A DNA stretch of 64,000 nt from Paludibacteraceae bacterium (lineage in GTDB: Bacteria > Bacteroidota > Bacteroidia > Bacteroidales > Paludibacteraceae): contig JAILLP010000036.1 of the NCBI GenBank assembly GCA_024693065.1, forward strand, positions 62,001-126,000, in the 5' to 3' direction. The translations under genes were made by a program, and so were the position numbers. The first letter of the stretch is position 1. Every line of letters begins with the position of its first letter. Of this stretch, positions 1 through 64,000 are shown in pieces. The notes under the pieces were generated by a model that was not told where the DNA came from, ran no database searches, and was given only the letters and a program-made list of their open reading frames with translations.

Positions 1-99
1 GTTATGTATGTAAGGGGATATAACAGATAGCTCACAATTATCATTTTAGCATTTTTTTCTGTGGTTGCAAGCAATCAAATCTATCCACCAATTATGTCG

Positions 100-127
100 C
101 AAAATTAAGAATATTTTTCTTTACAAA
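100..127 (-). promoter_or_regulatory. possible leftward promoter leaving the window
   Basis: On the minus strand TAATTTTG (plus positions 100-107) matches the Bacteroidota -7 consensus TAnnTTTG, with TTTG at 124-127 as a -33 candidate. The spacing is 16, shorter than the usual 19-21. It would drive a gene beyond the left edge. The rest of 1-217 is AT-rich with no gene. Confidence 0.35.
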
Positions 128-173
128 AAATATATGGAAGAATTATTTATTAACAATCACGAATTATAGCATA

Positions 174-198
174 CAGGGACGCACTCGGCACGTCCCTG
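174..198 (-). terminator. hairpin downstream of the DcaP-like porin
   Basis: Perfect 8-bp stem CAGGGACG/CGTCCCTG with a 9-base loop, just after the stop of the leftward porin gene. The following T tract is poor, so it may be an RNA-stabilising or inefficient termination hairpin. Confidence 0.5.
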
Positions 199-217
199 CG
201 TCTATCAATTCATATTC

Positions 218-1561
218 TTAGAAATAATACATCAGGATGGCCACCACCCTGTTGTTGGATATCTCGTGCGAATCGTCCACCCTACCGTCCTTCAGATTCA
301 GCTTACCGTAAGCGGCCGTAGTGCGTTCATACTCGACACCGAAAGACCAGTGCTTCAAATCGTAGCAGACCATCGGTGCGATGCGGTAGACGTAGTCGAT
401 ATTGTTGAAACCGAAGATGTACGTCGTGGACTCGCTCAACAGATTATCTTCCGTACCGAGGTTCTTCATATAGCCCAAGAAGAGACCGACCTTCCACGTC
501 CTACCATAGACCACATCCACCCATGAAGTGGAGTTCTTAACATTTGTCCAGGAGTACACACCCCTCTTAGGATTGTCAGCCAAGCCGAATCCGCTGAGGA
601 GCAGGAGGTGCGACATATTACCGCCATAGATGCTCTTCGCCTTCACCTGCAGCTTGCCGCTTGGCGAATGATATTGCACGTATGCGTTGAATGCGCAAGA
701 GGCGATATGGTCCTCCGCCGACACAGGTATCTCCTCTCCGTAATGCTGCACCTTTACGGTCTCAGGCATCGAAAGGCGCATCACATCGGCACCCAAGCCC
801 AACGTCCAACCATCCTTTTTCCAGTCGTAACCGAAATAGAACTCAGGCATCTTGCCTTTCGTCATGTAGGAGGAAGTACCCCCGTCCGGACCCGTCGTCG
901 TGTATTGAAACTGCCAGATCGCAGAGGTGAAAAGACGGTTATGGGCATCCATCTGCCAATTCAGGCGGATTTGCGGACTTCTGTTGAAAGGTTGGAACGG
1001 GCTACCCGTCGCCAAACTCTGGATATTAGGAACCACGTCACCGAACATCGGGTGCCAAGTCTGACCCATGATCAAGGATAATTTCTGCCACTGGAGGTCG
1101 AAATGCGCCTGACGCAAACGAACGATTGTCGGGCTCGATCCGCATCCGGCGAAATCCCCTTCGACAACACCCAGCACCTTGGCTTTCAGGAAGTCAGGAC
1201 CTGTCACACGCACACCGATACGGGTAGCGATGCTGAGGAAGTTGGTGGAGGATTCACCATTCATATCCTGACCGTCCTCATTAATGTCTTTGTCTTTCGG
1301 GATAATATAGAACAGACCATTCGCCGTCTCGAAATTGGTGCGGGAATCGTAATAGAAATCATTTCTAAAGAAGCCATAAGGCTTGAACGAGAATTTCTTG
1401 ACCTTAAAAGCAATACCTTCGTCAGTTTTCAGAACCTGAATCTTCTTGTTCTTGGCATTTTCGGCCAAAATGCCTTCTGTAGCCGATACCTCCTGGGCAA
1501 ATGTGCTTCCCAAAGAGACGATCAAGCACGCAACACATGCGATTCCACGGAATGTAGCCAT
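218..1561 (-). CDS. DcaP-like outer-membrane porin
   Basis: This 447-residue protein is a probable outer-membrane beta-barrel channel for small organic anions. It has a signal peptide ending near FAQ (about residue 23), then a GFFRNDFYYDSR segment, a long run of alternating beta-strand-like sequence and a terminal aromatic (MYYF), as expected for Bam-inserted barrels. It is clearly a paralogue of the protein at 10011-11369: both share the pattern YGF.R....YDSR, the phrase MGQTWHP and SGSPFQPF(N/S)RSPQ. The DcaP family carries dicarboxylates in Acinetobacter, but the substrate here is unknown. ATG at 1561 begins the signal peptide. It stands alone, with a repeat-rich intergenic region upstream. 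Confidence 0.72.
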   Translation of the reverse strand: MATFRGIACVACLIVSLGSTFAQEVSATEGILAENAKNKKIQVLKTDEGIAFKVKKFSFKPYGFFRNDFYYDSRTNFETANGLFYIIPKDKDINEDGQDMNGESSTNFLSIATRIGVRVTGPDFLKAKVLGVVEGDFAGCGSSPTIVRLRQAHFDLQWQKLSLIMGQTWHPMFGDVVPNIQSLATGSPFQPFNRSPQIRLNWQMDAHNRLFTSAIWQFQYTTTGPDGGTSSYMTKGKMPEFYFGYDWKKDGWTLGLGADVMRLSMPETVKVQHYGEEIPVSAEDHIASCAFNAYVQYHSPSGKLQVKAKSIYGGNMSHLLLLSGFGLADNPKRGVYSWTNVKNSTSWVDVVYGRTWKVGLFLGYMKNLGTEDNLLSESTTYIFGFNNIDYVYRIAPMVCYDLKHWSFGVEYERTTAAYGKLNLKDGRVDDSHEISNNRVVAILMYYF

Positions 1562-1636
1562 ACAAAATATTTCTATCTTTTTAAACTGCGCGAAGATAGT
1601 AACAACAAATCATAAATCGGTCATTTAATAGATTAT

Positions 1637-1788
1637 TTTTATTTACTATTTAGCTATTTACGATTTACCATTTGGATTTACGATTTGACTATTTACAATT
1701 TACTATTTGATCATTTGCAACTATTTGCTATTTAGCCATTTACGATTTACTATTTTAATCATTTGGCTATTTACGATTTAGTATTCTA
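1637..1788. repeat. degenerate ATTTAC-type 7-8 bp tandem repeat
   Basis: About 20 successive copies of a 7-8 base unit of the form ATTTACG, ATTTACT, ATTTGCT or ATTTAGC fill most of the 1562-1855 intergenic region between the porin start and the end of the DUF349 gene. The copies are imperfect and the phase slips. No ORF or promoter is clear inside it. It probably arose by slippage and may form part of the porin leader. Confidence 0.7.
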
Positions 1789-1793
1789 GGGGC

Positions 1794-1830
1794 AAAAGAA
1801 ACCGGAACCCATCCTAAGACGAATTCCGGT
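1794..1830 (-). terminator. terminator of the DUF349 gene
   Basis: ACCGGAA (1801-1807) pairs with TTCCGGT (1824-1830). On the minus strand the stem is followed by a T-rich stretch (TTTCTTTT). It lies 25 bases past the stop of the leftward DUF349 gene. Confidence 0.6.
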
Positions 1831-1855
1831 CCAACAAATATATGAACTTAACAAA

Positions 1856-3700
1856 TTACTCCTTTTTCGATGCCTCATCGAGGAGTCTCACCTTCTCGAC
1901 GATTGTTTCACGCTCACGTTTGAGTTTCTGGATCTTATTGGCCATGTCCTTGATCAGGCTCTCCGCATTCTTGGAAGAGACGGAGAAGAAGCCGATATTG
2001 TTCTCGTAAGTGGTGATGTCGGCCGTGAGGGCCTCGTATTGACGGAGCAAGCGTTTCCGCTCGGATATAAGTTTCTGTTCACCCTTCTCCGCCATATCCT
2101 TGACGTTCTCCTTGAAGACATCCAATTGGCGAGCCGACTTGTCCACATTCAGTTTATCGAACTTATCATCGATGGCAGCCTTATAAGCGTTGTAGACCTT
2201 ATCCTTATCCTTGAAGGGCACATGACCCACCGCATTCCACTCAGCGATCAACGACTTCAGTTCGTTGAACGAAGCGTCATGGTCATCACCAATTGCGATG
2301 TTCTTGATTTTCTCGATGATCTCCTTCTTCTTCTTCAGGTTATCATCCTGCTCCACACGCTGGGACTTGAACTGCTCACCCTTCTTAGCGAAGAAGTAGT
2401 CGCAAGCGGCGAGGAACCTCTTCCAAACCGCCTCGGACTGTTTCTTAGGCACTGCGCCGATCTTCTTCCAATCCTGCTGCAACTTCACGAAGAGGTCTGA
2501 CGTGGCTTTCCAATCCGTGCTATCCTTGTTCGCCTCCGCTTTCTCGCAGAGAGCAATTTTCTTCGCCAAGTTCTCGGAGAGTTGATCCTTCACGTTGCGG
2601 AAGTACTCGTTCTTCGTCTTGAAGAACTTATCGCAAGAGGCGCGGAAACGCTCGTAGATGGCCACGTTGTCCTTCTTAGGGGCGAAACCGATTTTCTTCC
2701 ACTCCTCCTGCAGGGCGAGGATCTCGTTGGACTTATCCTGCCACTCCTTGAACGAATTGATGGTGGAAAGGTCGATCGCCTCGATTTGCTCGCAGAGAGC
2801 GGTCTTCTTCGTCAAGTTCTCCACCTCATTGGAGCGGAGTTGCTCGAAGTAGTCGTGGTGACGCTTGTTGATGACGGTCGAAGCCTCCTTGAAACGGTTC
2901 CATATCGGCTCGCGGTTCTCACGCGACACCGGACCGATTTCGCGCCACTCATCATGTAGCGCCTGTAGCTTCCTGAATGCGGAAACGACCTCCTTCTCAT
3001 CGGCGAGGGCCTCCGCCTGTTCGCAAAGGGCCACCTTCATCTCCAAGTTCTTGCGGAAATCGTAGTCACGCAACTCATTATTGATCTTCAGATTATCGTA
3101 GAAACTCTCCACGCAAAGTTGGTAAGCGTTCCAAAGGGAGTTCACCTCGCTTTGCGGCACAGGGCCGACAGCCTTCCAATCCTGCTGCAACTTCTGGAAC
3201 GCAGGCACCTTCTTGCCGAAGTCCTCCTCGTTCTCGAGCAATTGCTTCAGTTCCTCCAAGATGCGTTTCTTTTCATCCAGGTTCTTTTGCTTCTCAGCCT
3301 CCGCACGTTGGAATTCAGCGATACGTTTGTCTTTATAGTTTTGTAGGATTTCCTTCAGTTCCGTATCCAAAGGGTTCTCGGCAGGCTTGAAATCTTCAGG
3401 GAGCCCACCCTCCTCGATGAAGTGTTGTTTCAGCTCCTCGTTCTTCGCGCGAAGTTTCTTATAGAAGTTGTATTTGATGGCATCCATTTTACTCCTTAGC
3501 GAGGAATACGACTCAGGATTGCTCTTCATCAGCTCCTTTGCCTTCTCCACCAACTCACCTTCCGTCATACTTCCGAAATCCTCAAACTCAGGGTTCTCCT
3601 CCACAACAGCGGATTCGATCGCATCTTGCTCCGTAGAGATCTCATCAACAGAATCCACTCTCTCAGTAACGTCTTTCACGTTTTGTTCATTTACATCCAT
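1856..3700 (-). CDS. DUF349 repeat protein
   Basis: A 614-residue, highly charged, mostly helical cytoplasmic protein built from at least five DUF349 units, each marked by a W..(I/V)G.(V/A)P core (QQDWKAVGPVP, HDEWREIGPVS, QEEWKKIGFAP, QQDWKKIGAVP, IAEWNAVGHVP) separated by about 70-75 residues. The N-terminal 60 residues are acidic and low-complexity. The C-terminal 100 residues look like a coiled coil. The family's biochemical function is unknown. The ATG at 3700 is preferred; an upstream TTG at 3709 is in frame but unlikely. It is monocistronic, with a consensus promoter about 160 bases upstream and its own terminator. Confidence 0.88.
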   Translation of the reverse strand: MDVNEQNVKDVTERVDSVDEISTEQDAIESAVVEENPEFEDFGSMTEGELVEKAKELMKSNPESYSSLRSKMDAIKYNFYKKLRAKNEELKQHFIEEGGLPEDFKPAENPLDTELKEILQNYKDKRIAEFQRAEAEKQKNLDEKKRILEELKQLLENEEDFGKKVPAFQKLQQDWKAVGPVPQSEVNSLWNAYQLCVESFYDNLKINNELRDYDFRKNLEMKVALCEQAEALADEKEVVSAFRKLQALHDEWREIGPVSRENREPIWNRFKEASTVINKRHHDYFEQLRSNEVENLTKKTALCEQIEAIDLSTINSFKEWQDKSNEILALQEEWKKIGFAPKKDNVAIYERFRASCDKFFKTKNEYFRNVKDQLSENLAKKIALCEKAEANKDSTDWKATSDLFVKLQQDWKKIGAVPKKQSEAVWKRFLAACDYFFAKKGEQFKSQRVEQDDNLKKKKEIIEKIKNIAIGDDHDASFNELKSLIAEWNAVGHVPFKDKDKVYNAYKAAIDDKFDKLNVDKSARQLDVFKENVKDMAEKGEQKLISERKRLLRQYEALTADITTYENNIGFFSVSSKNAESLIKDMANKIQKLKRERETIVEKVRLLDEASKKE

Positions 3701-3861
3701 GGCTACCAATTTTAGGGAAGCAACTAAGCTTCACCCGATTAAACTTACAATTCAAGCATCCGTTCCAAGGCGGGGAAAGAATCTCCGCACACCCGTTCCC
3801 GAAGTGCTTGGCACTACATCTCACATCGAACTCTTCACACCGAAATCTTCGACACGTATCG

Positions 3862-3893
3862 CAAATTTATGAAAACATTTATTTCACAACAAA
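3862..3893 (-). promoter_or_regulatory. consensus Bacteroidota promoter for the DUF349 gene
   Basis: On the minus strand TTTG (3890-3893), exactly 20 bases, then TAAATTTG (3862-3869): a full match to the TTTG-N19-21-TAnnTTTG housekeeping consensus. The start site would be near 3856, leaving a leader of about 155 bases in which nothing else is evident. Confidence 0.72.
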
Positions 3894-3975
3894 ACAAAAA
3901 CGCACAAAATCGCATAAAAATCGAACAAAAAGGACAAAAACAGACTTTTCGCACCCACCTTCACACAAAAATCAT

Positions 3976-3983
3976 TAATTTTG
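3976..3983 (+). promoter_or_regulatory. -7 box upstream of the DUF456 gene
   Basis: TAATTTTG lies only 5 bases before the first ATG of the next gene (3988). If used, transcription would begin near 3990, which favours the second ATG (4000) and a very short leader. No clear -33 box. Confidence 0.4.
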
Positions 3984-3987
3984 GAGC

Positions 3988-4461
3988 ATGGAAATAGCCA
4001 TGTACATAATAAGCGGGATACTCATCATCGGGGGATTGGTTGGTTGCATCCTTCCCGCCTTGCCTGGTCTGCCCGTATCTTACGCCGGCATCCTCGTCCT
4101 ACACTTCACAGACCATGTACAATTCACCACCAAAGAGTTGGTATTCCTGACGGCTATCATGATCATAGCTCAGGTGTTGGATTATATACTGCCGGCTTGG
4201 CTCACGAAGAAGGTCGGTGGCAGCAGGCTGGGCACCATCGGAAGCATCGTGGGACTCATCGTCGGGCTCTTCTTTCAACCCTTCGGACTCATCCTCGGAC
4301 CATTTCTCGGTGCGATCGTGGGGGAACTAATGAACGGGGAAGGGACAAAAACCGCACTCAAATCAGGGATGGGCTCCTTCCTGGGATTCATCCTAACCAC
4401 AGGTCTGAAATTGTGCGTATGTGGCATATACATCTGGTATTTCATCAAATCATTCGTATAA
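3988..4461 (+). CDS. DUF456 family integral membrane protein
   Basis: A 157-residue hydrophobic protein (153 if started at the ATG at 4000). It has about four membrane segments rich in glycine (GILIIGGLVGCILPALPGLP, TIGSIVGLIVGLFF, LILGPFLGAIVGE, and a C-terminal helix), with the glycine-zipper look and the early PALPG motif of the DUF456 family, whose function is not established. The short spacing to the -7 box at 3976-3983 makes the downstream ATG attractive. It precedes purU by 66 bases and may be co-transcribed with it. Confidence 0.82.
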   Translation: MEIAMYIISGILIIGGLVGCILPALPGLPVSYAGILVLHFTDHVQFTTKELVFLTAIMIIAQVLDYILPAWLTKKVGGSRLGTIGSIVGLIVGLFFQPFGLILGPFLGAIVGELMNGEGTKTALKSGMGSFLGFILTTGLKLCVCGIYIWYFIKSFV

Positions 4462-4527
4462 AAGCGGGGAACCATTTGAGAACCCGAACAAAATAAGTAA
4501 ATTCGCGGAAAAGAGAATTTTAGACAA

Positions 4528-5391
4528 ATGGATCAGAAACAGACGGCAATTCTATTGGTCCACTGCCCCGACAAACAAGGCATCTTGGCGGCGGTGACCG
4601 ACTTCATCAATGTGAACAAAGGAAACATCGTATATTTGGACCAACACGTGGACTATGTGCAGAACACCTTCTTCACGCGTATCGAGTTCGACCTCGCGAA
4701 CTTCATCATCCCAAGAGATAAGATCGAGGAGTATTTCAGGACACTCTTCGCCAACAAGTACGAGATGGACTTCAAGCTCTACTTCTCAGACGTGAAGCCT
4801 AAAATGGCCATCTTCGTCTCCAAGATGTCCCACTGTCTTTTCGACATCCTGTCCCGCTACTTCAACGGAGACCTGAACGTCGAGATTCCTTTCATCATCA
4901 GCAACCACCCGGACCTCGCCTGGATCGGAGAGAAGTTCGGCATTCCTTTCCACATATTCCCTATCACGAAGGAGAACAAGGCGGAGCAGGAGGCGAAAGA
5001 GCTGGAACTGCTGGAGAAGGAACAAGTGGACTTCATCGTGCTTGCCCGCTACATGCAAATCATCTCCGAGGATATGATCAAGGAATACCCGAACAAGATC
5101 ATCAACATCCACCACTCCTTCCTTCCCGCCTTCGTGGGTGCGAAGCCTTACCATGCCGCTTACGAGCGTGGCGTGAAGATCATCGGAGCCACCAGCCACT
5201 ACGTGACGACCGAACTGGATGCCGGTCCGATCATCGAGCAGGACGTTGCCCGCGTGACCCACAAGGACACCGTGCAATCCTTCATCCACAAGGGACAGGA
5301 TCTGGAGAAGATCGTCCTCTCCAGGGCTGTGGAGAAACATATCGACCGAAAAGTGCTGGTCTACAAGAACAGAACGGTCGTATTCAGTTAA
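4528..5391 (+). CDS. purU: formyltetrahydrofolate deformylase
   Basis: PurU hydrolyses 10-formyltetrahydrofolate to formate and tetrahydrofolate, supplying formate for purine synthesis and balancing the one-carbon pool. The 287-residue length is normal. Residues 1-85 form an ACT domain (LLVHCPDKQGILAAVTDFI). From about residue 90 comes the formyl-transferase/hydrolase fold, with INIHHSFLPAF containing the catalytic histidine pair and the following GATSHYVTTELDAGPIIEQD containing the conserved Asp. It is followed by a strong terminator. folD, in the same cofactor pathway, lies elsewhere in the window (29138-30019). Confidence 0.94.
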   Translation: MDQKQTAILLVHCPDKQGILAAVTDFINVNKGNIVYLDQHVDYVQNTFFTRIEFDLANFIIPRDKIEEYFRTLFANKYEMDFKLYFSDVKPKMAIFVSKMSHCLFDILSRYFNGDLNVEIPFIISNHPDLAWIGEKFGIPFHIFPITKENKAEQEAKELELLEKEQVDFIVLARYMQIISEDMIKEYPNKIINIHHSFLPAFVGAKPYHAAYERGVKIIGATSHYVTTELDAGPIIEQDVARVTHKDTVQSFIHKGQDLEKIVLSRAVEKHIDRKVLVYKNRTVVFS

Positions 5392-5410
5392 AAAAGCGAA
5401 AGAATCAGAA

Positions 5411-5439
5411 GGGGCGGAACAATCTTCCGCCTCTTTTTT
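5411..5439 (+). terminator. rho-independent terminator of purU
   Basis: GGCGGAA (5413-5419) pairs with TTCCGCC (5425-5431) around a 5-base loop and is followed by a run of T. It ends the purU transcript 16 bases before the next gene's ATG. Confidence 0.85.
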
Positions 5440-5454
5440 ACTACCCTATTCCCT

Positions 5455-6630
5455 ATGAACATAGACCCTGAGCTTTCAGCCTACATCCGCGCGCACCGCA
5501 ACGACGACGTGAGACACCTGGCCCTCAGCGACCAAAAGAGACTGGGTGACTCGTTGAACTATGCGCTGAACCAAATCAGCGGATGGCAGAAGGCCAAGGA
5601 GAAAATACCTTCGTGGAGCGAAATTGACGGCCTCGTCTACCCTCCCCACCTCTCCATGGAACAATGTTCATCGGAGCAGACCGCAGTCTACAAGGCAACG
5701 CTCGTGCAGGGAGACTCCTTCACCGACCTGACTGGCGGATTCGGCGTGGATTTCGCCTTCATCGCACGGAAATTTAAGCAGGCCACCATGGTCGAGCGGA
5801 ACACCGAGCTATGCGAAATAGCGACGCACAACCTGCCCCTTCTAGGGCTACCCCACGCCAAGGTGGTGAATGGTGACGGCATCGATTATCTCCGCCAAAT
5901 GGAGCCCGTCGACGTGATTTTCATCGACCCGGCCAGAAGAGACCAGCAAGGCAGGAAAACCGTCTCCATCGCGGATTGCGAGCCCAATCTATTGGAAGTG
6001 TTGGAGACGCTCCATGCCCGTGCGAAAAAGATATTGATCAAATACTCCCCTATGCTGGATATCACATTGGCAATCAAAGAATTGAAATGTGTAGAGAGCG
6101 TTCATGTCGTCTCCGTGGAGAACGAGTGCAAGGAGTTGCTCTTCCTGTTAAGCGAAAAGACGGCGGGAAGCCCGTTGTTCCACTGCGTGAACCTCTCCAA
6201 GAGAGGAGAAACCCGTTACACCTTCACGATGGAGGAAGAGCGCAATGCCACCATACGCCAAGCAGGAAGCATAGGAAAATACCTCTACGAGCCCTACAGC
6301 TCCCTTTTGAAGGCGGGTGCCTACAAATCGCTCTGCACGCATTTCCCCGTGGAGAAATTAGCCGTCAGCAGCCATCTCTACACTTCCGACGAGCCCATCA
6401 ACGATTTTCCTGGCAGGGCATTCCGCGTCATCGACACCTTCACGCTCAACAAGAAAGATGTGAAAGAGCATTTAGGAAGCATCAAGAAAGCCAACATCGC
6501 CGTGCGCAACTTCCCGCTAAGCGCCAACGAACTACGTAACAGGTTAAAAATCAAGGAAGGCGGCGACATATACCTTTTCGCCACCACGCACATGGAGAAG
6601 AGGCTGGTGGTCATGTGCGAGAAAGCATAG
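5455..6630 (+). CDS. class I SAM-dependent methyltransferase with THUMP-like domain
   Basis: A 391-residue cytoplasmic protein. A helical N-terminal region (1-75) precedes a Rossmann methyltransferase core with SAM motif I at DLTGGFGVDF (about 87-96), an acidic motif II in ATMVERN and the catalytic-loop-type IFIDPARRD (about 155-163). The C-terminal third matches the THUMP-like domain seen in Bacteroidota methyltransferases presumed to act on RNA. The target base is not evident. It starts just after the purU terminator, so it needs its own promoter, and ends near the convergent nrdDG terminator. Confidence 0.83.
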   Translation: MNIDPELSAYIRAHRNDDVRHLALSDQKRLGDSLNYALNQISGWQKAKEKIPSWSEIDGLVYPPHLSMEQCSSEQTAVYKATLVQGDSFTDLTGGFGVDFAFIARKFKQATMVERNTELCEIATHNLPLLGLPHAKVVNGDGIDYLRQMEPVDVIFIDPARRDQQGRKTVSIADCEPNLLEVLETLHARAKKILIKYSPMLDITLAIKELKCVESVHVVSVENECKELLFLLSEKTAGSPLFHCVNLSKRGETRYTFTMEEERNATIRQAGSIGKYLYEPYSSLLKAGAYKSLCTHFPVEKLAVSSHLYTSDEPINDFPGRAFRVIDTFTLNKKDVKEHLGSIKKANIAVRNFPLSANELRNRLKIKEGGDIYLFATTHMEKRLVVMCEKA

Positions 6631-6715
6631 AAACACCAACGGCCTCACCTGTTAAAAACAACATTATCCGCATCATTCCAGGCGATAGGTTTCCGGCATA
6701 TAAATAAACTTTGGG

Positions 6716-6752
6716 GAAACAAAAAGGACGCGTTTCCGAAGAAACACGTCCT
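6716..6752 (-). terminator. terminator of the nrdD-nrdG operon
   Basis: AGGACG and GTTTC (6725-6736) pair with GAAAC and CGTCCT (6741-6752) across a CGAA loop with one internal mismatch. On the minus strand it is followed by CTTTTTGTTT. It may also stop the convergent rightward methyltransferase transcript. Confidence 0.82.
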
Positions 6753-6771
6753 CTATAAAGTATCGATTCAA

Positions 6772-7239
6772 TCACTTCCAGAACCGGTAAGTGATATCCT
6801 CCTTCGACAAATCTTTCCCGATCTTATACAAACGTTGGTTGGTGGTCCGTTCCTTAAGGCAACCCTTGGAAGGCACGTAAGGGCCCAGTTTGATGTAGTC
6901 GAAACGTTCCAACGGCATATCCTTCGGCAGGCTATTCCTTCCGGAGTACCATCCCACCTTCAGCCTATGGGCGCCGTAGGCATGCACCAACGCAGCCATG
7001 TCAGCCACCGCCATCGGATCCGCGTCGCCTCCCATGAAGCAGACGCAAGTGATGTTTTTGCCATACACGCCCAAGAGTCCGAGCAGTTCCACCTCCGTCA
7101 AGTCCTTCCCGATGTTGCGCATCAGTTGTGGACTATGGCAGCCCTCGCAATGGTTCGGGCAGTTGGAGAGGTTGATGGCGAGCGTCACCTCGTCGGGTAT
7201 CTCCTGGAACACCACATCGTAATCGACGTACTTCAGCAT
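6772..7239 (-). CDS. nrdG: anaerobic ribonucleoside-triphosphate reductase activase
   Basis: NrdG is the radical-SAM enzyme that uses a [4Fe-4S] cluster to place the glycyl radical on NrdD. At 155 residues it is standard length. The cluster motif CPNHCEGC (CxxxCxxC) follows the N-terminal strand, and the SAM-binding glycine-rich segment FMGGDADP is present. An in-frame TTG at 7254 exists, but the ATG at 7239 is preceded by GGAGGAG, an unusually good Shine-Dalgarno for this phylum, placed across the nrdD stop codon. That suggests translational coupling. The gap to the nrdD stop is 11 bases. Confidence 0.95.
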   Translation of the reverse strand: MLKYVDYDVVFQEIPDEVTLAINLSNCPNHCEGCHSPQLMRNIGKDLTEVELLGLLGVYGKNITCVCFMGGDADPMAVADMAALVHAYGAHRLKVGWYSGRNSLPKDMPLERFDYIKLGPYVPSKGCLKERTTNQRLYKIGKDLSKEDITYRFWK

Positions 7240-7250
7240 AACTCCTCCAA

Positions 7251-9338
7251 TCAATATTTAGCGTAGAATCGGCGAGCCGCCTCTTCCTGACGAGGCTCCG
7301 AAAAGTTGCTGACACGTTTCATGTAACCGATCACGCGCGTCAGGTAATCCACATTCTTGCTATGGCAAGCAGGGCACTCCTTCAAGTAACGTTTATCAAT
7401 ATTTCCGCAATCGTTGCAGATGGTGTTCGGGATGTTGAACGTGAAGTAGTTGCAACCCTCGTCCGCAGCCACACGCAATAACTGTCTGTATTGTTGTTTG
7501 GAGAGATGCTCCTCCAAGTTCATATGCAATGCGGAACCACCCGTCAGATGCTCGATGTACTTTTTGCCATGGAGTTTGAACTTATCCACCACGTTCAGTG
7601 AAGTGTCCTCCACCACGTAGAAGTAGCTGTTGTAGCAGTCACGAGGCACGACATAGCCATCCTCGCGGTCCCACTTCGCATGCTTCACGCCCACGTTCTC
7701 CGCAGGGATCATCTCGCAGTTGAACATCACCTCCTTGGTACGGTACTTCTTGTTGTATTGCTCCACCAAGCCCAAGACGTTCTGCACGAACTTCACATAA
7801 TCAGGATTGTCCTTGATCTCTATACCGAGGAATTCAGCCGCCTCCACCAATCCGTTCACACCAATGGTGAGGTATTGGCGGGACATGTTGATGTAACCTG
7901 CGTCGAACAATGGGAGCAGACCACGTTTCTGGAAGTCCTTCAAGTTCTCGTTGTAGGCGAGCTGCACTTTGTGCACGAGGTCGACCACCTCCTCCAAGTA
8001 GGAGAGGTAAGGCATACCGTTCTTCACCGCATATTGGATGCAACGGTTCAGGTTGACCGTCAGCACACTCTTAGAACCCGTGGAGACACCACCAGCACCC
8101 AGCGTATAGCTGAAGCCATTGTCTTGGATTTCGTTCCTCAATCGGCAGCAGCTACTCAAGGAGTCCGCATTGTCACTGATATATGTGAAGAAGGAATGTC
8201 CCTCAGCATACATCTCGGCGGTAAAGTCGCCCCATTCCTCGTCCTTCACCTCACCGTTCTCCGTAAGCAAAGCCATCGTCTCGACAGGGAAAGTCAAAGG
8301 AGTCTTCGTGCGCTCCCTATTGAACCATTTCATGAAGCGTTTCTGCAACCAGCTAAGAGACTCCCAATCAGGCTTGGAGCCGTCAGGGAAGATAAAGTTC
8401 TCGAACAAGCTATTGAAATAGTACTTGTCATAGTAGGAGATGTTCCAGAACACAGCCTGGAAGTTACGTGCGCCCGTCGGTTGGTTGATGGAGTAGACAA
8501 TCTGCTCGAAGCAGTCCGTGATCACCTTGTCCAAGGAACGCTGGCGAACGGAGAGGTCCACCACACGCTCAGGATCCTTATAGTAATCCCTGCCGTACTC
8601 TTTCCCAATGAAATAGTTCATGTACATCAGGAACTCAGGCGTGGCGCAGGCGCCGCTCAACATGCTGGACACCATGAAGACCATGTTCACGAAGCCCCCG
8701 CAGAAGGACTTCAGGTTGGACGGTTGCTTGGAGTTACCACCAATAGAGAGCGTACCACCGATGAGCCAAGGGTACATCGTGATACTAGCGCAGTAATTCG
8801 CCAAGCTCGTTTCGTCGTTTTTATAGATAAAGTGGGTGTTCAATAACTGTAAATATTTGTCCGAAATCTCCTTCCCGTACATTTCCTTCAAACGGTCGGT
8901 CAAGAGACGGCGGTTCAAGCGGATGAAGTTGGACTTCGGCAACTCACCGATCAGCGTGGCGATGTTCTTGTTCTCCACGTTAGCGTTCGCATCGTATTTG
9001 CTACCAGTAGCCGAGTTCGTGGCGTTACAGTAGTCGATGAGGAACTTCAGCTTATTACGGACCTCACGGTCTTCCAAGTGTTGCTGACGATAAAGGATGT
9101 ATGACTTCGCCACCATGTAGTACTTCTCAGACATCAAAGCAACCTCAACCTGGTTCTGGATCTCCTCCACGCTCATTCCGTTGTGGATGCTTACCCTGCT
9201 AAGGATCTGGGTCAAGATCTCCTGCGTGGCGAAACTACCTACTGAAAGGAACGCACGTGATATGGCGTTCTTTATTTTATCGATGGAAAAAGGTTCTACA
9301 GCGCCATCTCGCTTAACGATGAAAATATTACCGCTCAT
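7251..9338 (-). CDS. nrdD: anaerobic ribonucleoside-triphosphate reductase
   Basis: NrdD is the class III ribonucleotide reductase that makes dNTPs without oxygen, using formate as reductant in the family. The 695-residue protein begins with an ATP-cone allosteric domain (FIVKRDGAVEPFSIDKIKNA). It ends with a zinc site formed by CNDCG and CPACH, and the glycyl-radical loop RVIGYMKRVSNFSEPRQEE in which the RVxGY glycine carries the radical. It forms an operon with nrdG and sits behind a long leader. No oxygen-dependent class I genes lie nearby. Confidence 0.96.
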   Translation of the reverse strand: MSGNIFIVKRDGAVEPFSIDKIKNAISRAFLSVGSFATQEILTQILSRVSIHNGMSVEEIQNQVEVALMSEKYYMVAKSYILYRQQHLEDREVRNKLKFLIDYCNATNSATGSKYDANANVENKNIATLIGELPKSNFIRLNRRLLTDRLKEMYGKEISDKYLQLLNTHFIYKNDETSLANYCASITMYPWLIGGTLSIGGNSKQPSNLKSFCGGFVNMVFMVSSMLSGACATPEFLMYMNYFIGKEYGRDYYKDPERVVDLSVRQRSLDKVITDCFEQIVYSINQPTGARNFQAVFWNISYYDKYYFNSLFENFIFPDGSKPDWESLSWLQKRFMKWFNRERTKTPLTFPVETMALLTENGEVKDEEWGDFTAEMYAEGHSFFTYISDNADSLSSCCRLRNEIQDNGFSYTLGAGGVSTGSKSVLTVNLNRCIQYAVKNGMPYLSYLEEVVDLVHKVQLAYNENLKDFQKRGLLPLFDAGYINMSRQYLTIGVNGLVEAAEFLGIEIKDNPDYVKFVQNVLGLVEQYNKKYRTKEVMFNCEMIPAENVGVKHAKWDREDGYVVPRDCYNSYFYVVEDTSLNVVDKFKLHGKKYIEHLTGGSALHMNLEEHLSKQQYRQLLRVAADEGCNYFTFNIPNTICNDCGNIDKRYLKECPACHSKNVDYLTRVIGYMKRVSNFSEPRQEEAARRFYAKY

Positions 9339-9547
9339 TATATATTTTTTTTATTATTACATACACACGATTATGGTTTGTTATGGTCCTCAATGACAAC
9401 CTGACAGGAGGCGAAGCGAAAACATACCGAACATTAAACTGAACGACTTACATCATAATTCAATCACAAACGCTCCAAACATTTCCCGGTTCAAGAATAT
9501 CACCAAACACTTCTTAGGCTGACACACCGATTCGACCAAAACATCCC

Positions 9548-9620
9548 CGGTCTGTTCCCCGACCGACAATCTTCTGAAGGGGGACCATACGGTCCACGGA
9601 CAATTCAGGTTCTCTGTCCG
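9548..9620 (-). promoter_or_regulatory. structured RNA in the nrdD leader (class unknown)
   Basis: Read on the minus strand, three stem-loops follow one another: CGGACA/TGTCCG (9597-9602 with 9615-9620), GGACC/GGTCC with a 4-base loop (9582-9586 with 9591-9595) and CGGTC/GACCG (9548-9552 with 9561-9565). They lie between the proposed promoter and nrdD. I recognise no known riboswitch core (cobalamin, THF, TPP, SAM, c-di-GMP) or tmRNA/RNase P signature. It could be a regulatory leader or a separate small RNA. The remainder of 9339-10010 is AT-rich with no gene seen. Confidence 0.45.
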
Positions 9621-9677
9621 CCCATGCCCAAATCATTCGCCTAAAAAAGAACAGTCAAACTCACTTGTCTGCACACA

Positions 9678-9706
9678 CAAAAATATATAATATTATATCA
9701 TCTCAA
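9678..9706 (-). promoter_or_regulatory. promoter for nrdDG or its leader RNA
   Basis: On the minus strand TTG (9704-9706), 18 bases, then TATTTTTG (9678-9685), a match to TAnnTTTG. A start near 9671 would give a leader of about 330 bases before the nrdD ATG at 9338. The AT-rich palindromic stretch at 9684-9697 overlaps it and could bind a regulator, but it is a poor match to an NrdR box. Confidence 0.55.
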
Positions 9707-9951
9707 CCAGATTGGAGCATAAAAAGTTATTAACACGCCTACACCTCCGATTTCCACTAAGTTTTACCATTTTGGACAACTTCACAATACATGTTATACG
9801 CAAAGTTATCCGTATATTGAAAAATATCAATTTGTAAATAATTGACAATTAGGCAGATATGCAATTTTACATAATTTACAGAACGCAAAAAGTTTCCCAA
9901 AATAAAAACCAACAAGCAATAGAGGAATGCACAAAACGGGTAACTTTAGAC

Positions 9952-9983
9952 AAAAAAAGGATGCGGAAATGAATCCGCATCCT
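9952..9983 (-). terminator. terminator of the second porin gene
   Basis: A perfect 10-bp stem, AGGATGCGGA (9958-9967) with TCCGCATCCT (9974-9983), is followed on the minus strand by six or more T. It ends the leftward SLC13-porin unit. Confidence 0.9.
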
Positions 9984-10010
9984 AAACTTTCGTAAAAGGG
10001 ACAACCCCTA

Positions 10011-11369
10011 TTACCAAGCGTACTTCAGCATAGCACAGAGCCTATTGTTGTACACGTCACGGGTAGCTTCAACATCCGCCCATGAGTTGACTTCTTTGCC
10101 ATATCCGACATTCGTAAGCTCATATTCCAAGCCGAATGTCACACCACTAACCGTATAAGAGACGGCAGGACAGACACGCCACATATAGTCGATATTCTTC
10201 ACCGAGTTGCGGGAGAAGATTTGATTACCGCTAGCCAACTCTTCCTTCGAGCCCAAATTCTTGGAGAAGCCTCCGAAGAGATTGAACTTCAACTTGCTGC
10301 CATAGCACAAATCCACCCAACTCGTGAGCGAACGGATAGGCGTGTATTCCTGTGAATAATTCTTGTGGACCTCAGAGACGCCAAAACCATTGTACATGCT
10401 CAAGTGAGCCGTATTCTCCGCCAAAACGCCTTTGGCCTTCAAGGAGAACTTATTCTTCGTATAGTTCACATACAACACCGGAGAGCAGGTCGTCAGACGT
10501 TCGTCCACGCTTATCTTTTTCTCCTTAGTCTCCATAAGTGCATTTCCGTCCTCATCCAAGACATACTTGCCATCATCCCCCACCTTCGCTACCTCATACT
10601 TAACCGTGGCGGTCGTGCGAGGCACGATGGAAAGGATGTCCACACCATAACCGATCTTGAATCCATTATTGGAATAGTCGAAGCCCAAGAACATTTCAGG
10701 GATCTTATTGAACTTAGGGTCATATCCGGTAGGACCAACGGTCTTATACTGGAACTGCCATAAAGCAGCGTACGTGAAGTTCATCTTCGCCAACTTGAAG
10801 TCGTAGCGCAACTGCGGAGAACGGCTGAACGGCTGGAACGGAGAACCGGACGCCAAAGCCAACACCTCCGGAAGGTCGCCCGTCATCGGATGCCAAGTCT
10901 GACCCATCAACAAAGAGTGTTTGTTGTCTCTCCACTGCATCTTATAGTAAGCTTGACGGAGGCGGATCATGAAGTTATTGCCCGTGAATCCACAGAAATC
11001 AGCCTCGATCTTAGCGGTCACGTCCGCATTCAACGCACGCACGCCCGACATGTTCAAGCCAAGACGGGTCGTGATGGCGAGGAAGTTCATCTCCGACTCG
11101 CTGTTCAAATCATACGTGGAGTTCTCCGGGTCGTAGGATTTATCCTTCGGGATCTGCTCGAAGAGACCCGCATTGGTACTGTAGGTCTGGCGAGAATCAT
11201 AATACAGATAATCACGGACGAAACCATAAGGCTTCAACGTCACCTTACCACCATTCTTTGGCTTGTCGGAGAGTTCAGCCTCCGATACCACTTGCGCGAC
11301 AATCGTATCCTGCGCGAACATTGCGTTTACAGACAAGAGCATGGCCGCTACGACGAATAAACGTTTCAT
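10011..11369 (-). CDS. DcaP-like outer-membrane porin, paralogue next to the dicarboxylate transporter
   Basis: This 452-residue outer-membrane barrel has a signal peptide (MKRLFVVAAMLLSVNAMFAQ), the GFVRDYLYYDSR segment, MGQTWHPMTGD, SGSPFQPFSRSPQ and a C-terminal aromatic (KYAW). It is a full-length paralogue of the 218-1561 protein. It lies directly downstream of an SLC13-type transporter. The DcaP family is linked with dicarboxylate uptake in Acinetobacter, so a shared C4-dicarboxylate route across both membranes is a reasonable inference. A strong hairpin sits in the 102-base gap upstream and ends close to the ATG, so expression is probably modulated at that point. Confidence 0.78.
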   Translation of the reverse strand: MKRLFVVAAMLLSVNAMFAQDTIVAQVVSEAELSDKPKNGGKVTLKPYGFVRDYLYYDSRQTYSTNAGLFEQIPKDKSYDPENSTYDLNSESEMNFLAITTRLGLNMSGVRALNADVTAKIEADFCGFTGNNFMIRLRQAYYKMQWRDNKHSLLMGQTWHPMTGDLPEVLALASGSPFQPFSRSPQLRYDFKLAKMNFTYAALWQFQYKTVGPTGYDPKFNKIPEMFLGFDYSNNGFKIGYGVDILSIVPRTTATVKYEVAKVGDDGKYVLDEDGNALMETKEKKISVDERLTTCSPVLYVNYTKNKFSLKAKGVLAENTAHLSMYNGFGVSEVHKNYSQEYTPIRSLTSWVDLCYGSKLKFNLFGGFSKNLGSKEELASGNQIFSRNSVKNIDYMWRVCPAVSYTVSGVTFGLEYELTNVGYGKEVNSWADVEATRDVYNNRLCAMLKYAW

Positions 11370-11384
11370 TTTTAAATTTAATTA

Positions 11385-11426
11385 AGAAAAAGACTACGAG
11401 TCGCGGCGAAGGAGCGCCACAACTCG
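11385..11426 (-). terminator. intercistronic terminator or attenuator between SLC13 gene and porin
   Basis: On the minus strand a 12-bp stem (with G-T pairs) and a 6-base loop spans 11397-11426 and is followed by TAGTCTTTTTC. The T run ends only about 16 bases before the porin ATG (11369). No -7 box lies between hairpin and ATG, so porin mRNA should read through this structure. Confidence 0.68.
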
Positions 11427-11471
11427 CAGTATGGTTTGTTATTTTATTTCAGAAGAACACATGTATTACTT

Positions 11472-12911
11472 TTACTTCAACAATCCGCTAAAGTTAAACA
11501 ATACAAAGTAACCTATAATAAGGCTGATGATGCCGACCACGATACCCACCAACGCCATCTCGCTCTGTTTGATGAATCCCTTCGAGTAAGCGATCGCGTT
11601 CGGAGGAGTGGAGATAGGCAAAGACATGGCGAACGAAGCGGAGAGGGCAAGGCCCACGATCAAGGTCGTCGCACCGCCGTAAGGCTCCAATTTCTCCGCC
11701 ATGGTCGAATCTTGTGCCAAAGCGCAGAAGATAGGAATCAACAAAGCCGCCGTAGCCGAGTTGGACATGAAGGTTGACATCACCAAGCAAAGGATGCCGG
11801 AACCGATAATCAGAATCAACGTAGACCAAGTTTCGAACGGAATGGAACCCACGATATGTTTAGACATCGTCATGCCATCAGGGCCGATTTTGCCTTCCAA
11901 GCCAACGCCCAAAGCGAAACCTCCGGCAACCAGCCAGAGCACATCCCAGTCGATCTTCGCCAAGTCCTTCTTCTCGAACACGCCCGTAATGCAGAATACC
12001 GCGAACGGAATCAGCGCCACGACATTCGCGTTCACACCGAACAATTCCTTACCGAACACCCACAAGAAAATGGTCACCGCGAAGGTAACATAAACCACCA
12101 TCGCCTTAGGGCTCTTGTCCACTTCGCCCTCCAGCTTCACCTCTATGCTCTCCTGCTTTACAGGGAACAACCTGCAAAGGAGCATCCATGCGCAGAAAAG
12201 GATCAATGCGGCCACAGGGACCATCAGCATCATCCAAGTACCGAAGCTGATGTTCACGCCGATCTTCTCCAACCAGCCCACAGCCACAACGTTCGGAGGG
12301 GTACCGATAGGGGAACCGATTCCACCGATATTAGCGGCCACCGGGATAGCCAGCGCCAAACCGACGCGGCCCTTCTTGTCAGCATCAGGCATCGTAGCCA
12401 GCACAGGCGTCAAGATAGCGATCATCATGGCGGCCGTGGCCGTGTTGCTCATAAACATAGAAAGAAGAGCGGTAACGACCAAGAAACCAAGCATAACGAA
12501 CTTAGGCTTCGTACCGAAAGGCTTCAGGATAGCCCGAGCCAACGTAGCGTCCAACTTATATTTCGTCGCTGCGATCGCCAAGACGAAACCACCCATGAAA
12601 AGCATCACGGTAGGGTCCGCGAACGCAGCCATAATAGCCTTATTGGAAAGTTTCTCCCCCACATCTCCGTCCAAGAAGGAGAGCATGCTATTGGAAGTGG
12701 TCAACAGCATCAGAACCATCACCACCACGGAAGTGCCCCAAATAGGAATAGGTTCCATAATCCACATCACAGCCGCCAACACAAAGATGGCGATAATCCT
12801 CTGCTCCACGACAGTCATACCTTCCACGCCAAACGCACTAGTCGGAAGCAACCACACCAACAAAGTCAGGATTATTGATGCGGCAAATCCAATGATTTTT
12901 TTCGTTTCCAT
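11472..12911 (-). CDS. SLC13/DASS family anion (dicarboxylate) symporter
   Basis: A 479-residue inner-membrane transporter with about 11-12 hydrophobic helices. The two inverted-repeat signature loops of the divalent anion:Na+ symporter family are visible as MSNTATAAMM in the first half and MSNSATAALLIP in the second. The nearby proline-containing loops IGSPIGTPPNVVAVG and LPISTPPNAIAYSKG complete the two substrate/Na+ sites. Family members carry succinate, fumarate, malate, citrate or sulfate. The co-oriented DcaP-like porin and the divergent carboxylase operon favour C4-dicarboxylates. The ATG at 12911 (METKKII) is chosen over an in-frame TTG at 12926. Confidence 0.88.
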   Translation of the reverse strand: METKKIIGFAASIILTLLVWLLPTSAFGVEGMTVVEQRIIAIFVLAAVMWIMEPIPIWGTSVVVMVLMLLTTSNSMLSFLDGDVGEKLSNKAIMAAFADPTVMLFMGGFVLAIAATKYKLDATLARAILKPFGTKPKFVMLGFLVVTALLSMFMSNTATAAMMIAILTPVLATMPDADKKGRVGLALAIPVAANIGGIGSPIGTPPNVVAVGWLEKIGVNISFGTWMMLMVPVAALILFCAWMLLCRLFPVKQESIEVKLEGEVDKSPKAMVVYVTFAVTIFLWVFGKELFGVNANVVALIPFAVFCITGVFEKKDLAKIDWDVLWLVAGGFALGVGLEGKIGPDGMTMSKHIVGSIPFETWSTLILIIGSGILCLVMSTFMSNSATAALLIPIFCALAQDSTMAEKLEPYGGATTLIVGLALSASFAMSLPISTPPNAIAYSKGFIKQSEMALVGIVVGIISLIIGYFVLFNFSGLLK

Positions 12912-12982
12912 AAAATTATCATACAAAAATTAATTTCAGAGTAACAAATGGGGGGAATTCATCACCCTCCCCAAATGACTTG

Positions 12983-12990
12983 CAAATGTA
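12983..12990 (-). promoter_or_regulatory. -7 box of the SLC13 transporter gene
   Basis: Minus-strand TACATTTG matches TAnnTTTG, giving a start near 12976 and a leader of about 65 bases containing a G/C-rich inverted repeat (12951-12975). No convincing -33 box. Confidence 0.42.
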
Positions 12991-13124
12991 TATAAATTCA
13001 TTTTACGTGGAACTTGAAAAAAGGTTTTTTTTTGAACAAATCTAAAAAACTATGTTATACAGACTATAATCTGAAATATTTAACATAAAAACAAACATTT
13101 TGCACCCATATAAGCATATTTTTA

Positions 13125-13155
13125 TTGAATCTATCAGAAAAAAAACATAACTTTG
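13125..13155 (+). promoter_or_regulatory. promoter of the biotin-dependent carboxylase operon
   Basis: TTG (13125-13127), exactly 20 bases, then TAACTTTG (13148-13155). Transcription would start near 13162. The roughly 140-base leader contains a weak GGTGT/ACACC hairpin. Apart from this and the divergent SLC13 promoter, the 12912-13303 gap holds nothing recognisable. Confidence 0.7.
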
Positions 13156-13303
13156 CAGTGATTTAAATTTTAGTGTAACCAGACCATTGAGGGTGTTTAC
13201 GGAGGTTGACACCTATTAATATAAAGGGACTTTATTTAATCAACCAATTAGAATATGGGTGAAAACGGGACATCCCGACGTAACCCAAAATGTTTGTGAA
13301 GAT

Positions 13304-14842
13304 ATGATAACAAAAATTCTAGTGGCCAACAGAGGTGAGATCGCCATGAGGGTTATGCGCTCCTGTAAGGAGATGTCCATCAAGACCGTGGCGGTTTACT
13401 CGGAAGCCGACAGAACATCGAGACACGTATTTTTTGCGGATGAAGCTGTCTGTATCGGGCCTGCGCCGTCGACGGAAAGTTATTTGAACGTGGACAAAAT
13501 AATCGAGGCGGCCAAAAAGACCAAAGCGGATGCCATCCACCCAGGATATGGGTTCCTCTCCGAGAACGCGAATTTCGCGAAGCGTTGCAAGGAAGAGGGA
13601 ATCATTTTCATAGGAGCCCCATTCGAGGCGATCGAGTCGATGGGCGACAAAATCTCAGCCAGAAGAATCATGAAGGCGGCGGGCGTGCCTATCGTACCCG
13701 GCAACGAGGAGTCCCTGGACACCTACGAGGACGCCTTGAAAGCGGCGAAGGAGATCGGATTGCCTGTCATGATCAAGGCGACCGCGGGCGGCGGCGGAAA
13801 AGGAATACGCATCGTCCGCACCTTTGACGAACTTGAGAACGCTTATAACAGCGCCATATCGGAAGCCAAAGCCTCTTTCGCGAACGGCATCGTATATATG
13901 GAGAAACTCATTGAGCATCCACACCACATCGAATTCCAGGTGTTGGCGGACCAGCACGGAAACGTGGTGCATCTCTTCGAGCGTGAATGCTCCATCCAAC
14001 GAAAGAACCAAAAAGTCATCGAGGAGACTCCATCACCAATCATGACGGACGAAGTGAGGAAGAAGATGGGTGAGATCGCCGTCAAGGCTGCCAAGGCAGT
14101 GAACTACGAGGGCGCGGGCACCATCGAATTCATGGTGGACGACAAGCTCAACTATTACTTCCTCGAGATGAACACCCGCCTACAAGTGGAACACCCTATC
14201 ACGGAAGAGGTTCTCGGAGTAGACTTGGTGAAGGAGCAGATCAACGTGGCGAACGGCAAACCGCTCCGTTTCAAGCAAGAGGACTTGTCCCAACGCGGAC
14301 ACGCCATCGAGTGCCGAATCTGCGCAGAGGATGCGGAGAACAACTTCACGCCTACCCCGGGCATCATCAAATTGATCACGGAACCTCAAGGTATCGGCGT
14401 ACGTGTGGACAGTTTCTGCTACGAGGGATACGAAATACCAATGTACTACGACGCCATGATCAGTAAGCTGGTCGTATGGGCAGCCAACAGAACCTACGCC
14501 ATCGAGCGTATGCGCCGCGTGCTCTACGAGTACAAGATCACGGGCGTGAAGACAAACATCAGTTATCTGAGGAAGATCCTCGAAGTGCCTGATTTCGTCA
14601 AGGGACACTACACGACCGCTTTCCTCGAGGAGAACAAACAACGGATGGAGAACGTGTCGCTGGACAATGTGGACGGGGACGACGAGGAAATCCACACCGA
14701 CGAGGACATCGCAGCCATCGCAGCCTACTTCGACTACATGGTGAACCAAGACAGGCCAAGCACCTCGACCACGTCGGACAACAGGCAAATCAGCCGATGG
14801 AAAGAATTCGGCAGACGCAACAACATGCGCAACTACGATTAA
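13304..14842 (+). CDS. accC: biotin carboxylase subunit of an acyl-CoA carboxylase
   Basis: This 512-residue subunit uses ATP and bicarbonate to carboxylate biotin on the carrier protein encoded next. It opens with ITKILVANRGEIAMRVMRSC, the AccC-type N terminus, followed by HPGYGFLSENANFA, the ATP-grasp glycine loop KATAGGGGKGIRIV, and EMNTRLQVEHPITE with the catalytic and metal-binding residues. Family proteins are about 450-500 residues; the extra C-terminal tail (about 460-512) is acidic, then basic. An in-frame GTG at 13259 would add 15 residues, but the ATG at 13304 matches family starts. First gene of a three-gene operon. Confidence 0.92.
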   Translation: MITKILVANRGEIAMRVMRSCKEMSIKTVAVYSEADRTSRHVFFADEAVCIGPAPSTESYLNVDKIIEAAKKTKADAIHPGYGFLSENANFAKRCKEEGIIFIGAPFEAIESMGDKISARRIMKAAGVPIVPGNEESLDTYEDALKAAKEIGLPVMIKATAGGGGKGIRIVRTFDELENAYNSAISEAKASFANGIVYMEKLIEHPHHIEFQVLADQHGNVVHLFERECSIQRKNQKVIEETPSPIMTDEVRKKMGEIAVKAAKAVNYEGAGTIEFMVDDKLNYYFLEMNTRLQVEHPITEEVLGVDLVKEQINVANGKPLRFKQEDLSQRGHAIECRICAEDAENNFTPTPGIIKLITEPQGIGVRVDSFCYEGYEIPMYYDAMISKLVVWAANRTYAIERMRRVLYEYKITGVKTNISYLRKILEVPDFVKGHYTTAFLEENKQRMENVSLDNVDGDDEEIHTDEDIAAIAAYFDYMVNQDRPSTSTTSDNRQISRWKEFGRRNNMRNYD

Positions 14843-14879
14843 CTTTCCTAAAAACCATTTACAGACTAAATTCCACAAT

Positions 14880-15401
14880 ATGAAAATAAAGATCGGAAAC
14901 AAAACAAAAGAGATTTCTCTCTTGAGCCAAGACGAGAACAAGGTGGACATCTCTGTTGACGATAAAATTTATCACTTGGACATTGTGATGGCGGAAAACG
15001 GACTCTGTTCCATCATCGCTGAGAACGGCAGATCCTACAACGCAGAGTTGAAACCTTCCGAAAATGGGAGGGAATATACCGTCAGCGTGGCGTTCAAAGC
15101 CTTCAATGTCGAGATATTGAACAATTACCAACACTTCTCGAAAAAGAGCAACGCCAACTTCAAGCAAGACAGGGTATTCACCCCAATGCCTGGTAAAGTG
15201 GTGAAGATCCTCGTGAAGGAGGGCGACGAAGTGAAGGCGGGAACACCAGTCATCATCGTGGAGGCGATGAAGATGCAAAGCGAGTACAAAGTGGCCAACG
15301 ACTGCATCATCAAGAAGGTAAACGTGCAGGAGGGTGAGAACATCGCCGGCAACCAAACACTCATTGAGCTCAGACCGCTGGTAACAGAATCAAACAACTA
15401 A
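14880..15401 (+). CDS. biotin carboxyl carrier protein
   Basis: A 173-residue carrier for the flanking carboxylase subunits. The C-terminal 75 residues are a biotinyl domain (FTPMPGKVVKILVKEGDEV) with the attachment motif EAMKMQ, lysine at residue 131. The first 95 residues form a charged beta-rich module like those of carriers in methylmalonyl-CoA/propionyl-CoA carboxylases of Bacteroidota. It starts 37 bases after the biotin carboxylase stop and ends 24 bases before the carboxyltransferase ATG. Confidence 0.92.
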   Translation: MKIKIGNKTKEISLLSQDENKVDISVDDKIYHLDIVMAENGLCSIIAENGRSYNAELKPSENGREYTVSVAFKAFNVEILNNYQHFSKKSNANFKQDRVFTPMPGKVVKILVKEGDEVKAGTPVIIVEAMKMQSEYKVANDCIIKKVNVQEGENIAGNQTLIELRPLVTESNN

Positions 15402-15425
15402 TCCAAAACTGAAAGATTGAAAGAT

Positions 15426-16949
15426 ATGGAATCGGCCATCAAAAAATTCATCGAACTTGATAAGAAAGCGGAGGCGGGAGATGCCGCACGCATAGAAAAG
15501 CAACATAAGGCGGGCAAAAACACCGCACGCGAGCGTATCGCCATGCTCCTCGACAAAGGGACATTCGTGGAAATGGACAAATTCGTGACACACCAGTGCC
15601 ACAACTTCGGATTGGAGAACAAACAGATGCCGGGCGACGGTGTCATCATCGGATACGGAAAAATCGACGGACGTCTGGTATACATCTACGCATACGACTT
15701 CACGGTATTGGGTGGTTCCCTGAGCCGCACCAATGCGAACAAAATCGTCAAAATACAAAAACTAGCTCTGAAGATGGGTGCGCCTATCATCGCGTTGAAC
15801 GACTCGGGAGGCGCCAGAATCCAAGAGGGTGTCTCCAGCCTCGCAGGCTACGGCGACATCTTCTACCAGAACACCATTTCTTCGGGTGTCATCCCGCAGA
15901 TTTCCGTCATCCTCGGCCCTTGCGCCGGCGGTGCATGTTACTCCCCTGCCCTCACCGACTTCATCTTCATGGTGAAGGAGCATAGCCATATGTTCGTCAC
16001 GGGTCCGGAGGTCGTAAAGACCGTCACCCACGAATCAGTGGACAAAGAGGAGTTGGGAGGTGCCAGCACACATGCCTCCAAGAGCGGTGTATGCCACTTC
16101 ATGGGCGAGACCGAGGAGGAAACATTGATGATGGTCCGCGAGCTTTTGGGCTACCTGCCATCCAACAACATGGACGACGTGCCGAGGGCCGGCATCAACT
16201 CCATGGTCAATCCTAACGGAATTGACTTGGACACCTTCATTCCTGAAGACCCAAGCAAGCCATATAGCATGAAGCAACTGATCGAGGCCGTTGTGGACGG
16301 AGGATACTTCTTCGAGATCATGGAGAATTTCGCACCGAACATCATCATAGGTTTCGCTCACATCGAAGGCAAAGTAATCGGTATCGTAGCCAACGAACCT
16401 GCCTACAACGCAGGTGTGCTCGACATCGACACGGCAGACAAGTCCGCACGATTCATCCGTTTCTGCGACTGCTTCAGCATTCCTATCGTATCCTTCGTGG
16501 ACGTGCCAGGATTCTTGCCTGGTTGCACGCAAGAACACGGCGGAATCATCCGCCACGGCGCGAAGATCGTCTACGCATACGTGGAGGCGACCGTTCCAAA
16601 AATCACGGTCATCACCCGCAAAGCCTACGGAGGTGCCTACATCGTCATGTCCAGCAAGCATACGGGTGCGGACGTCAACTTCGCATACCCTAACGCTGAA
16701 ATCGCCGTGATGGGACAAGAGGGCGCTGTAAACATCCTCTACAAGGAGACGACGGAGGAAGAGAAAGCCAAGGCGCGCAAAGAGTACGAGGAGAAATTCT
16801 CCAATCCGTACAGAGCAGCCGAATTGGGCTATGTGGACGAAATCATCCTCCCTTCTCAGACCAGGGAGAAGTTGATCCAGGCATTGGACATGACCCACAC
16901 CAAGATACGGTCCAATCCAGCCAAGAAGCACGGAAACATACCTTTGTAA
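15426..16949 (+). CDS. acyl-CoA carboxylase carboxyltransferase (propionyl-CoA carboxylase beta type)
   Basis: A 507-residue crotonase-fold subunit that moves CO2 between carboxybiotin and an acyl-CoA, most likely interconverting propionyl-CoA and methylmalonyl-CoA. The first acyl-CoA oxyanion region is IALNDSGGARIQEGVSSL followed by GPCAGGACYSPAL. The second half carries FVDVPGFLPG, the HGAKI segment and ITRKAYGGAYIVM. The operon supplies a biotin carboxylase and carrier but no membrane beta subunit, so an ATP-driven carboxylase is favoured over a Na+-pumping methylmalonyl-CoA decarboxylase. ATG at 15426 is preferred over a TTG at 15417. Confidence 0.9.
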   Translation: MESAIKKFIELDKKAEAGDAARIEKQHKAGKNTARERIAMLLDKGTFVEMDKFVTHQCHNFGLENKQMPGDGVIIGYGKIDGRLVYIYAYDFTVLGGSLSRTNANKIVKIQKLALKMGAPIIALNDSGGARIQEGVSSLAGYGDIFYQNTISSGVIPQISVILGPCAGGACYSPALTDFIFMVKEHSHMFVTGPEVVKTVTHESVDKEELGGASTHASKSGVCHFMGETEEETLMMVRELLGYLPSNNMDDVPRAGINSMVNPNGIDLDTFIPEDPSKPYSMKQLIEAVVDGGYFFEIMENFAPNIIIGFAHIEGKVIGIVANEPAYNAGVLDIDTADKSARFIRFCDCFSIPIVSFVDVPGFLPGCTQEHGGIIRHGAKIVYAYVEATVPKITVITRKAYGGAYIVMSSKHTGADVNFAYPNAEIAVMGQEGAVNILYKETTEEEKAKARKEYEEKFSNPYRAAELGYVDEIILPSQTREKLIQALDMTHTKIRSNPAKKHGNIPL

Positions 16950-16968
16950 GAATTAATCATAAGATTGG

Positions 16969-17002
16969 AGAGGAGAGCATTTTACTGTTCTCCTCTTTTT
17001 TT
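16969..17002 (+). terminator. terminator of the carboxylase operon
   Basis: AGAGGAGA (16969-16976) pairs perfectly with TCTCCTCT (16989-16996) and is followed by a T run. Confidence 0.9.
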
Positions 17003-17144
17003 CTGCCTCCATCATCCACGAACTGCCTGCATCAGAGTCCTATAGCACATTAAATTGAGCAATACTTCGGGGAAAATTCATATCATTTAACATTTCGAAC
17101 GACTAATTTTTGGATCAGTCAACGACATTTTATCAAAAAAAGAG

Positions 17145-17152
17145 TAATTTTG
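17145..17152 (+). promoter_or_regulatory. -7 box of the giant repeat protein gene
   Basis: TAATTTTG in the 16950-17322 gap. The start would be near 17159, with a leader of about 165 bases ending in a purine-rich, A-rich stretch before the ATG. No clear -33 box, and nothing else recognised in this gap. Confidence 0.45.
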
Positions 17153-17322
17153 CGACTCGAAAAAGAAGGAAGAGTGTGCTGCAGCTTGTAAGGAAGATGA
17201 TTAGGTATGTATAAGTAATTGTATATGAGGCTTACTGAAGTATAAAGACAAATAATCAAGACCACAGAAAGCAGCTTCGATTTTTTTTCTTATATTAGAA
17301 GAATGAAACAAAAAAAAACGAC

Positions 17323-20300
17323 ATGAAAAGATTTTTTAGACTCACGGCATTAGTTCTTTTCCCGTTATGGTGTGTGCTAAACAGCACATACGCAGAGCCA
17401 TTCAACTCTATCATCACGGGACAAAACGTTTCCATGACAGAGCCAAATGACGAGACCAATTTGCTCACCACCGGGGCAATAATCGACACGTCAAAGACGT
17501 ATCAGCTCAAATACGAATTGGCCCTGGATGTCAATCAGATCAACCTTGGAGAATACTACGAATTGGAGTTGCCTGACATCATCATGGCGTTAGAAAATTC
17601 CAACCAGAACGCGGTATACATTCTCGGAGAAAACAGCAAGACGGTAGTGGGTGATATAGATAACAACGTCAACTCCTCCAGCGCCTCCATCGCGATCAAC
17701 AGCATGCTGAATGATAACGACACGGTACACGTCATTTTGGACAACCTCAAATTCGTTGCGCCGGAAAATTATTCCGGAGGAACTCTCACCCTTAATTTCT
17801 TGTTCGGGGAAAGCAGTTCATCCAGTTTCGACGTGAAGTTGGTAGGCAAACCTCAATTGACGGGCGTCAGCGTCGAAAACGCTTATCCAGTATACGATAG
17901 TTGGGCGCACACCATAAACGTCTCCACCGAGGGCGATGCTTCCGGCTGCACATTGAGCTATGCGGAGGGCGACGGCGAGTTCAACTTAACCGAAAAGCCT
18001 TCATACATCAATGCCGGAGAATACATAATTAGAGTTAAAGCCTCCCAAAAAGGCTTTGCGGACACTATCATCGACGGTATCGTTCACATCGGGAAAAGAG
18101 AAGCCACAGTCTCCGCCAACCCAGTCGTGACACACGAAGGACAAAATCCTATAGAACTAACTTACCTCACAACAGGCGAAGTGCCGGGTGAGACATTGAA
18201 TGGTATCACCATCAGTCGCACACCGGGAGACTCCGCTGGCGTATACAACATCAACATAAGAATAGAAGGGGAAGACCCGAACCCGAACTACGCCGTGACC
18301 ACCATGGATGCGACCTACACCATCACGGCGCACCGATTCGACACGACAGTCGTTGAGATTTCCCAACCGACCTGCACACATACAGGCGCACATAAGTTCC
18401 AGTACAAATGTTCGATCTGTGAATACACCACCTACTCTGAGGAGATTACAGACGCTATGCTTCCTCACACTTGGGGCAGAGACACGACCACAATCACGGA
18501 GCCTAAATGCGAGGAGAAAGGTGTTCAATCCATCAAATGTCTACAATGTGACGCAACCAAAACGGACTCCATCGACGCACTCGGACATGACTTCAATCCA
18601 ATCCCGACCATTGACGTAGAGGCGACATGCAGCATGGAGGGAAGTCAATCCAAGCACTGTAGACGAGTAGGTTGTGAAGCGAAGACTGACATTGAAAGCA
18701 TCGTGAAAAAACCTCACACTTGGGGAAGAGACACCACTACGATCCTTGCGCCAACCTGCATCGCAGGAGGTAAAGACTCCATCTCTTGCCTATTATGCGA
18801 CGCATTCAAAATCGAAAACATCGAGGCTTTAGGACATAATTTCGAGGACACCTTCACTGTCGACGTGCAACCGAAATGCATCGAAGAGGGAAGCAAGTCC
18901 AAACACTGCACCCGTTGCGAAGTGAAAAGCGAGATAACCTCCATTCCTGCCATCGGACACGAATTCTCCGAAGAATACACAATTGACCTAGAACCGAACT
19001 GCATAGAAAATGGATTTAAGTCAAGACACTGTATCCATGAGGGTTGCACTGTCAGCATAGACACAGTGGAACTCGAAGCGAACGGCGGACACGTCTGGGA
19101 AATAGACTCTGTCCTTGTTGAAGCAACTTGTACGGAGGATGGCCTCGTAAACCGCAGATGCACCAAGTGCGGAACCATAAGAAAAAACGTAACGGTGCAG
19201 AAGTTAGGCCACAACTTCGACGTGGAATTCACAATCGATATCCCTGCGACATGCAAAACCAAAGGAGAACAATCCAAACATTGTACACGTTGCGATGCAA
19301 GGAAAGCGATCGAGGAGATTGAAGCATTGGGGCACACTTGGGACGAAGGAACTACTACCTTGGCCCCTACTTGCACGGAGAAAGGATTAACCACCTACTC
19401 CTGCGTGAGAGGCGACACCACAAAAATGGACACCATAGCCGCCTTGGGTCATGATTTCTCTGAAGAATTCACCATCGACGAGCCAAACACATGTACGGAA
19501 AACGGAGAGAAATCCCGCCACTGTTCAAGATGTACAGAGCGCACTGAAATCACCGTCATCGAGGCGCCAGGCCACAACTGGAGCGACACAACCATATCCA
19601 TCCAGCCTCAGTGTACCACGAAAGGAGAAAAAACCATCACATGCGGGGTATGCCACACGACGAAGAAGGAGGAAATAGATTCCCTCGGACACTCGTTCAG
19701 CGACAATTTCACCATCGACCTTGAACCAACGTGCGAAAACAAGGGTTCTAAATCCAAGCACTGCGTTCACGACGGTTGCACCGCCACCATCGACGTGACT
19801 GAAATCGCACCAATCGGGCACAAGATGGAGATGGACACCATACAGATAGAGCCATCATGCACAAAAACAGGACAGGCACAATACAAATGTACGATGTGTG
19901 GCGAAATTGAGACGAGAGTAATTATGGCCCTCGGACATGAATTTGCGGACACATTCACTATAGATAGAATTCCAACTTGCTTGACCGAAGGACTCAAATC
20001 CAAACATTGCATCAGATGTGTGGAGAAGATCGAGATCACCACACTTCCAAAAGGCGAACACCAATTGAAGGCCTTTGAAGTGATAAAAGAAGCCACCTGC
20101 ACAGAAGGCGGAATGACAAAGTTCAAATGCGAAGTGTGTGGCACTGTCATCGACAGCACCATCAACAAATTGGGGCATGATTGGGAGAACGACTACACCA
20201 TCGATTTGGCGCCTACCTGCACAATGGGAGGAAGCAAGTCTAAACACTGTTCTCGCTGCAACGCCAAAACAGGGGCAACCTTCATTCCTAGTCCAGGACA

Positions 20301-23064
20301 CATGCCTGGCTCCGTCAAATGGGAGAACATCGTAGAACCGACCTGCACAGAAGATGGTTCGCACGACGAGAACATCTACTGCGAACGATGCGGAGAACTT
20401 CAAGACTCGAACCACAAGATTGATCTTGCCAAAGGTCATGATTACGAAGGCACCGAAGAGTACTTCGTCAAACCAACCTGCACGGAGTCTGGAATCGTCC
20501 TCTACACCTGCAAGATATGCAAGAACATCGCAAAAGACACTGTGAGTGCGATGGGTCACGCCTTCGCCGAGGAGTATACGGTGGACGTACCAGCCACATG
20601 CCTCGAATTGGGAAGCGAATCAAGACATTGTACCCGCACAGATTGTGACGCCAAGTTCGACAAGAGGGAGATTTCCCCATTGGGTCACCAATGGACCGAA
20701 AGCGACACAATCGAAGCACCGACCTGCACCAAGGGCGGCCTTATCACCAAGATATGCGACCGTTGCCATGCGAAGGAAGACAAAATCACAGAAGCGTTGG
20801 GACATGCCTTCGCAGACACCTTCACCGTGGATGTGGAACCAACTTGCCAGGCCGGTGGCCAAAAGTCAAGGCATTGTATCCGTTGCGAGGAACGCAAAGA
20901 CACTGTGATGATGCCAGCGACCGACCATCAACCGGGAGAGCCAATCAAGGAGGACTACAAGCCTGCCAATTGCCTTGAGCCTGGCACATACACGGAGGTC
21001 ATCAAATGTAGATTCTGCGATTTGGAACTTAGCCGCACTTCAGGCGTGGCGGAACCTGCTACTGGACATCAATGGAACGAAGGCACGGATGTGGTGGCAC
21101 CAACCTGTACGGAAGGAGGAATCAAGACCTTCACTTGTACTGTATGTGGTGCTGTCGACACGAAGAACGTGGGCGCATTAGGCCACACATACGCCGACAC
21201 ATTCACCATCGACAAACCGGTCACCTGCCTCACCGACGGATTACAATCCAAACATTGTATCCGATGCGACATACACGGATTTGAAGACACGATACGTGCG
21301 ACGGGACACCTCGCAGCCGCAAAAGTCATTGAGAACGACACCGCGGCGACCTGCACGAAGGCAGGTTCCTGCGACACAGTAGAATACTGCGCTGTCTGCA
21401 AGGCTGAACTCAGCAGAATACATACCGTCATCGAGGAGTTGGGTCACCGTTGGAACCCTGAAATCAACACCGTGGAGCCAACCTGCGTAGGTAAGGGTAT
21501 CATCAGCCACACATGCAAAGTGTGCCACGTTACAGAGACCAGAGAAATCAGCGCGCTGGGACACCAATATGCGGACACATTCACGGTGGACATAAATGCC
21601 ACCTGCGACAGCGAGGGTAACAAGTCTAGACACTGCGTCCGCTGCGCTGCGAAGTCGAACATCACTACTATTCCTGCTTTAGGTCACAACTATGTTAGTG
21701 ACACCACCCTAGCGCCAACCTGCACAAAAGGGGGAACTATCACTCTGTCATGCACTAGGTGCGAAAAGACAAAGAAAGAGACAATCGCCGCATTGGGACA
21801 CCAATATGCGGACACATTCACTGTGGATATAAAAGCCACCTGCACAGCTACAGGTGAAAAGTCTAAACACTGCATCCGTTGTGATGAGAAGACGGAAATC
21901 ACCGAAATTGAGTCTATAGCTCATGTTTATGTTAGTGACACTACCCTAGCACCAACCTGCACAAAAGAGGGTACCATCACATCAACCTGCACTATGTGCA
22001 AAAGAACTGAGAAAGAGTCAATCGCCGCATTGGGTCATGACTTCGAAACCACCACTACGGTTGACAAACCAGCCTCCTGTACAGAGGAAGGCATAAACTC
22101 CATACATTGCAAGCGATGCGACGTGAAGAAAGACACGGTCAAAACACCTGCCATCGGACATGACTTCGACAATGGTGCCATCACCAAAGAGCCAACCGAG
22201 ACAGAAGAGGGTGTGAAAACCTTCACTTGTACCCGTTGTGACACAAAGAACAACATCGCATTGAAGAAACTGGTCAGCCTCGAGGCTTTAGCGAACGGCC
22301 AATTATTCTCAGTGAACGAGGACGGATATTGCCAAGGAGAGGATGGTCACATCAGCTATACCATCAAGGACGGTGTAGCCATCGACTACATGCTCACCTT
22401 CTCCGACTCCGCTAAGACGCAAGGCTTCTCAGACAAGGAGTGGACCTCAGTGCCAAGCGATAACCAAATCGACATCCAAATACCAGAAGGATGTCTGGAA
22501 GGGAAATATGAGGCGAACGTAGTCTTCAGGAACGAAGATTCAGCCTTGTCCAAGCCAGCCAAGGTGATCATCAACGTGAACCTCAGCCAAGACTATACCA
22601 TTGCGATATACAGGGATGTGATCAGCGTCATCAAGAATGACACAAGGAAATTCGAGACCTTCCAATGGTACCACAACGGAGAAAAGGTTGAAGGAGCCAC
22701 ATTGCCTTATTACCAAGAAATGGGCGGCCTCTCCGGCACCTACCACGTGATCATCAACGGAGGAACAGACCAGGAATTAAGGACCTGCACCAGAAGCGAC
22801 TGGTACAACCCACTCAACAAGGCTAGGGACATCTCTGTAATGCCAAACCCTATCCGCAACGGAGTCAACGCAACCATCAAGTTGCATAACTTCACGAATA
22901 CGGAGCATACACTGACGGTGGACAACGAGTTTGGTACAACCATCTACGGACCAACAACGTTCGAAGGTGACGAATTGACCATACCAGTCGATAACTTCGG
23001 AATGGTTTCCGGCCTCTTCATCATCACCATCGACGATGTGAAGGCTAAAGTATTAAAACAATAA
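17323..23064 (+). CDS. giant secreted Cys/His-repeat protein with T9SS sorting domain
   Basis: A 1913-residue exported protein of unknown function. It has a signal peptide (cleavage near TYA, about residue 24), a beta-rich N-terminal domain (25-190), Ig-like and MBG-like modules (about 190-335), then 32 tandem units of about 41 residues (337-1651). Each unit starts with a His after a Gly and carries one Cys near position 15 and a CxxC pair near 28-31. Next come Ig-like sequence and a C-terminal T9SS type A sorting domain that begins SVMPNPIRNG (about residue 1841) and ends KVLKQ. It is expected to cross the outer membrane and be surface-anchored. The repeat type is familiar from Firmicutes surface proteins. 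An OmpA-type gene follows after 22 bases. Confidence 0.85.
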   Translation: MKRFFRLTALVLFPLWCVLNSTYAEPFNSIITGQNVSMTEPNDETNLLTTGAIIDTSKTYQLKYELALDVNQINLGEYYELELPDIIMALENSNQNAVYILGENSKTVVGDIDNNVNSSSASIAINSMLNDNDTVHVILDNLKFVAPENYSGGTLTLNFLFGESSSSSFDVKLVGKPQLTGVSVENAYPVYDSWAHTINVSTEGDASGCTLSYAEGDGEFNLTEKPSYINAGEYIIRVKASQKGFADTIIDGIVHIGKREATVSANPVVTHEGQNPIELTYLTTGEVPGETLNGITISRTPGDSAGVYNINIRIEGEDPNPNYAVTTMDATYTITAHRFDTTVVEISQPTCTHTGAHKFQYKCSICEYTTYSEEITDAMLPHTWGRDTTTITEPKCEEKGVQSIKCLQCDATKTDSIDALGHDFNPIPTIDVEATCSMEGSQSKHCRRVGCEAKTDIESIVKKPHTWGRDTTTILAPTCIAGGKDSISCLLCDAFKIENIEALGHNFEDTFTVDVQPKCIEEGSKSKHCTRCEVKSEITSIPAIGHEFSEEYTIDLEPNCIENGFKSRHCIHEGCTVSIDTVELEANGGHVWEIDSVLVEATCTEDGLVNRRCTKCGTIRKNVTVQKLGHNFDVEFTIDIPATCKTKGEQSKHCTRCDARKAIEEIEALGHTWDEGTTTLAPTCTEKGLTTYSCVRGDTTKMDTIAALGHDFSEEFTIDEPNTCTENGEKSRHCSRCTERTEITVIEAPGHNWSDTTISIQPQCTTKGEKTITCGVCHTTKKEEIDSLGHSFSDNFTIDLEPTCENKGSKSKHCVHDGCTATIDVTEIAPIGHKMEMDTIQIEPSCTKTGQAQYKCTMCGEIETRVIMALGHEFADTFTIDRIPTCLTEGLKSKHCIRCVEKIEITTLPKGEHQLKAFEVIKEATCTEGGMTKFKCEVCGTVIDSTINKLGHDWENDYTIDLAPTCTMGGSKSKHCSRCNAKTGATFIPSPGHMPGSVKWENIVEPTCTEDGSHDENIYCERCGELQDSNHKIDLAKGHDYEGTEEYFVKPTCTESGIVLYTCKICKNIAKDTVSAMGHAFAEEYTVDVPATCLELGSESRHCTRTDCDAKFDKREISPLGHQWTESDTIEAPTCTKGGLITKICDRCHAKEDKITEALGHAFADTFTVDVEPTCQAGGQKSRHCIRCEERKDTVMMPATDHQPGEPIKEDYKPANCLEPGTYTEVIKCRFCDLELSRTSGVAEPATGHQWNEGTDVVAPTCTEGGIKTFTCTVCGAVDTKNVGALGHTYADTFTIDKPVTCLTDGLQSKHCIRCDIHGFEDTIRATGHLAAAKVIENDTAATCTKAGSCDTVEYCAVCKAELSRIHTVIEELGHRWNPEINTVEPTCVGKGIISHTCKVCHVTETREISALGHQYADTFTVDINATCDSEGNKSRHCVRCAAKSNITTIPALGHNYVSDTTLAPTCTKGGTITLSCTRCEKTKKETIAALGHQYADTFTVDIKATCTATGEKSKHCIRCDEKTEITEIESIAHVYVSDTTLAPTCTKEGTITSTCTMCKRTEKESIAALGHDFETTTTVDKPASCTEEGINSIHCKRCDVKKDTVKTPAIGHDFDNGAITKEPTETEEGVKTFTCTRCDTKNNIALKKLVSLEALANGQLFSVNEDGYCQGEDGHISYTIKDGVAIDYMLTFSDSAKTQGFSDKEWTSVPSDNQIDIQIPEGCLEGKYEANVVFRNEDSALSKPAKVIINVNLSQDYTIAIYRDVISVIKNDTRKFETFQWYHNGEKVEGATLPYYQEMGGLSGTYHVIINGGTDQELRTCTRSDWYNPLNKARDISVMPNPIRNGVNATIKLHNFTNTEHTLTVDNEFGTTIYGPTTFEGDELTIPVDNFGMVSGLFIITIDDVKAKVLKQ
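18331..22275 (+). repeat. 32-unit coding tandem repeat, alternating A and B types
   Basis: Units average about 123 bases (41 codons). Type A units begin H.W and continue T...APTCT..G (for example GHTWDEGTTTLAPTC). Type B units begin H(F/Y)ADTFT(V/I)D and carry KS(K/R)HC.RC. For long stretches the two types alternate, so the higher-order period is about 79-83 residues. The last unit lacks its first Cys (EPTETEEG). Near-identical DNA occurs 237 bases apart around 21559 and 21796. Confidence 0.88.
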
Positions 23065-23086
23065 CACCAAGAAAAAAAGTTAGCAC

Positions 23087-24613
23087 ATGAGAAGAGCGAT
23101 ATTAATACTTTGGATGAGTTTGACACCCGCCATGGTTGTCACTGCCCAAGAGACGAAAGCGGACTCCACCACTGCTGTCGAGGAGACATTTGTTGAGGAG
23201 CCTGCCGCACAATATTTCTTGAATCATCATCTTAACTTCAACATAGGAGGAGGTCTGCACACCATGATGAGCGACCCTCTCTACGGTCATTGGGAGAAAG
23301 GCTTCGGAGGAATGTTCGAGGCCAGATACGAGGTGGTTCCAAAGGTGGTGGGATTCGGCACCGGTCTGAAAATGACGCTGAGGAACTCGGCCACAACAAG
23401 CAATTGCAAGGAGGTCATAAAAGATTACAAATCAGAGAATGGGCAAAAAGCCCAATACACCTCCGAATTCAAGGATTGGCGCGAAAAAGAGAACATGATG
23501 GCCATCGAAATTCCTGTTCAATTTGTCATCTCGACAGGGTTCACCAAGCCTTGTAGTTTCCATGCCGCATTAGGCGCATCACTCTCCCTCCCTATCGCCG
23601 GCAAATACAAACCAACCGAAGGATATTACAACAACTCCATCCTTTTCGAACAAACGGGTTATCCTATGGACAAATTGAAAGGCCATGATGATTTGGACAA
23701 ACACATGGCAGATGATGTCGAGAAAGGCAAGATTAAATATGGATTGGGCGTGAACGCAATAGCAGACCTTGGCATCCTTAAAAAGCTAACCAACGAATGT
23801 GCGCTCTACATAGGTCTCTACGGCAGCTACGGTGTACTCAACGTTTGTAAGGGAAACGAAAACAATCTCTACAAGGCTCAGGAGCACGAGTACGTCGGCA
23901 TATATTCCAGCAACCAAGTATCCAAGATCACCCCTATCGAAGCTGGTTTGAAGATTGGTGTATACCTCTCATTCCACGATACGGAAAAGGAGATCAGCGA
24001 GGTCAACAAAGCCCTTGACGAGCGTGTAAGAAGCGAAGCGGAAGCAGCTGCCGCCAAACGTGCCGCCAAGACTGAAGACACAGGTCGCAAGCAAGAGCAA
24101 GGAAACAAGACAAAACCTCAAGAGAACAAAAATACAGAGCAACAAGTCACTGTAATCGACGAAGCCTTAAGGAAGGAAGCCATAGAAGCTTTGAAGGAGA
24201 TCAAGAATGCGGCTAAATACGCGAATGTCAACGCTTCCCCACTCTTCCCGAAAGAGGCTGACCAATACTTCCTGACTGTACGCAAGTACTTGGAGTCAAA
24301 TCCGGAGGCGAAGATCATCATCACGGGCCACACCGACAATTCCGGCACACCTGCCAAGAACATCGTAAACGGACAACACCGTGCGGAAGCCTTCAAGAAC
24401 GCACTTGTGAGGAAAAACATTCCACGTAACCGTATCGGTTGCGTGAGCAAGGGTGAAACCGAGCCTATCGCTTCCAACGACACGCCGGAAGGACGCGAGC
24501 AGAACAGACGTGTGGAGCTGGATCTCGTAGACTCAGGCGCTTCTTCGACAAACGACACAAGCATCGAAGAGGAATCGGAAGAGGAACTCAAAATCGGTGG
24601 GAACGGGCAATAA
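23087..24613 (+). CDS. OmpA-family outer-membrane protein with N-terminal barrel
   Basis: This 508-residue protein has a signal peptide (to about TAQ, residue 21) and an outer-membrane beta-barrel-like region (about 45-300, with glycine/aromatic strands such as LNFNIGGGLHTM). An Ala/Glu/Lys-rich linker follows (305-355), then an OmpA peptidoglycan-binding domain (about 370-485) with the signature IITGHTDNSGTPAKN and the NRRVEL end. It is probably co-transcribed with the giant repeat protein 22 bases upstream and could anchor or assist it at the outer membrane, much as T9SS adhesin genes often have an outer-membrane partner. That link is inference. The acidic C-terminal tail is unusual. Confidence 0.85.
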   Translation: MRRAILILWMSLTPAMVVTAQETKADSTTAVEETFVEEPAAQYFLNHHLNFNIGGGLHTMMSDPLYGHWEKGFGGMFEARYEVVPKVVGFGTGLKMTLRNSATTSNCKEVIKDYKSENGQKAQYTSEFKDWREKENMMAIEIPVQFVISTGFTKPCSFHAALGASLSLPIAGKYKPTEGYYNNSILFEQTGYPMDKLKGHDDLDKHMADDVEKGKIKYGLGVNAIADLGILKKLTNECALYIGLYGSYGVLNVCKGNENNLYKAQEHEYVGIYSSNQVSKITPIEAGLKIGVYLSFHDTEKEISEVNKALDERVRSEAEAAAAKRAAKTEDTGRKQEQGNKTKPQENKNTEQQVTVIDEALRKEAIEALKEIKNAAKYANVNASPLFPKEADQYFLTVRKYLESNPEAKIIITGHTDNSGTPAKNIVNGQHRAEAFKNALVRKNIPRNRIGCVSKGETEPIASNDTPEGREQNRRVELDLVDSGASSTNDTSIEEESEEELKIGGNGQ

Positions 24614-24635
24614 AAAACGCCTACCCTAAACACAT

Positions 24636-24672
24636 AAGAAGGGAGACATCGTCGGATGCCTCCCTTCTTTTT
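24636..24672 (+). terminator. terminator after the OmpA-family gene
   Basis: AAGAAGGGAG (24636-24645) pairs with CTCCCTTCTT (24660-24669), followed by T residues. Confidence 0.85.
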
Positions 24673-24717
24673 AGACGCTAGACTTTAGGCCTTAGACCTT
24701 AGACTTTAGTTTTAGAC
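24671..24717. repeat. TTAGAC/TTTAG intergenic repeat, copy 1
   Basis: Five or six degenerate copies of a TTAGACTTTAG-like unit fill the space between the terminator and the convergent metallophosphoesterase gene. The same motif in opposite orientation lies at 28351-28374. Confidence 0.6.
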
Positions 24718-24726
24718 TACAAATTC

Positions 24727-25740
24727 TTAATTCTTAACTCTCTTCAGATCAATCACCGTGATTTCCGCATCCACACCGACACGGGCAGGGAAGGTACATC
24801 CGAGCCCCACATTCACATACAACGACTGGGAGACATGATTTCCCATGACCGTATACAACCCAGCGTGTTCTGGGAACATACGAGAGGCAGGAGACCAACC
24901 CAAGACACGTATTTGCGCATCGTGCGTATGGCCGGAAAGCGTCAAAGGAATATCCGTTTTGGGCAACACCTCAGCCTTCCAATGGGTAGGATCATGGGTC
25001 ATGAGAACCTGGAAGCCCGTGGCACCATACCGAGCCTTGGACAGCACACCATATGCCACGGTATGGAAACCTTGGTCAGAACACGAATGGTTGTCGACCC
25101 CAAGGATGCACAATGTATCCTGCTCCCTTACGATCAGTCTGTTCTCATTGCGCAACAATTGCCACCCCAGTTCCTCTCGCATATACTTCGCCAAATCCTC
25201 GACCGCCCGCATCCGTGAGGCATTGTTCGCAAAGTCACGGCGATAAATCAGGAAATCATGATTGCCCAACACCGCCATCACACCATCCTTCGCCTTCATC
25301 TTTTTCAGCGCTGACGTAAAAGGCTCAGCCTCCTCCTTGCCTATCGTCACCAAATCACCCGTAAAGCATATCAGATCGGGATGTTGCGCATTCACGCTAT
25401 CCACAAAACGTTCCAAAGCCTTCGGTCTGTCATTAAACGTGGAGAGATGCAAGTCGGATATATGCACAATACGATAACCGTCAAAGGCGGAAGGCACATC
25501 CGCATGAGAAAAATCCACACGATTGACATCCAACCTGAAACGACCGAAAAAAAAGCCGTACGCAATGATGGACCAAGACAACACGACCAATCCAATAGTG
25601 GTCCATTTCCAGGGAGCATAGGAAACCGTGAAATGGAAGCACTTCCCTAACAACCATAAGATAGTCCACAGAAGATGGATGGATATGGACATAACCAGTG
25701 CCAAAAGAATCGGCAACAGCAAAACAAATTTCAAAGACAT
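24727..25740 (-). CDS. membrane-anchored metallophosphoesterase
   Basis: A 337-residue protein with two N-terminal membrane segments (LKFVLLLPILLALVMSISI and WTTIGLVVLSWSIIAYGFFF) and a calcineurin-type phosphoesterase domain facing out of the cytoplasm or toward the membrane. The dinuclear metal motifs are all present: HISDLHLS (DxH), FTGDLV (GD), VLGNHDF (GNHD) and LSGHTHD (GHTH). It resembles the YkuE/YaeI group, some of which act on lipid-linked phosphates; the substrate here is not evident. The ATG at 25740 is preferred over an in-frame TTG at 25815, which would add 25 residues without homologous character. Confidence 0.87.
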   Translation of the reverse strand: MSLKFVLLLPILLALVMSISIHLLWTILWLLGKCFHFTVSYAPWKWTTIGLVVLSWSIIAYGFFFGRFRLDVNRVDFSHADVPSAFDGYRIVHISDLHLSTFNDRPKALERFVDSVNAQHPDLICFTGDLVTIGKEEAEPFTSALKKMKAKDGVMAVLGNHDFLIYRRDFANNASRMRAVEDLAKYMREELGWQLLRNENRLIVREQDTLCILGVDNHSCSDQGFHTVAYGVLSKARYGATGFQVLMTHDPTHWKAEVLPKTDIPLTLSGHTHDAQIRVLGWSPASRMFPEHAGLYTVMGNHVSQSLYVNVGLGCTFPARVGVDAEITVIDLKRVKN

Positions 25741-25919
25741 AAATTCTGAATGATTATATAAAATCCAAAAATAGGAAAGATAGCGCAACGGACAAACGGG
25801 AGGAAATGGATACAACCATTTTTATGTTAATAACAGTTAATCGCCACAAAAAGGGAAAATAATCTGTCAAAATATGCATCAAAATCAATGATAAACATAC
25901 ACATACAAAATCTATTTTT

Positions 25920-25927
25920 TATATTTG
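25920..25927 (+). promoter_or_regulatory. -7 box of the GH3 gene
   Basis: TATATTTG fits TAnnTTTG, giving a start near 25934 and a leader of about 75 bases to the ATG at 26008. No clear -33 box. Confidence 0.45.
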
Positions 25928-26007
25928 CACTATGAATGTTTCGTAGGTGATTACTATTAACCGACAACGAATCTATCACATTCTTATTCTTATTGGCATG
26001 CAATGAA

Positions 26008-28344
26008 ATGAAAAGAATTGTAAAGAAACTAATTCTAATTGGAACAACGACGATAATGGCATCGTGCACAAACATAACGAAGGATTCCATTGATAAGCAA
26101 GTGGACGAGTTGTACAGCAAGATGAACCAAGAAGAGCGCATCGCACAGCTATGCGGAAAGATCCATGTGGAAAACTACTTCCACGAGGACGGCACACTCG
26201 ACACGCTAAAGTGCGAACGTGAGCTGAAAAACGGCATCGGGCATTTCTCCCAGTACGCCGTCGGGCAAAGGAAGAGTCCGGACGAACTGCGCGACATGGT
26301 GGCGAAGATGCAGGACTGGCTGATCCACAACACGTCCAATGGCATACCCGCCATCTTCCACGAGGAGGTGCTGAGCGGCATCGCCACCTACGATGCGACC
26401 GTTTATCCGCAACAAATAGGACTCGCCTGCTCCTTCAATCCGGAGCTGGCGGAAACCAAGACACGACAAACAGCCAACAACTTCAGGAAGATTGGAGGGC
26501 GCATGGCGCTGTCACCTATGGTTGACGTAGTCCGCAACCCATCCTTCAACCGGTTGGAAGAATCGTATGGAGAGGATGGTTACCTCTCCGCTGCCATGGG
26601 TGTAGCCTTTGTAAAAGGGTTACAAGGCGATGATCTGAAGACCGGCATCGCAGCCTGTAGCAAACACTTCCTTGGCTACGGTGGTGGATGCGATGCCCCA
26701 GAAAAAGAGTTGATGGAGGACATCATCCTACCACACGAAGCCATCATCCGTGAGGGAAAAAGCCAATGCATCATGACGGGCTACCACCCTTTCCATGGAA
26801 CGAAATGCGTGAGGAACAGTCAATTACAGCAAAAAATTCTCCGCACTTACCTCCAATTTGAGGGAACCACCTTCAGCGATTACTGGTCTGTCGACCAATC
26901 AGATGAAAGCAAGGACACACTGAGGAAAGCGGTCGAGGCCATCAACAACGGCAACGACGTGGACCTTCCGAACGGAGATTGTTACAAATACCTACCAGAA
27001 GCAATGCAGAAAGGGCTGGTTAGCGAAGAGACACTCGAAGCGGCGGTCAAACGCGTACTGAGGCTAAAAGCCCAATTGGGTCTGCTGGACAAAGACGCAA
27101 AGCTATACGAGGAGGGACACATCGAATTCGACACCCCGGAAGAGAGGGAAACCGCCTATCAGCTCGCCACGCAATCGGTCGTGCTCCTGAAAAACGACGG
27201 AACGCTTCCGCTCATCCGTCCTGAAAAGATATTCCTCACAGGCCCGAACGCCCATAGCATGTGGGCGATGCTAGGCGACTATACCTACCACTCCATGCGC
27301 TATTTCTGGCAATTGAAGATGGAAGACGACATGCACCCACATATCGTGAGCCTCAAGGAGGGTATGAGCGCCAAACTACCTAAGGAATGCACATTGGAAT
27401 ACAGCAGAGGATGCGACTGGACAGAGAAGGTGGAGACCATCATCGAAGAGGGAGGAGACTCACGGGCCGCCTACATGAGATCCATCCAGAACCGCCGCAT
27501 CGACAGCGGAGAGAAAGCAGACAGTGCGACCGCCCTGAAAATGGCCGCCCAGAGCGACGTTATCATCGCCGCCATGGGTGAGAACGTCATCCTATGCGGA
27601 GAAAACAGAGACCGCACCTCCCTCCGCCTTCCAGGTGAGCAGGAGCAATATGTGGAAAAACTCATCGCCACAGGCAAACCCGTCGTACTCATCCTATTCG
27701 GCGGACGAGCACAAATCATATCCGGCATCGCGGACAAATGCGCAGCCGTCATCCAAGCATGGTATCCTGGTGAAGAGGGAGGAAACGCCTTGGCGGACAT
27801 CCTCTATGGGAACGTCAACCCGTCAGGCAAACTAAGTATCAGTTACCCTGCGGAAGAAATGCATGAACCCATATGCTACAACTACGGAATCGAGAACGAC
27901 AAACGCATCGCCTACCCGTTCGGCTACGGCCTCTCCTACACCACTTTCGAATACTCCAACTTAGACATGAGCTCCAATTTCCAAACCACAGATTCGGAGA
28001 TCGAGCTGAGTTTCGACGTGACCAACACTGGCAAATACGAAGGAGACGAAATCGTACAAATATACCTTTCACCTGTACACATGCAATTACCAGCTAAAAT
28101 AAAACCGATACAACTGCAGGGATTCAAACGTGTATCACTAAAGCCAGGCGAGACGAAGACCGTGGAGTTTGTCCTCAGCACAGAGCAATTCGGATTTTAC
28201 AACAAAGGCAGATGGTCAATCAACGGAGGTAAATATATCGTGAAGATAGGCGCATCCAGCACGGACATATGTCTACAAAAGGAGGTCAGCCTAGGCGGTG
28301 ACCAACGCTCCATACTCCTTAGGAAAAAATACTTCGCGGAATAG
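26008..28344 (+). CDS. glycoside hydrolase family 3 lipoprotein
   Basis: A 778-residue enzyme that probably removes terminal beta-linked sugars (glucosidase or xylosidase type). The lipobox MASC at residues 14-17 after a basic, hydrophobic leader indicates lipid anchoring. The (beta/alpha)8 domain (about 40-360) includes the GH3 landmarks SYGEDGYLSAAMG, a CSKHFLGYGGG segment and TTFSDYW, whose Asp is the expected nucleophile. The alpha/beta sandwich follows, with FGGRAQI and WYPGEEGGNALADILYG. The C terminus is a fibronectin-III-like domain (SFDVTNTGKYEGDEIVQIYL). ATG at 26008 replaces the TTG at 25993. No SusC/SusD pair is adjacent. Confidence 0.9.
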   Translation: MKRIVKKLILIGTTTIMASCTNITKDSIDKQVDELYSKMNQEERIAQLCGKIHVENYFHEDGTLDTLKCERELKNGIGHFSQYAVGQRKSPDELRDMVAKMQDWLIHNTSNGIPAIFHEEVLSGIATYDATVYPQQIGLACSFNPELAETKTRQTANNFRKIGGRMALSPMVDVVRNPSFNRLEESYGEDGYLSAAMGVAFVKGLQGDDLKTGIAACSKHFLGYGGGCDAPEKELMEDIILPHEAIIREGKSQCIMTGYHPFHGTKCVRNSQLQQKILRTYLQFEGTTFSDYWSVDQSDESKDTLRKAVEAINNGNDVDLPNGDCYKYLPEAMQKGLVSEETLEAAVKRVLRLKAQLGLLDKDAKLYEEGHIEFDTPEERETAYQLATQSVVLLKNDGTLPLIRPEKIFLTGPNAHSMWAMLGDYTYHSMRYFWQLKMEDDMHPHIVSLKEGMSAKLPKECTLEYSRGCDWTEKVETIIEEGGDSRAAYMRSIQNRRIDSGEKADSATALKMAAQSDVIIAAMGENVILCGENRDRTSLRLPGEQEQYVEKLIATGKPVVLILFGGRAQIISGIADKCAAVIQAWYPGEEGGNALADILYGNVNPSGKLSISYPAEEMHEPICYNYGIENDKRIAYPFGYGLSYTTFEYSNLDMSSNFQTTDSEIELSFDVTNTGKYEGDEIVQIYLSPVHMQLPAKIKPIQLQGFKRVSLKPGETKTVEFVLSTEQFGFYNKGRWSINGGKYIVKIGASSTDICLQKEVSLGGDQRSILLRKKYFAE

Positions 28345-28350
28345 TCCCCC

Positions 28351-28374
28351 CTAAAGTCTAGAGTCTAAAGTCTA
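28351..28374. repeat. CTAAAGTCT intergenic repeat, copy 2 (inverted relative to copy 1)
   Basis: CTAAAGTCTAGAGTCTAAAG then TCT: the reverse complement of the motif at 24671-24717. It fills the 27 bases between the GH3 stop and the rsmE stop and includes that stop codon. Confidence 0.55.
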
Positions 28375-29073
28375 TTCATTCAGCACATGAATCGTGTGGC
28401 AAGCCATCAGACCAGCCGTTTCAGTGCGTAGGCGACTGTTACCCAAAGAAACAGGGACAAATCCATGCTCCATGGCCAAACGGACCTCCTCCTCGCTGAA
28501 GTCACCTTCAGGGCCAATCAGGATAATCACGTCGGAAGATTTTCCATAGACCTTGGCGAGAGACTTCTTATCCTGTTCATAACAATGAGCGATATACTTT
28601 TCGCCCTGGAAATCAGCATATTTTTTTACGAACTGAGCAAATGGAACCATCTCGTTCACTGCAGGCAGCATAGCCTTCTTGGACTGTTTCATAGCGGAGA
28701 CCATAATCTTCTCCAAACGGTCGGTCTTCACCACCTTACGCTCCGAATGGTCACACAACAAAGGAGTCACCACACTCACACCCACCTCCGTCACCTTCTC
28801 GGCGAACCACTCCATACGGTCCATGTTCTTCGTGGGTGCGATGGCGATATGGATATGGCAAGGAAGCACATTAAACGCTTCTCTCTTCTCCAACACACGC
28901 ACTTCACACTTCTTATGGTGTGCAAAGGATATTTCAGCCGTATAATAATTACCACAGCCATCCACCAACTCAACGAGGTCGCCCTCCTTCAGACGAAGGA
29001 CTTTCACAGCATGTTGGGACTCCTCCTCCGACAGAAAATTAGATTTCTCTATATCCGGTGCGTAAAAAAACAT
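28372..29073 (-). CDS. rsmE: 16S rRNA (uracil-1498-N3)-methyltransferase
   Basis: RsmE methylates N3 of U1498 in 16S rRNA in the 30S subunit. The 233-residue length is typical. The N-terminal PUA-like domain (HAVKVLRLKEGDLVELVDG) is followed by the SPOUT knot with VILIGPEGDFSEEEV and LGNSRLRTETAG, which form the SAM-binding knot. An upstream in-frame start at 29115 adds 14 unrelated residues; the ATG at 29073 (MFFYAPDIEKSN) matches the family. It lies just downstream of folD. Confidence 0.94.
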   Translation of the reverse strand: MFFYAPDIEKSNFLSEEESQHAVKVLRLKEGDLVELVDGCGNYYTAEISFAHHKKCEVRVLEKREAFNVLPCHIHIAIAPTKNMDRMEWFAEKVTEVGVSVVTPLLCDHSERKVVKTDRLEKIMVSAMKQSKKAMLPAVNEMVPFAQFVKKYADFQGEKYIAHCYEQDKKSLAKVYGKSSDVIILIGPEGDFSEEEVRLAMEHGFVPVSLGNSRLRTETAGLMACHTIHVLNE

Positions 29074-29078
29074 ATGCT

Positions 29079-29112
29079 TAAAAATAAGTAGGGACACACC
29101 GAAATATGTCCC
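29079..29112 (-). terminator. hairpin after folD
   Basis: GGGACA (29091-29096) pairs with TGTCCC (29107-29112). On the minus strand TTATTTTTAAG follows. It lies between the folD stop and the rsmE ATG and could terminate or attenuate the folD transcript. Confidence 0.55.
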
Positions 29113-29137
29113 CACAATGTATTCAATTAAGACTTAA

Positions 29138-30019
29138 TTACTTATAAATCGCCTTCTTGCCTGCGAGCAAAGTGTTCTTCAGCAAGGAGCAGATCGTCAT
29201 AGGGCCTACGCCACCCGGAACCGGAGTGATGTAGCTACACTTAGGAGCCACGTTCTCGAAATCGACGTCGCCCGTCAATTTGAAGCCAGTCTTCGTCGTA
29301 GCGCAAGGCACACGCGTCGTACCCACGTCGATCACGACAGCACCCTCCTTCACCATGTCTGCGGTAAGGAACTTAGGGGAACCCATCGCGGCGATCAAGA
29401 TATCAGCTTGGAGCGTCAACTCCTTCAGGTTCTTCGTGCGGCTATGGCAGATCGTCACGGTAGCGTCGCCCGGGTAAGCCTTTTGCATCATCAGAGAAGC
29501 CACCGGCTTGCCGACGATATTGCTACGGCCGATCACCACGCAGTGTTTACCCTTCGTGTCGATGTCGTAACGTTTCAACAGTTCGAGGATACCCGCCGGT
29601 GTGGCGGAGACGAACGAAGGCAGACCGATAGAGGTACGGCCCACGTTGATCGGATGGAAGCCATCCACATCCTTGCGGTAATCGATAGCCTCGATCACCT
29701 TCTGCTCAGAGATATGCTTAGGCAAAGGAAGCTGCACGATGAATCCGTCCACATCGTCATCATGGTTCAACACATCAATTTGTTTGAGGAGTTCCTCTTC
29801 CGTCACATCCGCCTCGAAACAGATCTTCGTGGATTTAAATCCGACCTGTTCACAAGACTTCACCTTATGGGCGACGTACGTTTCACTACCTCCGTCATGA
29901 CCGACAATGATAACAGCCAAGTGAGGAGTCTTCTCACCTCTAGCCTTTATGTCAGCCACCTCTTGCGCGATTTCCTGCTTGATTTGATCAGCAATCGCTT
30001 TTCCGTCAATCAATTGCAT
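29138..30019 (-). CDS. folD: methylenetetrahydrofolate dehydrogenase / methenyltetrahydrofolate cyclohydrolase
   Basis: FolD interconverts 5,10-methylene- and 10-formyl-tetrahydrofolate with NADP. It has 293 residues, a standard length. Visible landmarks are [18 protein letters not shown] with the catalytic Tyr and Lys, VQLPLPKHI, and [11 protein letters not shown]-like substrate loop here as [13 protein letters not shown]. The nucleotide-binding segment is [17 protein letters not shown], with [10 protein letters not shown] near the C terminus. It starts 13 bases after the ffh stop, so the two are probably co-transcribed. Its product is the substrate of PurU in the same window. Confidence 0.96.
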
Positions 30020-30032
30020 AACAATATATTAA

Positions 30033-31352
30033 TTATCTACGTCCAATTTTAAATTTACCTCCCTGGTTCTGCGTGATGGCACGCATCAGCTTGCGGGTCT
30101 CGTCGAATTGCTTGATAAGGCGATTAACCTCTTGGATGTCAGTACCACTACCCTTCGCAATCCTCATGCGACGGGAGCTATCCAAAATCGCAGGATTGGT
30201 GCGCTCACGGGGCGTCATGGAATAGATGATCGCCTCGACGCTTTTAAAGGCATTGTCATCGATATCCACATTCTTCAGCGCCTTGCCGACGCCTGGGATC
30301 ATGGAAGCCAAGTCCTTCAGGTTACCCATCTTCTTCACCTGCTGGATCTGCGCCAAGAAGTCGTTGAAATCGAACTGGTTCTTCGAAATCTTCTTCTGCA
30401 GCTTGCGCGCCTCGTTCTCGTCGTATTGCTCCTGGGCACGCTCCACCAAAGAGACGATATCACCCATGCCGAGGATACGGTCAGCCATACGCTCAGGGTG
30501 GAAGACGTCGATCGCCTCCATCTTCTCGCCCGTACCGATGAACTTGATAGGCTTGTTCACCACGGAACGGATGGAAAGGGCGGCACCACCACGGGTATCA
30601 CCGTCCAACTTCGTAAGCACCACGCCGTCGAAGTCGAGGCGGTCGTTGAACTCCTTAGCCGTATTGACAGCGTCCTGACCCGTCATGGAATCCACGACGA
30701 AGAGGATCTCGTTCGGATTGATGGCAGCCTTGATGGCGGCGATCTCGCTCATCATCTGCTCATCGACCGCCAATCGACCCGCCGTATCTATGATCACGAC
30801 ATCATGGCCCTTGGATTTCGCCTCCTGAATAGCATTCATAGCGATTGAAACAGGATCCTTGCTCTCCAGTTCAGCGTATACAGGCACACCGATCTGTTCG
30901 CCCAACACCTTCAACTGCTCGATGGCAGCGGGACGATAGACGTCGCAAGCCACCAGGAACGGGTTCTTGGATTTCTTCGTCTTGAGCATATTCGCCAATT
31001 TGCCTGAGAAGGTAGTCTTACCGGAACCTTGCAGACCAGACATCAAAATCACCGAAGGCTTACCATCCAGATTAATATCCGTGGAGGTGCCGCCCATCAG
31101 TTGCGCCAACTCGTCGTGCACGATTTTGACCATCAACTGGCTCGGTTTCACCGAGGTGAGCACATTTTGTCCCAGCGCCTTCTCCTTCACAGTGTCGGTG
31201 AACGTCTTCGCCACCTTATAGTTCACGTCGGCGTTCAAAAGAGCCTTACGGACATCCTTCAACGTCTCCGCCACATTAACCTCTGTAATCTTACCTTCAC
31301 CCTTCAAAATCTTGAAGGAACGTTCTAATCTTTCGCCTAAACTTTCGAACAT
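30033..31352 (-). CDS. ffh: signal recognition particle GTPase
   Basis: Ffh binds signal sequences and the SRP RNA and targets ribosomes to FtsY at the inner membrane. The 439-residue protein has the N domain, then the G domain with GLQGSGKTTFSGKLA (P loop), VACDVYRPAAIEQL, IIDTAGRLAVD and TKLDGDTRGGAAL. The methionine-rich M domain (from about 310) includes PRERTNPAILDSSRRMRIAKGSG, the RNA-binding helix-turn-helix. It heads a leftward unit with folD. Confidence 0.97.
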   Translation of the reverse strand: MFESLGERLERSFKILKGEGKITEVNVAETLKDVRKALLNADVNYKVAKTFTDTVKEKALGQNVLTSVKPSQLMVKIVHDELAQLMGGTSTDINLDGKPSVILMSGLQGSGKTTFSGKLANMLKTKKSKNPFLVACDVYRPAAIEQLKVLGEQIGVPVYAELESKDPVSIAMNAIQEAKSKGHDVVIIDTAGRLAVDEQMMSEIAAIKAAINPNEILFVVDSMTGQDAVNTAKEFNDRLDFDGVVLTKLDGDTRGGAALSIRSVVNKPIKFIGTGEKMEAIDVFHPERMADRILGMGDIVSLVERAQEQYDENEARKLQKKISKNQFDFNDFLAQIQQVKKMGNLKDLASMIPGVGKALKNVDIDDNAFKSVEAIIYSMTPRERTNPAILDSSRRMRIAKGSGTDIQEVNRLIKQFDETRKLMRAITQNQGGKFKIGRR

Positions 31353-31378
31353 AACTGATTTTCTATCAATATTTTAAA

Positions 31379-31951
31379 TTATTTTTCATTTAATTCTGGG
31401 ATTTGGAAAGAAACGATTTTCTCAATCCATTTCTTCCTATTCTTATCCACCGTCTTTGTGAAAGACTCCTCCTTCGTGTCATAATAACGATGGCGGAAGC
31501 GGAAGAGCACCACGCGGTCCCCCACGCTCTTGTATCGGCAGAAGTTCCACTCGAGCACGAAAGGCTTTCCACCCTGCACGTTTCCCTGCGTATATTCCAG
31601 CCATATTTCGTCCGGGAACTTGCTCTCCAATTGGTCAAAACTGAACACGATGCTCTGTTCCTTCATGACAGCCAAATCCGCCATTTGGTTCTTCACCTCG
31701 TCCTCCTTTGTTTTGCCACTGTTCGAGAGTTCCAGGACCACCTTTTTCTCGAACTTAGCCAAATTATCCTTCGGGCGGATGAATTCCTCCATCACACGGC
31801 CGTTCCTCGTCTTAGCAGACCACTTCAGTTGGTAAGACTCATCGTCCAACGTGATTTTTTGGAACCCGAAGAAATCCTTTTGGGCGTACGACACGAGCGA
31901 TACCAGCATCATACCGACCCAACATATAATCAAACGTCTCATTTTATCCAT
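31379..31951 (-). CDS. small secreted protein of unknown function
   Basis: I do not recognise this family. The 190-residue protein has a signal peptide (MRRLIICWVGMMLVSLVSYAQ). The mature part is mixed-charge with several aromatic beta-strand-like segments (KPFVLEWNFCRYKS, VVLFRFRHRYYD) and one lone Cys. It is most likely periplasmic. It precedes ffh by 26 bases in the same direction but is probably not functionally linked. ATG at 31951 is chosen; 31942 is an alternative. Confidence 0.6.
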   Translation of the reverse strand: MDKMRRLIICWVGMMLVSLVSYAQKDFFGFQKITLDDESYQLKWSAKTRNGRVMEEFIRPKDNLAKFEKKVVLELSNSGKTKEDEVKNQMADLAVMKEQSIVFSFDQLESKFPDEIWLEYTQGNVQGGKPFVLEWNFCRYKSVGDRVVLFRFRHRYYDTKEESFTKTVDKNRKKWIEKIVSFQIPELNEK

Positions 31952-32123
31952 AGTCAATATATACCTATAATTGAACGCGTAAAGTTACTAATTTTATCAA
32001 TAGCAAAGTAGATTATTCTGCCATCGCAGGAAAAAAAACGAACGAACCTAAGTTTTTTGAGACTACATAAGAAAGTTTTCAGATGAAAAAGGAAGCTTTT
32101 CACCCTTTGTAAAAAAAAATCAT

Positions 32124-32131
32124 TACCTTTG
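32124..32131 (+). promoter_or_regulatory. -7 box of the pentapeptide-like lipoprotein gene
   Basis: TACCTTTG fits TAnnTTTG. Transcription from near 32138 supports the ATG at 32164 rather than upstream in-frame starts. TTTG at 32106-32109 is only 14 bases upstream, so the -33 element is poor. Confidence 0.42.
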
Positions 32132-32163
32132 TGGAATGTATAATGGTTGTGTACTTCAAAAGA

Positions 32164-33105
32164 ATGAGGAAATTACTGATTATATTATGCATGGGATTAT
32201 GTTTCGTTTCCTGCACAAAAGCGCAGAATGAAAAAGAGGCTACGATGAAGGAATACCAGGCGAAAGACATAGTCAAGCTCATCAACAAGGGGAAAACCAT
32301 CCTCTTCGTCAACGCCATCATCAAAGACGACCTGGATTTCTCAGCCATCAATGATATGGACATGGCTAGTCCGACATGTTTCACCGCGCACGTTCCCAGC
32401 ACCATATATTTCCAAAGTTGCGTATTCCTAGGAGAAGTGAAAGGCTATGGAAGCAAGCAAATCAATCAAAAAAACATACCCGTAAAAACCCGTTTCGCCC
32501 GCAACGTGCAATTCCTGGATTGCGACTTCAGGAAAGGAGTGGACTTCAGCGAGGCGAGGTTCGACGAGGGTGTCCATTTCAACAAATCAGTATTTAGGAA
32601 AGAAGCCTCATTCAACAATATCCTATCCATCGGACAGAAAAACCAATGGTGGGAGATTGAGGCAGACTCCACCTTCATGATGTGCGGGGCCATCTTCCGC
32701 GGCGACCTCAACATGATGGATGCGGATTTCAAGCAGGATGCCTCTCTGCAAGGAATAAATGTCAACGACTTACAGATCAGCAATCTTCATTCGGCTGGAG
32801 GATTCGATCTCTCCACCTCCACCATCAACGGATACTTCATTTCGAACTATGCGACCTGTGAAGACATGGTTTCGCTTTCCTTCTGCAAATTCGGTGGACG
32901 GACGGACATCGTCGGCTCCACCTTCGAAAAGGGATGTGAAATGGAAAGGTCCCTGTTCTATGGGGAGTTGAACCTGAGCCAGTCCAACTTCAAGGCAGGA
33001 CTTAACACGAAGGATGCGCATTTCCTCCTTCAACCCAAAACGGAGGAGACCCACTTTGAAAAAGATTCGGTTCCGTCATTTGATGGATTTAACATAAACA
33101 AGTAA
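32164..33105 (+). CDS. lipoprotein with pentapeptide-like repeats
   Basis: A 313-residue lipoprotein (lipobox CFVSC after MRKLLIILCMGL). The mature region shows phenylalanine/leucine-centred ladders such as FLDCDFRKGVDFSEARFDEG and SFCKFGGRTDIVGSTFEKG. These fit a degenerate pentapeptide-repeat right-handed quadrilateral helix (about residues 115-290). Pentapeptide lipoproteins have no single function. It lies 31 bases upstream of a C1 peptidase lipoprotein and is probably co-transcribed with it, suggesting a surface or periplasmic pair. The ATG at 32164 places the signal peptide correctly. Confidence 0.68.
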   Translation: MRKLLIILCMGLCFVSCTKAQNEKEATMKEYQAKDIVKLINKGKTILFVNAIIKDDLDFSAINDMDMASPTCFTAHVPSTIYFQSCVFLGEVKGYGSKQINQKNIPVKTRFARNVQFLDCDFRKGVDFSEARFDEGVHFNKSVFRKEASFNNILSIGQKNQWWEIEADSTFMMCGAIFRGDLNMMDADFKQDASLQGINVNDLQISNLHSAGGFDLSTSTINGYFISNYATCEDMVSLSFCKFGGRTDIVGSTFEKGCEMERSLFYGELNLSQSNFKAGLNTKDAHFLLQPKTEETHFEKDSVPSFDGFNINK

Positions 33106-33136
33106 AATTATTTATAACCTAAAAAACATAATCGAC

Positions 33137-34588
33137 ATGATGAAATTTTTCAGAAACAAGATTGCCGCCATCATATTGGGTGTGCCGGTATTCTTCATGG
33201 CTTCCTGTACGGAAGAAGAGACTCAACAACTGATTGATCTCGCCATAAGCATCTTCGCATCCATGTTGGGATACGATCCGAACGGAGAGAACTGGGAAGA
33301 CACGGATGACGAGTTGGACGGAGATGATGTGACCTCCACATCCAAGAGTTGGGAGCAATATTGCCCTCCAGTAGGCAACCAAGGCGAATACGGAACCTGT
33401 GTAGCTTGGGCGACTTCCTATGGTCTTAAGACCACGTTGAACATGATCGACGGCACATGGAGCACCTCCAACAAGAACAGCAGCAGCTACCAATGTAGCC
33501 CAGTTGACCTATGGCACAGCATGCGCTCCAACTATAGCTCCGAAGTGAGCAAAGGTTGTGGCGGATCTAGCTTCGACCCTGCCTTCAAAGCCATGCAGAA
33601 CAAAGGAGTGGCCACATTGAGCAATGTGCCTTTCAACAACCAAAAGATGACTTGCGATGGCGTGTCAGGAAAGGGTCTGTCCAGCAATAAGATCACCACT
33701 TACCGCACCGTCGCATACAGTGCGGACATGAGCACTGACGGAAAAGCTTACGGTATGACCGTCAATAACATCAAAGCGCACCTGGAGAAGGGTCCTCTCG
33801 TTATCGGCGCAAGATTGGGCGAGAAATTCATGTCTTGGAACAGTAGCGCCGTCATCACAAACGACACGAAAGATTACAAAGGACAACATGCCTACCACGC
33901 CATGATGCTCGTCGGTTTCGATGACAACAGGAAAGCATTCCGCATACAGAACTCTTGGGGAAAGAACAGTTGGGGAGACGAAGGTATGATTTGGGTAGGA
34001 TATAACTTCTTCATCAACCAATTCTGCTTCGGTGTATGGAGCGCAAGCAACACCGCCTCCAGCTCAGCGGCACCTCGCAAAACAACGGGGAACGACATCA
34101 GCGTGAAGGTCATCTCCGACACTGAGCAGAACATGGATGGCGACAGAACCGTGAAATACACAATCACTAACAACGGCGCCAATCCAATCAACACGAAGGA
34201 CTACTCCATCATCTACTTGCTCTTCCAAGCAAGGAACCTGTCACAAAAGCAAATCTTGTTCGACAACGAGAAGAACATGACGTTGGAGTCTGGACAAAGC
34301 ATCACAGTGGAGAAACACTACAACATCCCTGTCAGCGTCAAAGCGGGCAACTACTACACCGCACTCATCGCCAACCCATACGACGAGATGGAAGACGACA
34401 ACCAGGCGAACAACTTCAGCTACATGACGGGCAAGAACATGGCTTCCTTCTACGTGACAGGAGGAAGATTGTTCAACAACTCAAACGGCACATCAATAGT
34501 TAGTTCTATAGTCGACAAGGACCACGCCAACGCTTACAGAAACAGCGAGGTCCAGAACTCTTTAATTAGAATGAAAAAAGCGAAGTAA
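33137..34588 (+). CDS. papain-family (C1) cysteine peptidase lipoprotein
   Basis: A 483-residue lipoprotein (lipobox FMASC, about residues 20-24). After a short acidic linker the C1 peptidase domain begins (about 70-310). The oxyanion Gln and nucleophile Cys lie in VGNQGEYGTCVAWA, the catalytic His in QHAYHAMMLVGFD and the Asn in RIQNSWGKNSWGDEG, so it should be active. The C-terminal 150 residues are a CARDB-like beta-sandwich (VKYTITNNGANPIN). No obvious inhibitory propeptide is present; the short acidic segment is too small. A bidirectional terminator follows. Confidence 0.86.
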   Translation: MMKFFRNKIAAIILGVPVFFMASCTEEETQQLIDLAISIFASMLGYDPNGENWEDTDDELDGDDVTSTSKSWEQYCPPVGNQGEYGTCVAWATSYGLKTTLNMIDGTWSTSNKNSSSYQCSPVDLWHSMRSNYSSEVSKGCGGSSFDPAFKAMQNKGVATLSNVPFNNQKMTCDGVSGKGLSSNKITTYRTVAYSADMSTDGKAYGMTVNNIKAHLEKGPLVIGARLGEKFMSWNSSAVITNDTKDYKGQHAYHAMMLVGFDDNRKAFRIQNSWGKNSWGDEGMIWVGYNFFINQFCFGVWSASNTASSSAAPRKTTGNDISVKVISDTEQNMDGDRTVKYTITNNGANPINTKDYSIIYLLFQARNLSQKQILFDNEKNMTLESGQSITVEKHYNIPVSVKAGNYYTALIANPYDEMEDDNQANNFSYMTGKNMASFYVTGGRLFNNSNGTSIVSSIVDKDHANAYRNSEVQNSLIRMKKAK

Positions 34589-34619
34589 GAGTTCCTCTTT
34601 TCATTAATTAAACAACAAA

Positions 34620-34658
34620 ATGGACGTTCGGAGAAATCCGGACGTCCATTATTTTTTT
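34620..34658 (+). terminator. bidirectional terminator between peptidase and glycosyltransferase genes
   Basis: A 12-bp stem with one G-T pair (34620-34631 with 34638-34649) and a 6-base loop, followed on the plus strand by ATTTTTTT and on the minus strand by TTTTGTTGTTT. It serves the convergent genes on both sides. Confidence 0.88.
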
Positions 34659-34698
34659 GTGACGCATAGCTCAGACGCCACACACGACATCACTCCAA

Positions 34699-35727
34699 TC
34701 ACTTCGGGAAGTGGAGATCAGAGAACTTCTTTTTCCCAAACATATAAAAAGAAAAGACCAAACTACGGTCCAAGACCTCAGGTATATCCTTGACGGACTG
34801 AACCGCCAAATTCGACTTACGCTTCTCCGTATATTCCCCCCGTATCTTACGGAATTCACGACGAGCCTTGAAAATCGCCTTCGCATTCCCCACATCCCCC
34901 TTGAGCAGGTACTGGAATGCGGCAAGATGGTCGAAGAAGAAGCGGGCCAACAAAACTCTATTCAGATAGTCATCCGGCACATTCTTGTATATCATCAGCA
35001 AATTATTCCTGAAATTAAGGAACGTCTTACGAGGGTTCTCCACATTCAACGTGCCTCCACCAAGATGGTATACGACGCTCTCCGGCACACAAACGATCCT
35101 ACGCCCACGAGAGCGAAGACGCCAACAAAGGTCAATCTCCTCCATGTGGGCGAAGAAGGAGCCATCCAAACCGCCCACCGCCGAGAAATCATCAGAACGG
35201 ATCAACAATGCGGCGCCCGTCGCCCAGAAGACATCCGTCACAGTGTCATATTGTCCAGCGTCGCTCTCCACCTCGCCAAAAAGTCTTCCCCTGCAAAAAG
35301 GGAACGCATACTTGTCCAGGAAACCGCCACAGGCACCCGCATGCTCAAACTTATCCTTCTCCATGAAGGAACGTATCTTCGGCTGGCAAGCCGCCACATC
35401 CGGATGCGCATCCATGTATGCAAGCATCGGAGACAACCAATTCTCCGTCACCTCGACATCCGAGTTCAACAGCAAGAAATACTCCGCATCCAACTGGGCC
35501 AACGATCGGTTATAACCCTCAGCGAAGCCATAGTTATCATCCAACAAGACCAGCTGCACCGAAGGGAAATGTTCCTTCACGAAAGCGACGGAATCATCCG
35601 TGGAACCATTATCCGCCACGACGACCCCCGCCCCCTCCAACTGAGAGAACCGGCAAACCGAAGGAAGATAACGTTCCAGCATCGCCTTCCCGTTCCAATT
35701 CAGAATGACAATCGCTATTTTCCTCAT
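34699..35727 (-). CDS. family 2 glycosyltransferase
   Basis: A 342-residue GT-A fold glycosyltransferase of the rhamnosyltransferase-like type that builds cell-surface glycans. The N terminus IAIVILNWNGKAMLERYLPS binds the nucleotide. ADNGSTDDS and LLNSDVEV (the DxD-like metal site) follow, with an EIDLCWRLRSRG segment providing the catalytic-base region. The last 90 residues are basic and may associate with the membrane. The donor and acceptor cannot be told. Its ATG overlaps the stop of the upstream acyltransferase gene by 4 bases, so the two are translationally coupled and may act on the same lipid-linked glycan. Confidence 0.88.
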   Translation of the reverse strand: MRKIAIVILNWNGKAMLERYLPSVCRFSQLEGAGVVVADNGSTDDSVAFVKEHFPSVQLVLLDDNYGFAEGYNRSLAQLDAEYFLLLNSDVEVTENWLSPMLAYMDAHPDVAACQPKIRSFMEKDKFEHAGACGGFLDKYAFPFCRGRLFGEVESDAGQYDTVTDVFWATGAALLIRSDDFSAVGGLDGSFFAHMEEIDLCWRLRSRGRRIVCVPESVVYHLGGGTLNVENPRKTFLNFRNNLLMIYKNVPDDYLNRVLLARFFFDHLAAFQYLLKGDVGNAKAIFKARREFRKIRGEYTEKRKSNLAVQSVKDIPEVLDRSLVFSFYMFGKKKFSDLHFPK

Positions 35728-36605
35728 TGTTGTATATTACGCTTATGTTTCCAACGTCTATGGGACCACAGCCAGCAGGTAGGATCCCGACGGATAGTCC
35801 GCTCGAAAAGTTCCACATACCTGTCCGTGATTTCATTCTCGGCAGTCTTCTTGGCATCGTCCGTCAACGTGATAATGTCGCAAGTATAGTAGCCACGCTC
35901 GATCTTCTTCACATCAAAATAGACCACCGCATAGCCGCCGGAGCGGGCGATACGTTCAGGTCCGTTCAAGAAAGGCGTATCCTGGTTCAGGAACGTTTTC
36001 CAATAATGCAAGTTGTTCGCGGAAGGAGTCTGGTCCGCAATAAAGCCAAGGCCGAAAGTCTTCCCCTCCCTGCGTATGTTGACGATGGCACGGAGCGCAT
36101 CGTTCTTAGGGATATTGACCGTGCCGAAGCGGGAACGCAGCTTCAGGAAGAATTGGTCGAAATATTTATTATTCAAAGGACGGTACAATTCACCGCCCAC
36201 AATACCGTCGTAGTTCATGTAGATGGAAGGGATCCATTCCCAGTTGCCGTAATGGCCTAACAGGATGACGACGCTCTTGCCGTTCTCGAAGAAATCGCCC
36301 AGCACCTCCGGATTGGAGAACTGCATCCTATGCCGCATCTCATCGTCCGAAATGTGCATCAGTTTGACCGTCTCCATCACGATGTCCGCGAAATGCAGAT
36401 AGTACCCCTTTTCAATCTTCACGATCTCCTTTTCGGACATTTCCGGGAAAGAGTTCTTCAGGTTGGTGCGAACCACCGCCCGACGATACCTCGCGACGTA
36501 ATAGGCGAGGAAATAAATCAGATACGAAAAGATATAGAGCACCCGCAATGGCAGAAAAGAAATCAGCCAAACGAAGACATAAAAAACATAAAAAAGAACC
36601 ACCAT
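35724..36605 (-). CDS. lipid A biosynthesis (LpxL/HtrB-type) acyltransferase
   Basis: A 293-residue inner-membrane-associated enzyme that transfers an acyl chain to lipid A or a related lipid. An N-terminal membrane anchor (VVLFYVFYVFVWLISFLPLR) precedes the catalytic motif LLGHYGNWEW (HX4E), a basic patch around GGELYRPLNN and GFIADQTPS, and the conserved ERIARSGGYAVVYF. Length and order match LpxL/LpxM family members. It heads a two-gene unit with the overlapping glycosyltransferase. Confidence 0.88.
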   Translation of the reverse strand: MVVLFYVFYVFVWLISFLPLRVLYIFSYLIYFLAYYVARYRRAVVRTNLKNSFPEMSEKEIVKIEKGYYLHFADIVMETVKLMHISDDEMRHRMQFSNPEVLGDFFENGKSVVILLGHYGNWEWIPSIYMNYDGIVGGELYRPLNNKYFDQFFLKLRSRFGTVNIPKNDALRAIVNIRREGKTFGLGFIADQTPSANNLHYWKTFLNQDTPFLNGPERIARSGGYAVVYFDVKKIERGYYTCDIITLTDDAKKTAENEITDRYVELFERTIRRDPTCWLWSHRRWKHKRNIQQ

Positions 36606-36661
36606 TTGCTATAGATCACTTTAAAGCGGGCCACACGGGGAAAACGCAGGCCCAATGTTTT

Positions 36662-37279
36662 TTACATAACCGATGAATCGTCAGGACTCATCTTCATGAT
36701 GGAATCAATATATTCCAACAATTCCTCTTTTCCCGCACCCGACTCCGACGAGGTGACGAAGATTGGAGGCAACTCCTCCCACTTCTCCAGAAGTTTATCC
36801 CTATAAGCCTGCACACTGGTGGCGAGCTTACTTTTAGAGAGTTTATCAGCCTTGGTGAAGATGATGGAGAAAGGGACGCCGTTGGCCCCCAGGAACTCGA
36901 TGAACTCCAAATCATTTTTCTGAGGCTCATGGCGACAGTCGATCAAGACGAAAAGGTTGAAAAGTTCCTCACGATGGAGCACATAATCCTTGATCATCTT
37001 ATCAAGCTTAGCCCTGCCCTCCATGCCAATTTTCGCGAAGCCATAACCTGGCAAATCCACCAGATACCAACTATCGTTCACAAGGAAATGATTGATAAGC
37101 AAGGTTTTTCCAGGAGTAGACGAAGTCTTTGCCAGATTCTTTTGGTTCGTAAGTTTATTGATTAATGAAGACTTCCCGACATTAGACCTGCCGATGAACG
37201 CAAATTCCGGGAGCTGATGTTTCGGACATTTGTTCCAATCCGAATTACTTTCGACAAAAACTGCTTTCTTGACTTCCAT
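36662..37279 (-). CDS. engB: ribosome-biogenesis GTPase EngB/YsxC
   Basis: EngB is a small TRAFAC GTPase needed for late assembly of the large ribosomal subunit. The 205-residue protein has G1 [14 protein letters not shown], a switch region SSTPGKT, G3 [12 protein letters not shown]4 FTKADKLSK and G5 VTSSESGAG. An in-frame GTG at 37285 adds two residues, but the ATG at 37279 is preferred. It stands between the acyltransferase unit and the LysE-type exporter, all leftward. Confidence 0.95.
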
Positions 37280-37311
37280 GAGCACGGGAAAAATTAGTTA
37301 GCAAAAAAAAA

Positions 37312-37953
37312 TCACGAGAGGAAAAAGTAAATGATGCTACCCACCGCGATAACCATCAGCAGGAAGCCAGCCCCCTTATTGATCACATAGAGGCCACGCA
37401 TATTAAATCTATCCCTGAAATGGTTGACGATACCAACGAGGACAGTCCACCACAAACAAGCCCCCATCATAATGCAAAGGATACCCAAAATGCTATCGAA
37501 GAGCGTCGTCTCATCCGTGATGTAAGCATATTTAGCGAACAATGCGATGAATAGGAAAACGACCAACGGGTTCGTCACCGTCAACAAAAACGAAGAGATG
37601 AAGTCCTGCAAATAATTCTGCGTCCCGCCTCTCATCTTCTTCAGTTTCGAGACAGGGTTGGTCGCATAGGTGTAAAGTCCGAAGAAAAACACGATGATTG
37701 TGCCGGCGATCTGGAGCAAAAAACGGTGAGAATCAATAAAATCGACCACCATGGACATACTAAAAGCCGCAATAACAGCATACAACAAATCAGAAGCCGT
37801 CGCTCCCAGTGCTGTTGAAATGCCATGTCCCCGCCCACCGTTCAAAGTCCGTTGTATACAAAGGATCCCAATGGGTCCGACAGGAGCGGATACTATGACA
37901 CCAATAATCAAACCTTTTAGAATCATCGAAATCATAGACGCAAATATCGTCAT
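37312..37953 (-). CDS. LysE/RhtB-family amino acid exporter
   Basis: A 213-residue integral membrane protein with six hydrophobic helices. The N-terminal helix runs into the family signature SAPVGPIGILCIQRTLNGG, and the G-x-x-x-x-D motif follows in STALGATASDLLYA. TNPLVVFLF in helix 4 also fits LysE translocators, which export amino acids or similar small molecules. The substrate is unknown. It is 33 bases upstream of engB, same direction, and divergent from the response-regulator gene. Confidence 0.88.
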   Translation of the reverse strand: MTIFASMISMILKGLIIGVIVSAPVGPIGILCIQRTLNGGRGHGISTALGATASDLLYAVIAAFSMSMVVDFIDSHRFLLQIAGTIIVFFFGLYTYATNPVSKLKKMRGGTQNYLQDFISSFLLTVTNPLVVFLFIALFAKYAYITDETTLFDSILGILCIMMGACLWWTVLVGIVNHFRDRFNMRGLYVINKGAGFLLMVIAVGSIIYFFLS

Positions 37954-37991
37954 TTTTTAAAAATTAACCAAGAGATTTCAGTTAGATTCAT

Positions 37992-37999
37992 TAAATTTG
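37992..37999 (+). promoter_or_regulatory. -7 box of the two-component operon
   Basis: TAAATTTG fits TAnnTTTG and lies 28 bases before the response-regulator ATG, giving a short leader. The -33 region lacks TTG. Confidence 0.5.
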
Positions 38000-38027
38000 C
38001 ATAGCCAAAAAGAAAAAAGATAAGAAT

Positions 38028-39329
38028 ATGAAAAAAATTTTAATTGTAGAAGACGATTTAACTTTTTGTCTTATGTTAAGGACGTGGCTTGGCAAGCAAG
38101 GATTCGCTGTGGAAAGTGCTCCCTCAGTAGGTGACGCCAAGCAAAAAATGAGCACAACGACATACGATATCATTCTGTCAGACTTGCGTCTTCCTGACGA
38201 TGATGGTATAAATTTACTGAAATGGGCGAAAGAGAAAAAGATCGAGACGCCTTTCATCATTCTTACCAGTTATGCGAAGATACAGAGTGCGGTCGATTGC
38301 ATGAAGATAGGAGCCAAAGACTACATTCCGAAGCCAATCAAGCCAGAACTCTTATTCGAGAAAATGAACGAGGTGCTGAAACAGCAGGAATCTGAGAAGA
38401 AAAAAACAATCAAGAAGGGCTCCACCTACATCACAGGGAACAGTCTTGCCATAAAAAGGCTATACGAGATGATCAACAGAGTCGCCGCAACAGAGATGAC
38501 TGTATTTATCTCAGGCGAGCCGGGCACCGGAAAAAAACAAGTGGCGAAACTCATCCACGAAAAGAGTTCCAGGAAAGACCGTCCTTTCGTCATCGTACAC
38601 TGCGGAGAAATCCCGAAAGAGGAGTTCGACAAAAAACTTTTTGGAAGCATAACACCTCAACGGGAGGAGCAAGGATTACTTTCCACCGCCATGAACGGTA
38701 TCATCTTTTTTGAGAACGTGGACGAGATGCCTATCAAGACCCAGGAGCAGCTCCTGTTCAGCCTCAAACTGAAACGATACAAAATGGTCGGAAGCAACGT
38801 GGAGAAGGAGGTGAACGCCAGGGTAATAGCATCCTCCAGCGAGAATCTATACAAACTCATCCGAGAGAATAAATTTTCGGAAGACTTCCACCGTTTCCTC
38901 AATGAAGTCTCCCTGCAAGTGCCTAGCCTCCGAGACAGAAGCGAAGACATCGCACTTTTCGCCGAGAGCTTCCTGGAAGAGGCCAACGATGAGCTGGAGA
39001 AGAAAATCATCGGATTCGACGAAGAGAGCATGCGCATCCTGAACAAGTGCCAATGGTCCGGCAATCTGCGACAAATGAAGAGCGTCGTCAAACGCGCCGC
39101 CATGCTTTGCGAAGACAAATACATCAAAGCCAACCATCTTCCCGACGAAATCATCGGCGAGACCGGCGACACAAACGACAACGCCGCATTGCATAATGAG
39201 GAATACGAGAAACGTAAGATCATGAAAGCACTTGAGGCATGCAACAACAACAAGAGCAAAGCCGCCATCATGCTGAAAATCGACAGGAAGACACTTTACA
39301 ATAAGATGAAACATTACAACATGGAATAA
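38028..39329 (+). CDS. NtrC-like response regulator lacking the GAFTGA loop
   Basis: A 433-residue regulator with an N-terminal receiver (phospho-acceptor Asp52 in IILSDLRLP, Lys in DYIPKPI), a central AAA+ domain and a C-terminal Fis-type helix-turn-helix (NKSKAAIMLKIDRKTLYNKM). The AAA+ domain has a Walker A, GEPGTGKK (163-170), and a weakened Walker B, IIFFENVDEM. The sigma-54-contacting GAFTGA loop, expected after LFG, is replaced by SITPQREEQG. It may regulate transcription without remodelling sigma-54 holoenzyme, or be an enhancer-independent DNA-binding protein. Its stop overlaps the kinase ATG by one base (TAATG), so they are coupled. Confidence 0.85.
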   Translation: MKKILIVEDDLTFCLMLRTWLGKQGFAVESAPSVGDAKQKMSTTTYDIILSDLRLPDDDGINLLKWAKEKKIETPFIILTSYAKIQSAVDCMKIGAKDYIPKPIKPELLFEKMNEVLKQQESEKKKTIKKGSTYITGNSLAIKRLYEMINRVAATEMTVFISGEPGTGKKQVAKLIHEKSSRKDRPFVIVHCGEIPKEEFDKKLFGSITPQREEQGLLSTAMNGIIFFENVDEMPIKTQEQLLFSLKLKRYKMVGSNVEKEVNARVIASSSENLYKLIRENKFSEDFHRFLNEVSLQVPSLRDRSEDIALFAESFLEEANDELEKKIIGFDEESMRILNKCQWSGNLRQMKSVVKRAAMLCEDKYIKANHLPDEIIGETGDTNDNAALHNEEYEKRKIMKALEACNNNKSKAAIMLKIDRKTLYNKMKHYNME

Positions 39330-41797
39330 TGGGAAAGAAGAAGGAGAGAGCAACCATCATGAAGGTAGCCATCAGCTACCTGATCCTCATTGCGATAGGC
39401 ATAGGAAGCATCTATTTCGTCTACCGCAACACGGAAACGATTACGGAAGAGATCGGACAACAGACCACCTACCAACAACAGGAGGAACTGGTGAACGCAA
39501 TTCTTGCCGACCTCTTCAATGCGGAGAACCATATCGGGCCAATGATGGTAGACACGTCAGACTTCAACCTCTACAAGGAGAAGGTCAATATGGCTGAAAA
39601 CCATATGGATACGTTGAAAAGTCTTCTGTCGGACGCCTTCCAAATCCAGTCGTTGGATAGTGTTTCAAGCCTCCTGAAAAAGAAAGAGGATAACCTTTGC
39701 GAACTGATCAAACTGACCAACAAGGACAACCTCGAAGAACTGTACAAAGCAAACATACGGACCATGCTCATGGAGGATTCTCTCAGAAACTACGCCTCCA
39801 AGAACAAGAACGCAACGCTCAAACAGGACACTATCATTAAGAAAAGGCATGCCAAAAAAGGGAACTTCTTCCATCGTCTGGCGGAGGCCTTTTCCAGAAA
39901 CGGAGGACCCAACGACACAACCATCCGCCTTCTAGGCACGGAAAAGCAATGGATGGACTCCCTTTCCATGTACTACAACCCAACAGACACGGCCCAAAGC
40001 ATCCTGGATGACATCAAAGTTAAGATCCGCAATGAAAAATACAGGACGGACAGAGCCATCATGGAGCAAATCAACACGCTCCGCAACAACAACAATAACA
40101 TCACCATCCAGGCGAAATCCATCCTCGGCAAAATCGAGTTCGACAATAGGGTGAATATGCAGAAGGCGAAATCGAGAAGAAACGCCACGCTCGCCCAAAC
40201 AGCCGAGAAACTGCGTTACGTGACCGTATTAGCCATCATCGTCATCCTACTCTTCTGCTGGATTCTCTTCAACGACATCAGCCGTAGCCGTAAACTCCGA
40301 GAAAAATTGGAGAAGAAAAACCTGGAGCAGGAAAGAATGATGATCAGCCTGACCCATGACATGAAAGCACCAATGGGCTCCGCTATCGGATACATGGAGC
40401 TAATGGGCAATACACCTCTATCCGAAAAGCAACAATACTATCTGGAGAACATGAGGAAATCATCCAACCAGACCATCCAACTCATCACCAACATATTGGA
40501 TAACAACAAGTTGGACAGCTCCAAGATGACGCTTCAAACCAATCTCTTCTCCATCAAGGATTTAATTGAGGAGGTGTATGCCAGCTTCGAACCTATCGCT
40601 GAAAAGAAAAATATCTTATTGAAACATCAGGTCAGCGGATTCCCAGACAAGGTGGAGGGAGATGTCATGCGCATCCAACAAATATGCAACAATCTAGTTT
40701 CCAACGCCATCAAGTTCACTGACTATGGTGAAGTGAACATCTCCGCAAACGTGGAAGAGGACGAAAATTTCCACATCCTCACAATCAGCGTCGCCGACAC
40801 GGGCATCGGAATCAACGCAGAAGACATAGATGGCATCTTCGGAGAATACAACAGAATCATCCGTGACGACCACGCACCTCAAGAAGGATCGGGTCTGGGA
40901 TTGAGCATCGTCAGCAAATTGGTGGACCTCTACAATGGCGACATCAAAGTGAAGAGTAAAATCAACGAGGGCACCACCATCACCGTCACTATCAATCTGC
41001 AGAAAGAGGAGGAGTCTAACCTCAACGAAACGCACGAGGCATTCCCTACGAACGTACTCATATTGGACGATGACGATACACAACTCACACTTGTCTCCGA
41101 AATACTCACCCACGCAAACATCAACGTCTTCGCAAACAAAGACCCTGAAGAGGCGCTAAAAGTGATGGAGAATCAAAACATCGACCTCATACTGACAGAT
41201 ATACAAATGCCTAGCATCAATGGCTTCGAATTCGTGAAACTGATTCGACAGTCTCCTCACATCAGCCATTCGGGCACATTGCCGATCATCGCGCTCTCCG
41301 CTAGGGCGGACATCTCCGAAGAACACGTCAAGGAACAAGGGTTCGACGGATTCATCTGCAAACCTTTCACCTCCCAAGAACTCATCGATACGATACGCCT
41401 CCACACAAAGGAGGAAAACATCGCCTTGCCGGAGGGTGAAGCGGAACAACCGAGCGCTGAAGACACTCCTTTCTACGGACTGCTCAGCTACGCTTGCGGT
41501 GACAAGGAGTCTGAGGCGATGATCCTTGATTCGTTCATCCGCGAAAGCACCTCCAACGCCAAAGAACTGAAAAAGGCTTGGCTGCTGAACGACACGAAGG
41601 AGATGCACCACTATGCGCATAAGATGCTCCCGCTATTCCGATCCCTGCAAAAGAAGGGAATCGTGGAGAAACTTACCATCTTGGAACGGGAGGATAACTT
41701 CAAGAAAATGATCTCTAGGAAGGAGTTCCACACCCTGATAAAGGATATCAAAGCGACCTTGAATGAGGCGAAGGATCTATTGAGCAAATACGAATAA
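39329..41797 (+). CDS. hybrid sensor histidine kinase with receiver and HPt domains
   Basis: An 822-residue membrane kinase. TM1 (about 11-29) and TM2 (about 293-312) bracket a 260-residue helical periplasmic sensor. Next come the HisKA domain with His343 in SLTHDMKAPMG and an ATPase domain with NNLVSNAIKF, ADTGIGI and GSGLGLSIV. A receiver with Asp624 in LILTDIQMP and a C-terminal HPt-like domain with His764 (HYAHKMLPLFRSL) complete the four-step His-Asp-His relay, presumably to the regulator encoded immediately upstream. The sensor has no recognised ligand-binding fold. Translation is coupled to the regulator by a one-base overlap. Confidence 0.92.
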   Translation: MGKKKERATIMKVAISYLILIAIGIGSIYFVYRNTETITEEIGQQTTYQQQEELVNAILADLFNAENHIGPMMVDTSDFNLYKEKVNMAENHMDTLKSLLSDAFQIQSLDSVSSLLKKKEDNLCELIKLTNKDNLEELYKANIRTMLMEDSLRNYASKNKNATLKQDTIIKKRHAKKGNFFHRLAEAFSRNGGPNDTTIRLLGTEKQWMDSLSMYYNPTDTAQSILDDIKVKIRNEKYRTDRAIMEQINTLRNNNNNITIQAKSILGKIEFDNRVNMQKAKSRRNATLAQTAEKLRYVTVLAIIVILLFCWILFNDISRSRKLREKLEKKNLEQERMMISLTHDMKAPMGSAIGYMELMGNTPLSEKQQYYLENMRKSSNQTIQLITNILDNNKLDSSKMTLQTNLFSIKDLIEEVYASFEPIAEKKNILLKHQVSGFPDKVEGDVMRIQQICNNLVSNAIKFTDYGEVNISANVEEDENFHILTISVADTGIGINAEDIDGIFGEYNRIIRDDHAPQEGSGLGLSIVSKLVDLYNGDIKVKSKINEGTTITVTINLQKEEESNLNETHEAFPTNVLILDDDDTQLTLVSEILTHANINVFANKDPEEALKVMENQNIDLILTDIQMPSINGFEFVKLIRQSPHISHSGTLPIIALSARADISEEHVKEQGFDGFICKPFTSQELIDTIRLHTKEENIALPEGEAEQPSAEDTPFYGLLSYACGDKESEAMILDSFIRESTSNAKELKKAWLLNDTKEMHHYAHKMLPLFRSLQKKGIVEKLTILEREDNFKKMISRKEFHTLIKDIKATLNEAKDLLSKYE

Positions 41798-41821
41798 GGT
41801 CCGAGGCGATTGCCCCGGACC
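41798..41821. terminator. hairpin between the convergent kinase and ispF genes
   Basis: GGTCCG (41798-41803) pairs with CGGACC (41816-41821), with GGC/GCC extending inside. T tracts are weak on both strands, so it is a modest bidirectional terminator. Confidence 0.5.
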
Positions 41822-41847
41822 CTCTATCATCCATAATAATTAATGAT

Positions 41848-42327
41848 TTACACCTTCTCGATCAGAACGGTCGCATAGGCGGCGATACCCTCTTCCCTTC
41901 CGACGAAACCGAGGTGCTCGGTGGTGGTAGCCTTGACAGAGACGCAATCCGCATCCACACCCATCACCTCCGCCATGCACTCCGACATACGGTCGATGTG
42001 AGGTGACAACTTAGGAAACTGGGCGCAGATGATGGAGTCCACATTGACGATGGCAAAACCATTCTCCTTCAACATGGCCACTACCTTCCGCAACAATATC
42101 TTGCTATCCACATCCTTAAAATCAGAGGACGTGTCGGGGAAATGATAGCCTATGTCACGCATGTGCGCGGCGCCTAAAAGCGCGTCACATACCGCATGAA
42201 TCAACACGTCGGCATCGGAATGCCCCAACAACCCTTTTTCGCACGGAATCTGTATTCCTCCCAACCATAGCTCGCGATTCTCCGCGAACTGATGTACATC
42301 ATATCCTTGTCCTACACGAATGTTCAT
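41848..42327 (-). CDS. ispF: 2-C-methyl-D-erythritol 2,4-cyclodiphosphate synthase
   Basis: IspF makes the cyclic diphosphate intermediate of the non-mevalonate isoprenoid pathway. The 159-residue protein starts MNIRVGQGYDVHQF with the Asp-x-His metal ligands, then LLGHSDADVLIHAVCDALLGAA with the zinc-binding His, and VSVKATTTEHLGFVGREEGIAA with the CDP-binding residues. The ATG at 42327 is clear; an upstream in-frame extension to 42387 is not homologous and overlaps the promoter. It is divergent from the OmpA-like lipoprotein gene. Confidence 0.96.
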   Translation of the reverse strand: MNIRVGQGYDVHQFAENRELWLGGIQIPCEKGLLGHSDADVLIHAVCDALLGAAHMRDIGYHFPDTSSDFKDVDSKILLRKVVAMLKENGFAIVNVDSIICAQFPKLSPHIDRMSECMAEVMGVDADCVSVKATTTEHLGFVGREEGIAAYATVLIEKV

Positions 42328-42350
42328 AAATAATTGATTTGTCCTTTTCA

Positions 42351-42358
42351 CAAAGTTA
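42351..42358 (-). promoter_or_regulatory. -7 box of ispF
   Basis: Minus-strand TAACTTTG, 24 bases before the ispF ATG. It lies inside the 72-base divergent region, partly under the opposing ompA-like promoter. Confidence 0.5.
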
Positions 42359-42368
42359 AAAAAAATTT

Positions 42369-42376
42369 TAAATTTG
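42369..42376 (+). promoter_or_regulatory. -7 box of the OmpA-like lipoprotein gene
   Basis: TAAATTTG, 24 bases before the ATG at 42400. TTTG at 42338-42341 is 27 bases upstream, further than usual. The two divergent promoters overlap, so polymerase competition is possible. Confidence 0.5.
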
Positions 42377-42399
42377 CATAAACACATAAAGAAAACTGT

Positions 42400-43356
42400 A
42401 TGAAAAAAATATTCTATTTTATGCTGATGGGAGCCATGTTCGCATCATGCGCTTCGAAAAAGACACTCAACCAAGCGTTGTCTGACCTCACCAAGAGCGA
42501 ACAAAGTAATAAAGTCTGTGCGGAAGAACTGGACAAAGCACGCAAGCATGTCGCCGCACTGCAAAGGGACTCTTCCGCCGCCCACAAGAAAATCGGGCTG
42601 ATGGCTGAGGATTCTGTGGCTAAATCCAAGGCATTGCACCAAATAGGATTGGAGAACAAAGACCTGAAGGCGCTCAACCAGCAACTCTCCGACCGTCTGA
42701 CCAAGACCAGCGCCAGCAGCGACAAGGAGATCAAGAAACTCCTCGCCGACCTACAGAAATCACAGGAGAAGCTTCAAGCGCGCGAAGACGCTTTGGACAA
42801 GTCTGAGAAGAGCCTGAAAGATAAGGAGAAGAACCTCGCCGAGCTCCAACGCATCGTCAGCCGCCAAGACAGCATGATGAAATCCTTGAAGAAAAAGGTT
42901 TCCGACGCCCTGAAAGGCTACGAAGGAAACGGTATCGAGGTGGTCAACAAGAACGGCAAGGTGTACGTCTCCCTCGACGAGAAACTGCTCTTCAAATCGG
43001 GCAAGTGGGACGTGGACGCTAAGGGGGCGAACGCTCTGAAGAAACTCTCCAACTTCATCGCGGAGAACAAAGATATCAATATCGTCATCGAAGGCCACAC
43101 GGACGACGTGCCTTACAAGGGCAACGGCAACGTGGAGGATAACTGGGACTTGAGCGCGAAACGCGCCACTTCCATCGTGCGTATCCTCATCAGCAACAAG
43201 AACGTGAACCCTTCACAGATCTCCGCTACCGGCCGTGCGGAGTACATGCCTGTAGACAAGGCGAACACCGCGGAGGCACGCGCCAAGAACAGACGTACAG
43301 AGATCATCCTCAGCCCTAAGATGGATGAGTTGCTCAAGGCAATGTCCGGAGAGTAA
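42400..43356 (+). CDS. OmpA-family lipoprotein with coiled coil
   Basis: A 318-residue outer-membrane lipoprotein (lipobox FASC after MKKIFYFMLMGAM). A long alpha-helical coiled coil (about 25-170, rich in Lys, Glu, Gln, Ala) spans the periplasm and leads to an OmpA peptidoglycan-binding domain (about 180-305) with IVIEGHTDDVPYKGN and the KNRRTEI end. It should tether the outer membrane to the cell wall, as Pal/OmpA-type proteins do. The GSCFA gene starts 7 bases after its stop. Confidence 0.9.
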   Translation: MKKIFYFMLMGAMFASCASKKTLNQALSDLTKSEQSNKVCAEELDKARKHVAALQRDSSAAHKKIGLMAEDSVAKSKALHQIGLENKDLKALNQQLSDRLTKTSASSDKEIKKLLADLQKSQEKLQAREDALDKSEKSLKDKEKNLAELQRIVSRQDSMMKSLKKKVSDALKGYEGNGIEVVNKNGKVYVSLDEKLLFKSGKWDVDAKGANALKKLSNFIAENKDINIVIEGHTDDVPYKGNGNVEDNWDLSAKRATSIVRILISNKNVNPSQISATGRAEYMPVDKANTAEARAKNRRTEIILSPKMDELLKAMSGE

Positions 43357-43362
43357 AAAAGG

Positions 43363-44346
43363 ATGAAACTCATCACTGAAATAACAATTAAACAAGAGGC
43401 GGACATCACCTACGAAAGCAGGGTCATGATGTTCGGCTCTTGCTTTTCTGAGAATATCGGAAACCGTCTGGAGCAGCTGAAGTTCAACGTGTCGAACAAC
43501 CCGCTCGGCATCCTCTTCAACCCCTGCTCCATCAAGGAGAGCATCAGGCGCATCGCAGAAAAGAGACGCTTCGTCTCCGACGACCTCTTCTGCCGAGACG
43601 GTGTCTGGAACTCTTTCCACCTACACAGCAAATTCGCCCAACTGAACGAAGAGGCTTTCCTGCAGAACGCCAACCGGCAAGTGGAAGCGGCTCATCTCTT
43701 CCTGCAGAATGCCACGCATATCTTCATCACCTTAGGCACGGCTTGGATCTATGAGCTGTCCAACACCCGCCAAATTGTTGCGAATTGCCACAAGGAACCG
43801 CAAGAAATGTTCATTCGCAGAAGAATTGGCATCGAAGAGTGCTCACAAGCCCTGCGTGACACGGTGGCGACCATCCACCAAGTCAACCCGAACGCTTCCG
43901 TCATCTTCACCGTCAGTCCGATCCGTCACTGGAAGGATGGGGCGCACGACAACCAGATCAGCAAATCCACCCTACTCCTCGCTGCGGAAAAAAACCGCGA
44001 GGAAGAGCCTTCCGTCCACTACTTCCCTGCCTATGAGATTATGATGGACGAGCTACGTGACTACCGTTTCTATGCGGAAGATATGATCCACCCGAATGAT
44101 TTGGCCATCCAATACATCTGGGAGAAATTCACAAGCTATGGTTTCTCAGAGGAGACCCTCAACACCCTATCCCGCATCGAAAAAATCATCGCGGCGGTAC
44201 ACCACCGGCCATTCAACCCGCAAAGCGAAGGTCACCGCAAATTCCAAGAGAGGATCCTTGCCGAAATGGAGGAGCTCCACCAAACGCATCCTTTCCTCAA
44301 CTTCCAGAAGGAGAAAGATCAATTGATGCACCCTACCCCCGCTTGA
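43363..44346 (+). CDS. GSCFA-domain protein
   Basis: A 327-residue protein of the GSCFA family, named for its N-terminal motif, seen here as MFGSCFSENIG. The fold is thought to be related to SGNH/GDSL esterases: the FGSCFSEN block would hold the nucleophile Ser, and DMIHPNDLAIQYIWE near the C terminus supplies the Asp-x-x-His pair. VIFTVSPIRHW fits a third block. The substrate is unknown. No signal peptide is visible. It follows the OmpA-like lipoprotein gene by 6 bases, suggesting co-transcription. Confidence 0.87.
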   Translation: MKLITEITIKQEADITYESRVMMFGSCFSENIGNRLEQLKFNVSNNPLGILFNPCSIKESIRRIAEKRRFVSDDLFCRDGVWNSFHLHSKFAQLNEEAFLQNANRQVEAAHLFLQNATHIFITLGTAWIYELSNTRQIVANCHKEPQEMFIRRRIGIEECSQALRDTVATIHQVNPNASVIFTVSPIRHWKDGAHDNQISKSTLLLAAEKNREEEPSVHYFPAYEIMMDELRDYRFYAEDMIHPNDLAIQYIWEKFTSYGFSEETLNTLSRIEKIIAAVHHRPFNPQSEGHRKFQERILAEMEELHQTHPFLNFQKEKDQLMHPTPA

Positions 44347-44498
44347 CGACACGAAATTTGAGTCAACCGACATGAAATTCAATCGTCAAACGCTCTCACG
44401 CTTCGCCCCACAGGCTCCCAAATTTGTATTTTTACGCTAAAAGCATTCAATAATCTTCCAATCAGACTAAGAGGTGATGAAACATTCGGAGGAAAAAC

Positions 44499-44506
44499 TA
44501 CATTTG
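44499..44506 (+). promoter_or_regulatory. -7 box of the GH74-like gene
   Basis: TACATTTG, 29 bases before the ATG at 44536. No clear -33 box. Confidence 0.42.
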
Positions 44507-44535
44507 CAGGCACAAACCAACATCTATTGTCAATT

Positions 44536-47484
44536 ATGAACAGAAAATTACTCACACAATCAGCCATGCTCTGTCTGCTCTGCGCTTCGGCAGGGAACCT
44601 CAAGGCGGAGACTCTCTACGATTTCGAAGACGGTTCCATTCCTACAGGAGGATGGGGAACGGAGAAAGCAATCGTCGCGAACCCTCATAAGTGCGGTAAC
44701 ACCAGCGACCATAGTCTCCTGATGGAGATCACGAACTATGGTGGCGTATCCTTCCCTTGCGGTGCTGAGATCGGCTCACAACTGCTGGCGGTGGACGTGT
44801 TTTCCACGGTAGATTGCAACATCAAAGCCTACTCGAACAAGAATGACGATAACCTGTACCAAGCCACCAAGGGAGGCGTATGGAACACGCTCTATTTCGA
44901 CTTCACCAAGCATCAGGGAACGTCGGACGAGATACTCATAGCCCTCGGTGGAGAAAGCGGCACGATATACATCGATAACATCCGCTTCACTTCCGACCAA
45001 AGCGATGCTGTGCAGTGCTCCGAGAAGAAATTGGACGAGAAGTGCACCGTGACCATCCCTTACACCTACGGCACGCTCGCCATCGGTGGCGGTGGATTCG
45101 TATCGGGCATCATCGCTTCCGGCAAGTCCAAATACGCCCGCACAGACGTGGGTGGCGCCTACAAATGGAGAGCGGACAACTGCTCCTGGCAGCCTATCAC
45201 CAACTTCATCTCCGAAGAGGACAAGGGTCTGCTGAGCATCGAGGCCTTAGCCATCGACCCGCAGAACGAAAAGAACATCTACCTCTTGGGCGGTTGCCAA
45301 TACTTCAGCAACCAGAAGACTGCCATCATGTACTCCAAGGATGGCGGGGAGAGCTTCGAGACGGTGGACGTGACCTCCCTCATCTTCGCCCATGGCAACG
45401 GTCAGGGACGTAACTGCGGCGAACGCATCGCGGTGGACCCGAACAATAGCGACATCATATTCTGCGGCGGACGCGCCAACAACCCACTCATTAAGAGCGA
45501 AGATGGCGGCAAGACATGGAAAGCGGTCACTTCCCTCAATGATGTATACACCAAGAGCGTCAAATGGCCAAGCTGGGGCAGCAACAGCTACCCTACCACT
45601 CCTGACGAGAACGGTACCACCGCCATCGTGTTCGACGGCTCTTCCGTGAAGAACGGCAAGACGCAACGCATCTTCGTCGGCATATCACGCACTGGCGCAT
45701 CCAACCTGTACGTTTCGGAAGATGGTGGCACCTCATGGTCGGACATCGCCGCACTGCCTACGCAATACATCCCTTGCAGGATGAAGATGGACGGCAACGG
45801 TAAATTGCTCATCGCCTACTCCAACGCCTGCGTGTCTGGCACGGCGGGCGCAGTCTTCCGCTATGATCCACAGAGCAAAAAAGCGGAGGATATCTCCCCA
45901 AGCAAGAACTACGGATTAGGCGACGTGGCAGTCTCCCCTTCCGACCCTAACAAGCTTGTCGTATCCACCAACAACACCTGGATTCCTCAACAATGGGACA
46001 ACGGTGCCAGCGCCAACGGAGACATCTACTGGACCTCCACCGACGGCGGAAAGACATGGCGCAGCCTGCAGAACAACATGAAACTCACCAGCAACAATGT
46101 GACATGGATCCCTGGCTACGCTATCCACTGGAGCGGAAGCTTATGCTTCGACCCGCAAGACGATAACATCATCTCCACCACCTCCGGCAACGGTATCTTC
46201 ACCTGCGAGCACATCTGGTGCGAAGGCACACCTACCTTCCACTTCGACGTGAACGGACTGGAGGAGACAGTCGCACTGGACCTCGTCAGCGTACCAAACG
46301 GTGACCTGATGTCTGTGATCGGAGACTACACGGGCTTCATCCACGACGACATCCACCAGTTCGCCCCGATCCACGACCCGGCGCCCGGCACGACAGGCGG
46401 TATCAACTACTACAGCAAAGACCCTAAGGTGATGATGCGTGTGGCCAACGCTGGCTTCTTCTACACCACCAGCGGTCACAAGGGTTGGAAGGAGTGCGCC
46501 AAGACCGATTTCTCCTACCAGAACCCTTACTGCAACACCTGCGCGCCACAAGTCTCCAACGAGGGGAAATGCGCCATCACGAAACGTAACGGCTCCTACC
46601 GTTTCTTCATCATCCCTGGTCCGGGCACCAGCGGCATCTACTATTCGGACAACAATGGTTCCTCGTGGACCAAGATCAGCGGAACGGACGCCGCCACCCA
46701 CATCCAAGTGGATCCTGAGAACGACGCCTACGTCTACGCTGGCGGGAAGAACGCCTTCTACCGTAGTACAGACTACGGAGAGACCTTCACCAAGGAGAGC
46801 CTCAACAACAACGAATACGGCAGAATAGCCATCATACCAGGCAAAGAGGGGCAACTCTATGCGCCAGGCGGTAGCAACGGACTCTACTTCTCCAACGACT
46901 ACGGAGAGAGCTTCACCAAGGTAGCCAACGTCAACAGTTGCGAGGCGGTCGGCACCGGCTTAGGCAAAGGAAGCGATTACGCGCTCTACATCTGGGGCAA
47001 CGTCAACAACTGCGGTGTGGGTCTCTATCTGTCGGAAGACTACGGAAAGAGTTGGTTCCACATCAACGATGAGCAACACCAGTTCGGCGGACCAGGCAAC
47101 GGTCAGTTCGTGGTCGGAGACTGGAACACCTACGGCAGGTTCTACATGAGCACGGTAGGCTTAGGCATCGTCTATGGAGAAAGAACGGAGAACGCTACGC
47201 CAAGCCAATGGAACTGCTACGTGGACAATACGGACTGCATGGTGGACTACACCCTGGTGGAGGAGACGAAGCAATCCGACAACATCGCCTACCCTAATCC
47301 GTTCAATGTCACCGTCACCATCAAGGGTAATGGTCAGTACCATGTCACGAACGCCTTGGGACAAACAGTGGAACATGGCACATTGTCTGACGAGAAGGAG
47401 ATGGGTGCGGACTGGCTACCAGGCCTTTACATCATCCAGACAGACCATGGTTACAGCAAGGTGGTAAAGGGAAAGCAGGAGTGA
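44536..47484 (+). CDS. GH74-like xyloglucanase with T9SS sorting domain
   Basis: This 982-residue secreted protein has a signal peptide (to about LKA, residue 24), a carbohydrate-binding-like jelly-roll region (25-155), then two seven-bladed-propeller halves rich in sialidase/BNR Asp-box repeats (for example SKDGGESF, SEDGGKTW, SEDGGTSW, STDGGKTW, SNDYGESF). The segment YARTDVGGAYKW is the hallmark of GH74 endo-xyloglucanases. The C terminus, from AYPNPFNVTVTI to the end, is a T9SS type A sorting domain, so the enzyme is exported through the outer membrane and probably anchored. Activity on xyloglucan is inferred. No Sus-type genes adjoin it. ATG at 44536 replaces the TTG at 44527. Confidence 0.86.
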   Translation: MNRKLLTQSAMLCLLCASAGNLKAETLYDFEDGSIPTGGWGTEKAIVANPHKCGNTSDHSLLMEITNYGGVSFPCGAEIGSQLLAVDVFSTVDCNIKAYSNKNDDNLYQATKGGVWNTLYFDFTKHQGTSDEILIALGGESGTIYIDNIRFTSDQSDAVQCSEKKLDEKCTVTIPYTYGTLAIGGGGFVSGIIASGKSKYARTDVGGAYKWRADNCSWQPITNFISEEDKGLLSIEALAIDPQNEKNIYLLGGCQYFSNQKTAIMYSKDGGESFETVDVTSLIFAHGNGQGRNCGERIAVDPNNSDIIFCGGRANNPLIKSEDGGKTWKAVTSLNDVYTKSVKWPSWGSNSYPTTPDENGTTAIVFDGSSVKNGKTQRIFVGISRTGASNLYVSEDGGTSWSDIAALPTQYIPCRMKMDGNGKLLIAYSNACVSGTAGAVFRYDPQSKKAEDISPSKNYGLGDVAVSPSDPNKLVVSTNNTWIPQQWDNGASANGDIYWTSTDGGKTWRSLQNNMKLTSNNVTWIPGYAIHWSGSLCFDPQDDNIISTTSGNGIFTCEHIWCEGTPTFHFDVNGLEETVALDLVSVPNGDLMSVIGDYTGFIHDDIHQFAPIHDPAPGTTGGINYYSKDPKVMMRVANAGFFYTTSGHKGWKECAKTDFSYQNPYCNTCAPQVSNEGKCAITKRNGSYRFFIIPGPGTSGIYYSDNNGSSWTKISGTDAATHIQVDPENDAYVYAGGKNAFYRSTDYGETFTKESLNNNEYGRIAIIPGKEGQLYAPGGSNGLYFSNDYGESFTKVANVNSCEAVGTGLGKGSDYALYIWGNVNNCGVGLYLSEDYGKSWFHINDEQHQFGGPGNGQFVVGDWNTYGRFYMSTVGLGIVYGERTENATPSQWNCYVDNTDCMVDYTLVEETKQSDNIAYPNPFNVTVTIKGNGQYHVTNALGQTVEHGTLSDEKEMGADWLPGLYIIQTDHGYSKVVKGKQE

Positions 47485-47586
47485 CACATACCCCTTCGTT
47501 CGGACAAAGAGAGGACAAAATGACAGAAGCGCATAACTCATTGTAGACAATTTGTCAGAATATAATGATTGGCAAACTATTTGATG

Positions 47587-47594
47587 TATATTTG
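47587..47594 (+). promoter_or_regulatory. -7 box of clpB
   Basis: TATATTTG, 26 bases before the ATG at 47621. TTG at 47569-47571 is 15 bases upstream, shorter than usual. No heat-shock operator is obvious. Confidence 0.45.
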
Positions 47595-47620
47595 ATGTGA
47601 ACATTAAAAACAACAGAGTT

Positions 47621-50215
47621 ATGAACTTTAAGAATTATACGATCAAAAGTCAGGAGGCGATACAAGAGGCTGTGAACTACGCCAACAAGCGTAACCAGCA
47701 GGTTATCGAGCCTGTCCACCTGCTGAAGGGTATCCTGAAAGTGGGCGAGAACGTCACGAAGTTCGTATTCAACAAACTGAACGTAAACACCGAACAACTC
47801 AATGAGGTCGTCATCAAGATGATCTTGCGTCTACCTAAGGTAACGGGGAGCAACGAAGACACCTATTTGAGCAACAGTGCGAACGCAGTGTTGAAGAAGG
47901 CGGAGGAGATGTCGAAGGAAGAGGGTGACCAGTTTGTCTCCCTGGAATATATCTTGCTTGCACTGATCGCGGTGGATAGTCCTACGGCAGCCTTGCTGAA
48001 GGACGCGGGCTTGAACTACCAAGCCATGAAGGATGCCATCGCCGAACTGAGACAAGGGAAGAAGGTGACGGACGAGTCTGCCGAGCAGACCTACGACGCT
48101 CTCAACAACTATGCGATCAACCTCAACGAGCGGGCGCAAGCCGGTAAGCTGGACCCTGTCATCGGAAGGGATGATGAGATCCGTAGGGTGCTACAAATCC
48201 TTAGCCGTAGGACAAAGAACAACCCTATCCTCATCGGTGAGCCTGGTACGGGTAAGACCGCCATCGCGGAGGGCTTGGCGCAACGAATCATGCGTGGCGA
48301 CGTGCCAGAGAACCTGAAGACCAAGAAGATCTACTCCTTGGACATGGGTGCCGTCATCGCAGGTGCGAAGTACAAAGGAGAATTCGAGGAGCGACTCAAA
48401 TCGGTCATCAACGAGGTGATCAAATCGGACGGAGAGATCATCCTCTTCATCGATGAGATCCACACCTTGGTAGGCGCAGGCAAGAGCGACGGCGCCATGG
48501 ATGCCGCCAACATCCTGAAACCAGCCCTCGCCAGAGGTGAGCTGAGAGCCATCGGTGCGACTACCCTCGACGAGTACCAGAAATATTTCGAGAAGGATAA
48601 AGCCTTGGAGCGTAGGTTCCAAATCGTCATGGTCAACGAGCCGGACGAGGCGACCACCATCTCCATCCTGCGTGGATTGAAGGAGCGTTACGAGAACCAC
48701 CACAAGGTGCGTATCAAGGATAACGCTATCATCGCGGCCACAAGGCTTTCCAACCGATACATCACGGACCGTTTCTTGCCAGACAAGGCCATCGACCTGA
48801 TCGATGAGGCGGCCGCTAAGCTAAGGCTGGAGATAGACTCCGTACCGGAGGAGTTGGATAACAAGGCACGTGAGATCAAGCAATTGGAGATCGAGCGTGA
48901 GGCCATCAAGCGGGAAGACGACAAGACTAAACTCAATAAGTTGGAGAAGGAGATCGCCAACCTGAAGGAGCAGATGCAGGACATCGGCGCCAAATGGACG
49001 GCTGAGAAAGAGCAGATCAACATCATCCAACAGAGCAAAATAGAGATCGAGCAACTGCGCTTCGAGGCTGAGAAGGCGGAGCGTGAAGGCAACTACGGAC
49101 GTGTGGCGGAGATCCGCTACGGAAAGGTGAAAGAGGCGGAGAACCGTATCGCCGAGGCACAGAAGAAGCTGGCCGACATCCAATGCGCCGATCCGCTCGT
49201 CAAGGAGGAGGTGGACGAGGAAGATATCGCCGAGGTAGTCTCCAAATGGACGGGCATCCCTGTCACCAAGATGATGCAGACCGAAAAGGATAAGTTGATG
49301 AACCTCGAGGAGGAACTCCACAAACGTATCGTCGGTCAGGACGAGGCCATCAGAGCGGTCTCCGATGCCGTGAGACGAAGCAGGGCGGGTCTGCAAGACC
49401 CTAAGAAGCCTATCGGCTCATTCATCTTCCTGGGCACGACAGGTGTGGGTAAGACCGAGCTGGCGAAGGCTTTGGCGGAACTGCTGTTCGACGACGAGAA
49501 TATGATGACCCGTATAGACATGTCCGAGTACCAAGAGAAGATATCCTCCACCCGACTCATCGGTTCACCTCCGGGATACGTCGGCTACGAGGAGGGTGGA
49601 CAACTGACCGAGGCCATCCGTCGTAAACCATACTCGGTGGTCTTGTTCGATGAGATCGAGAAGGCGCACCCGGATGTCTTCAACACACTGCTTCAGGTGC
49701 TGGACGACGGACGATTGACCGACAACAAAGGCAGGGTCGTCAACTTCAAGAACACGATCATCATCATGACCTCCAACCTCGGTTCTTCCCTCATCGCGGA
49801 GAAGTTCGAGAACATCACGGACGAGAACCGTGAGAAAACATTGGCGGAGGCGAAAGAAGACGTGTTGGGTCTGTTGAAGGAGACCATCCGTCCTGAGTTC
49901 CTGAACCGTATCGACGAGATCATCATGTTCTCCCCTCTTTCGAAGGATGACACCAAGGCGATTGTCGACATGCAGATCGCCAGTCTCCATAAGATGTTGA
50001 AGGAGAGCGATGTGGAGCTGAACGTGACGGAAGACGCGAGGGCATTGATCGCCCAAGAGGGTTACGACCCTCAGTTCGGCGCAAGGCCTATCAAGAGGAC
50101 CATTCAAAGGTTGTTGTTGAATGAGCTCTCCAAGGCGCTCATCTCCCAATCGGTGAACCGTGACAAACCGATCGTGGTGGACAGGGACGGAGACAAGCTG
50201 AAGTTCACCAACTAA
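47621..50215 (+). CDS. clpB: ATP-dependent disaggregase ClpB
   Basis: ClpB is a hexameric AAA+ chaperone that pulls proteins out of aggregates together with DnaK. The 864-residue protein has the N domain (1-145), AAA-1 with GEPGTGKT (Lys212), the long ClpB-specific coiled-coil M domain (about 390-520), and AAA-2 with GTTGVGKTE (Lys611). The pore loops [11 protein letters not shown] and GYVGYEEGG are present. No ClpP-binding loop is present. An in-frame GTG at 47597 is less likely than the ATG at 47621. A strong terminator follows and marks the left border of the AT-rich island. Confidence 0.97.
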
Positions 50216-50280
50216 CCTGCGGGCAAAGCTTCTAACCGCAAGAGTTTATGATTCAATAAGCGATATGCTTACCCGATATG

Positions 50281-50327
50281 AGGGTGCAAGCATAGTTCAT
50301 ACAGAACGTGCCTGCACCCTTTTTTTG
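50281..50327 (+). terminator. clpB terminator
   Basis: AGGGTGCA (50281-50288) pairs perfectly with TGCACCCT (50313-50320) and is followed by seven T. Confidence 0.85.
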
Positions 50328-50402
50328 AATATAATCAATCAACACTTGAAATTCTCTCTCTTTAAAGAAAAAAGGCATAAACAGAAATATTAATAAAAAA
50401 AA

Positions 50403-53400
50403 ATGAAAGATATATTGCGTAATTTTTTAGAAATCAACGATCAATCTTCTGGATTAATGTTATTGCCATTAACAACTGGTTCTGGCAAGACTCACCATGT
50501 CCTTGAATATATTGCCGATTTGCTTTTACGCAACCGAGAACAGAAGGTGTTTTTCATTACAACTCAAAAGAAGAATCTTCCCGTTGATAAATTGCGAAGA
50601 ATGTACAAAGGTGATGATTTTGACGAAAGAGTTTTAAGGATTCAGTCAGTAATGGATTGTATAAAAGAAAACCTGACTGACAATTTGGTTAAAGAGATTA
50701 AATTGGAACAACAAACTCTTGCTAGTTCCTCTAAACTCAATATGTTAGTTGCTGTTCGCAAGGAAATACTACGTATTGGTGATGAAAACATAGAAACTGG
50801 TCGTGTCGCAGAACGCGAATTCCGTAATGAGTTGTTATATTTTTTAACAAAAGAATGCAAGAAAGATGAACTACTAGAAAAAATAAAAAAAGATAAAGCG
50901 TGGCATTGGGTTGGCAAATTATATCCGATGGTTTACACATCAGAGCGGCAAGTATATTTTATGAGTATGGACAAATTCATGCTGCCATATAATACTCTTG
51001 TAGACCCCACAGAAAAACTTATCGATAGCAAGTGGTTTAAAGGTGCATATGTTTTCATCGACGAATTCGATGCAACAAAAGAAACTATTCTCAACAGAAT
51101 CATCGGTGATAAAAACAACAAAATCAATCTGATAAGTTTAGCGAAAAAAATCACACAAGGATTAAATTATACCGATTTTCCAACTATCTATACAGGGACA
51201 CCATACAATACAAATACAATTGATAATAATTTGAAAAATTTCAATCAATTAAGCGAAGACTATTGTTTAAAATACGTGTTCAAGACATCAAATGAAATTA
51301 AATCTACAGATAGTTTTTTATTTCATGATAATGGATATTGGGGACTAACTACAGAAAAGAATCTAATAGTGGAAACTGACCCCAAGAAAAAACAGAACAT
51401 TATTAATGATAAATCAGAAGATAACAACAATAAAACATATACACTTTATGAACTTTTGTCTAAAATACAAAGTAAACTGACGTATTTCCAGAATGGAGTT
51501 TCATATATCGCCAAAGACTATATTAGCAAAAAAGGTGTGAACCTTAAAACCGCCGTTGATTCTTTTCTGAACTTATTTCTTGACAATCCATATAGCGACT
51601 ACATTTCTACTCAGGTGATGTCGATTTTACGGGCAGAGAATGATAAGAAAAGTGAGATTTCTAAAATGGATAAATTCGATACATCATTCTATAAAAATGG
51701 ATTTCGCTATACACGACTGGAGAATGACGAATTTAGCAATGCGGAACAATCAGAAGTAACTTTATACTCCTATAATGAAACACCTGAATCTGTGATGGAG
51801 AAAATGGCTAAAGTTGCAAAGATTGTTGGTATATCGGCGACGGCCACACTTAAAACCGTTTTAGGAAACTACGATATTGATTATTTGCAACGCAAGTTGC
51901 TTGATAAATACTATGTCTTGTCGGAAAGAGAACAAAAGCAATTGAAAGATTTCCTTGACAAATCAAGGAAGGATTATCATAAAACTAATATCAATGTTAA
52001 AATCAATAAAATTTCAGAAAAAGAATATGCCGATGATGCATGGTTGGACATTGTTCCAGAAACAGATGCACAAGAAATAACAGAAGCATTAAATAACAGT
52101 TATGGCACTGACAATTATAAAAAATATAGATTTTACAAAATATCGTGGGCATTCAAACAATTCTATTCGCACGATGATATTAAGTCTTTCTTGTGTTTTA
52201 TGAATTTACACCCCAAAAAAGGAAATGATTTGGATAGTGAAATATTATCATTAATTTTTGATAGAATAACAGGAGAAAAAGGTGGAGCTAAGAATTTTGT
52301 AGAATATTTAAATAATGAAGGAGATGGTTATGACAATAATCTAAAGAGAATAACAGATCGATTAAGCCAAGGAGAAAAATTATTTGTGATATCTGTTTAC
52401 AAAACCTTAGGTACTGGACAGAACCCGCAATATATAATCCCCAAAGATATCGAAGTGGAGAAAATAAATGACCTATACGAGGATAATAAGAAAGATTTTG
52501 ATGCAATCTATTTGGACAAACCTACACATATAATCAGCAATTTATATGATACTTCACAGTTGAAATGGAATGATAATGATTTCTTGAAGTTTGTTTTTGA
52601 AATGGAGTATTTGTGTCAGAACGGAGATATAAGTGAGACTCAAAAAAGAGAACTGATAAATATTGGCTCTAGAAAGTTGTGTGGCATACCATGCACAAGA
52701 AAAAAAGAAATGAACTTTGAAAGTATGCAACCATACAAAGGATTAGCAACACAAGTGATAAATCAAGGTTGTGGGCGTATTTGTCGTACCAATAAGAAGA
52801 ACAAGAACATATACATTTTTGCAGACAAAGATATTTCAAATGTAATTGATCCTTTGGTAAGAACGGCAATTCCGTTGAGTCCTGAATTTGAAAAACTACT
52901 TTATGAATTAGAGAAAAGTGGCATTCAGCCTTCCGCACCAACATTATATGAAGATAAGGCTAAAAAAATCGAAACAGACACATCACGAACAATTAGTAAT
53001 TATTTAAGTTGGGAAGATAAGTGGACAGCTAACAAAATAGATGATTGGAAACAAATGCGATCGTACGTATTAAAATTACCAGCTCCAAACGAGCAAGAAT
53101 TCAAAACTTTTCCACTTTATGACAGGTATATTGAATTGCCAGAAGAACAATCTGCATATTGGTATGACCAGTCAGAGGACTACTGGAAAATTAATGCAAT
53201 TAGTTTTAAAAAGAAATTATCTCAAGAAGTATCCGAAGATGATTGCCAGTTGAAAACGCTAATGAAAATTCCAGGTATCAAAGAAATGTTTGTGAGGAAA
53301 GGCTATGCTACATCATGGAAACCAAGCAAATATTTGATGTCACCATCTTTATATAGTCGAATATATAAGGGAGCATTGGGCGAAGTTGTAGGAAAACAAA

Positions 53401-53765
53401 TCTTTAAAGACACAATAGGTGTTGAATTGGTTGACATAGAAGATAGTTCGGTCTATGAATTCTTTGATTATCAAGTACCAAGTAAAAACATTTATGTGGA
53501 TTTTAAAAAATGGAAAGAAATTAATCTAGGCCTAGAGCAATCAGAAAAAATACGCTCAGAGATTTTTGCTAAAGCAAAAAAATGCGGAGCAGAAAAGGTG
53601 TTAATTGTTAATATTTATTCGACAACCGAACGCCAATGTAAACCACCATTACAAAGAGAAGAGTGTTCATTAATAGAAATACCACAACTCTATGTGGAAG
53701 ATGGAAAACAGGTTAAGCTTTCTATTGATTCAATAAATGTTATTAATAAGTACTTATGGAAATAA
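50403..53765 (+). CDS. DdmD-like helicase with C-terminal PD-(D/E)XK nuclease
   Basis: A 1120-residue cytoplasmic protein. The N-terminal half carries SF2-type helicase motifs: Walker A PLTTGSGKT (Lys29), Walker B VFIDEFD (220-223), motif III SATAT (478-482) and the arginine motif NQGCGRICR (787-795). Near the C terminus GALGE (Glu994), Asp1022 and Asp1033-Phe-Lys1035 fit a PD-(D/E)XK nuclease site. Length, domain order and the overlapping downstream gene match DdmD of the Vibrio cholerae DdmDE plasmid-elimination pair (about 1190 residues). DdmD identity is inference from architecture; another helicase-nuclease defence protein is possible. The gene is much richer in A+T than its neighbours. 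No clear TAnnTTTG box was found in the 75 bases upstream. Confidence 0.66.
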   Translation: MKDILRNFLEINDQSSGLMLLPLTTGSGKTHHVLEYIADLLLRNREQKVFFITTQKKNLPVDKLRRMYKGDDFDERVLRIQSVMDCIKENLTDNLVKEIKLEQQTLASSSKLNMLVAVRKEILRIGDENIETGRVAEREFRNELLYFLTKECKKDELLEKIKKDKAWHWVGKLYPMVYTSERQVYFMSMDKFMLPYNTLVDPTEKLIDSKWFKGAYVFIDEFDATKETILNRIIGDKNNKINLISLAKKITQGLNYTDFPTIYTGTPYNTNTIDNNLKNFNQLSEDYCLKYVFKTSNEIKSTDSFLFHDNGYWGLTTEKNLIVETDPKKKQNIINDKSEDNNNKTYTLYELLSKIQSKLTYFQNGVSYIAKDYISKKGVNLKTAVDSFLNLFLDNPYSDYISTQVMSILRAENDKKSEISKMDKFDTSFYKNGFRYTRLENDEFSNAEQSEVTLYSYNETPESVMEKMAKVAKIVGISATATLKTVLGNYDIDYLQRKLLDKYYVLSEREQKQLKDFLDKSRKDYHKTNINVKINKISEKEYADDAWLDIVPETDAQEITEALNNSYGTDNYKKYRFYKISWAFKQFYSHDDIKSFLCFMNLHPKKGNDLDSEILSLIFDRITGEKGGAKNFVEYLNNEGDGYDNNLKRITDRLSQGEKLFVISVYKTLGTGQNPQYIIPKDIEVEKINDLYEDNKKDFDAIYLDKPTHIISNLYDTSQLKWNDNDFLKFVFEMEYLCQNGDISETQKRELINIGSRKLCGIPCTRKKEMNFESMQPYKGLATQVINQGCGRICRTNKKNKNIYIFADKDISNVIDPLVRTAIPLSPEFEKLLYELEKSGIQPSAPTLYEDKAKKIETDTSRTISNYLSWEDKWTANKIDDWKQMRSYVLKLPAPNEQEFKTFPLYDRYIELPEEQSAYWYDQSEDYWKINAISFKKKLSQEVSEDDCQLKTLMKIPGIKEMFVRKGYATSWKPSKYLMSPSLYSRIYKGALGEVVGKQIFKDTIGVELVDIEDSSVYEFFDYQVPSKNIYVDFKKWKEINLGLEQSEKIRSEIFAKAKKCGAEKVLIVNIYSTTERQCKPPLQREECSLIEIPQLYVEDGKQVKLSIDSINVINKYLWK

Positions 53766-55564
53766 AGACTAATCGAATTGTATACGAATTAGATGCTGTA
53801 CAAATGGCCTCGATATATGATGTTTATTCGTTGAAAACGACAGATGATCGGTTTCCATCAGGAGCGAAGATGATTGACGAATTGTCGGCCAACAAATGCA
53901 TTATATCAACAGTGTATGTTTCGATAAAAGAATATTTGCTAATGCTGAAGAAAGGTATGGAAAGCAAGCATGATTTATTGGAAAATATTCACAAACTGAA
54001 AGATGGTGACAAGATCACCCTAACTGATTACTTGTCGGGGAAAACCAATGATTATTACTTGTTGCAACTTCTTTTGAATGCAATTGGCACACGTCAGACT
54101 AAGTTTGAATCGTATAATAATGTCACAGGACATTTGTATTGCTTCCATCCCAATTGGATAAAACGAATCAAATCGGAAATCATCAGTATTCCTACCATGG
54201 ACATTCGTTTGACATCGGGTATATTAACTTGGAATATTTGCACGTTCAACACATTGAAATATAAAAACGCAATGGATTTTGGCAAGCGGAAAATATCGGA
54301 GTTCCCGCGATACACAATTTCTGCCAATTATTCATTACGTCGCAAACTCAAAGACGACGAAAAGCAGGATGAATTTATTCAGCGTAAGATATTCGATAAA
54401 AAGACAAGCAAAACGTTTCTCGACATTTCTAATGAAAATGCTTTTGACGAAAGTAAGATGGGAATCATTGCAAAAGTGATTTCGCAATTCAACGAGAAAT
54501 ATAATGGACTTGCTAAATTAGACTTTGAACCACAAGAAATAGAGTCATCCATAGAATATTCGAGTAATAGAGAAAAAAATTTGCTGAGCAAAAGACTCAC
54601 TGATTTGCTATCAAAACAAAAAGTTGTTTTAGTCGATTTAGTAGAGAATGAGAAGTCGGCAATTCAATGCGAACAAATAACATCTGTATTCAAGTCAAAT
54701 TTTGGAATATCCGTAAGAAAAACCAAAAGATTGTCGAAGGGTGCATATAATTTACGGTTGATACACAACGATGAATATTATGGCAAAAACATTGCTGACC
54801 CACACGATGAAGACCTGTCAAAATATACCGTTCAGCACATAACGACGGACAATTTTAATGACAAAGGTTCTGACACGTATCTTCGAGCAGTCGCTTTCAA
54901 TGTTGCTGAAGAATTAATCATTAAAGATGATTTAAGAAATAAAACAATCTCTATTGTCAATTGGTCTGAATTTCAATTCGATAACAATTTGATATTTGGC
55001 ATAGAGCACGATATACAAACTGAAAATGGAGGAAAAAACAGACAATTCTATTTTATGACCATAAAACCCAACGGTCAATTTGAGATACGACAACAAGAGA
55101 ATGATTTGTTCTCATCTGATGAATACCATAAATATTTGAAAATCTTCACATCCTGTGAGAAAGAGACTATAAAAGGCATTGTTAAATATGGAGCCGATAT
55201 CAATGTTATCCATGAGACTGGATTACATACCGTTCCAGACATATTGGGGTTAAAAGAAGAATTGGCAAAAGGCAATAACAAACTAAAAAATAAAGAAGCA
55301 CGCAACAACTATTTGTCAGCATTACTTGACGTGAAAACATTTAAAAAAGACAATCAATTGCACTATTTTGTTGGAGAGATGGGGGTTGGAATAAATAGCA
55401 CTTTATCAGGCGTCCCTATTCGTCGAATAGAATCGTATGAGGGATCATCGCTATTCTTCGACAAACTTTTACCTCTTATGGGTGTGACATTTGTTCGTAA
55501 CGGGCAATTAACTGTTGTTCCTTTCCCATTTAAATATTTGAGGGAATATATCAAGTATTACTAG
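53756..55564 (+). CDS. DdmE-like (prokaryotic Argonaute-like) protein
   Basis: A 602-residue protein overlapping the helicase gene by 10 bases, so the two are translationally coupled. No motif is strong. The C-terminal half has the order expected of MID-PIWI: a MID-like block around GAYNLRLIHNDEYYG and ADPHDEDLSKYTVQHIT, a core strand NLIFGIEHDIQ, INVIHETGLHTVPD, and a C terminus YFVGEMGVGI ... VPFPFKYLREYI resembling the end of Argonautes. I cannot place the DEDX catalytic tetrad, which fits the catalytically inactive DdmE (about 690 residues), a DNA-guided protein that recruits DdmD. The N-terminal 270 residues would be the N/L1 region. It could instead be an unrelated partner; the assignment rests largely on context. 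Confidence 0.52.
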   Translation: MEIKTNRIVYELDAVQMASIYDVYSLKTTDDRFPSGAKMIDELSANKCIISTVYVSIKEYLLMLKKGMESKHDLLENIHKLKDGDKITLTDYLSGKTNDYYLLQLLLNAIGTRQTKFESYNNVTGHLYCFHPNWIKRIKSEIISIPTMDIRLTSGILTWNICTFNTLKYKNAMDFGKRKISEFPRYTISANYSLRRKLKDDEKQDEFIQRKIFDKKTSKTFLDISNENAFDESKMGIIAKVISQFNEKYNGLAKLDFEPQEIESSIEYSSNREKNLLSKRLTDLLSKQKVVLVDLVENEKSAIQCEQITSVFKSNFGISVRKTKRLSKGAYNLRLIHNDEYYGKNIADPHDEDLSKYTVQHITTDNFNDKGSDTYLRAVAFNVAEELIIKDDLRNKTISIVNWSEFQFDNNLIFGIEHDIQTENGGKNRQFYFMTIKPNGQFEIRQQENDLFSSDEYHKYLKIFTSCEKETIKGIVKYGADINVIHETGLHTVPDILGLKEELAKGNNKLKNKEARNNYLSALLDVKTFKKDNQLHYFVGEMGVGINSTLSGVPIRRIESYEGSSLFFDKLLPLMGVTFVRNGQLTVVPFPFKYLREYIKYY

Positions 55565-55606
55565 TGCCCCGTTAAAATCGGGACGAGTTAATTAAGGACC
55601 AACCGC

Positions 55607-55651
55607 ACTTGGACCCTCATACGCAATGTATGAATCCAAGTACGTTTTTTT
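55607..55651 (+). terminator. terminator of the DdmDE-like operon
   Basis: Two-part stem: ACTTGGA (55607-55613) with TCCAAGT (55635-55641), and inside it TCATAC (55617-55622) with GTATGA (55628-55633), followed by seven T. It closes the island 30 bases before the convergent AAA+ gene's stop. Confidence 0.85.
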
Positions 55652-55681
55652 ATATCTAGGGCTCTCTGACCGCATAGTAGA

Positions 55682-57712
55682 TCAGAACCCTACCCTATTC
55701 CTGCCGGTCGTCAGTTTCTCGCTGAACTCCTTCTCCGATTTGGCGGCGAAGAAATCCTCCTGGCATAGAACAACCTCCTTCAGCCCATTGAGCTGCGCCC
55801 GCATCGCCGCCTTGGACCATGTGCGCTCATAAAGGTTACGCACGAACCTGGCGTTCGAGAACTCCTCCGAACTGATGTAGCTTTGCGGCAACTCGTCGAA
55901 GTACTGCTCCACGGCAGGCTTCAGCTCCTTCTGGCAGGCGAAATGCTTCTCCGCCATCAGCATGAATATTTGGGCAAGTTGCTCCTTCGTGTAGGAAGGA
56001 AACTCGACCAGGAAAGGCATACGGCTCCGAAGCCCGGCGTTTCCCTGCATCAGCTTCTCCATCTCCGCCTTATACCCGGCCATGATGACCACAAGGTTGT
56101 CACGATGGTTCTCCATCTCCGAGATGAGCGTGGTGAGAGCCTCCCTACCATAATCGTTTTCAGACCCCACGCCTCCCCTGTAGAGGTCATAGGCCTCGTC
56201 GATGAAGAGGACCGAGCCATAGGCGTCACGACAGATCGCCGCGGTCTTAGGGGCAGTCTGACCGATATATTCCCCGCAGAAATCACGGGCACCATACTCG
56301 AAGAAATAACCATTGCTAAGCAGCTTATGCTCGGCGAATATCCGTCCGATGATACGCGCCACCGTCGTCTTACCTGTACCCGGCGCACCCACGAAACGCA
56401 TGTGCATACAAGGTCGGTCCAGCTTATCATTCTTCGCGGAGACCTCCACCTGCGCCACGATTTCACGGATACGTTCGGTGATCTTCTCCATGCCTATCAT
56501 TTCGGACAACTCGTCGAAGGCATCCTTCCCCTGGACGCCGTATGTGACCGAAAGGGGCTTAATCTCCTCACAACGTATGGTGTCGTCGGAAGCGCCACGG
56601 TTCCGGGCATCCGCCTGATGTTTGAGCAATACCGTCTCATCGAAGACCTTCTTGACGGTGCGCAGGCCGTAGAAGCGTCCGTCACTCTTCTCCTCCCTGA
56701 TCCGGGAAAAGAAAACCTCCCAAGCCTCCTCCTCCATCTCAAGGCGTAGCGGGTCGAGCATACGCTCCGCATACTGCCGGATCTCCTTGTCCGAGAAAGG
56801 CGGGATGGTGAATGTCTTGATGAAAAGGATATCGGAAAGCGAATCCTCTATTTTCTTGAGCTCATGAGGCTCTATGTAAGGGACACGGAAGACGAAATTG
56901 AAGTTGCCGGAGACGTGCGAAATCTCCAGAAGTAGGTCTTTCAGCTCACGCTGCTTGGATTTGACCATGAACTCGCTGATGTCCAGACAGACAAGCTTGT
57001 CATAATTCTCCTTGTCGTAAAGGATGTTCAACAAGTCTTTGACGTTGATCTTCCGTCCCTGCGTCTCATCGGAGAGCACGAACTCGAAATAGAACTTCTT
57101 GGTGAAAACGCCCAACTCCACCTCGAAAAGGGTGAGCAGGTTGATGACCCGCGTCAGGCCGCATCCGTCATTGACCGAGAAGAGATAATTCTGCGCCTTG
57201 AAACTGTCCAACGAGTCCCTTTTATGCATATCGGCGACGACAGGCACCGCCTCGTTGACGAACTGCTTGAAGGAGTCCCAGCCGATGAGGTTGTTGATGT
57301 TTTTAATGATATCGTCCAGCTCCTCCTTGTTGCTGAAGACGCTATAATCCACCTCGTCATTCTCCTCCTGCGGTTGTTCCCCTTCGTTCTTCAGGGAAAC
57401 ATGGACAGAAGATTTCTCCCCGAGTTTATAGTTTATCCGCTCCTCATCTCCGCTCTCGTGAATCATCGCGATGTGGGGGCATACCTGCTCCATTTTCTTC
57501 ACGATGGTATCAGCGGTCTCCTGCAAGTTCTTTTCCGTCCGCACCTTGCAACAGATCAGTTGAGGTCCGCTCAGCACCGTCGTCACGCAGCTTTCTCCGA
57601 AACAAGACTCTATGAGGCAAGGGATCAATGAACCATTCAATTCGGGATCATGGTCAAACAATCCATCCTTGACTTCTCCAATATCAAATATTACTTCATA
57701 CGTGCAATTCAT
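55682..57712 (-). CDS. AAA+ ATPase, CbbX/SpoVK type, with degenerate first AAA domain
   Basis: A 676-residue protein. The C-terminal AAA+ domain (about 405-676) is of the CbbX/SpoVK/EccA group, with FVGAPGTGKTTVARI, SVLFIDEAYDLYRGG and a sensor/arginine region GNAGLRSRMPF. The middle (about 140-390) looks like a second, inactive AAA domain: LFSVNDGCGLTRVIN replaces a Walker A. The N-terminal 130 residues are acidic and unrecognised. Such proteins remodel partner complexes in several systems, but the partner here is unknown. It is GC-rich like the core genome and convergent with the AT-rich island. The ATG at 57712 suits the -7 box; a TTG at 57745 would sit at the start site. Confidence 0.8.
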   Translation of the reverse strand: MNCTYEVIFDIGEVKDGLFDHDPELNGSLIPCLIESCFGESCVTTVLSGPQLICCKVRTEKNLQETADTIVKKMEQVCPHIAMIHESGDEERINYKLGEKSSVHVSLKNEGEQPQEENDEVDYSVFSNKEELDDIIKNINNLIGWDSFKQFVNEAVPVVADMHKRDSLDSFKAQNYLFSVNDGCGLTRVINLLTLFEVELGVFTKKFYFEFVLSDETQGRKINVKDLLNILYDKENYDKLVCLDISEFMVKSKQRELKDLLLEISHVSGNFNFVFRVPYIEPHELKKIEDSLSDILFIKTFTIPPFSDKEIRQYAERMLDPLRLEMEEEAWEVFFSRIREEKSDGRFYGLRTVKKVFDETVLLKHQADARNRGASDDTIRCEEIKPLSVTYGVQGKDAFDELSEMIGMEKITERIREIVAQVEVSAKNDKLDRPCMHMRFVGAPGTGKTTVARIIGRIFAEHKLLSNGYFFEYGARDFCGEYIGQTAPKTAAICRDAYGSVLFIDEAYDLYRGGVGSENDYGREALTTLISEMENHRDNLVVIMAGYKAEMEKLMQGNAGLRSRMPFLVEFPSYTKEQLAQIFMLMAEKHFACQKELKPAVEQYFDELPQSYISSEEFSNARFVRNLYERTWSKAAMRAQLNGLKEVVLCQEDFFAAKSEKEFSEKLTTGRNRVGF

Positions 57713-57753
57713 CTTCTTCGTTCTGTTTAGACAATCGTTCGGCAATAATCACC

Positions 57754-57761
57754 CAAAGTTA
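57754..57761 (-). promoter_or_regulatory. -7 box of the AAA+ gene
   Basis: Minus-strand TAACTTTG, placing the start near 57747, which supports the ATG at 57712. No properly spaced -33 box. Confidence 0.48.
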
Positions 57762-57887
57762 TATTTTTCCACGCAAAAAAGCACGTGATTTCACGGAAAT
57801 GCTACTCCAATCGTGGAATTATAATAACCTCATCATCTAATTGGGATGGAAAACATCAGAACTTCTCAGGTCTAAGCGCACTCACAG

Positions 57888-58235
57888 TTATTCCCACTCG
57901 GAGTTAACCGTAATTTTAATATCTCCCTCCCTTGTTTTTATAATCATATAATCCCACTTTTCTTCTTTATAGACAGAATCTCCAGGGGCTATTATCCCTT
58001 CATATTTTCCGTTTATATGCCGATAAAGGAGATAGTGATCTTCAATGAAACGAACATAGAAAGTATTGTGATCTGCTCTGAACGTCTCCGAGACCACACC
58101 ATTTATAGGCATCTCAATAAATACTTCATCCGACAGGAAAGTTCCTTTGTGTTCTTTTGCATAATCAACTATCGCATAAGCAAAAAGCAAAAGACAGACG
58201 ATATTAAACGCAATGATAATCTTTATATGTTTCAT
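57888..58235 (-). CDS. small membrane-anchored protein of unknown function
   Basis: I do not recognise this family. At 115 residues it has one N-terminal membrane segment (IIIAFNIVCLLLFAYAIVD) and an extracytoplasmic, beta-rich remainder (HNTFYVRFIEDHYLLYRHI). It may start at the ATG at 58253 (6 residues longer). It is AT-rich and belongs to a short accessory patch with the leucine-rich-repeat and TonB-C-domain genes, all leftward. Confidence 0.55.
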   Translation of the reverse strand: MKHIKIIIAFNIVCLLLFAYAIVDYAKEHKGTFLSDEVFIEMPINGVVSETFRADHNTFYVRFIEDHYLLYRHINGKYEGIIAPGDSVYKEEKWDYMIIKTREGDIKITVNSEWE

Positions 58236-58275
58236 ATTTATTGCATGTACCATAAATTCACCCTTTCCTATCTTA

Positions 58276-59211
58276 TTAATTGAAATGTTTTATCCAATCA
58301 TGTCTTGGGTTGCCGTAATTATCCCAATTCCAGAGATTGTTGACGCGAGCATTGTATGTTCTCTTGTTTGGTATAAACAACATCGATAAATTATTCAGCG
58401 TCTCTATTGGCGTCAAATCGCCATCATCGATAGAAAACCTTTGGTTCCCTAATGATATAGCTTTAAGTTCCTGATGATTTTGTATTGGGTGTATTGATTC
58501 AATTGCCCCGCATTCCAATAGCAACACATTCAGTTCCTTTAGATTTTCAAGAAAATCAATAGAATGTAGGTTTTTTACACCGCGCAACTCTAACCAATTT
58601 AAATTCTGTATGGTTGATATCGGACTAAAATCAGTTATCTTTCTATTATTCAGAATTACAAACTTCTTTAAATTAGGCATATTCTGTACAAAATCAATAT
58701 TGGAGATGTTGGAATTACCAATAGTCAAACTTTCTAGATTATACAATTGAGAAAATTGATGGTTGTCCCCCATTTTGAACTCATCAAGATATAACTCTTT
58801 TAAACTAGAGCATTGAAAAATAGATGGAATGGGCTTTTCTACACAGCAAGAAAGGGTCTCTAAATATTTAAATACTGAAAAATCGATGTCATAATGATTC
58901 GGAGCGTCTATTTCCAAAGTATGAAGACATTTCAATGATTCTACCTGTTTGATAGTAATGTCATCCTCTTCTAGTACAACAAGAGTTTCCAAAAATCCAA
59001 GATGACAGAGAAAATCGTAATTTTCACAATTCCATCCTAAAGCAGTATTTAAAAATAAATGTTTAACTTCCTTTTCATTGAGAATTTTCAAGTATTCATC
59101 TTTCCACTTCCCATTTATTTGTGCAACAGTTCCATCCATTGGTTTACCAGTATACGGATTATCTGTTCTAAAGATAAGTTCACGACTAAACAATCTACTT
59201 ATTATTCCCAT
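58276..59211 (-). CDS. leucine-rich-repeat protein
   Basis: A 311-residue, cytoplasmic-looking protein without a signal peptide. From about residue 45 to 290 it is a solenoid of about ten irregular leucine-rich repeats of 21-23 residues (LYNLESLTIGNSNISNIDFV, IQNLNWLELRGVKNLHSIDF), similar to SDS22-type repeats. The C-terminal tail is Trp/Asn-rich. LRR proteins of this kind bind other proteins and some serve as immunity proteins, but no toxin gene is adjacent and no function is claimed. It is AT-rich compared with the core genes. Confidence 0.72.
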   Translation of the reverse strand: MGIISRLFSRELIFRTDNPYTGKPMDGTVAQINGKWKDEYLKILNEKEVKHLFLNTALGWNCENYDFLCHLGFLETLVVLEEDDITIKQVESLKCLHTLEIDAPNHYDIDFSVFKYLETLSCCVEKPIPSIFQCSSLKELYLDEFKMGDNHQFSQLYNLESLTIGNSNISNIDFVQNMPNLKKFVILNNRKITDFSPISTIQNLNWLELRGVKNLHSIDFLENLKELNVLLLECGAIESIHPIQNHQELKAISLGNQRFSIDDGDLTPIETLNNLSMLFIPNKRTYNARVNNLWNWDNYGNPRHDWIKHFN

Positions 59212-59237
59212 GTTTCCACTTTATTTTCTGGGGAGTT

Positions 59238-60107
59238 TTATAATTTAAAGTTTATAGGCAGTCTAACCGATGACCGTACCGCCCTGTCACCTACGGTGGC
59301 AGGTACCCAATAGCCCATACTTTTCACAAAACGAACCGCCTCTTGGTCAAGTAGTGGATCTACACTTCGAATCACAGTGACGTCAGAAATAGCGCCATCC
59401 TCGCCGACAACGAATTTCACTATCACCGTGCCATGTTTCTTAAGGGCTATAGCCTCCTTGGGATAGTTCAGGTTGTTTTTGAGATACTGTTGTAGGGCTA
59501 TTGTACCACCAGGGTATTGGGCTTTCTTGTCTACTTCTACTATATCTTGTGTTTCATCTGCCCATTCAGTGTACATATCATCCACAACAGGATTTTTAGT
59601 TGGGGTTGTATCAACTGGAATTAATTCGCCCCCATGGACCCGATTCATATCAATCACAAAATTAGCGCATTCACCTTTCTCGTTTAACACCCCATAATCG
59701 ATCACTTTTAAGATTGAATCTCCAACCTCAACAAACTTTATTTTTTTATGTTGTGACAAATAGTGGGATGCGACAATCTTAGAGGGCATATTCGCTAATG
59801 TCCCATATGTTGTATCTACCATTTCCACATATTCCAACTTTTTCTTTCCTCCAACTATAGAATCCTTTACGATCTTTTTTGCTTCATCTAATGGAACATC
59901 GTATAGTTCTTGAAGAGAATATATAATTCCATCGTTGTTCCAATCCAAGAACTCTTCCTTAGTCGGAATATGCCCTTTTCCGTCCACGTAACTGACTATC
60001 CACACAGACAATGCCCTTGAACCTAGAACATCATCGGAATTCAGATGTCTTTTAGAGGAACATGACATCATAAATGCAAGCGACAATATAAGAACTACGT
60101 ATTTCAT
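59238..60107 (-). CDS. lipoprotein with TonB C-terminal domain
   Basis: A 289-residue lipoprotein (lipobox FMMSC, about 13-17). The first 180 residues are unrecognised and charged. The last 90 match a TonB-C-like domain (YPKEAIALKKHGTVIVKFVV ... DQEAVRFVKSMGYWVPA), but there is no N-terminal transmembrane anchor or proline-rich spacer, so it is not a canonical energy-transducing TonB. Bacteroidota carry many such single-domain proteins. The ATG at 60107 places the lipobox correctly; an in-frame start at 60167 adds 20 residues that spoil the signal peptide. Confidence 0.75.
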   Translation of the reverse strand: MKYVVLILSLAFMMSCSSKRHLNSDDVLGSRALSVWIVSYVDGKGHIPTKEEFLDWNNDGIIYSLQELYDVPLDEAKKIVKDSIVGGKKKLEYVEMVDTTYGTLANMPSKIVASHYLSQHKKIKFVEVGDSILKVIDYGVLNEKGECANFVIDMNRVHGGELIPVDTTPTKNPVVDDMYTEWADETQDIVEVDKKAQYPGGTIALQQYLKNNLNYPKEAIALKKHGTVIVKFVVGEDGAISDVTVIRSVDPLLDQEAVRFVKSMGYWVPATVGDRAVRSSVRLPINFKL

Positions 60108-60142
60108 ACTAAACTCTTTTTGCGATCCTAATTCTCCACGAA

Positions 60143-60360
60143 ATGCCACAATTCGAGCAATATCCATTTGTCCCCCCCAAAAAACACTTGCCTATTAGTA
60201 TAGCTTCGCTGTTGTCAGTGGTAGGAGGGCTGACAAAACATCTCGGTATCAAAGATAAAAATTTAATTGACAAAACGGGTCAAAAGATTGTTATTTCACA
60301 AAACAAATGGCTGAATTCCTTGACGGAACCCAGCCAAACTATTTCATCGGTTATAGCCCG
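60143..60360 (+). pseudogene. possible gene remnant upstream of the TonB-C lipoprotein gene
   Basis: The roughly 200-base gap between two leftward genes contains a plus-strand reading frame (beginning at the ATG at 60143, with LPISIASLLSVVGGLTKH) that looks protein-like until it runs into the antisense of the HMA gene. I do not recognise it. It may be a remnant of a mobile-element gene or chance. Confidence 0.2.
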
Positions 60361-60367
60361 AACCACC

Positions 60368-60679
60368 CTACTGCTTAGGCGACAGCACCTTGATCTCATA
60401 CCCTATCCGACCAAACTCCTTCTCGTAGTCGGCCACAGAGGCTTTCTTCGTGTCGTACACGATGGTCACCGTCTGGTTAGGAACGGAGGTCTCGATCGAC
60501 TTCGTGCCCTTCACAAAACGGACATTGGACTTGATCTTATTCTCACACTTCATGCAGTGCATGACCGGTTGCGTCGTCACTACGAGCGTATCCAACCGAG
60601 CGCCTTTCGCTTCCTTCTCCGCACTCATGCCACTCAATGAGACAGAGAGGAGCATGCCCAATAAAAAAATCTTTTTCAT
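60368..60679 (-). CDS. exported heavy-metal-associated (HMA) domain protein
   Basis: A 103-residue protein with a signal peptide (MKKIFLLGMLLSVSLSGMSA) and a single HMA ferredoxin-like domain. The metal-binding motif is MHCMKCENKI (CxxC), followed by the usual beta-alpha-beta-beta-alpha-beta pattern ending YEIKVLS. It is probably a periplasmic copper or other soft-metal carrier. It lies 18 bases downstream of a TonB-dependent receptor gene, suggesting co-transcription and shared handling of a metal or metal complex. Confidence 0.87.
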   Translation of the reverse strand: MKKIFLLGMLLSVSLSGMSAEKEAKGARLDTLVVTTQPVMHCMKCENKIKSNVRFVKGTKSIETSVPNQTVTIVYDTKKASVADYEKEFGRIGYEIKVLSPKQ

Positions 60680-60697
60680 ATCGTATCGAATTTAAAT

Positions 60698-62689
60698 TTA
60701 CTTCTTCCTTTTCAGGTTAAAACGCATGCCGACATAGGCCATTGCGCCATGGGTAGGACCCCACACCTGCGTGGCGTCAAAGGCTTCGCTCCACGGATTC
60801 TCCGCATGCAGAATCGGCTCGTCCATCCGATAGGCGGTCAGGTTCTCACCACCCGCATAGAGCGTGAAATAGCGGAACTCCCTCGACACCTGAGCCTGCA
60901 ATTGGAAGTAGGTGGGATAGTCCGTCTGGTCGTAACGTTTCCCCTTGCCGTTGAGCTGACCCGTCACGTCAAAGCGCCAGATATCTAGATTTGTCTTGTA
61001 CGACAATGTCAGCAAACCCTTCATGCGGGGCGAGAAGGGTTGGATGCGCAACTCCCCGTCGTAGGTGGTCCGCACATCGTTGAACCTCCCGGCGACCATC
61101 ACCTCCCATCGTCCCGCGAAAGGATAGGTGACATCCACCTGCACCGTATGGCTGTAGCTGGAACCATCCAAGTTCTCGAAGCTGACGGTGTGCGCACCTC
61201 TCGCACCATCCACATTGACCACCAGCACATTCTGGAAATCCGTGTAGTAATACTCCACATTCACCTCCAAGTCTCTCTTATGGACCGGCAACAGGAGATG
61301 AGCGGAGACGCCCACATTCCACGCCTCCTCCTGTTTCAGACGCTCCGCGAAATAGAACGTCCTGCCCGACGCCATCATCTGGGAATGCTCCGCCAAAGCG
61401 TGCGGCGTACGTCTACCCTTCCCCGCCGATGAACGGAACGTCAGATGATCCGTAGGGGAATAACGCAGGTGTACCCTCGGCGTGAAGAAACCACCGTAGC
61501 GGGAGGAATAGTCCCAGCGTCCGCCCAACATGGCCGTCAGCTTCTTCTTCAGCTTATAAGTGTACTGCAGATACCCGCCAGAGGAGGTCTCCCTATCCAG
61601 CTCCTGCGGGTTCAAATACAAAGAGGAAGCCTCGTCATATAGATCATGGTTGAGCGAGAGTCCGGCCGCCAAGTTATGCGCATCCGTCAGATCCGACTCG
61701 TACATCAGTTGGGCGTAACCATTTTTCTGGGTCACATCATAGAACGAACGTCCGAAATCATTATCCGCATCATGCCAAGAGCCGTGCAGCATCAAAGCGA
61801 CGGATGTGTTTTTCTGATAATCAACGATATATGCATTTTTCCACTGAACCAAGTAACGATTAGTCGTCACACCCACCCGATAGAGCGGCACCGTCAGTTC
61901 GTCCGACTCGACCATGCCACTGTTGCGCTCGTCACGGAGCACATGGAAAAGGATCTGGCTCTTCCACCGTTTCGCAAGGTATGACCACCGATGCATCAAA
62001 TTATATTGACGCTGGCAAGGCGAGTCCATGAAACCGTCCCCGTTGCCGTCATGCTTCATCCGCTGGTCTTCGAAATGGAGCAGGAGGTTCGTGGACAAGC
62101 GGTCGTTCAGATGGATATTACCGTCCGCGTTCGCCTCATACTTCAGGTGCGAATTGAAGAACAGGTTTCCATTGAATTCCTCCTCACCCTGCGGTTTCTT
62201 GTACTCGATATTGATCTGCCCCGTGGTGCTCTCGTAACCGTTCTTGACGCTCGAAGCCCCCTTGCTCACTTGGATGGACTGCATCCACGGTCCCGGCACA
62301 TAGCTCAGACCATAAGGGATCGCCGCCCCACGCAGGTTCGGCACGTTTTCCGTCAGCATCTGCACATACTTGCCGCTCAGACCCAAGAGCTTGATTTGCT
62401 TGGCACCCGTAGCCGCATCACTGTAGGAGACATCCACGGAAGGATTAAACGTGAAAGATTCGCCGAGGTTACAGCAAGCGGCGCGCACCAATTTTTCCGT
62501 CCCGATCTGCTCGACATGGTTCACCTTCTCCATCTTCGTGTTGCCCGCAAATGCGCCAACCTCAACCTCCTCCAACTCGGCAGTCTCAATGTCCCACAGT
62601 TCTTCCTCTTCGCCCCACACAGTGGAGCAAGGCATCACAAGGAAGAATATAACACCTAAAAAACTTTTTATATCAAAAATCTTATCCAT
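60698..62689 (-). CDS. TonB-dependent outer-membrane receptor
   Basis: A 663-residue receptor for a substrate too large for porins. After a signal peptide (to about VWG, residue 26) and a TonB-box-like acidic segment, the plug domain (about 40-165) includes RAACCNLGESFTFNPSVDV and VSKGASSVKNGYESTTGQIN. The 22-strand barrel ends in an aromatic-rich strand with a basic tail (MRFNLKRKK). It has no N-terminal carboxypeptidase-like domain and no SusD partner, so a small ligand rather than glycan is likely. The HMA gene downstream suggests a metal. A minus-strand -7 box, TAACTTTG, lies at 62703-62710. Confidence 0.9.
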   Translation of the reverse strand: MDKIFDIKSFLGVIFFLVMPCSTVWGEEEELWDIETAELEEVEVGAFAGNTKMEKVNHVEQIGTEKLVRAACCNLGESFTFNPSVDVSYSDAATGAKQIKLLGLSGKYVQMLTENVPNLRGAAIPYGLSYVPGPWMQSIQVSKGASSVKNGYESTTGQINIEYKKPQGEEEFNGNLFFNSHLKYEANADGNIHLNDRLSTNLLLHFEDQRMKHDGNGDGFMDSPCQRQYNLMHRWSYLAKRWKSQILFHVLRDERNSGMVESDELTVPLYRVGVTTNRYLVQWKNAYIVDYQKNTSVALMLHGSWHDADNDFGRSFYDVTQKNGYAQLMYESDLTDAHNLAAGLSLNHDLYDEASSLYLNPQELDRETSSGGYLQYTYKLKKKLTAMLGGRWDYSSRYGGFFTPRVHLRYSPTDHLTFRSSAGKGRRTPHALAEHSQMMASGRTFYFAERLKQEEAWNVGVSAHLLLPVHKRDLEVNVEYYYTDFQNVLVVNVDGARGAHTVSFENLDGSSYSHTVQVDVTYPFAGRWEVMVAGRFNDVRTTYDGELRIQPFSPRMKGLLTLSYKTNLDIWRFDVTGQLNGKGKRYDQTDYPTYFQLQAQVSREFRYFTLYAGGENLTAYRMDEPILHAENPWSEAFDATQVWGPTHGAMAYVGMRFNLKRKK

Positions 62690-62702
62690 AACTTACATCT
62701 GC

Positions 62703-62710
62703 CAAAGTTA
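62703..62710 (-). promoter_or_regulatory. -7 box of the TonB receptor-HMA operon
   Basis: Minus-strand TAACTTTG, 13 bases upstream of the receptor ATG, which would leave a very short leader. No clear -33 box, and no Fur or other repressor palindrome could be fixed by eye. Confidence 0.4.
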
Positions 62711-62771
62711 ACAAATCCATAAAAATATCCACCATAAAAACTTATTGTTTCTGTTCTTGCAAGCCTGCTGT

Positions 62772-64000
62772 TCAGAATAAAACAAAGAGCGAACCATTCA
62801 GCCAATGCTCGTCGTGCCTATCCGTTTGCGGAGAGATCATTGCGCAAACCGAGTTGAATCCAATCTCCTTGGCATATGCCACATCCTCCAATCGATTGCC
62901 CGAGATGTTCATATACCTCAAACGCATTCCCAACCCTACTTTTCTGAGATGATACACGTAGGTCAAGTCAGCCGAAAGCATATCATATTCAGCGGCATAA
63001 TATGCGTAAGGAGCGAAACATGTCTGGAAGTCAAGATGTTGGATGCTTGACGTCTTTATATCCACCTCGTAGTCATGTTGTTTCACCATCTGATGGGCCC
63101 AATTCACACCCACAGACAATTCATGCTTAGGAGAAGACAATCTATAATCGATGCGGGGGATAACACTGATGTTCTTATTGATGACAGAGAAATCGTAAAA
63201 AGAATTTTTTTCGCTTCTATAGCAATAACCCATTCCACATTGGACGCCTAAGGTGTTGTATTTACCGAACGAGACAGCATATCGCAGAGCGGTTAAGCCT
63301 TGCGCCACCGAAAGAGTATAATATTGGTTCTCAGCGATTTGCCTATAGTCATAAGTTGAGGTTGCGGCATTTGTGATATACTTTTCATACACACGCTCGT
63401 AGCCCAACCGTTTTTCAATTATGTTGTCGCTAAACAACGACAACACGTTTCGTTCATTGATTTTCCACCTAATATCGATTTGCGGAGTGAATGTTGTCGT
63501 ACGCCTGCCATACGAGCTTATATAATCGCTTTCCTCGACATTCATCTTATCGATTTTCAAGCCCATGTTTAGGGTTGTGTTTATCTTTTTGTCTGTGGGT
63601 GAAGCATACGAGAGGTGAGATCTGAATCCATTGATGTAATACATTCGCGAGCGTCCCATCGCAACGGTACTTTTCTTGTTGTCGTAAAGACCAAACCCAT
63701 ACAAGGCAAAGAAGCGTTGCTGTTCGCCTGGTCTCCAATAACTATCACTCTCATGCTCCTTGTTGCGAAGGTATTTGGCCTCCACCATTAGACATTGACC
63801 TTTAGGCGTTCTATAGCCGGCATCAAAGCCAAGCTGAAGGAAAGTTGTATTGTTTTTCAACCGAGGGTCGGTCATTCTATGGGCCAACTCACCATCGAAT
63901 TGCGCGATGGCTCCGAAATAGACTTTATCGAGTTTCACACCATAACCACCCTCTATCGCATAGTATTCGAAATTACTGTCTCCACCCGTCGAGTCGGTCA
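62772..64000 (-). CDS. outer-membrane beta-barrel protein (DUF6850-like), 5' end outside the window
   Basis: The reading frame stays open to the right edge, so at least the N terminus is missing. A GTG at 63938 lies within the frame, but the upstream residues YYAIEGGYGVKLDKVYFGA are continuous with the barrel. At least 409 residues are present. The sequence is a series of amphipathic beta-strands (MNLGLKI-like, QIDIRWKINERNVLSLF, MRLRYMNISG) and ends in an aromatic (LFVLF), as expected for an outer-membrane barrel. It resembles the DUF6850 group found near TonB receptor and metal/haem uptake genes in Bacteroidota. It is 82 bases upstream of the TonB receptor gene, same direction. Confidence 0.68.
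   Translation of the reverse strand, partial: TDSTGGDSNFEYYAIEGGYGVKLDKVYFGAIAQFDGELAHRMTDPRLKNNTTFLQLGFDAGYRTPKGQCLMVEAKYLRNKEHESDSYWRPGEQQRFFALYGFGLYDNKKSTVAMGRSRMYYINGFRSHLSYASPTDKKINTTLNMGLKIDKMNVEESDYISSYGRRTTTFTPQIDIRWKINERNVLSLFSDNIIEKRLGYERVYEKYITNAATSTYDYRQIAENQYYTLSVAQGLTALRYAVSFGKYNTLGVQCGMGYCYRSEKNSFYDFSVINKNISVIPRIDYRLSSPKHELSVGVNWAHQMVKQHDYEVDIKTSSIQHLDFQTCFAPYAYYAAEYDMLSADLTYVYHLRKVGLGMRLRYMNISGNRLEDVAYAKEIGFNSVCAMISPQTDRHDEHWLNGSLFVLF

What the first reader, a model, noticed from the sequence alone, without database searches (positions are those of the whole stretch)
50403..55564. DdmDE-like helicase-nuclease plus Argonaute-like pair in a Bacteroidales genome
Two overlapping genes encode a 1120-residue helicase (Lys29, DEFD 220-223, SATAT 478-482, QGCGRICR) with a C-terminal PD-(D/E)XK-like site (Glu994, Asp1022, Asp1033-x-Lys1035) and a 602-residue protein with an Argonaute-like C-terminal half. 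In Vibrio cholerae, DdmD (helicase-nuclease) and DdmE (inactive DNA-guided Argonaute) eliminate plasmids. The same gene order, sizes and domain order here suggest a divergent Bacteroidota member of that defence family, or a sister system with the same logic.
Basis: partly seen in the sequence, partly recalled or inferred. Interest (0 to 1): 0.9.

Follow-up and report, generated by a model that had tools for sequence, protein, structure and literature searches.

The report
Compact DdmDE anti-plasmid system cassette
Two overlapping genes encode a helicase-nuclease and a shortened, guide-binding Argonaute relative that very probably find and destroy plasmids, a distant and trimmed-down version of the DdmDE system known from cholera bacteria and lactobacilli.

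Summary
The 1120-aa protein is a DdmD (PADLOC DdmD 3.5e-46; 21 best PDB fold matches all DdmD). The 602-aa protein is a full-length DdmE (six best fold matches all DdmE; profile 1.2e-67 and about 8e-44 to the solved DdmEs). Helicase and nuclease residues are invariant in 69 DdmDs; DdmE shows no conserved slicer tetrad. It is a DdmDE family member; plasmid elimination is inferred. New: the window's DdmE is a compact form without a PIWI-half insert that both solved DdmEs carry; the state is sharply bimodal (32 compact, 37 long rows) and changed apparently several times (fewest 4 on the E tree, 3 on the D tree). The cassette moved recently: 4 differences in 5.4 kb against 1.9% and 3.2% in the flanks of another species. 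The genome has a second compact pair 81 kb away. Two DdmD clades lack DdmE in their assemblies. Verdict: real, a new variant of a known kind.

The parts
50403..53765 (+). ddmD-like gene, 1120 aa: SF2 helicase (Walker A 25-30, DEFD 220-223, SAT 478-480, motif VI 788-795) with C-terminal PD-(D/E)XK nuclease (E994, D1022, D1033, K1035)
53756..55564 (+). ddmE-like gene, 602 aa, compact form: Argonaute-like protein without the insert that the characterised DdmEs have in the PIWI half; starts 10 nt before the end of ddmD
55235..55330 (+). DdmE residues 494-525, the place where long DdmEs carry the insert (32 aa here; 113 in L. casei, 101 in V. cholerae DdmE between the same anchors)
50221..55644 (.). 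stretch almost identical (4 differences) to the same cassette in another species of the genus (G010), between flanks that differ by 1.9% and 3.2%; in relatives without it the clpB-side flank is shared up to 50339 (50329-50330 in G005 and G011), and in three of them (G009, G015, G001) the other flank resumes at 55676
47597..50215 (+). clpB-type AAA+ chaperone gene (name by eye, no family search), the left border; DNA matches in all 16 genomes of the genus searched. A GGGTGCA...TGCACCC hairpin with a T run follows at 50282-50326, read by eye
55682..57745 (-). CbbX/SpoVK-like AAA+ ATPase gene, the right border, opposite strand; also in relatives without the cassette, so not part of the system

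Best explanation
It is a DdmDE plasmid-elimination operon of a compact-DdmE type. Shown here: homology and fold of both proteins, intact helicase and nuclease residues, a DdmE without a recognisable slicer tetrad, operon structure, D and E travelling together, and recent lateral spread of the cassette. Inferred from V. cholerae and L. casei DdmDE: DdmE binds short single-stranded DNA guides (residues Q360, E386 and K390, which I take to lie in the MID region, are kept in both solved DdmEs), pairs with a complementary plasmid site without cutting, and recruits DdmD out of its autoinhibited dimer; DdmD loads on the displaced strand, runs 5' to 3' and cuts it with the PD-(D/E)XK domain, so that the plasmid is lost. 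Purely inferred: that the trimmed PIWI half does not abolish DdmD recruitment, because the compact state persists in several lineages beside DdmDs with intact active sites.
For: PADLOC DdmD 3.5e-46; PDB sequence hits to DdmD 7e-45 and to L. casei DdmE 3.3e-9; profile searches; structure matches; invariant active sites in 69 DdmDs; of 80 loci brought in by DdmD, 65 carry a DdmE in the same stretch; all 8 of 393 genomes of the window's order with a strong DdmD (E below 1e-70) have an adjacent DdmE; D and E trees, read side by side, share their main clades; in residues 403-602 of DdmE only E597 is acidic in 80% or more of 61 rows; MID residues; cassette transfer. Mechanism of the known systems: PMC12409362, passages seen.
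Against: No experiment. Identity to the characterised proteins is 15-20% over the structural alignments. PADLOC's DdmE model does not reach the window protein and matches 19 of 61 family members. The window DdmE lacks a region that both characterised DdmEs have; if that region carries the DdmD contact, recruitment must differ. Absence of the slicer tetrad was judged from conservation, not from superposed coordinates. Seven of seven tested DdmDs without a neighbouring DdmE have none elsewhere in their assemblies, so DdmD does not always need a DdmE, or these are decaying or incomplete. Guide type cannot be read from sequence.
Confidence: 0.82

Rival explanations
1. Same machinery, different main target: the compact DdmDE acts chiefly against phages or conjugative elements and not against small plasmids.
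For: Target choice is set by guide capture, which sequence does not show. The cassette sits in a chromosomal site with changing cargo, and relatives lie on plasmids themselves (Nostoc, Lactobacillus intestinalis, Persicobacter, Cetobacterium), so some carriers may use it against competitors.
Against: The two tested systems of the superfamily whose description I saw act on plasmids: DdmDE (PMC12409362, passages) and E. coli ApsAB, for which no effect on eight phages is reported (PMC11096173, passage).
Confidence: 0.15
2. It is an ApsAB-type system (E. coli ST38), the other branch of the same helicase-nuclease superfamily.
For: Same two-protein logic. Profiles of the window family do touch enterobacterial pairs of the wider superfamily (D 72-105 bits, E 21-23 bits), and those proteins also have a VQHI/CQHI stretch like the window's VQHI.
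Against: The same profiles score V. cholerae and L. casei DdmD 410 and 541 bits and DdmE 153 and 232 bits. ApsB is reported to lack a PIWI RNase H fold and to have Y-x3-K...QG...K (section 11 of PMC11096173); the window protein matches Argonautes over its PIWI half by fold and has QH, not QG, at 360. ApsA/ApsB of ST38 themselves were not fetched.
Confidence: 0.03
3. A decayed or non-functional copy: the shortened DdmE is a deletion that killed the system.
For: The PIWI-half insert is missing.
Against: 32 of 69 rows are compact and 29 of these fall into three well-supported compact sets of 22, 3 and 4 rows. Both reading frames and all D active-site residues are intact. The cassette moved between species recently. 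A second compact pair, 36% identical in E, is intact in the same genome.
Confidence: 0.03

Closest known systems
Lactobacillus casei DdmDE (PDB 9iw3, 9ix4, 9ixm)
   Same: Two-protein system and domain order, fold over nearly the full length of both proteins (E 3.5e-35 and 6.7e-56), residues Q, E, K of the MID region, C-terminal VR.GQ.TVVP.P.KYLREY motif, helicase motifs in the printed part of the alignment.
   Different: 16-20% identity in the structural alignments; DdmE 602 against 715 aa, with 32 against 113 residues between the same anchors in the PIWI half.
Vibrio cholerae DdmDE (PDB 8u0j, 8u3k, 9ezx, 9ezy, 9bgk)
   Same: As above; E, D and D-x-K of the nuclease and motif VI align residue by residue.
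   Different: 15-20% identity; DdmE chains of 677-690 aa with 101 residues between the anchors; V. cholerae DdmDE is on the VPI-2 island (PMC12409362), here a chromosomal site behind clpB.
E. coli ApsAB (PMC11096173)
   Same: Helicase/PD-(D/E)XK nuclease plus Argonaute-like protein; reported to eliminate plasmids; ApsA reported to belong to one continuum with DdmD (section 11).
   Different: ApsA is longer (active-site K1435) and ApsB is reported without a PIWI fold; enterobacterial relatives score 21-23 bits with the window's DdmE profile. ST38 ApsAB itself was not compared.

Membership tests
DdmDE | DdmD: SF2 helicase with intact ATPase motifs | tested here: met
   K29, DEFD, S478-A479, Q788/G791/R792/R795 invariant in 69 DdmDs, T480 in 90% or more; DEFD was part of a search pattern, but D, E and the last D hold in seven DdmDs found without it
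DdmDE | DdmD: C-terminal PD-(D/E)XK nuclease | tested here: met
   E994, D1022, D1033, K1035 invariant and aligned with V. cholerae DdmD; fold match over the chain
DdmDE | Partner with long-pAgo fold related to DdmE | tested here: met
   Foldseek top 6 all DdmE, TMq 0.60-0.80; profile E 1.2e-67 and about 8e-44
DdmDE | DdmE catalytically inactive (no DEDX tetrad) | tested here: inconclusive
   No conserved tetrad: one column (E597) acidic in 80% or more of 61 rows in residues 403-602. Not checked on superposed coordinates
DdmDE | Two-gene operon, D before E | tested here: met
   10-nt overlap; DdmE in 65 of 80 loci, 7 of the other 15 ending at a contig end
DdmDE | PIWI-half insert as in both solved DdmEs (a shared feature, not a criterion that I saw published) | tested here: not met
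   32 residues between anchors against 101 and 113
DdmDE | DNA-guided targeting, release of DdmD from an autoinhibited dimer, plasmid elimination | not testable with these tools
   needs biochemistry and plasmid-loss assays
ApsAB | ApsB MID-like motif Y-x3-K...QG...K | tested here: not met
   window DdmE has QH at 360, no QG, and Y-x3-K only at 54 and 92; motif as given in PMC11096173
ApsAB | Sequence similarity to ApsA/ApsB | tested here: inconclusive
   Only enterobacterial pairs of the superfamily (L101, L146, L147) were compared, with low scores; ST38 ApsAB itself was not fetched

The most novel reading that the evidence does not exclude
Compact DdmDE is a mechanistically distinct subtype: without the PIWI-half insert, apparently dropped (or gained by others) more than once, it uses another way to hand the target over to DdmD, or a different guide or target; and it is one point on a scale that ends in solo DdmD clades whose helicase-nuclease is intact but which have no DdmE in their assemblies and must be aimed by something else.
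Probability: 0.22. Interest if true: 0.7.

Novelty: new variant of a known kind. Interest (0 to 1): 0.48.

Why it matters
The DdmE chains in the PDB copy searched come from two species, V. cholerae and L. casei, both long forms. The family found here spans Bacteroidota, Bacillota, Fibrobacterota, Spirochaetota, Cyanobacteriota and methanogens and is poorly annotated: 0 of 61 DdmEs match Pfam and 19 of 61 match PADLOC's DdmE model at E 0.001. A natural, apparently repeated change of one PIWI-half module in a guide-binding protein is a ready-made test of what that module does in DdmD recruitment, and DdmD clades without DdmE ask how such a helicase-nuclease can be aimed. If active, the compact pair would also bear on why plasmids fail to establish in some of these bacteria.

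Tried and rejected
Rejected: transglutaminase match of the 602-aa protein (E 0.012-0.036 over about 40 residues), taken as chance. Rejected: a third conserved component; clustering 763 neighbour ORFs within 6 kb of the D/E genes gave no family in more than 8 loci, and the largest clusters look by eye like ABC transporters, signalling proteins, a DNA-binding ATPase family and integrases. Rejected: a length change in DdmD that tracks compact against long DdmE; the best 20-residue stretch separates the groups at 88%, against 100% for the DdmE insert itself. Promoter and terminator scans were at chance level, and the repeat scan showed nothing I could use. Led nowhere: viral contigs with the DdmE (6 pattern hits, no relative; one scan of the eight allowed), phage records (no match), VIA-align library (not on the machine).

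Results that cut against an easy story: the PADLOC DdmD model found only the window's own genome among 395 of the phylum. With the A5 profile 48 of 393 genomes of the order pass E 0.001, but 40 of these match only within the first 140 profile positions (E 6e-6 to 1e-3); I count 8. With A4, 10 of 393 pass, among them G507 (DdmE with stops in one piece and no DdmD hit) and G663 (18 residues). The long rows of the trees (Cetobacterium, Persicobacter, V. cholerae, L. casei, L. intestinalis, G004) are unsafely placed; starred branches of the E tree alone force only one change of the insert state, the D tree needs 3, and gain cannot be told from loss. L086 (82) and L035 (90) are the shortest long rows. 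Some 500-base stretches of the flanks of the cassette differ from G010 by only 4 bases, though none matches the cassette's 4 in 5,424.

Papers: PMC12409362, PMC12904381, PMC12259885 and PMC12205087, passages found by term; PMC11096173, passages and the whole of section 11; its supplementary tree data, which lists the taxa of DdmD-like proteins, was not seen. All others: search listings only. Four primary DdmDE papers are not held, so what the PIWI insert touches in the known complexes could not be looked up.
Full report
Observation. All quoted motifs are at the quoted residues. In an alignment of 69 DdmDs, window included, the Walker lysine K29, DEFD 220-223, S478-A479, Q788/G791/R792/R795 and E994, D1022, D1033 and K1035 are invariant. 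One of the two patterns that collected the relatives spans IDEFD, so that motif's invariance is partly built in; seven DdmDs picked without it also share it, save the third letter, and the nuclease residues.

What the 1120-aa protein is. PADLOC's DdmD model matches at 3.5e-46, and all six PDB sequences found at E up to 1 are DdmD (7e-45 to 1.3e-44). A profile of the 69 finds L. casei DdmD at 5.5e-161 and V. cholerae DdmD at 1.8e-121, nearly end to end. The AlphaFold2 model (pLDDT 87.2, pTM 0.87) has DdmD chains as its 21 best PDB matches (E down to 6.7e-56; TMq 0.74-0.79 for the first 20), followed by DinG and XPD, which are 5'-3' SF2 helicases (direction recalled).

What the 602-aa protein is. 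Pfam, NCBIfam and PADLOC give nothing meaningful, but phmmer finds L. casei DdmE (3.3e-9) and V. cholerae DdmE (1.7e-4). A 61-member profile finds them at 1.2e-67 and about 8e-44. The model (pLDDT 88.3, pTM 0.85) matches the six DdmE chains first (best E 3.5e-35, TMq 0.80) and then human PIWI and Ago2, other Argonautes and TtAgo. The C-terminal motif FVRNGQLTVVPFPFKYLREY is largely shared with L. casei DdmE, and Q360, E386 and K390 are kept in both solved DdmEs. In residues 403-602 only E597 is acidic in 80% or more of the 61 rows, so there is no sign of a slicer tetrad; this was not checked on coordinates.

Relatives. Of these 80, 65 have a DdmE in the stretch, 7 of the other 15 stop at a contig end, and 8 have a DdmD but no DdmE in the flank. 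Some of the 65 DdmEs are broken or cut (L029, L048, L064, L088, L090). Within the window's order (unnamed by the tool) 8 of 393 sampled genomes have a strong DdmD (E below 1e-70), and all 8 have an adjacent DdmE; G507 has a DdmE piece without a DdmD hit and G663 an 18-residue match. So it is rare and patchy, as defence genes often are. Plasmid records hold pairs in Nostoc, Lactobacillus intestinalis, Persicobacter and Cetobacterium; the Cetobacterium partner was not reached by the DdmE profile and rests on position and weak similarity.

Compact DdmE. Between the anchors that correspond to window residues 494 and 525, 32 of 69 rows have 27-38 residues and 37 have 82-126; nothing lies between. 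L. casei DdmE has 113 and V. cholerae DdmE 101 (letters as printed). In the tree made without these columns the label needs at least four changes; the window belongs to a 22-row compact clade (support 100/97) of Bacteroidota, Fibrobacterota and Bacillota. Starred branches alone force one change only, long branches are unsafely placed, the DdmD tree needs three, and gain cannot be told from loss. Read side by side, the D and E trees show the same main clades, so D and E travel together. No length feature of DdmD follows the DdmE type closely (best 88%).

The cassette and its site. Against the other species found to have it (G010), 50221-55644 shows 4 differences, while 49001-50220 shows 23 and 55645-56999 shows 43 (alignment gaps counted as differences). 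In relatives without this cassette (G009, G015, G001, G005, G011) the clpB flank is shared up to 50339, or 50329-50330 in G005 and G011; the AAA-ATPase gene is shared again from 55676 in G009, G015 and G001, while in G005 that gene lies on another contig and only a 65-base piece (55592-55655) matches near clpB. Between the borders in G009 lie a WG-repeat protein and a Fic-like protein (names by eye) and in G001 other genes. The cassette is thus a recently moved insert in a variable site.

A second pair. The same contig carries another compact DdmDE (1122 and 605 aa) about 81 kb away on the opposite strand, 31% (D) and 36% (E) identical to the first, present also in G009 at 99% DNA identity. 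It falls in a different subclade in both trees. A further species of the genus, G004, has a more distant pair (1250 and 666 aa).

DdmD without DdmE. Seven of the eight solo cases (L091 left out because part of its DdmD is masked) were searched genome-wide with the DdmE profile: 0 of 7 genomes have one, against 2 of 2 control genomes. Two of the sets form fully supported clades (L061/L070/L077 and L055/L056); L100 and L026 stand alone among DdmDs that have DdmE. Their helicase and nuclease residues are intact: all seven are in the alignment. By their titles all seven are MAGs, of unstated completeness, so a missing contig could explain single cases, less easily whole clades.

How it most likely works. 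By analogy with the known systems (PMC12409362, passages seen): DdmE binds a ssDNA guide, finds the plasmid, does not cut, and recruits DdmD, whose autoinhibited dimer falls apart; DdmD translocates 5' to 3' on the non-target strand and cuts it. Homology, active sites, operon and spread are shown here; guide type, recruitment and plasmid loss are inferred.

Against the nearest alternative. ApsAB of E. coli is the other described branch of the superfamily (PMC11096173, section 11). Enterobacterial pairs of the wider superfamily (L101, L146, L147; not shown to be ST38 ApsAB) score 72-105 bits (D) and 21-23 bits (E) with the window's profiles, against 410-541 and 153-232 bits for the solved DdmDs and DdmEs.

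Verdict. The kind is known; the compact DdmE and its recurrence, the recent cassette transfer, the double carriage and the solo DdmD clades are what is new to me here. No paper on a short DdmE, or on DdmDE in Bacteroidales, stood out in the listings; the two papers that hold both 'DdmDE' and 'Bacteroid' were seen as listings only, the taxon data behind the ApsA/DdmD tree of PMC11096173 was not seen, and the primary structural papers and most subscription journals are not in that library.

Noticed in passing
G000:C32:26465-31643 (locus L017 12465-17643), outside the window: A second compact DdmDE pair, 31% (D) and 36% (E) identical to the first, in the same genome about 81 kb away on the opposite strand; also in G009 at 99% DNA identity.
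   Followed up: yes
L055, L056, L061, L070, L077, L100, L026 (and L091, partly masked): DdmD genes with intact active sites but no DdmE in the neighbourhood or (0 of 7 tested) in the whole assembly; two of the sets are well-supported clades.
   Followed up: partly
L017 17657-19578; similar proteins in L030, L059, L095, L097: An HNH_4 endonuclease next to a methyltransferase-HIT fusion beside the second DdmDE; bases 17807-19506 are absent at this place from the otherwise 99% identical G009 copy, and proteins similar to the HNH protein lie within 6 kb of DdmDE in four further loci (only the L017 proteins were run against Pfam). Looks like a separate mobile defence module.
   Followed up: partly
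L077 12618-12983 (-) and L055 8484-8849 (-): Similar-looking 121-aa proteins without a Pfam match lie beside solo DdmD genes of two different clades.
   Followed up: no
L013, L014, L015, L016: DdmDE-like pairs carried by plasmids of Nostoc, Lactobacillus intestinalis, Persicobacter and Cetobacterium, an anti-plasmid system on plasmids.
   Followed up: partly
L048 12452-17094: A ddmE gene split by an insertion whose 517-aa ORF clusters with the annotated IstA transposase of L016.
   Followed up: no
L146, L147, L101: Helicase-nuclease plus 816-823-aa Argonaute-like pairs, called hypothetical proteins in E. coli and unannotated in the Proteus record; 26 of 5426 E. coli genomes match the Proteus DdmD-like gene by DNA, 25 of them at 60-80% identity and only in part. 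Their place between ApsAB and DdmDE is unclear.
   Followed up: partly
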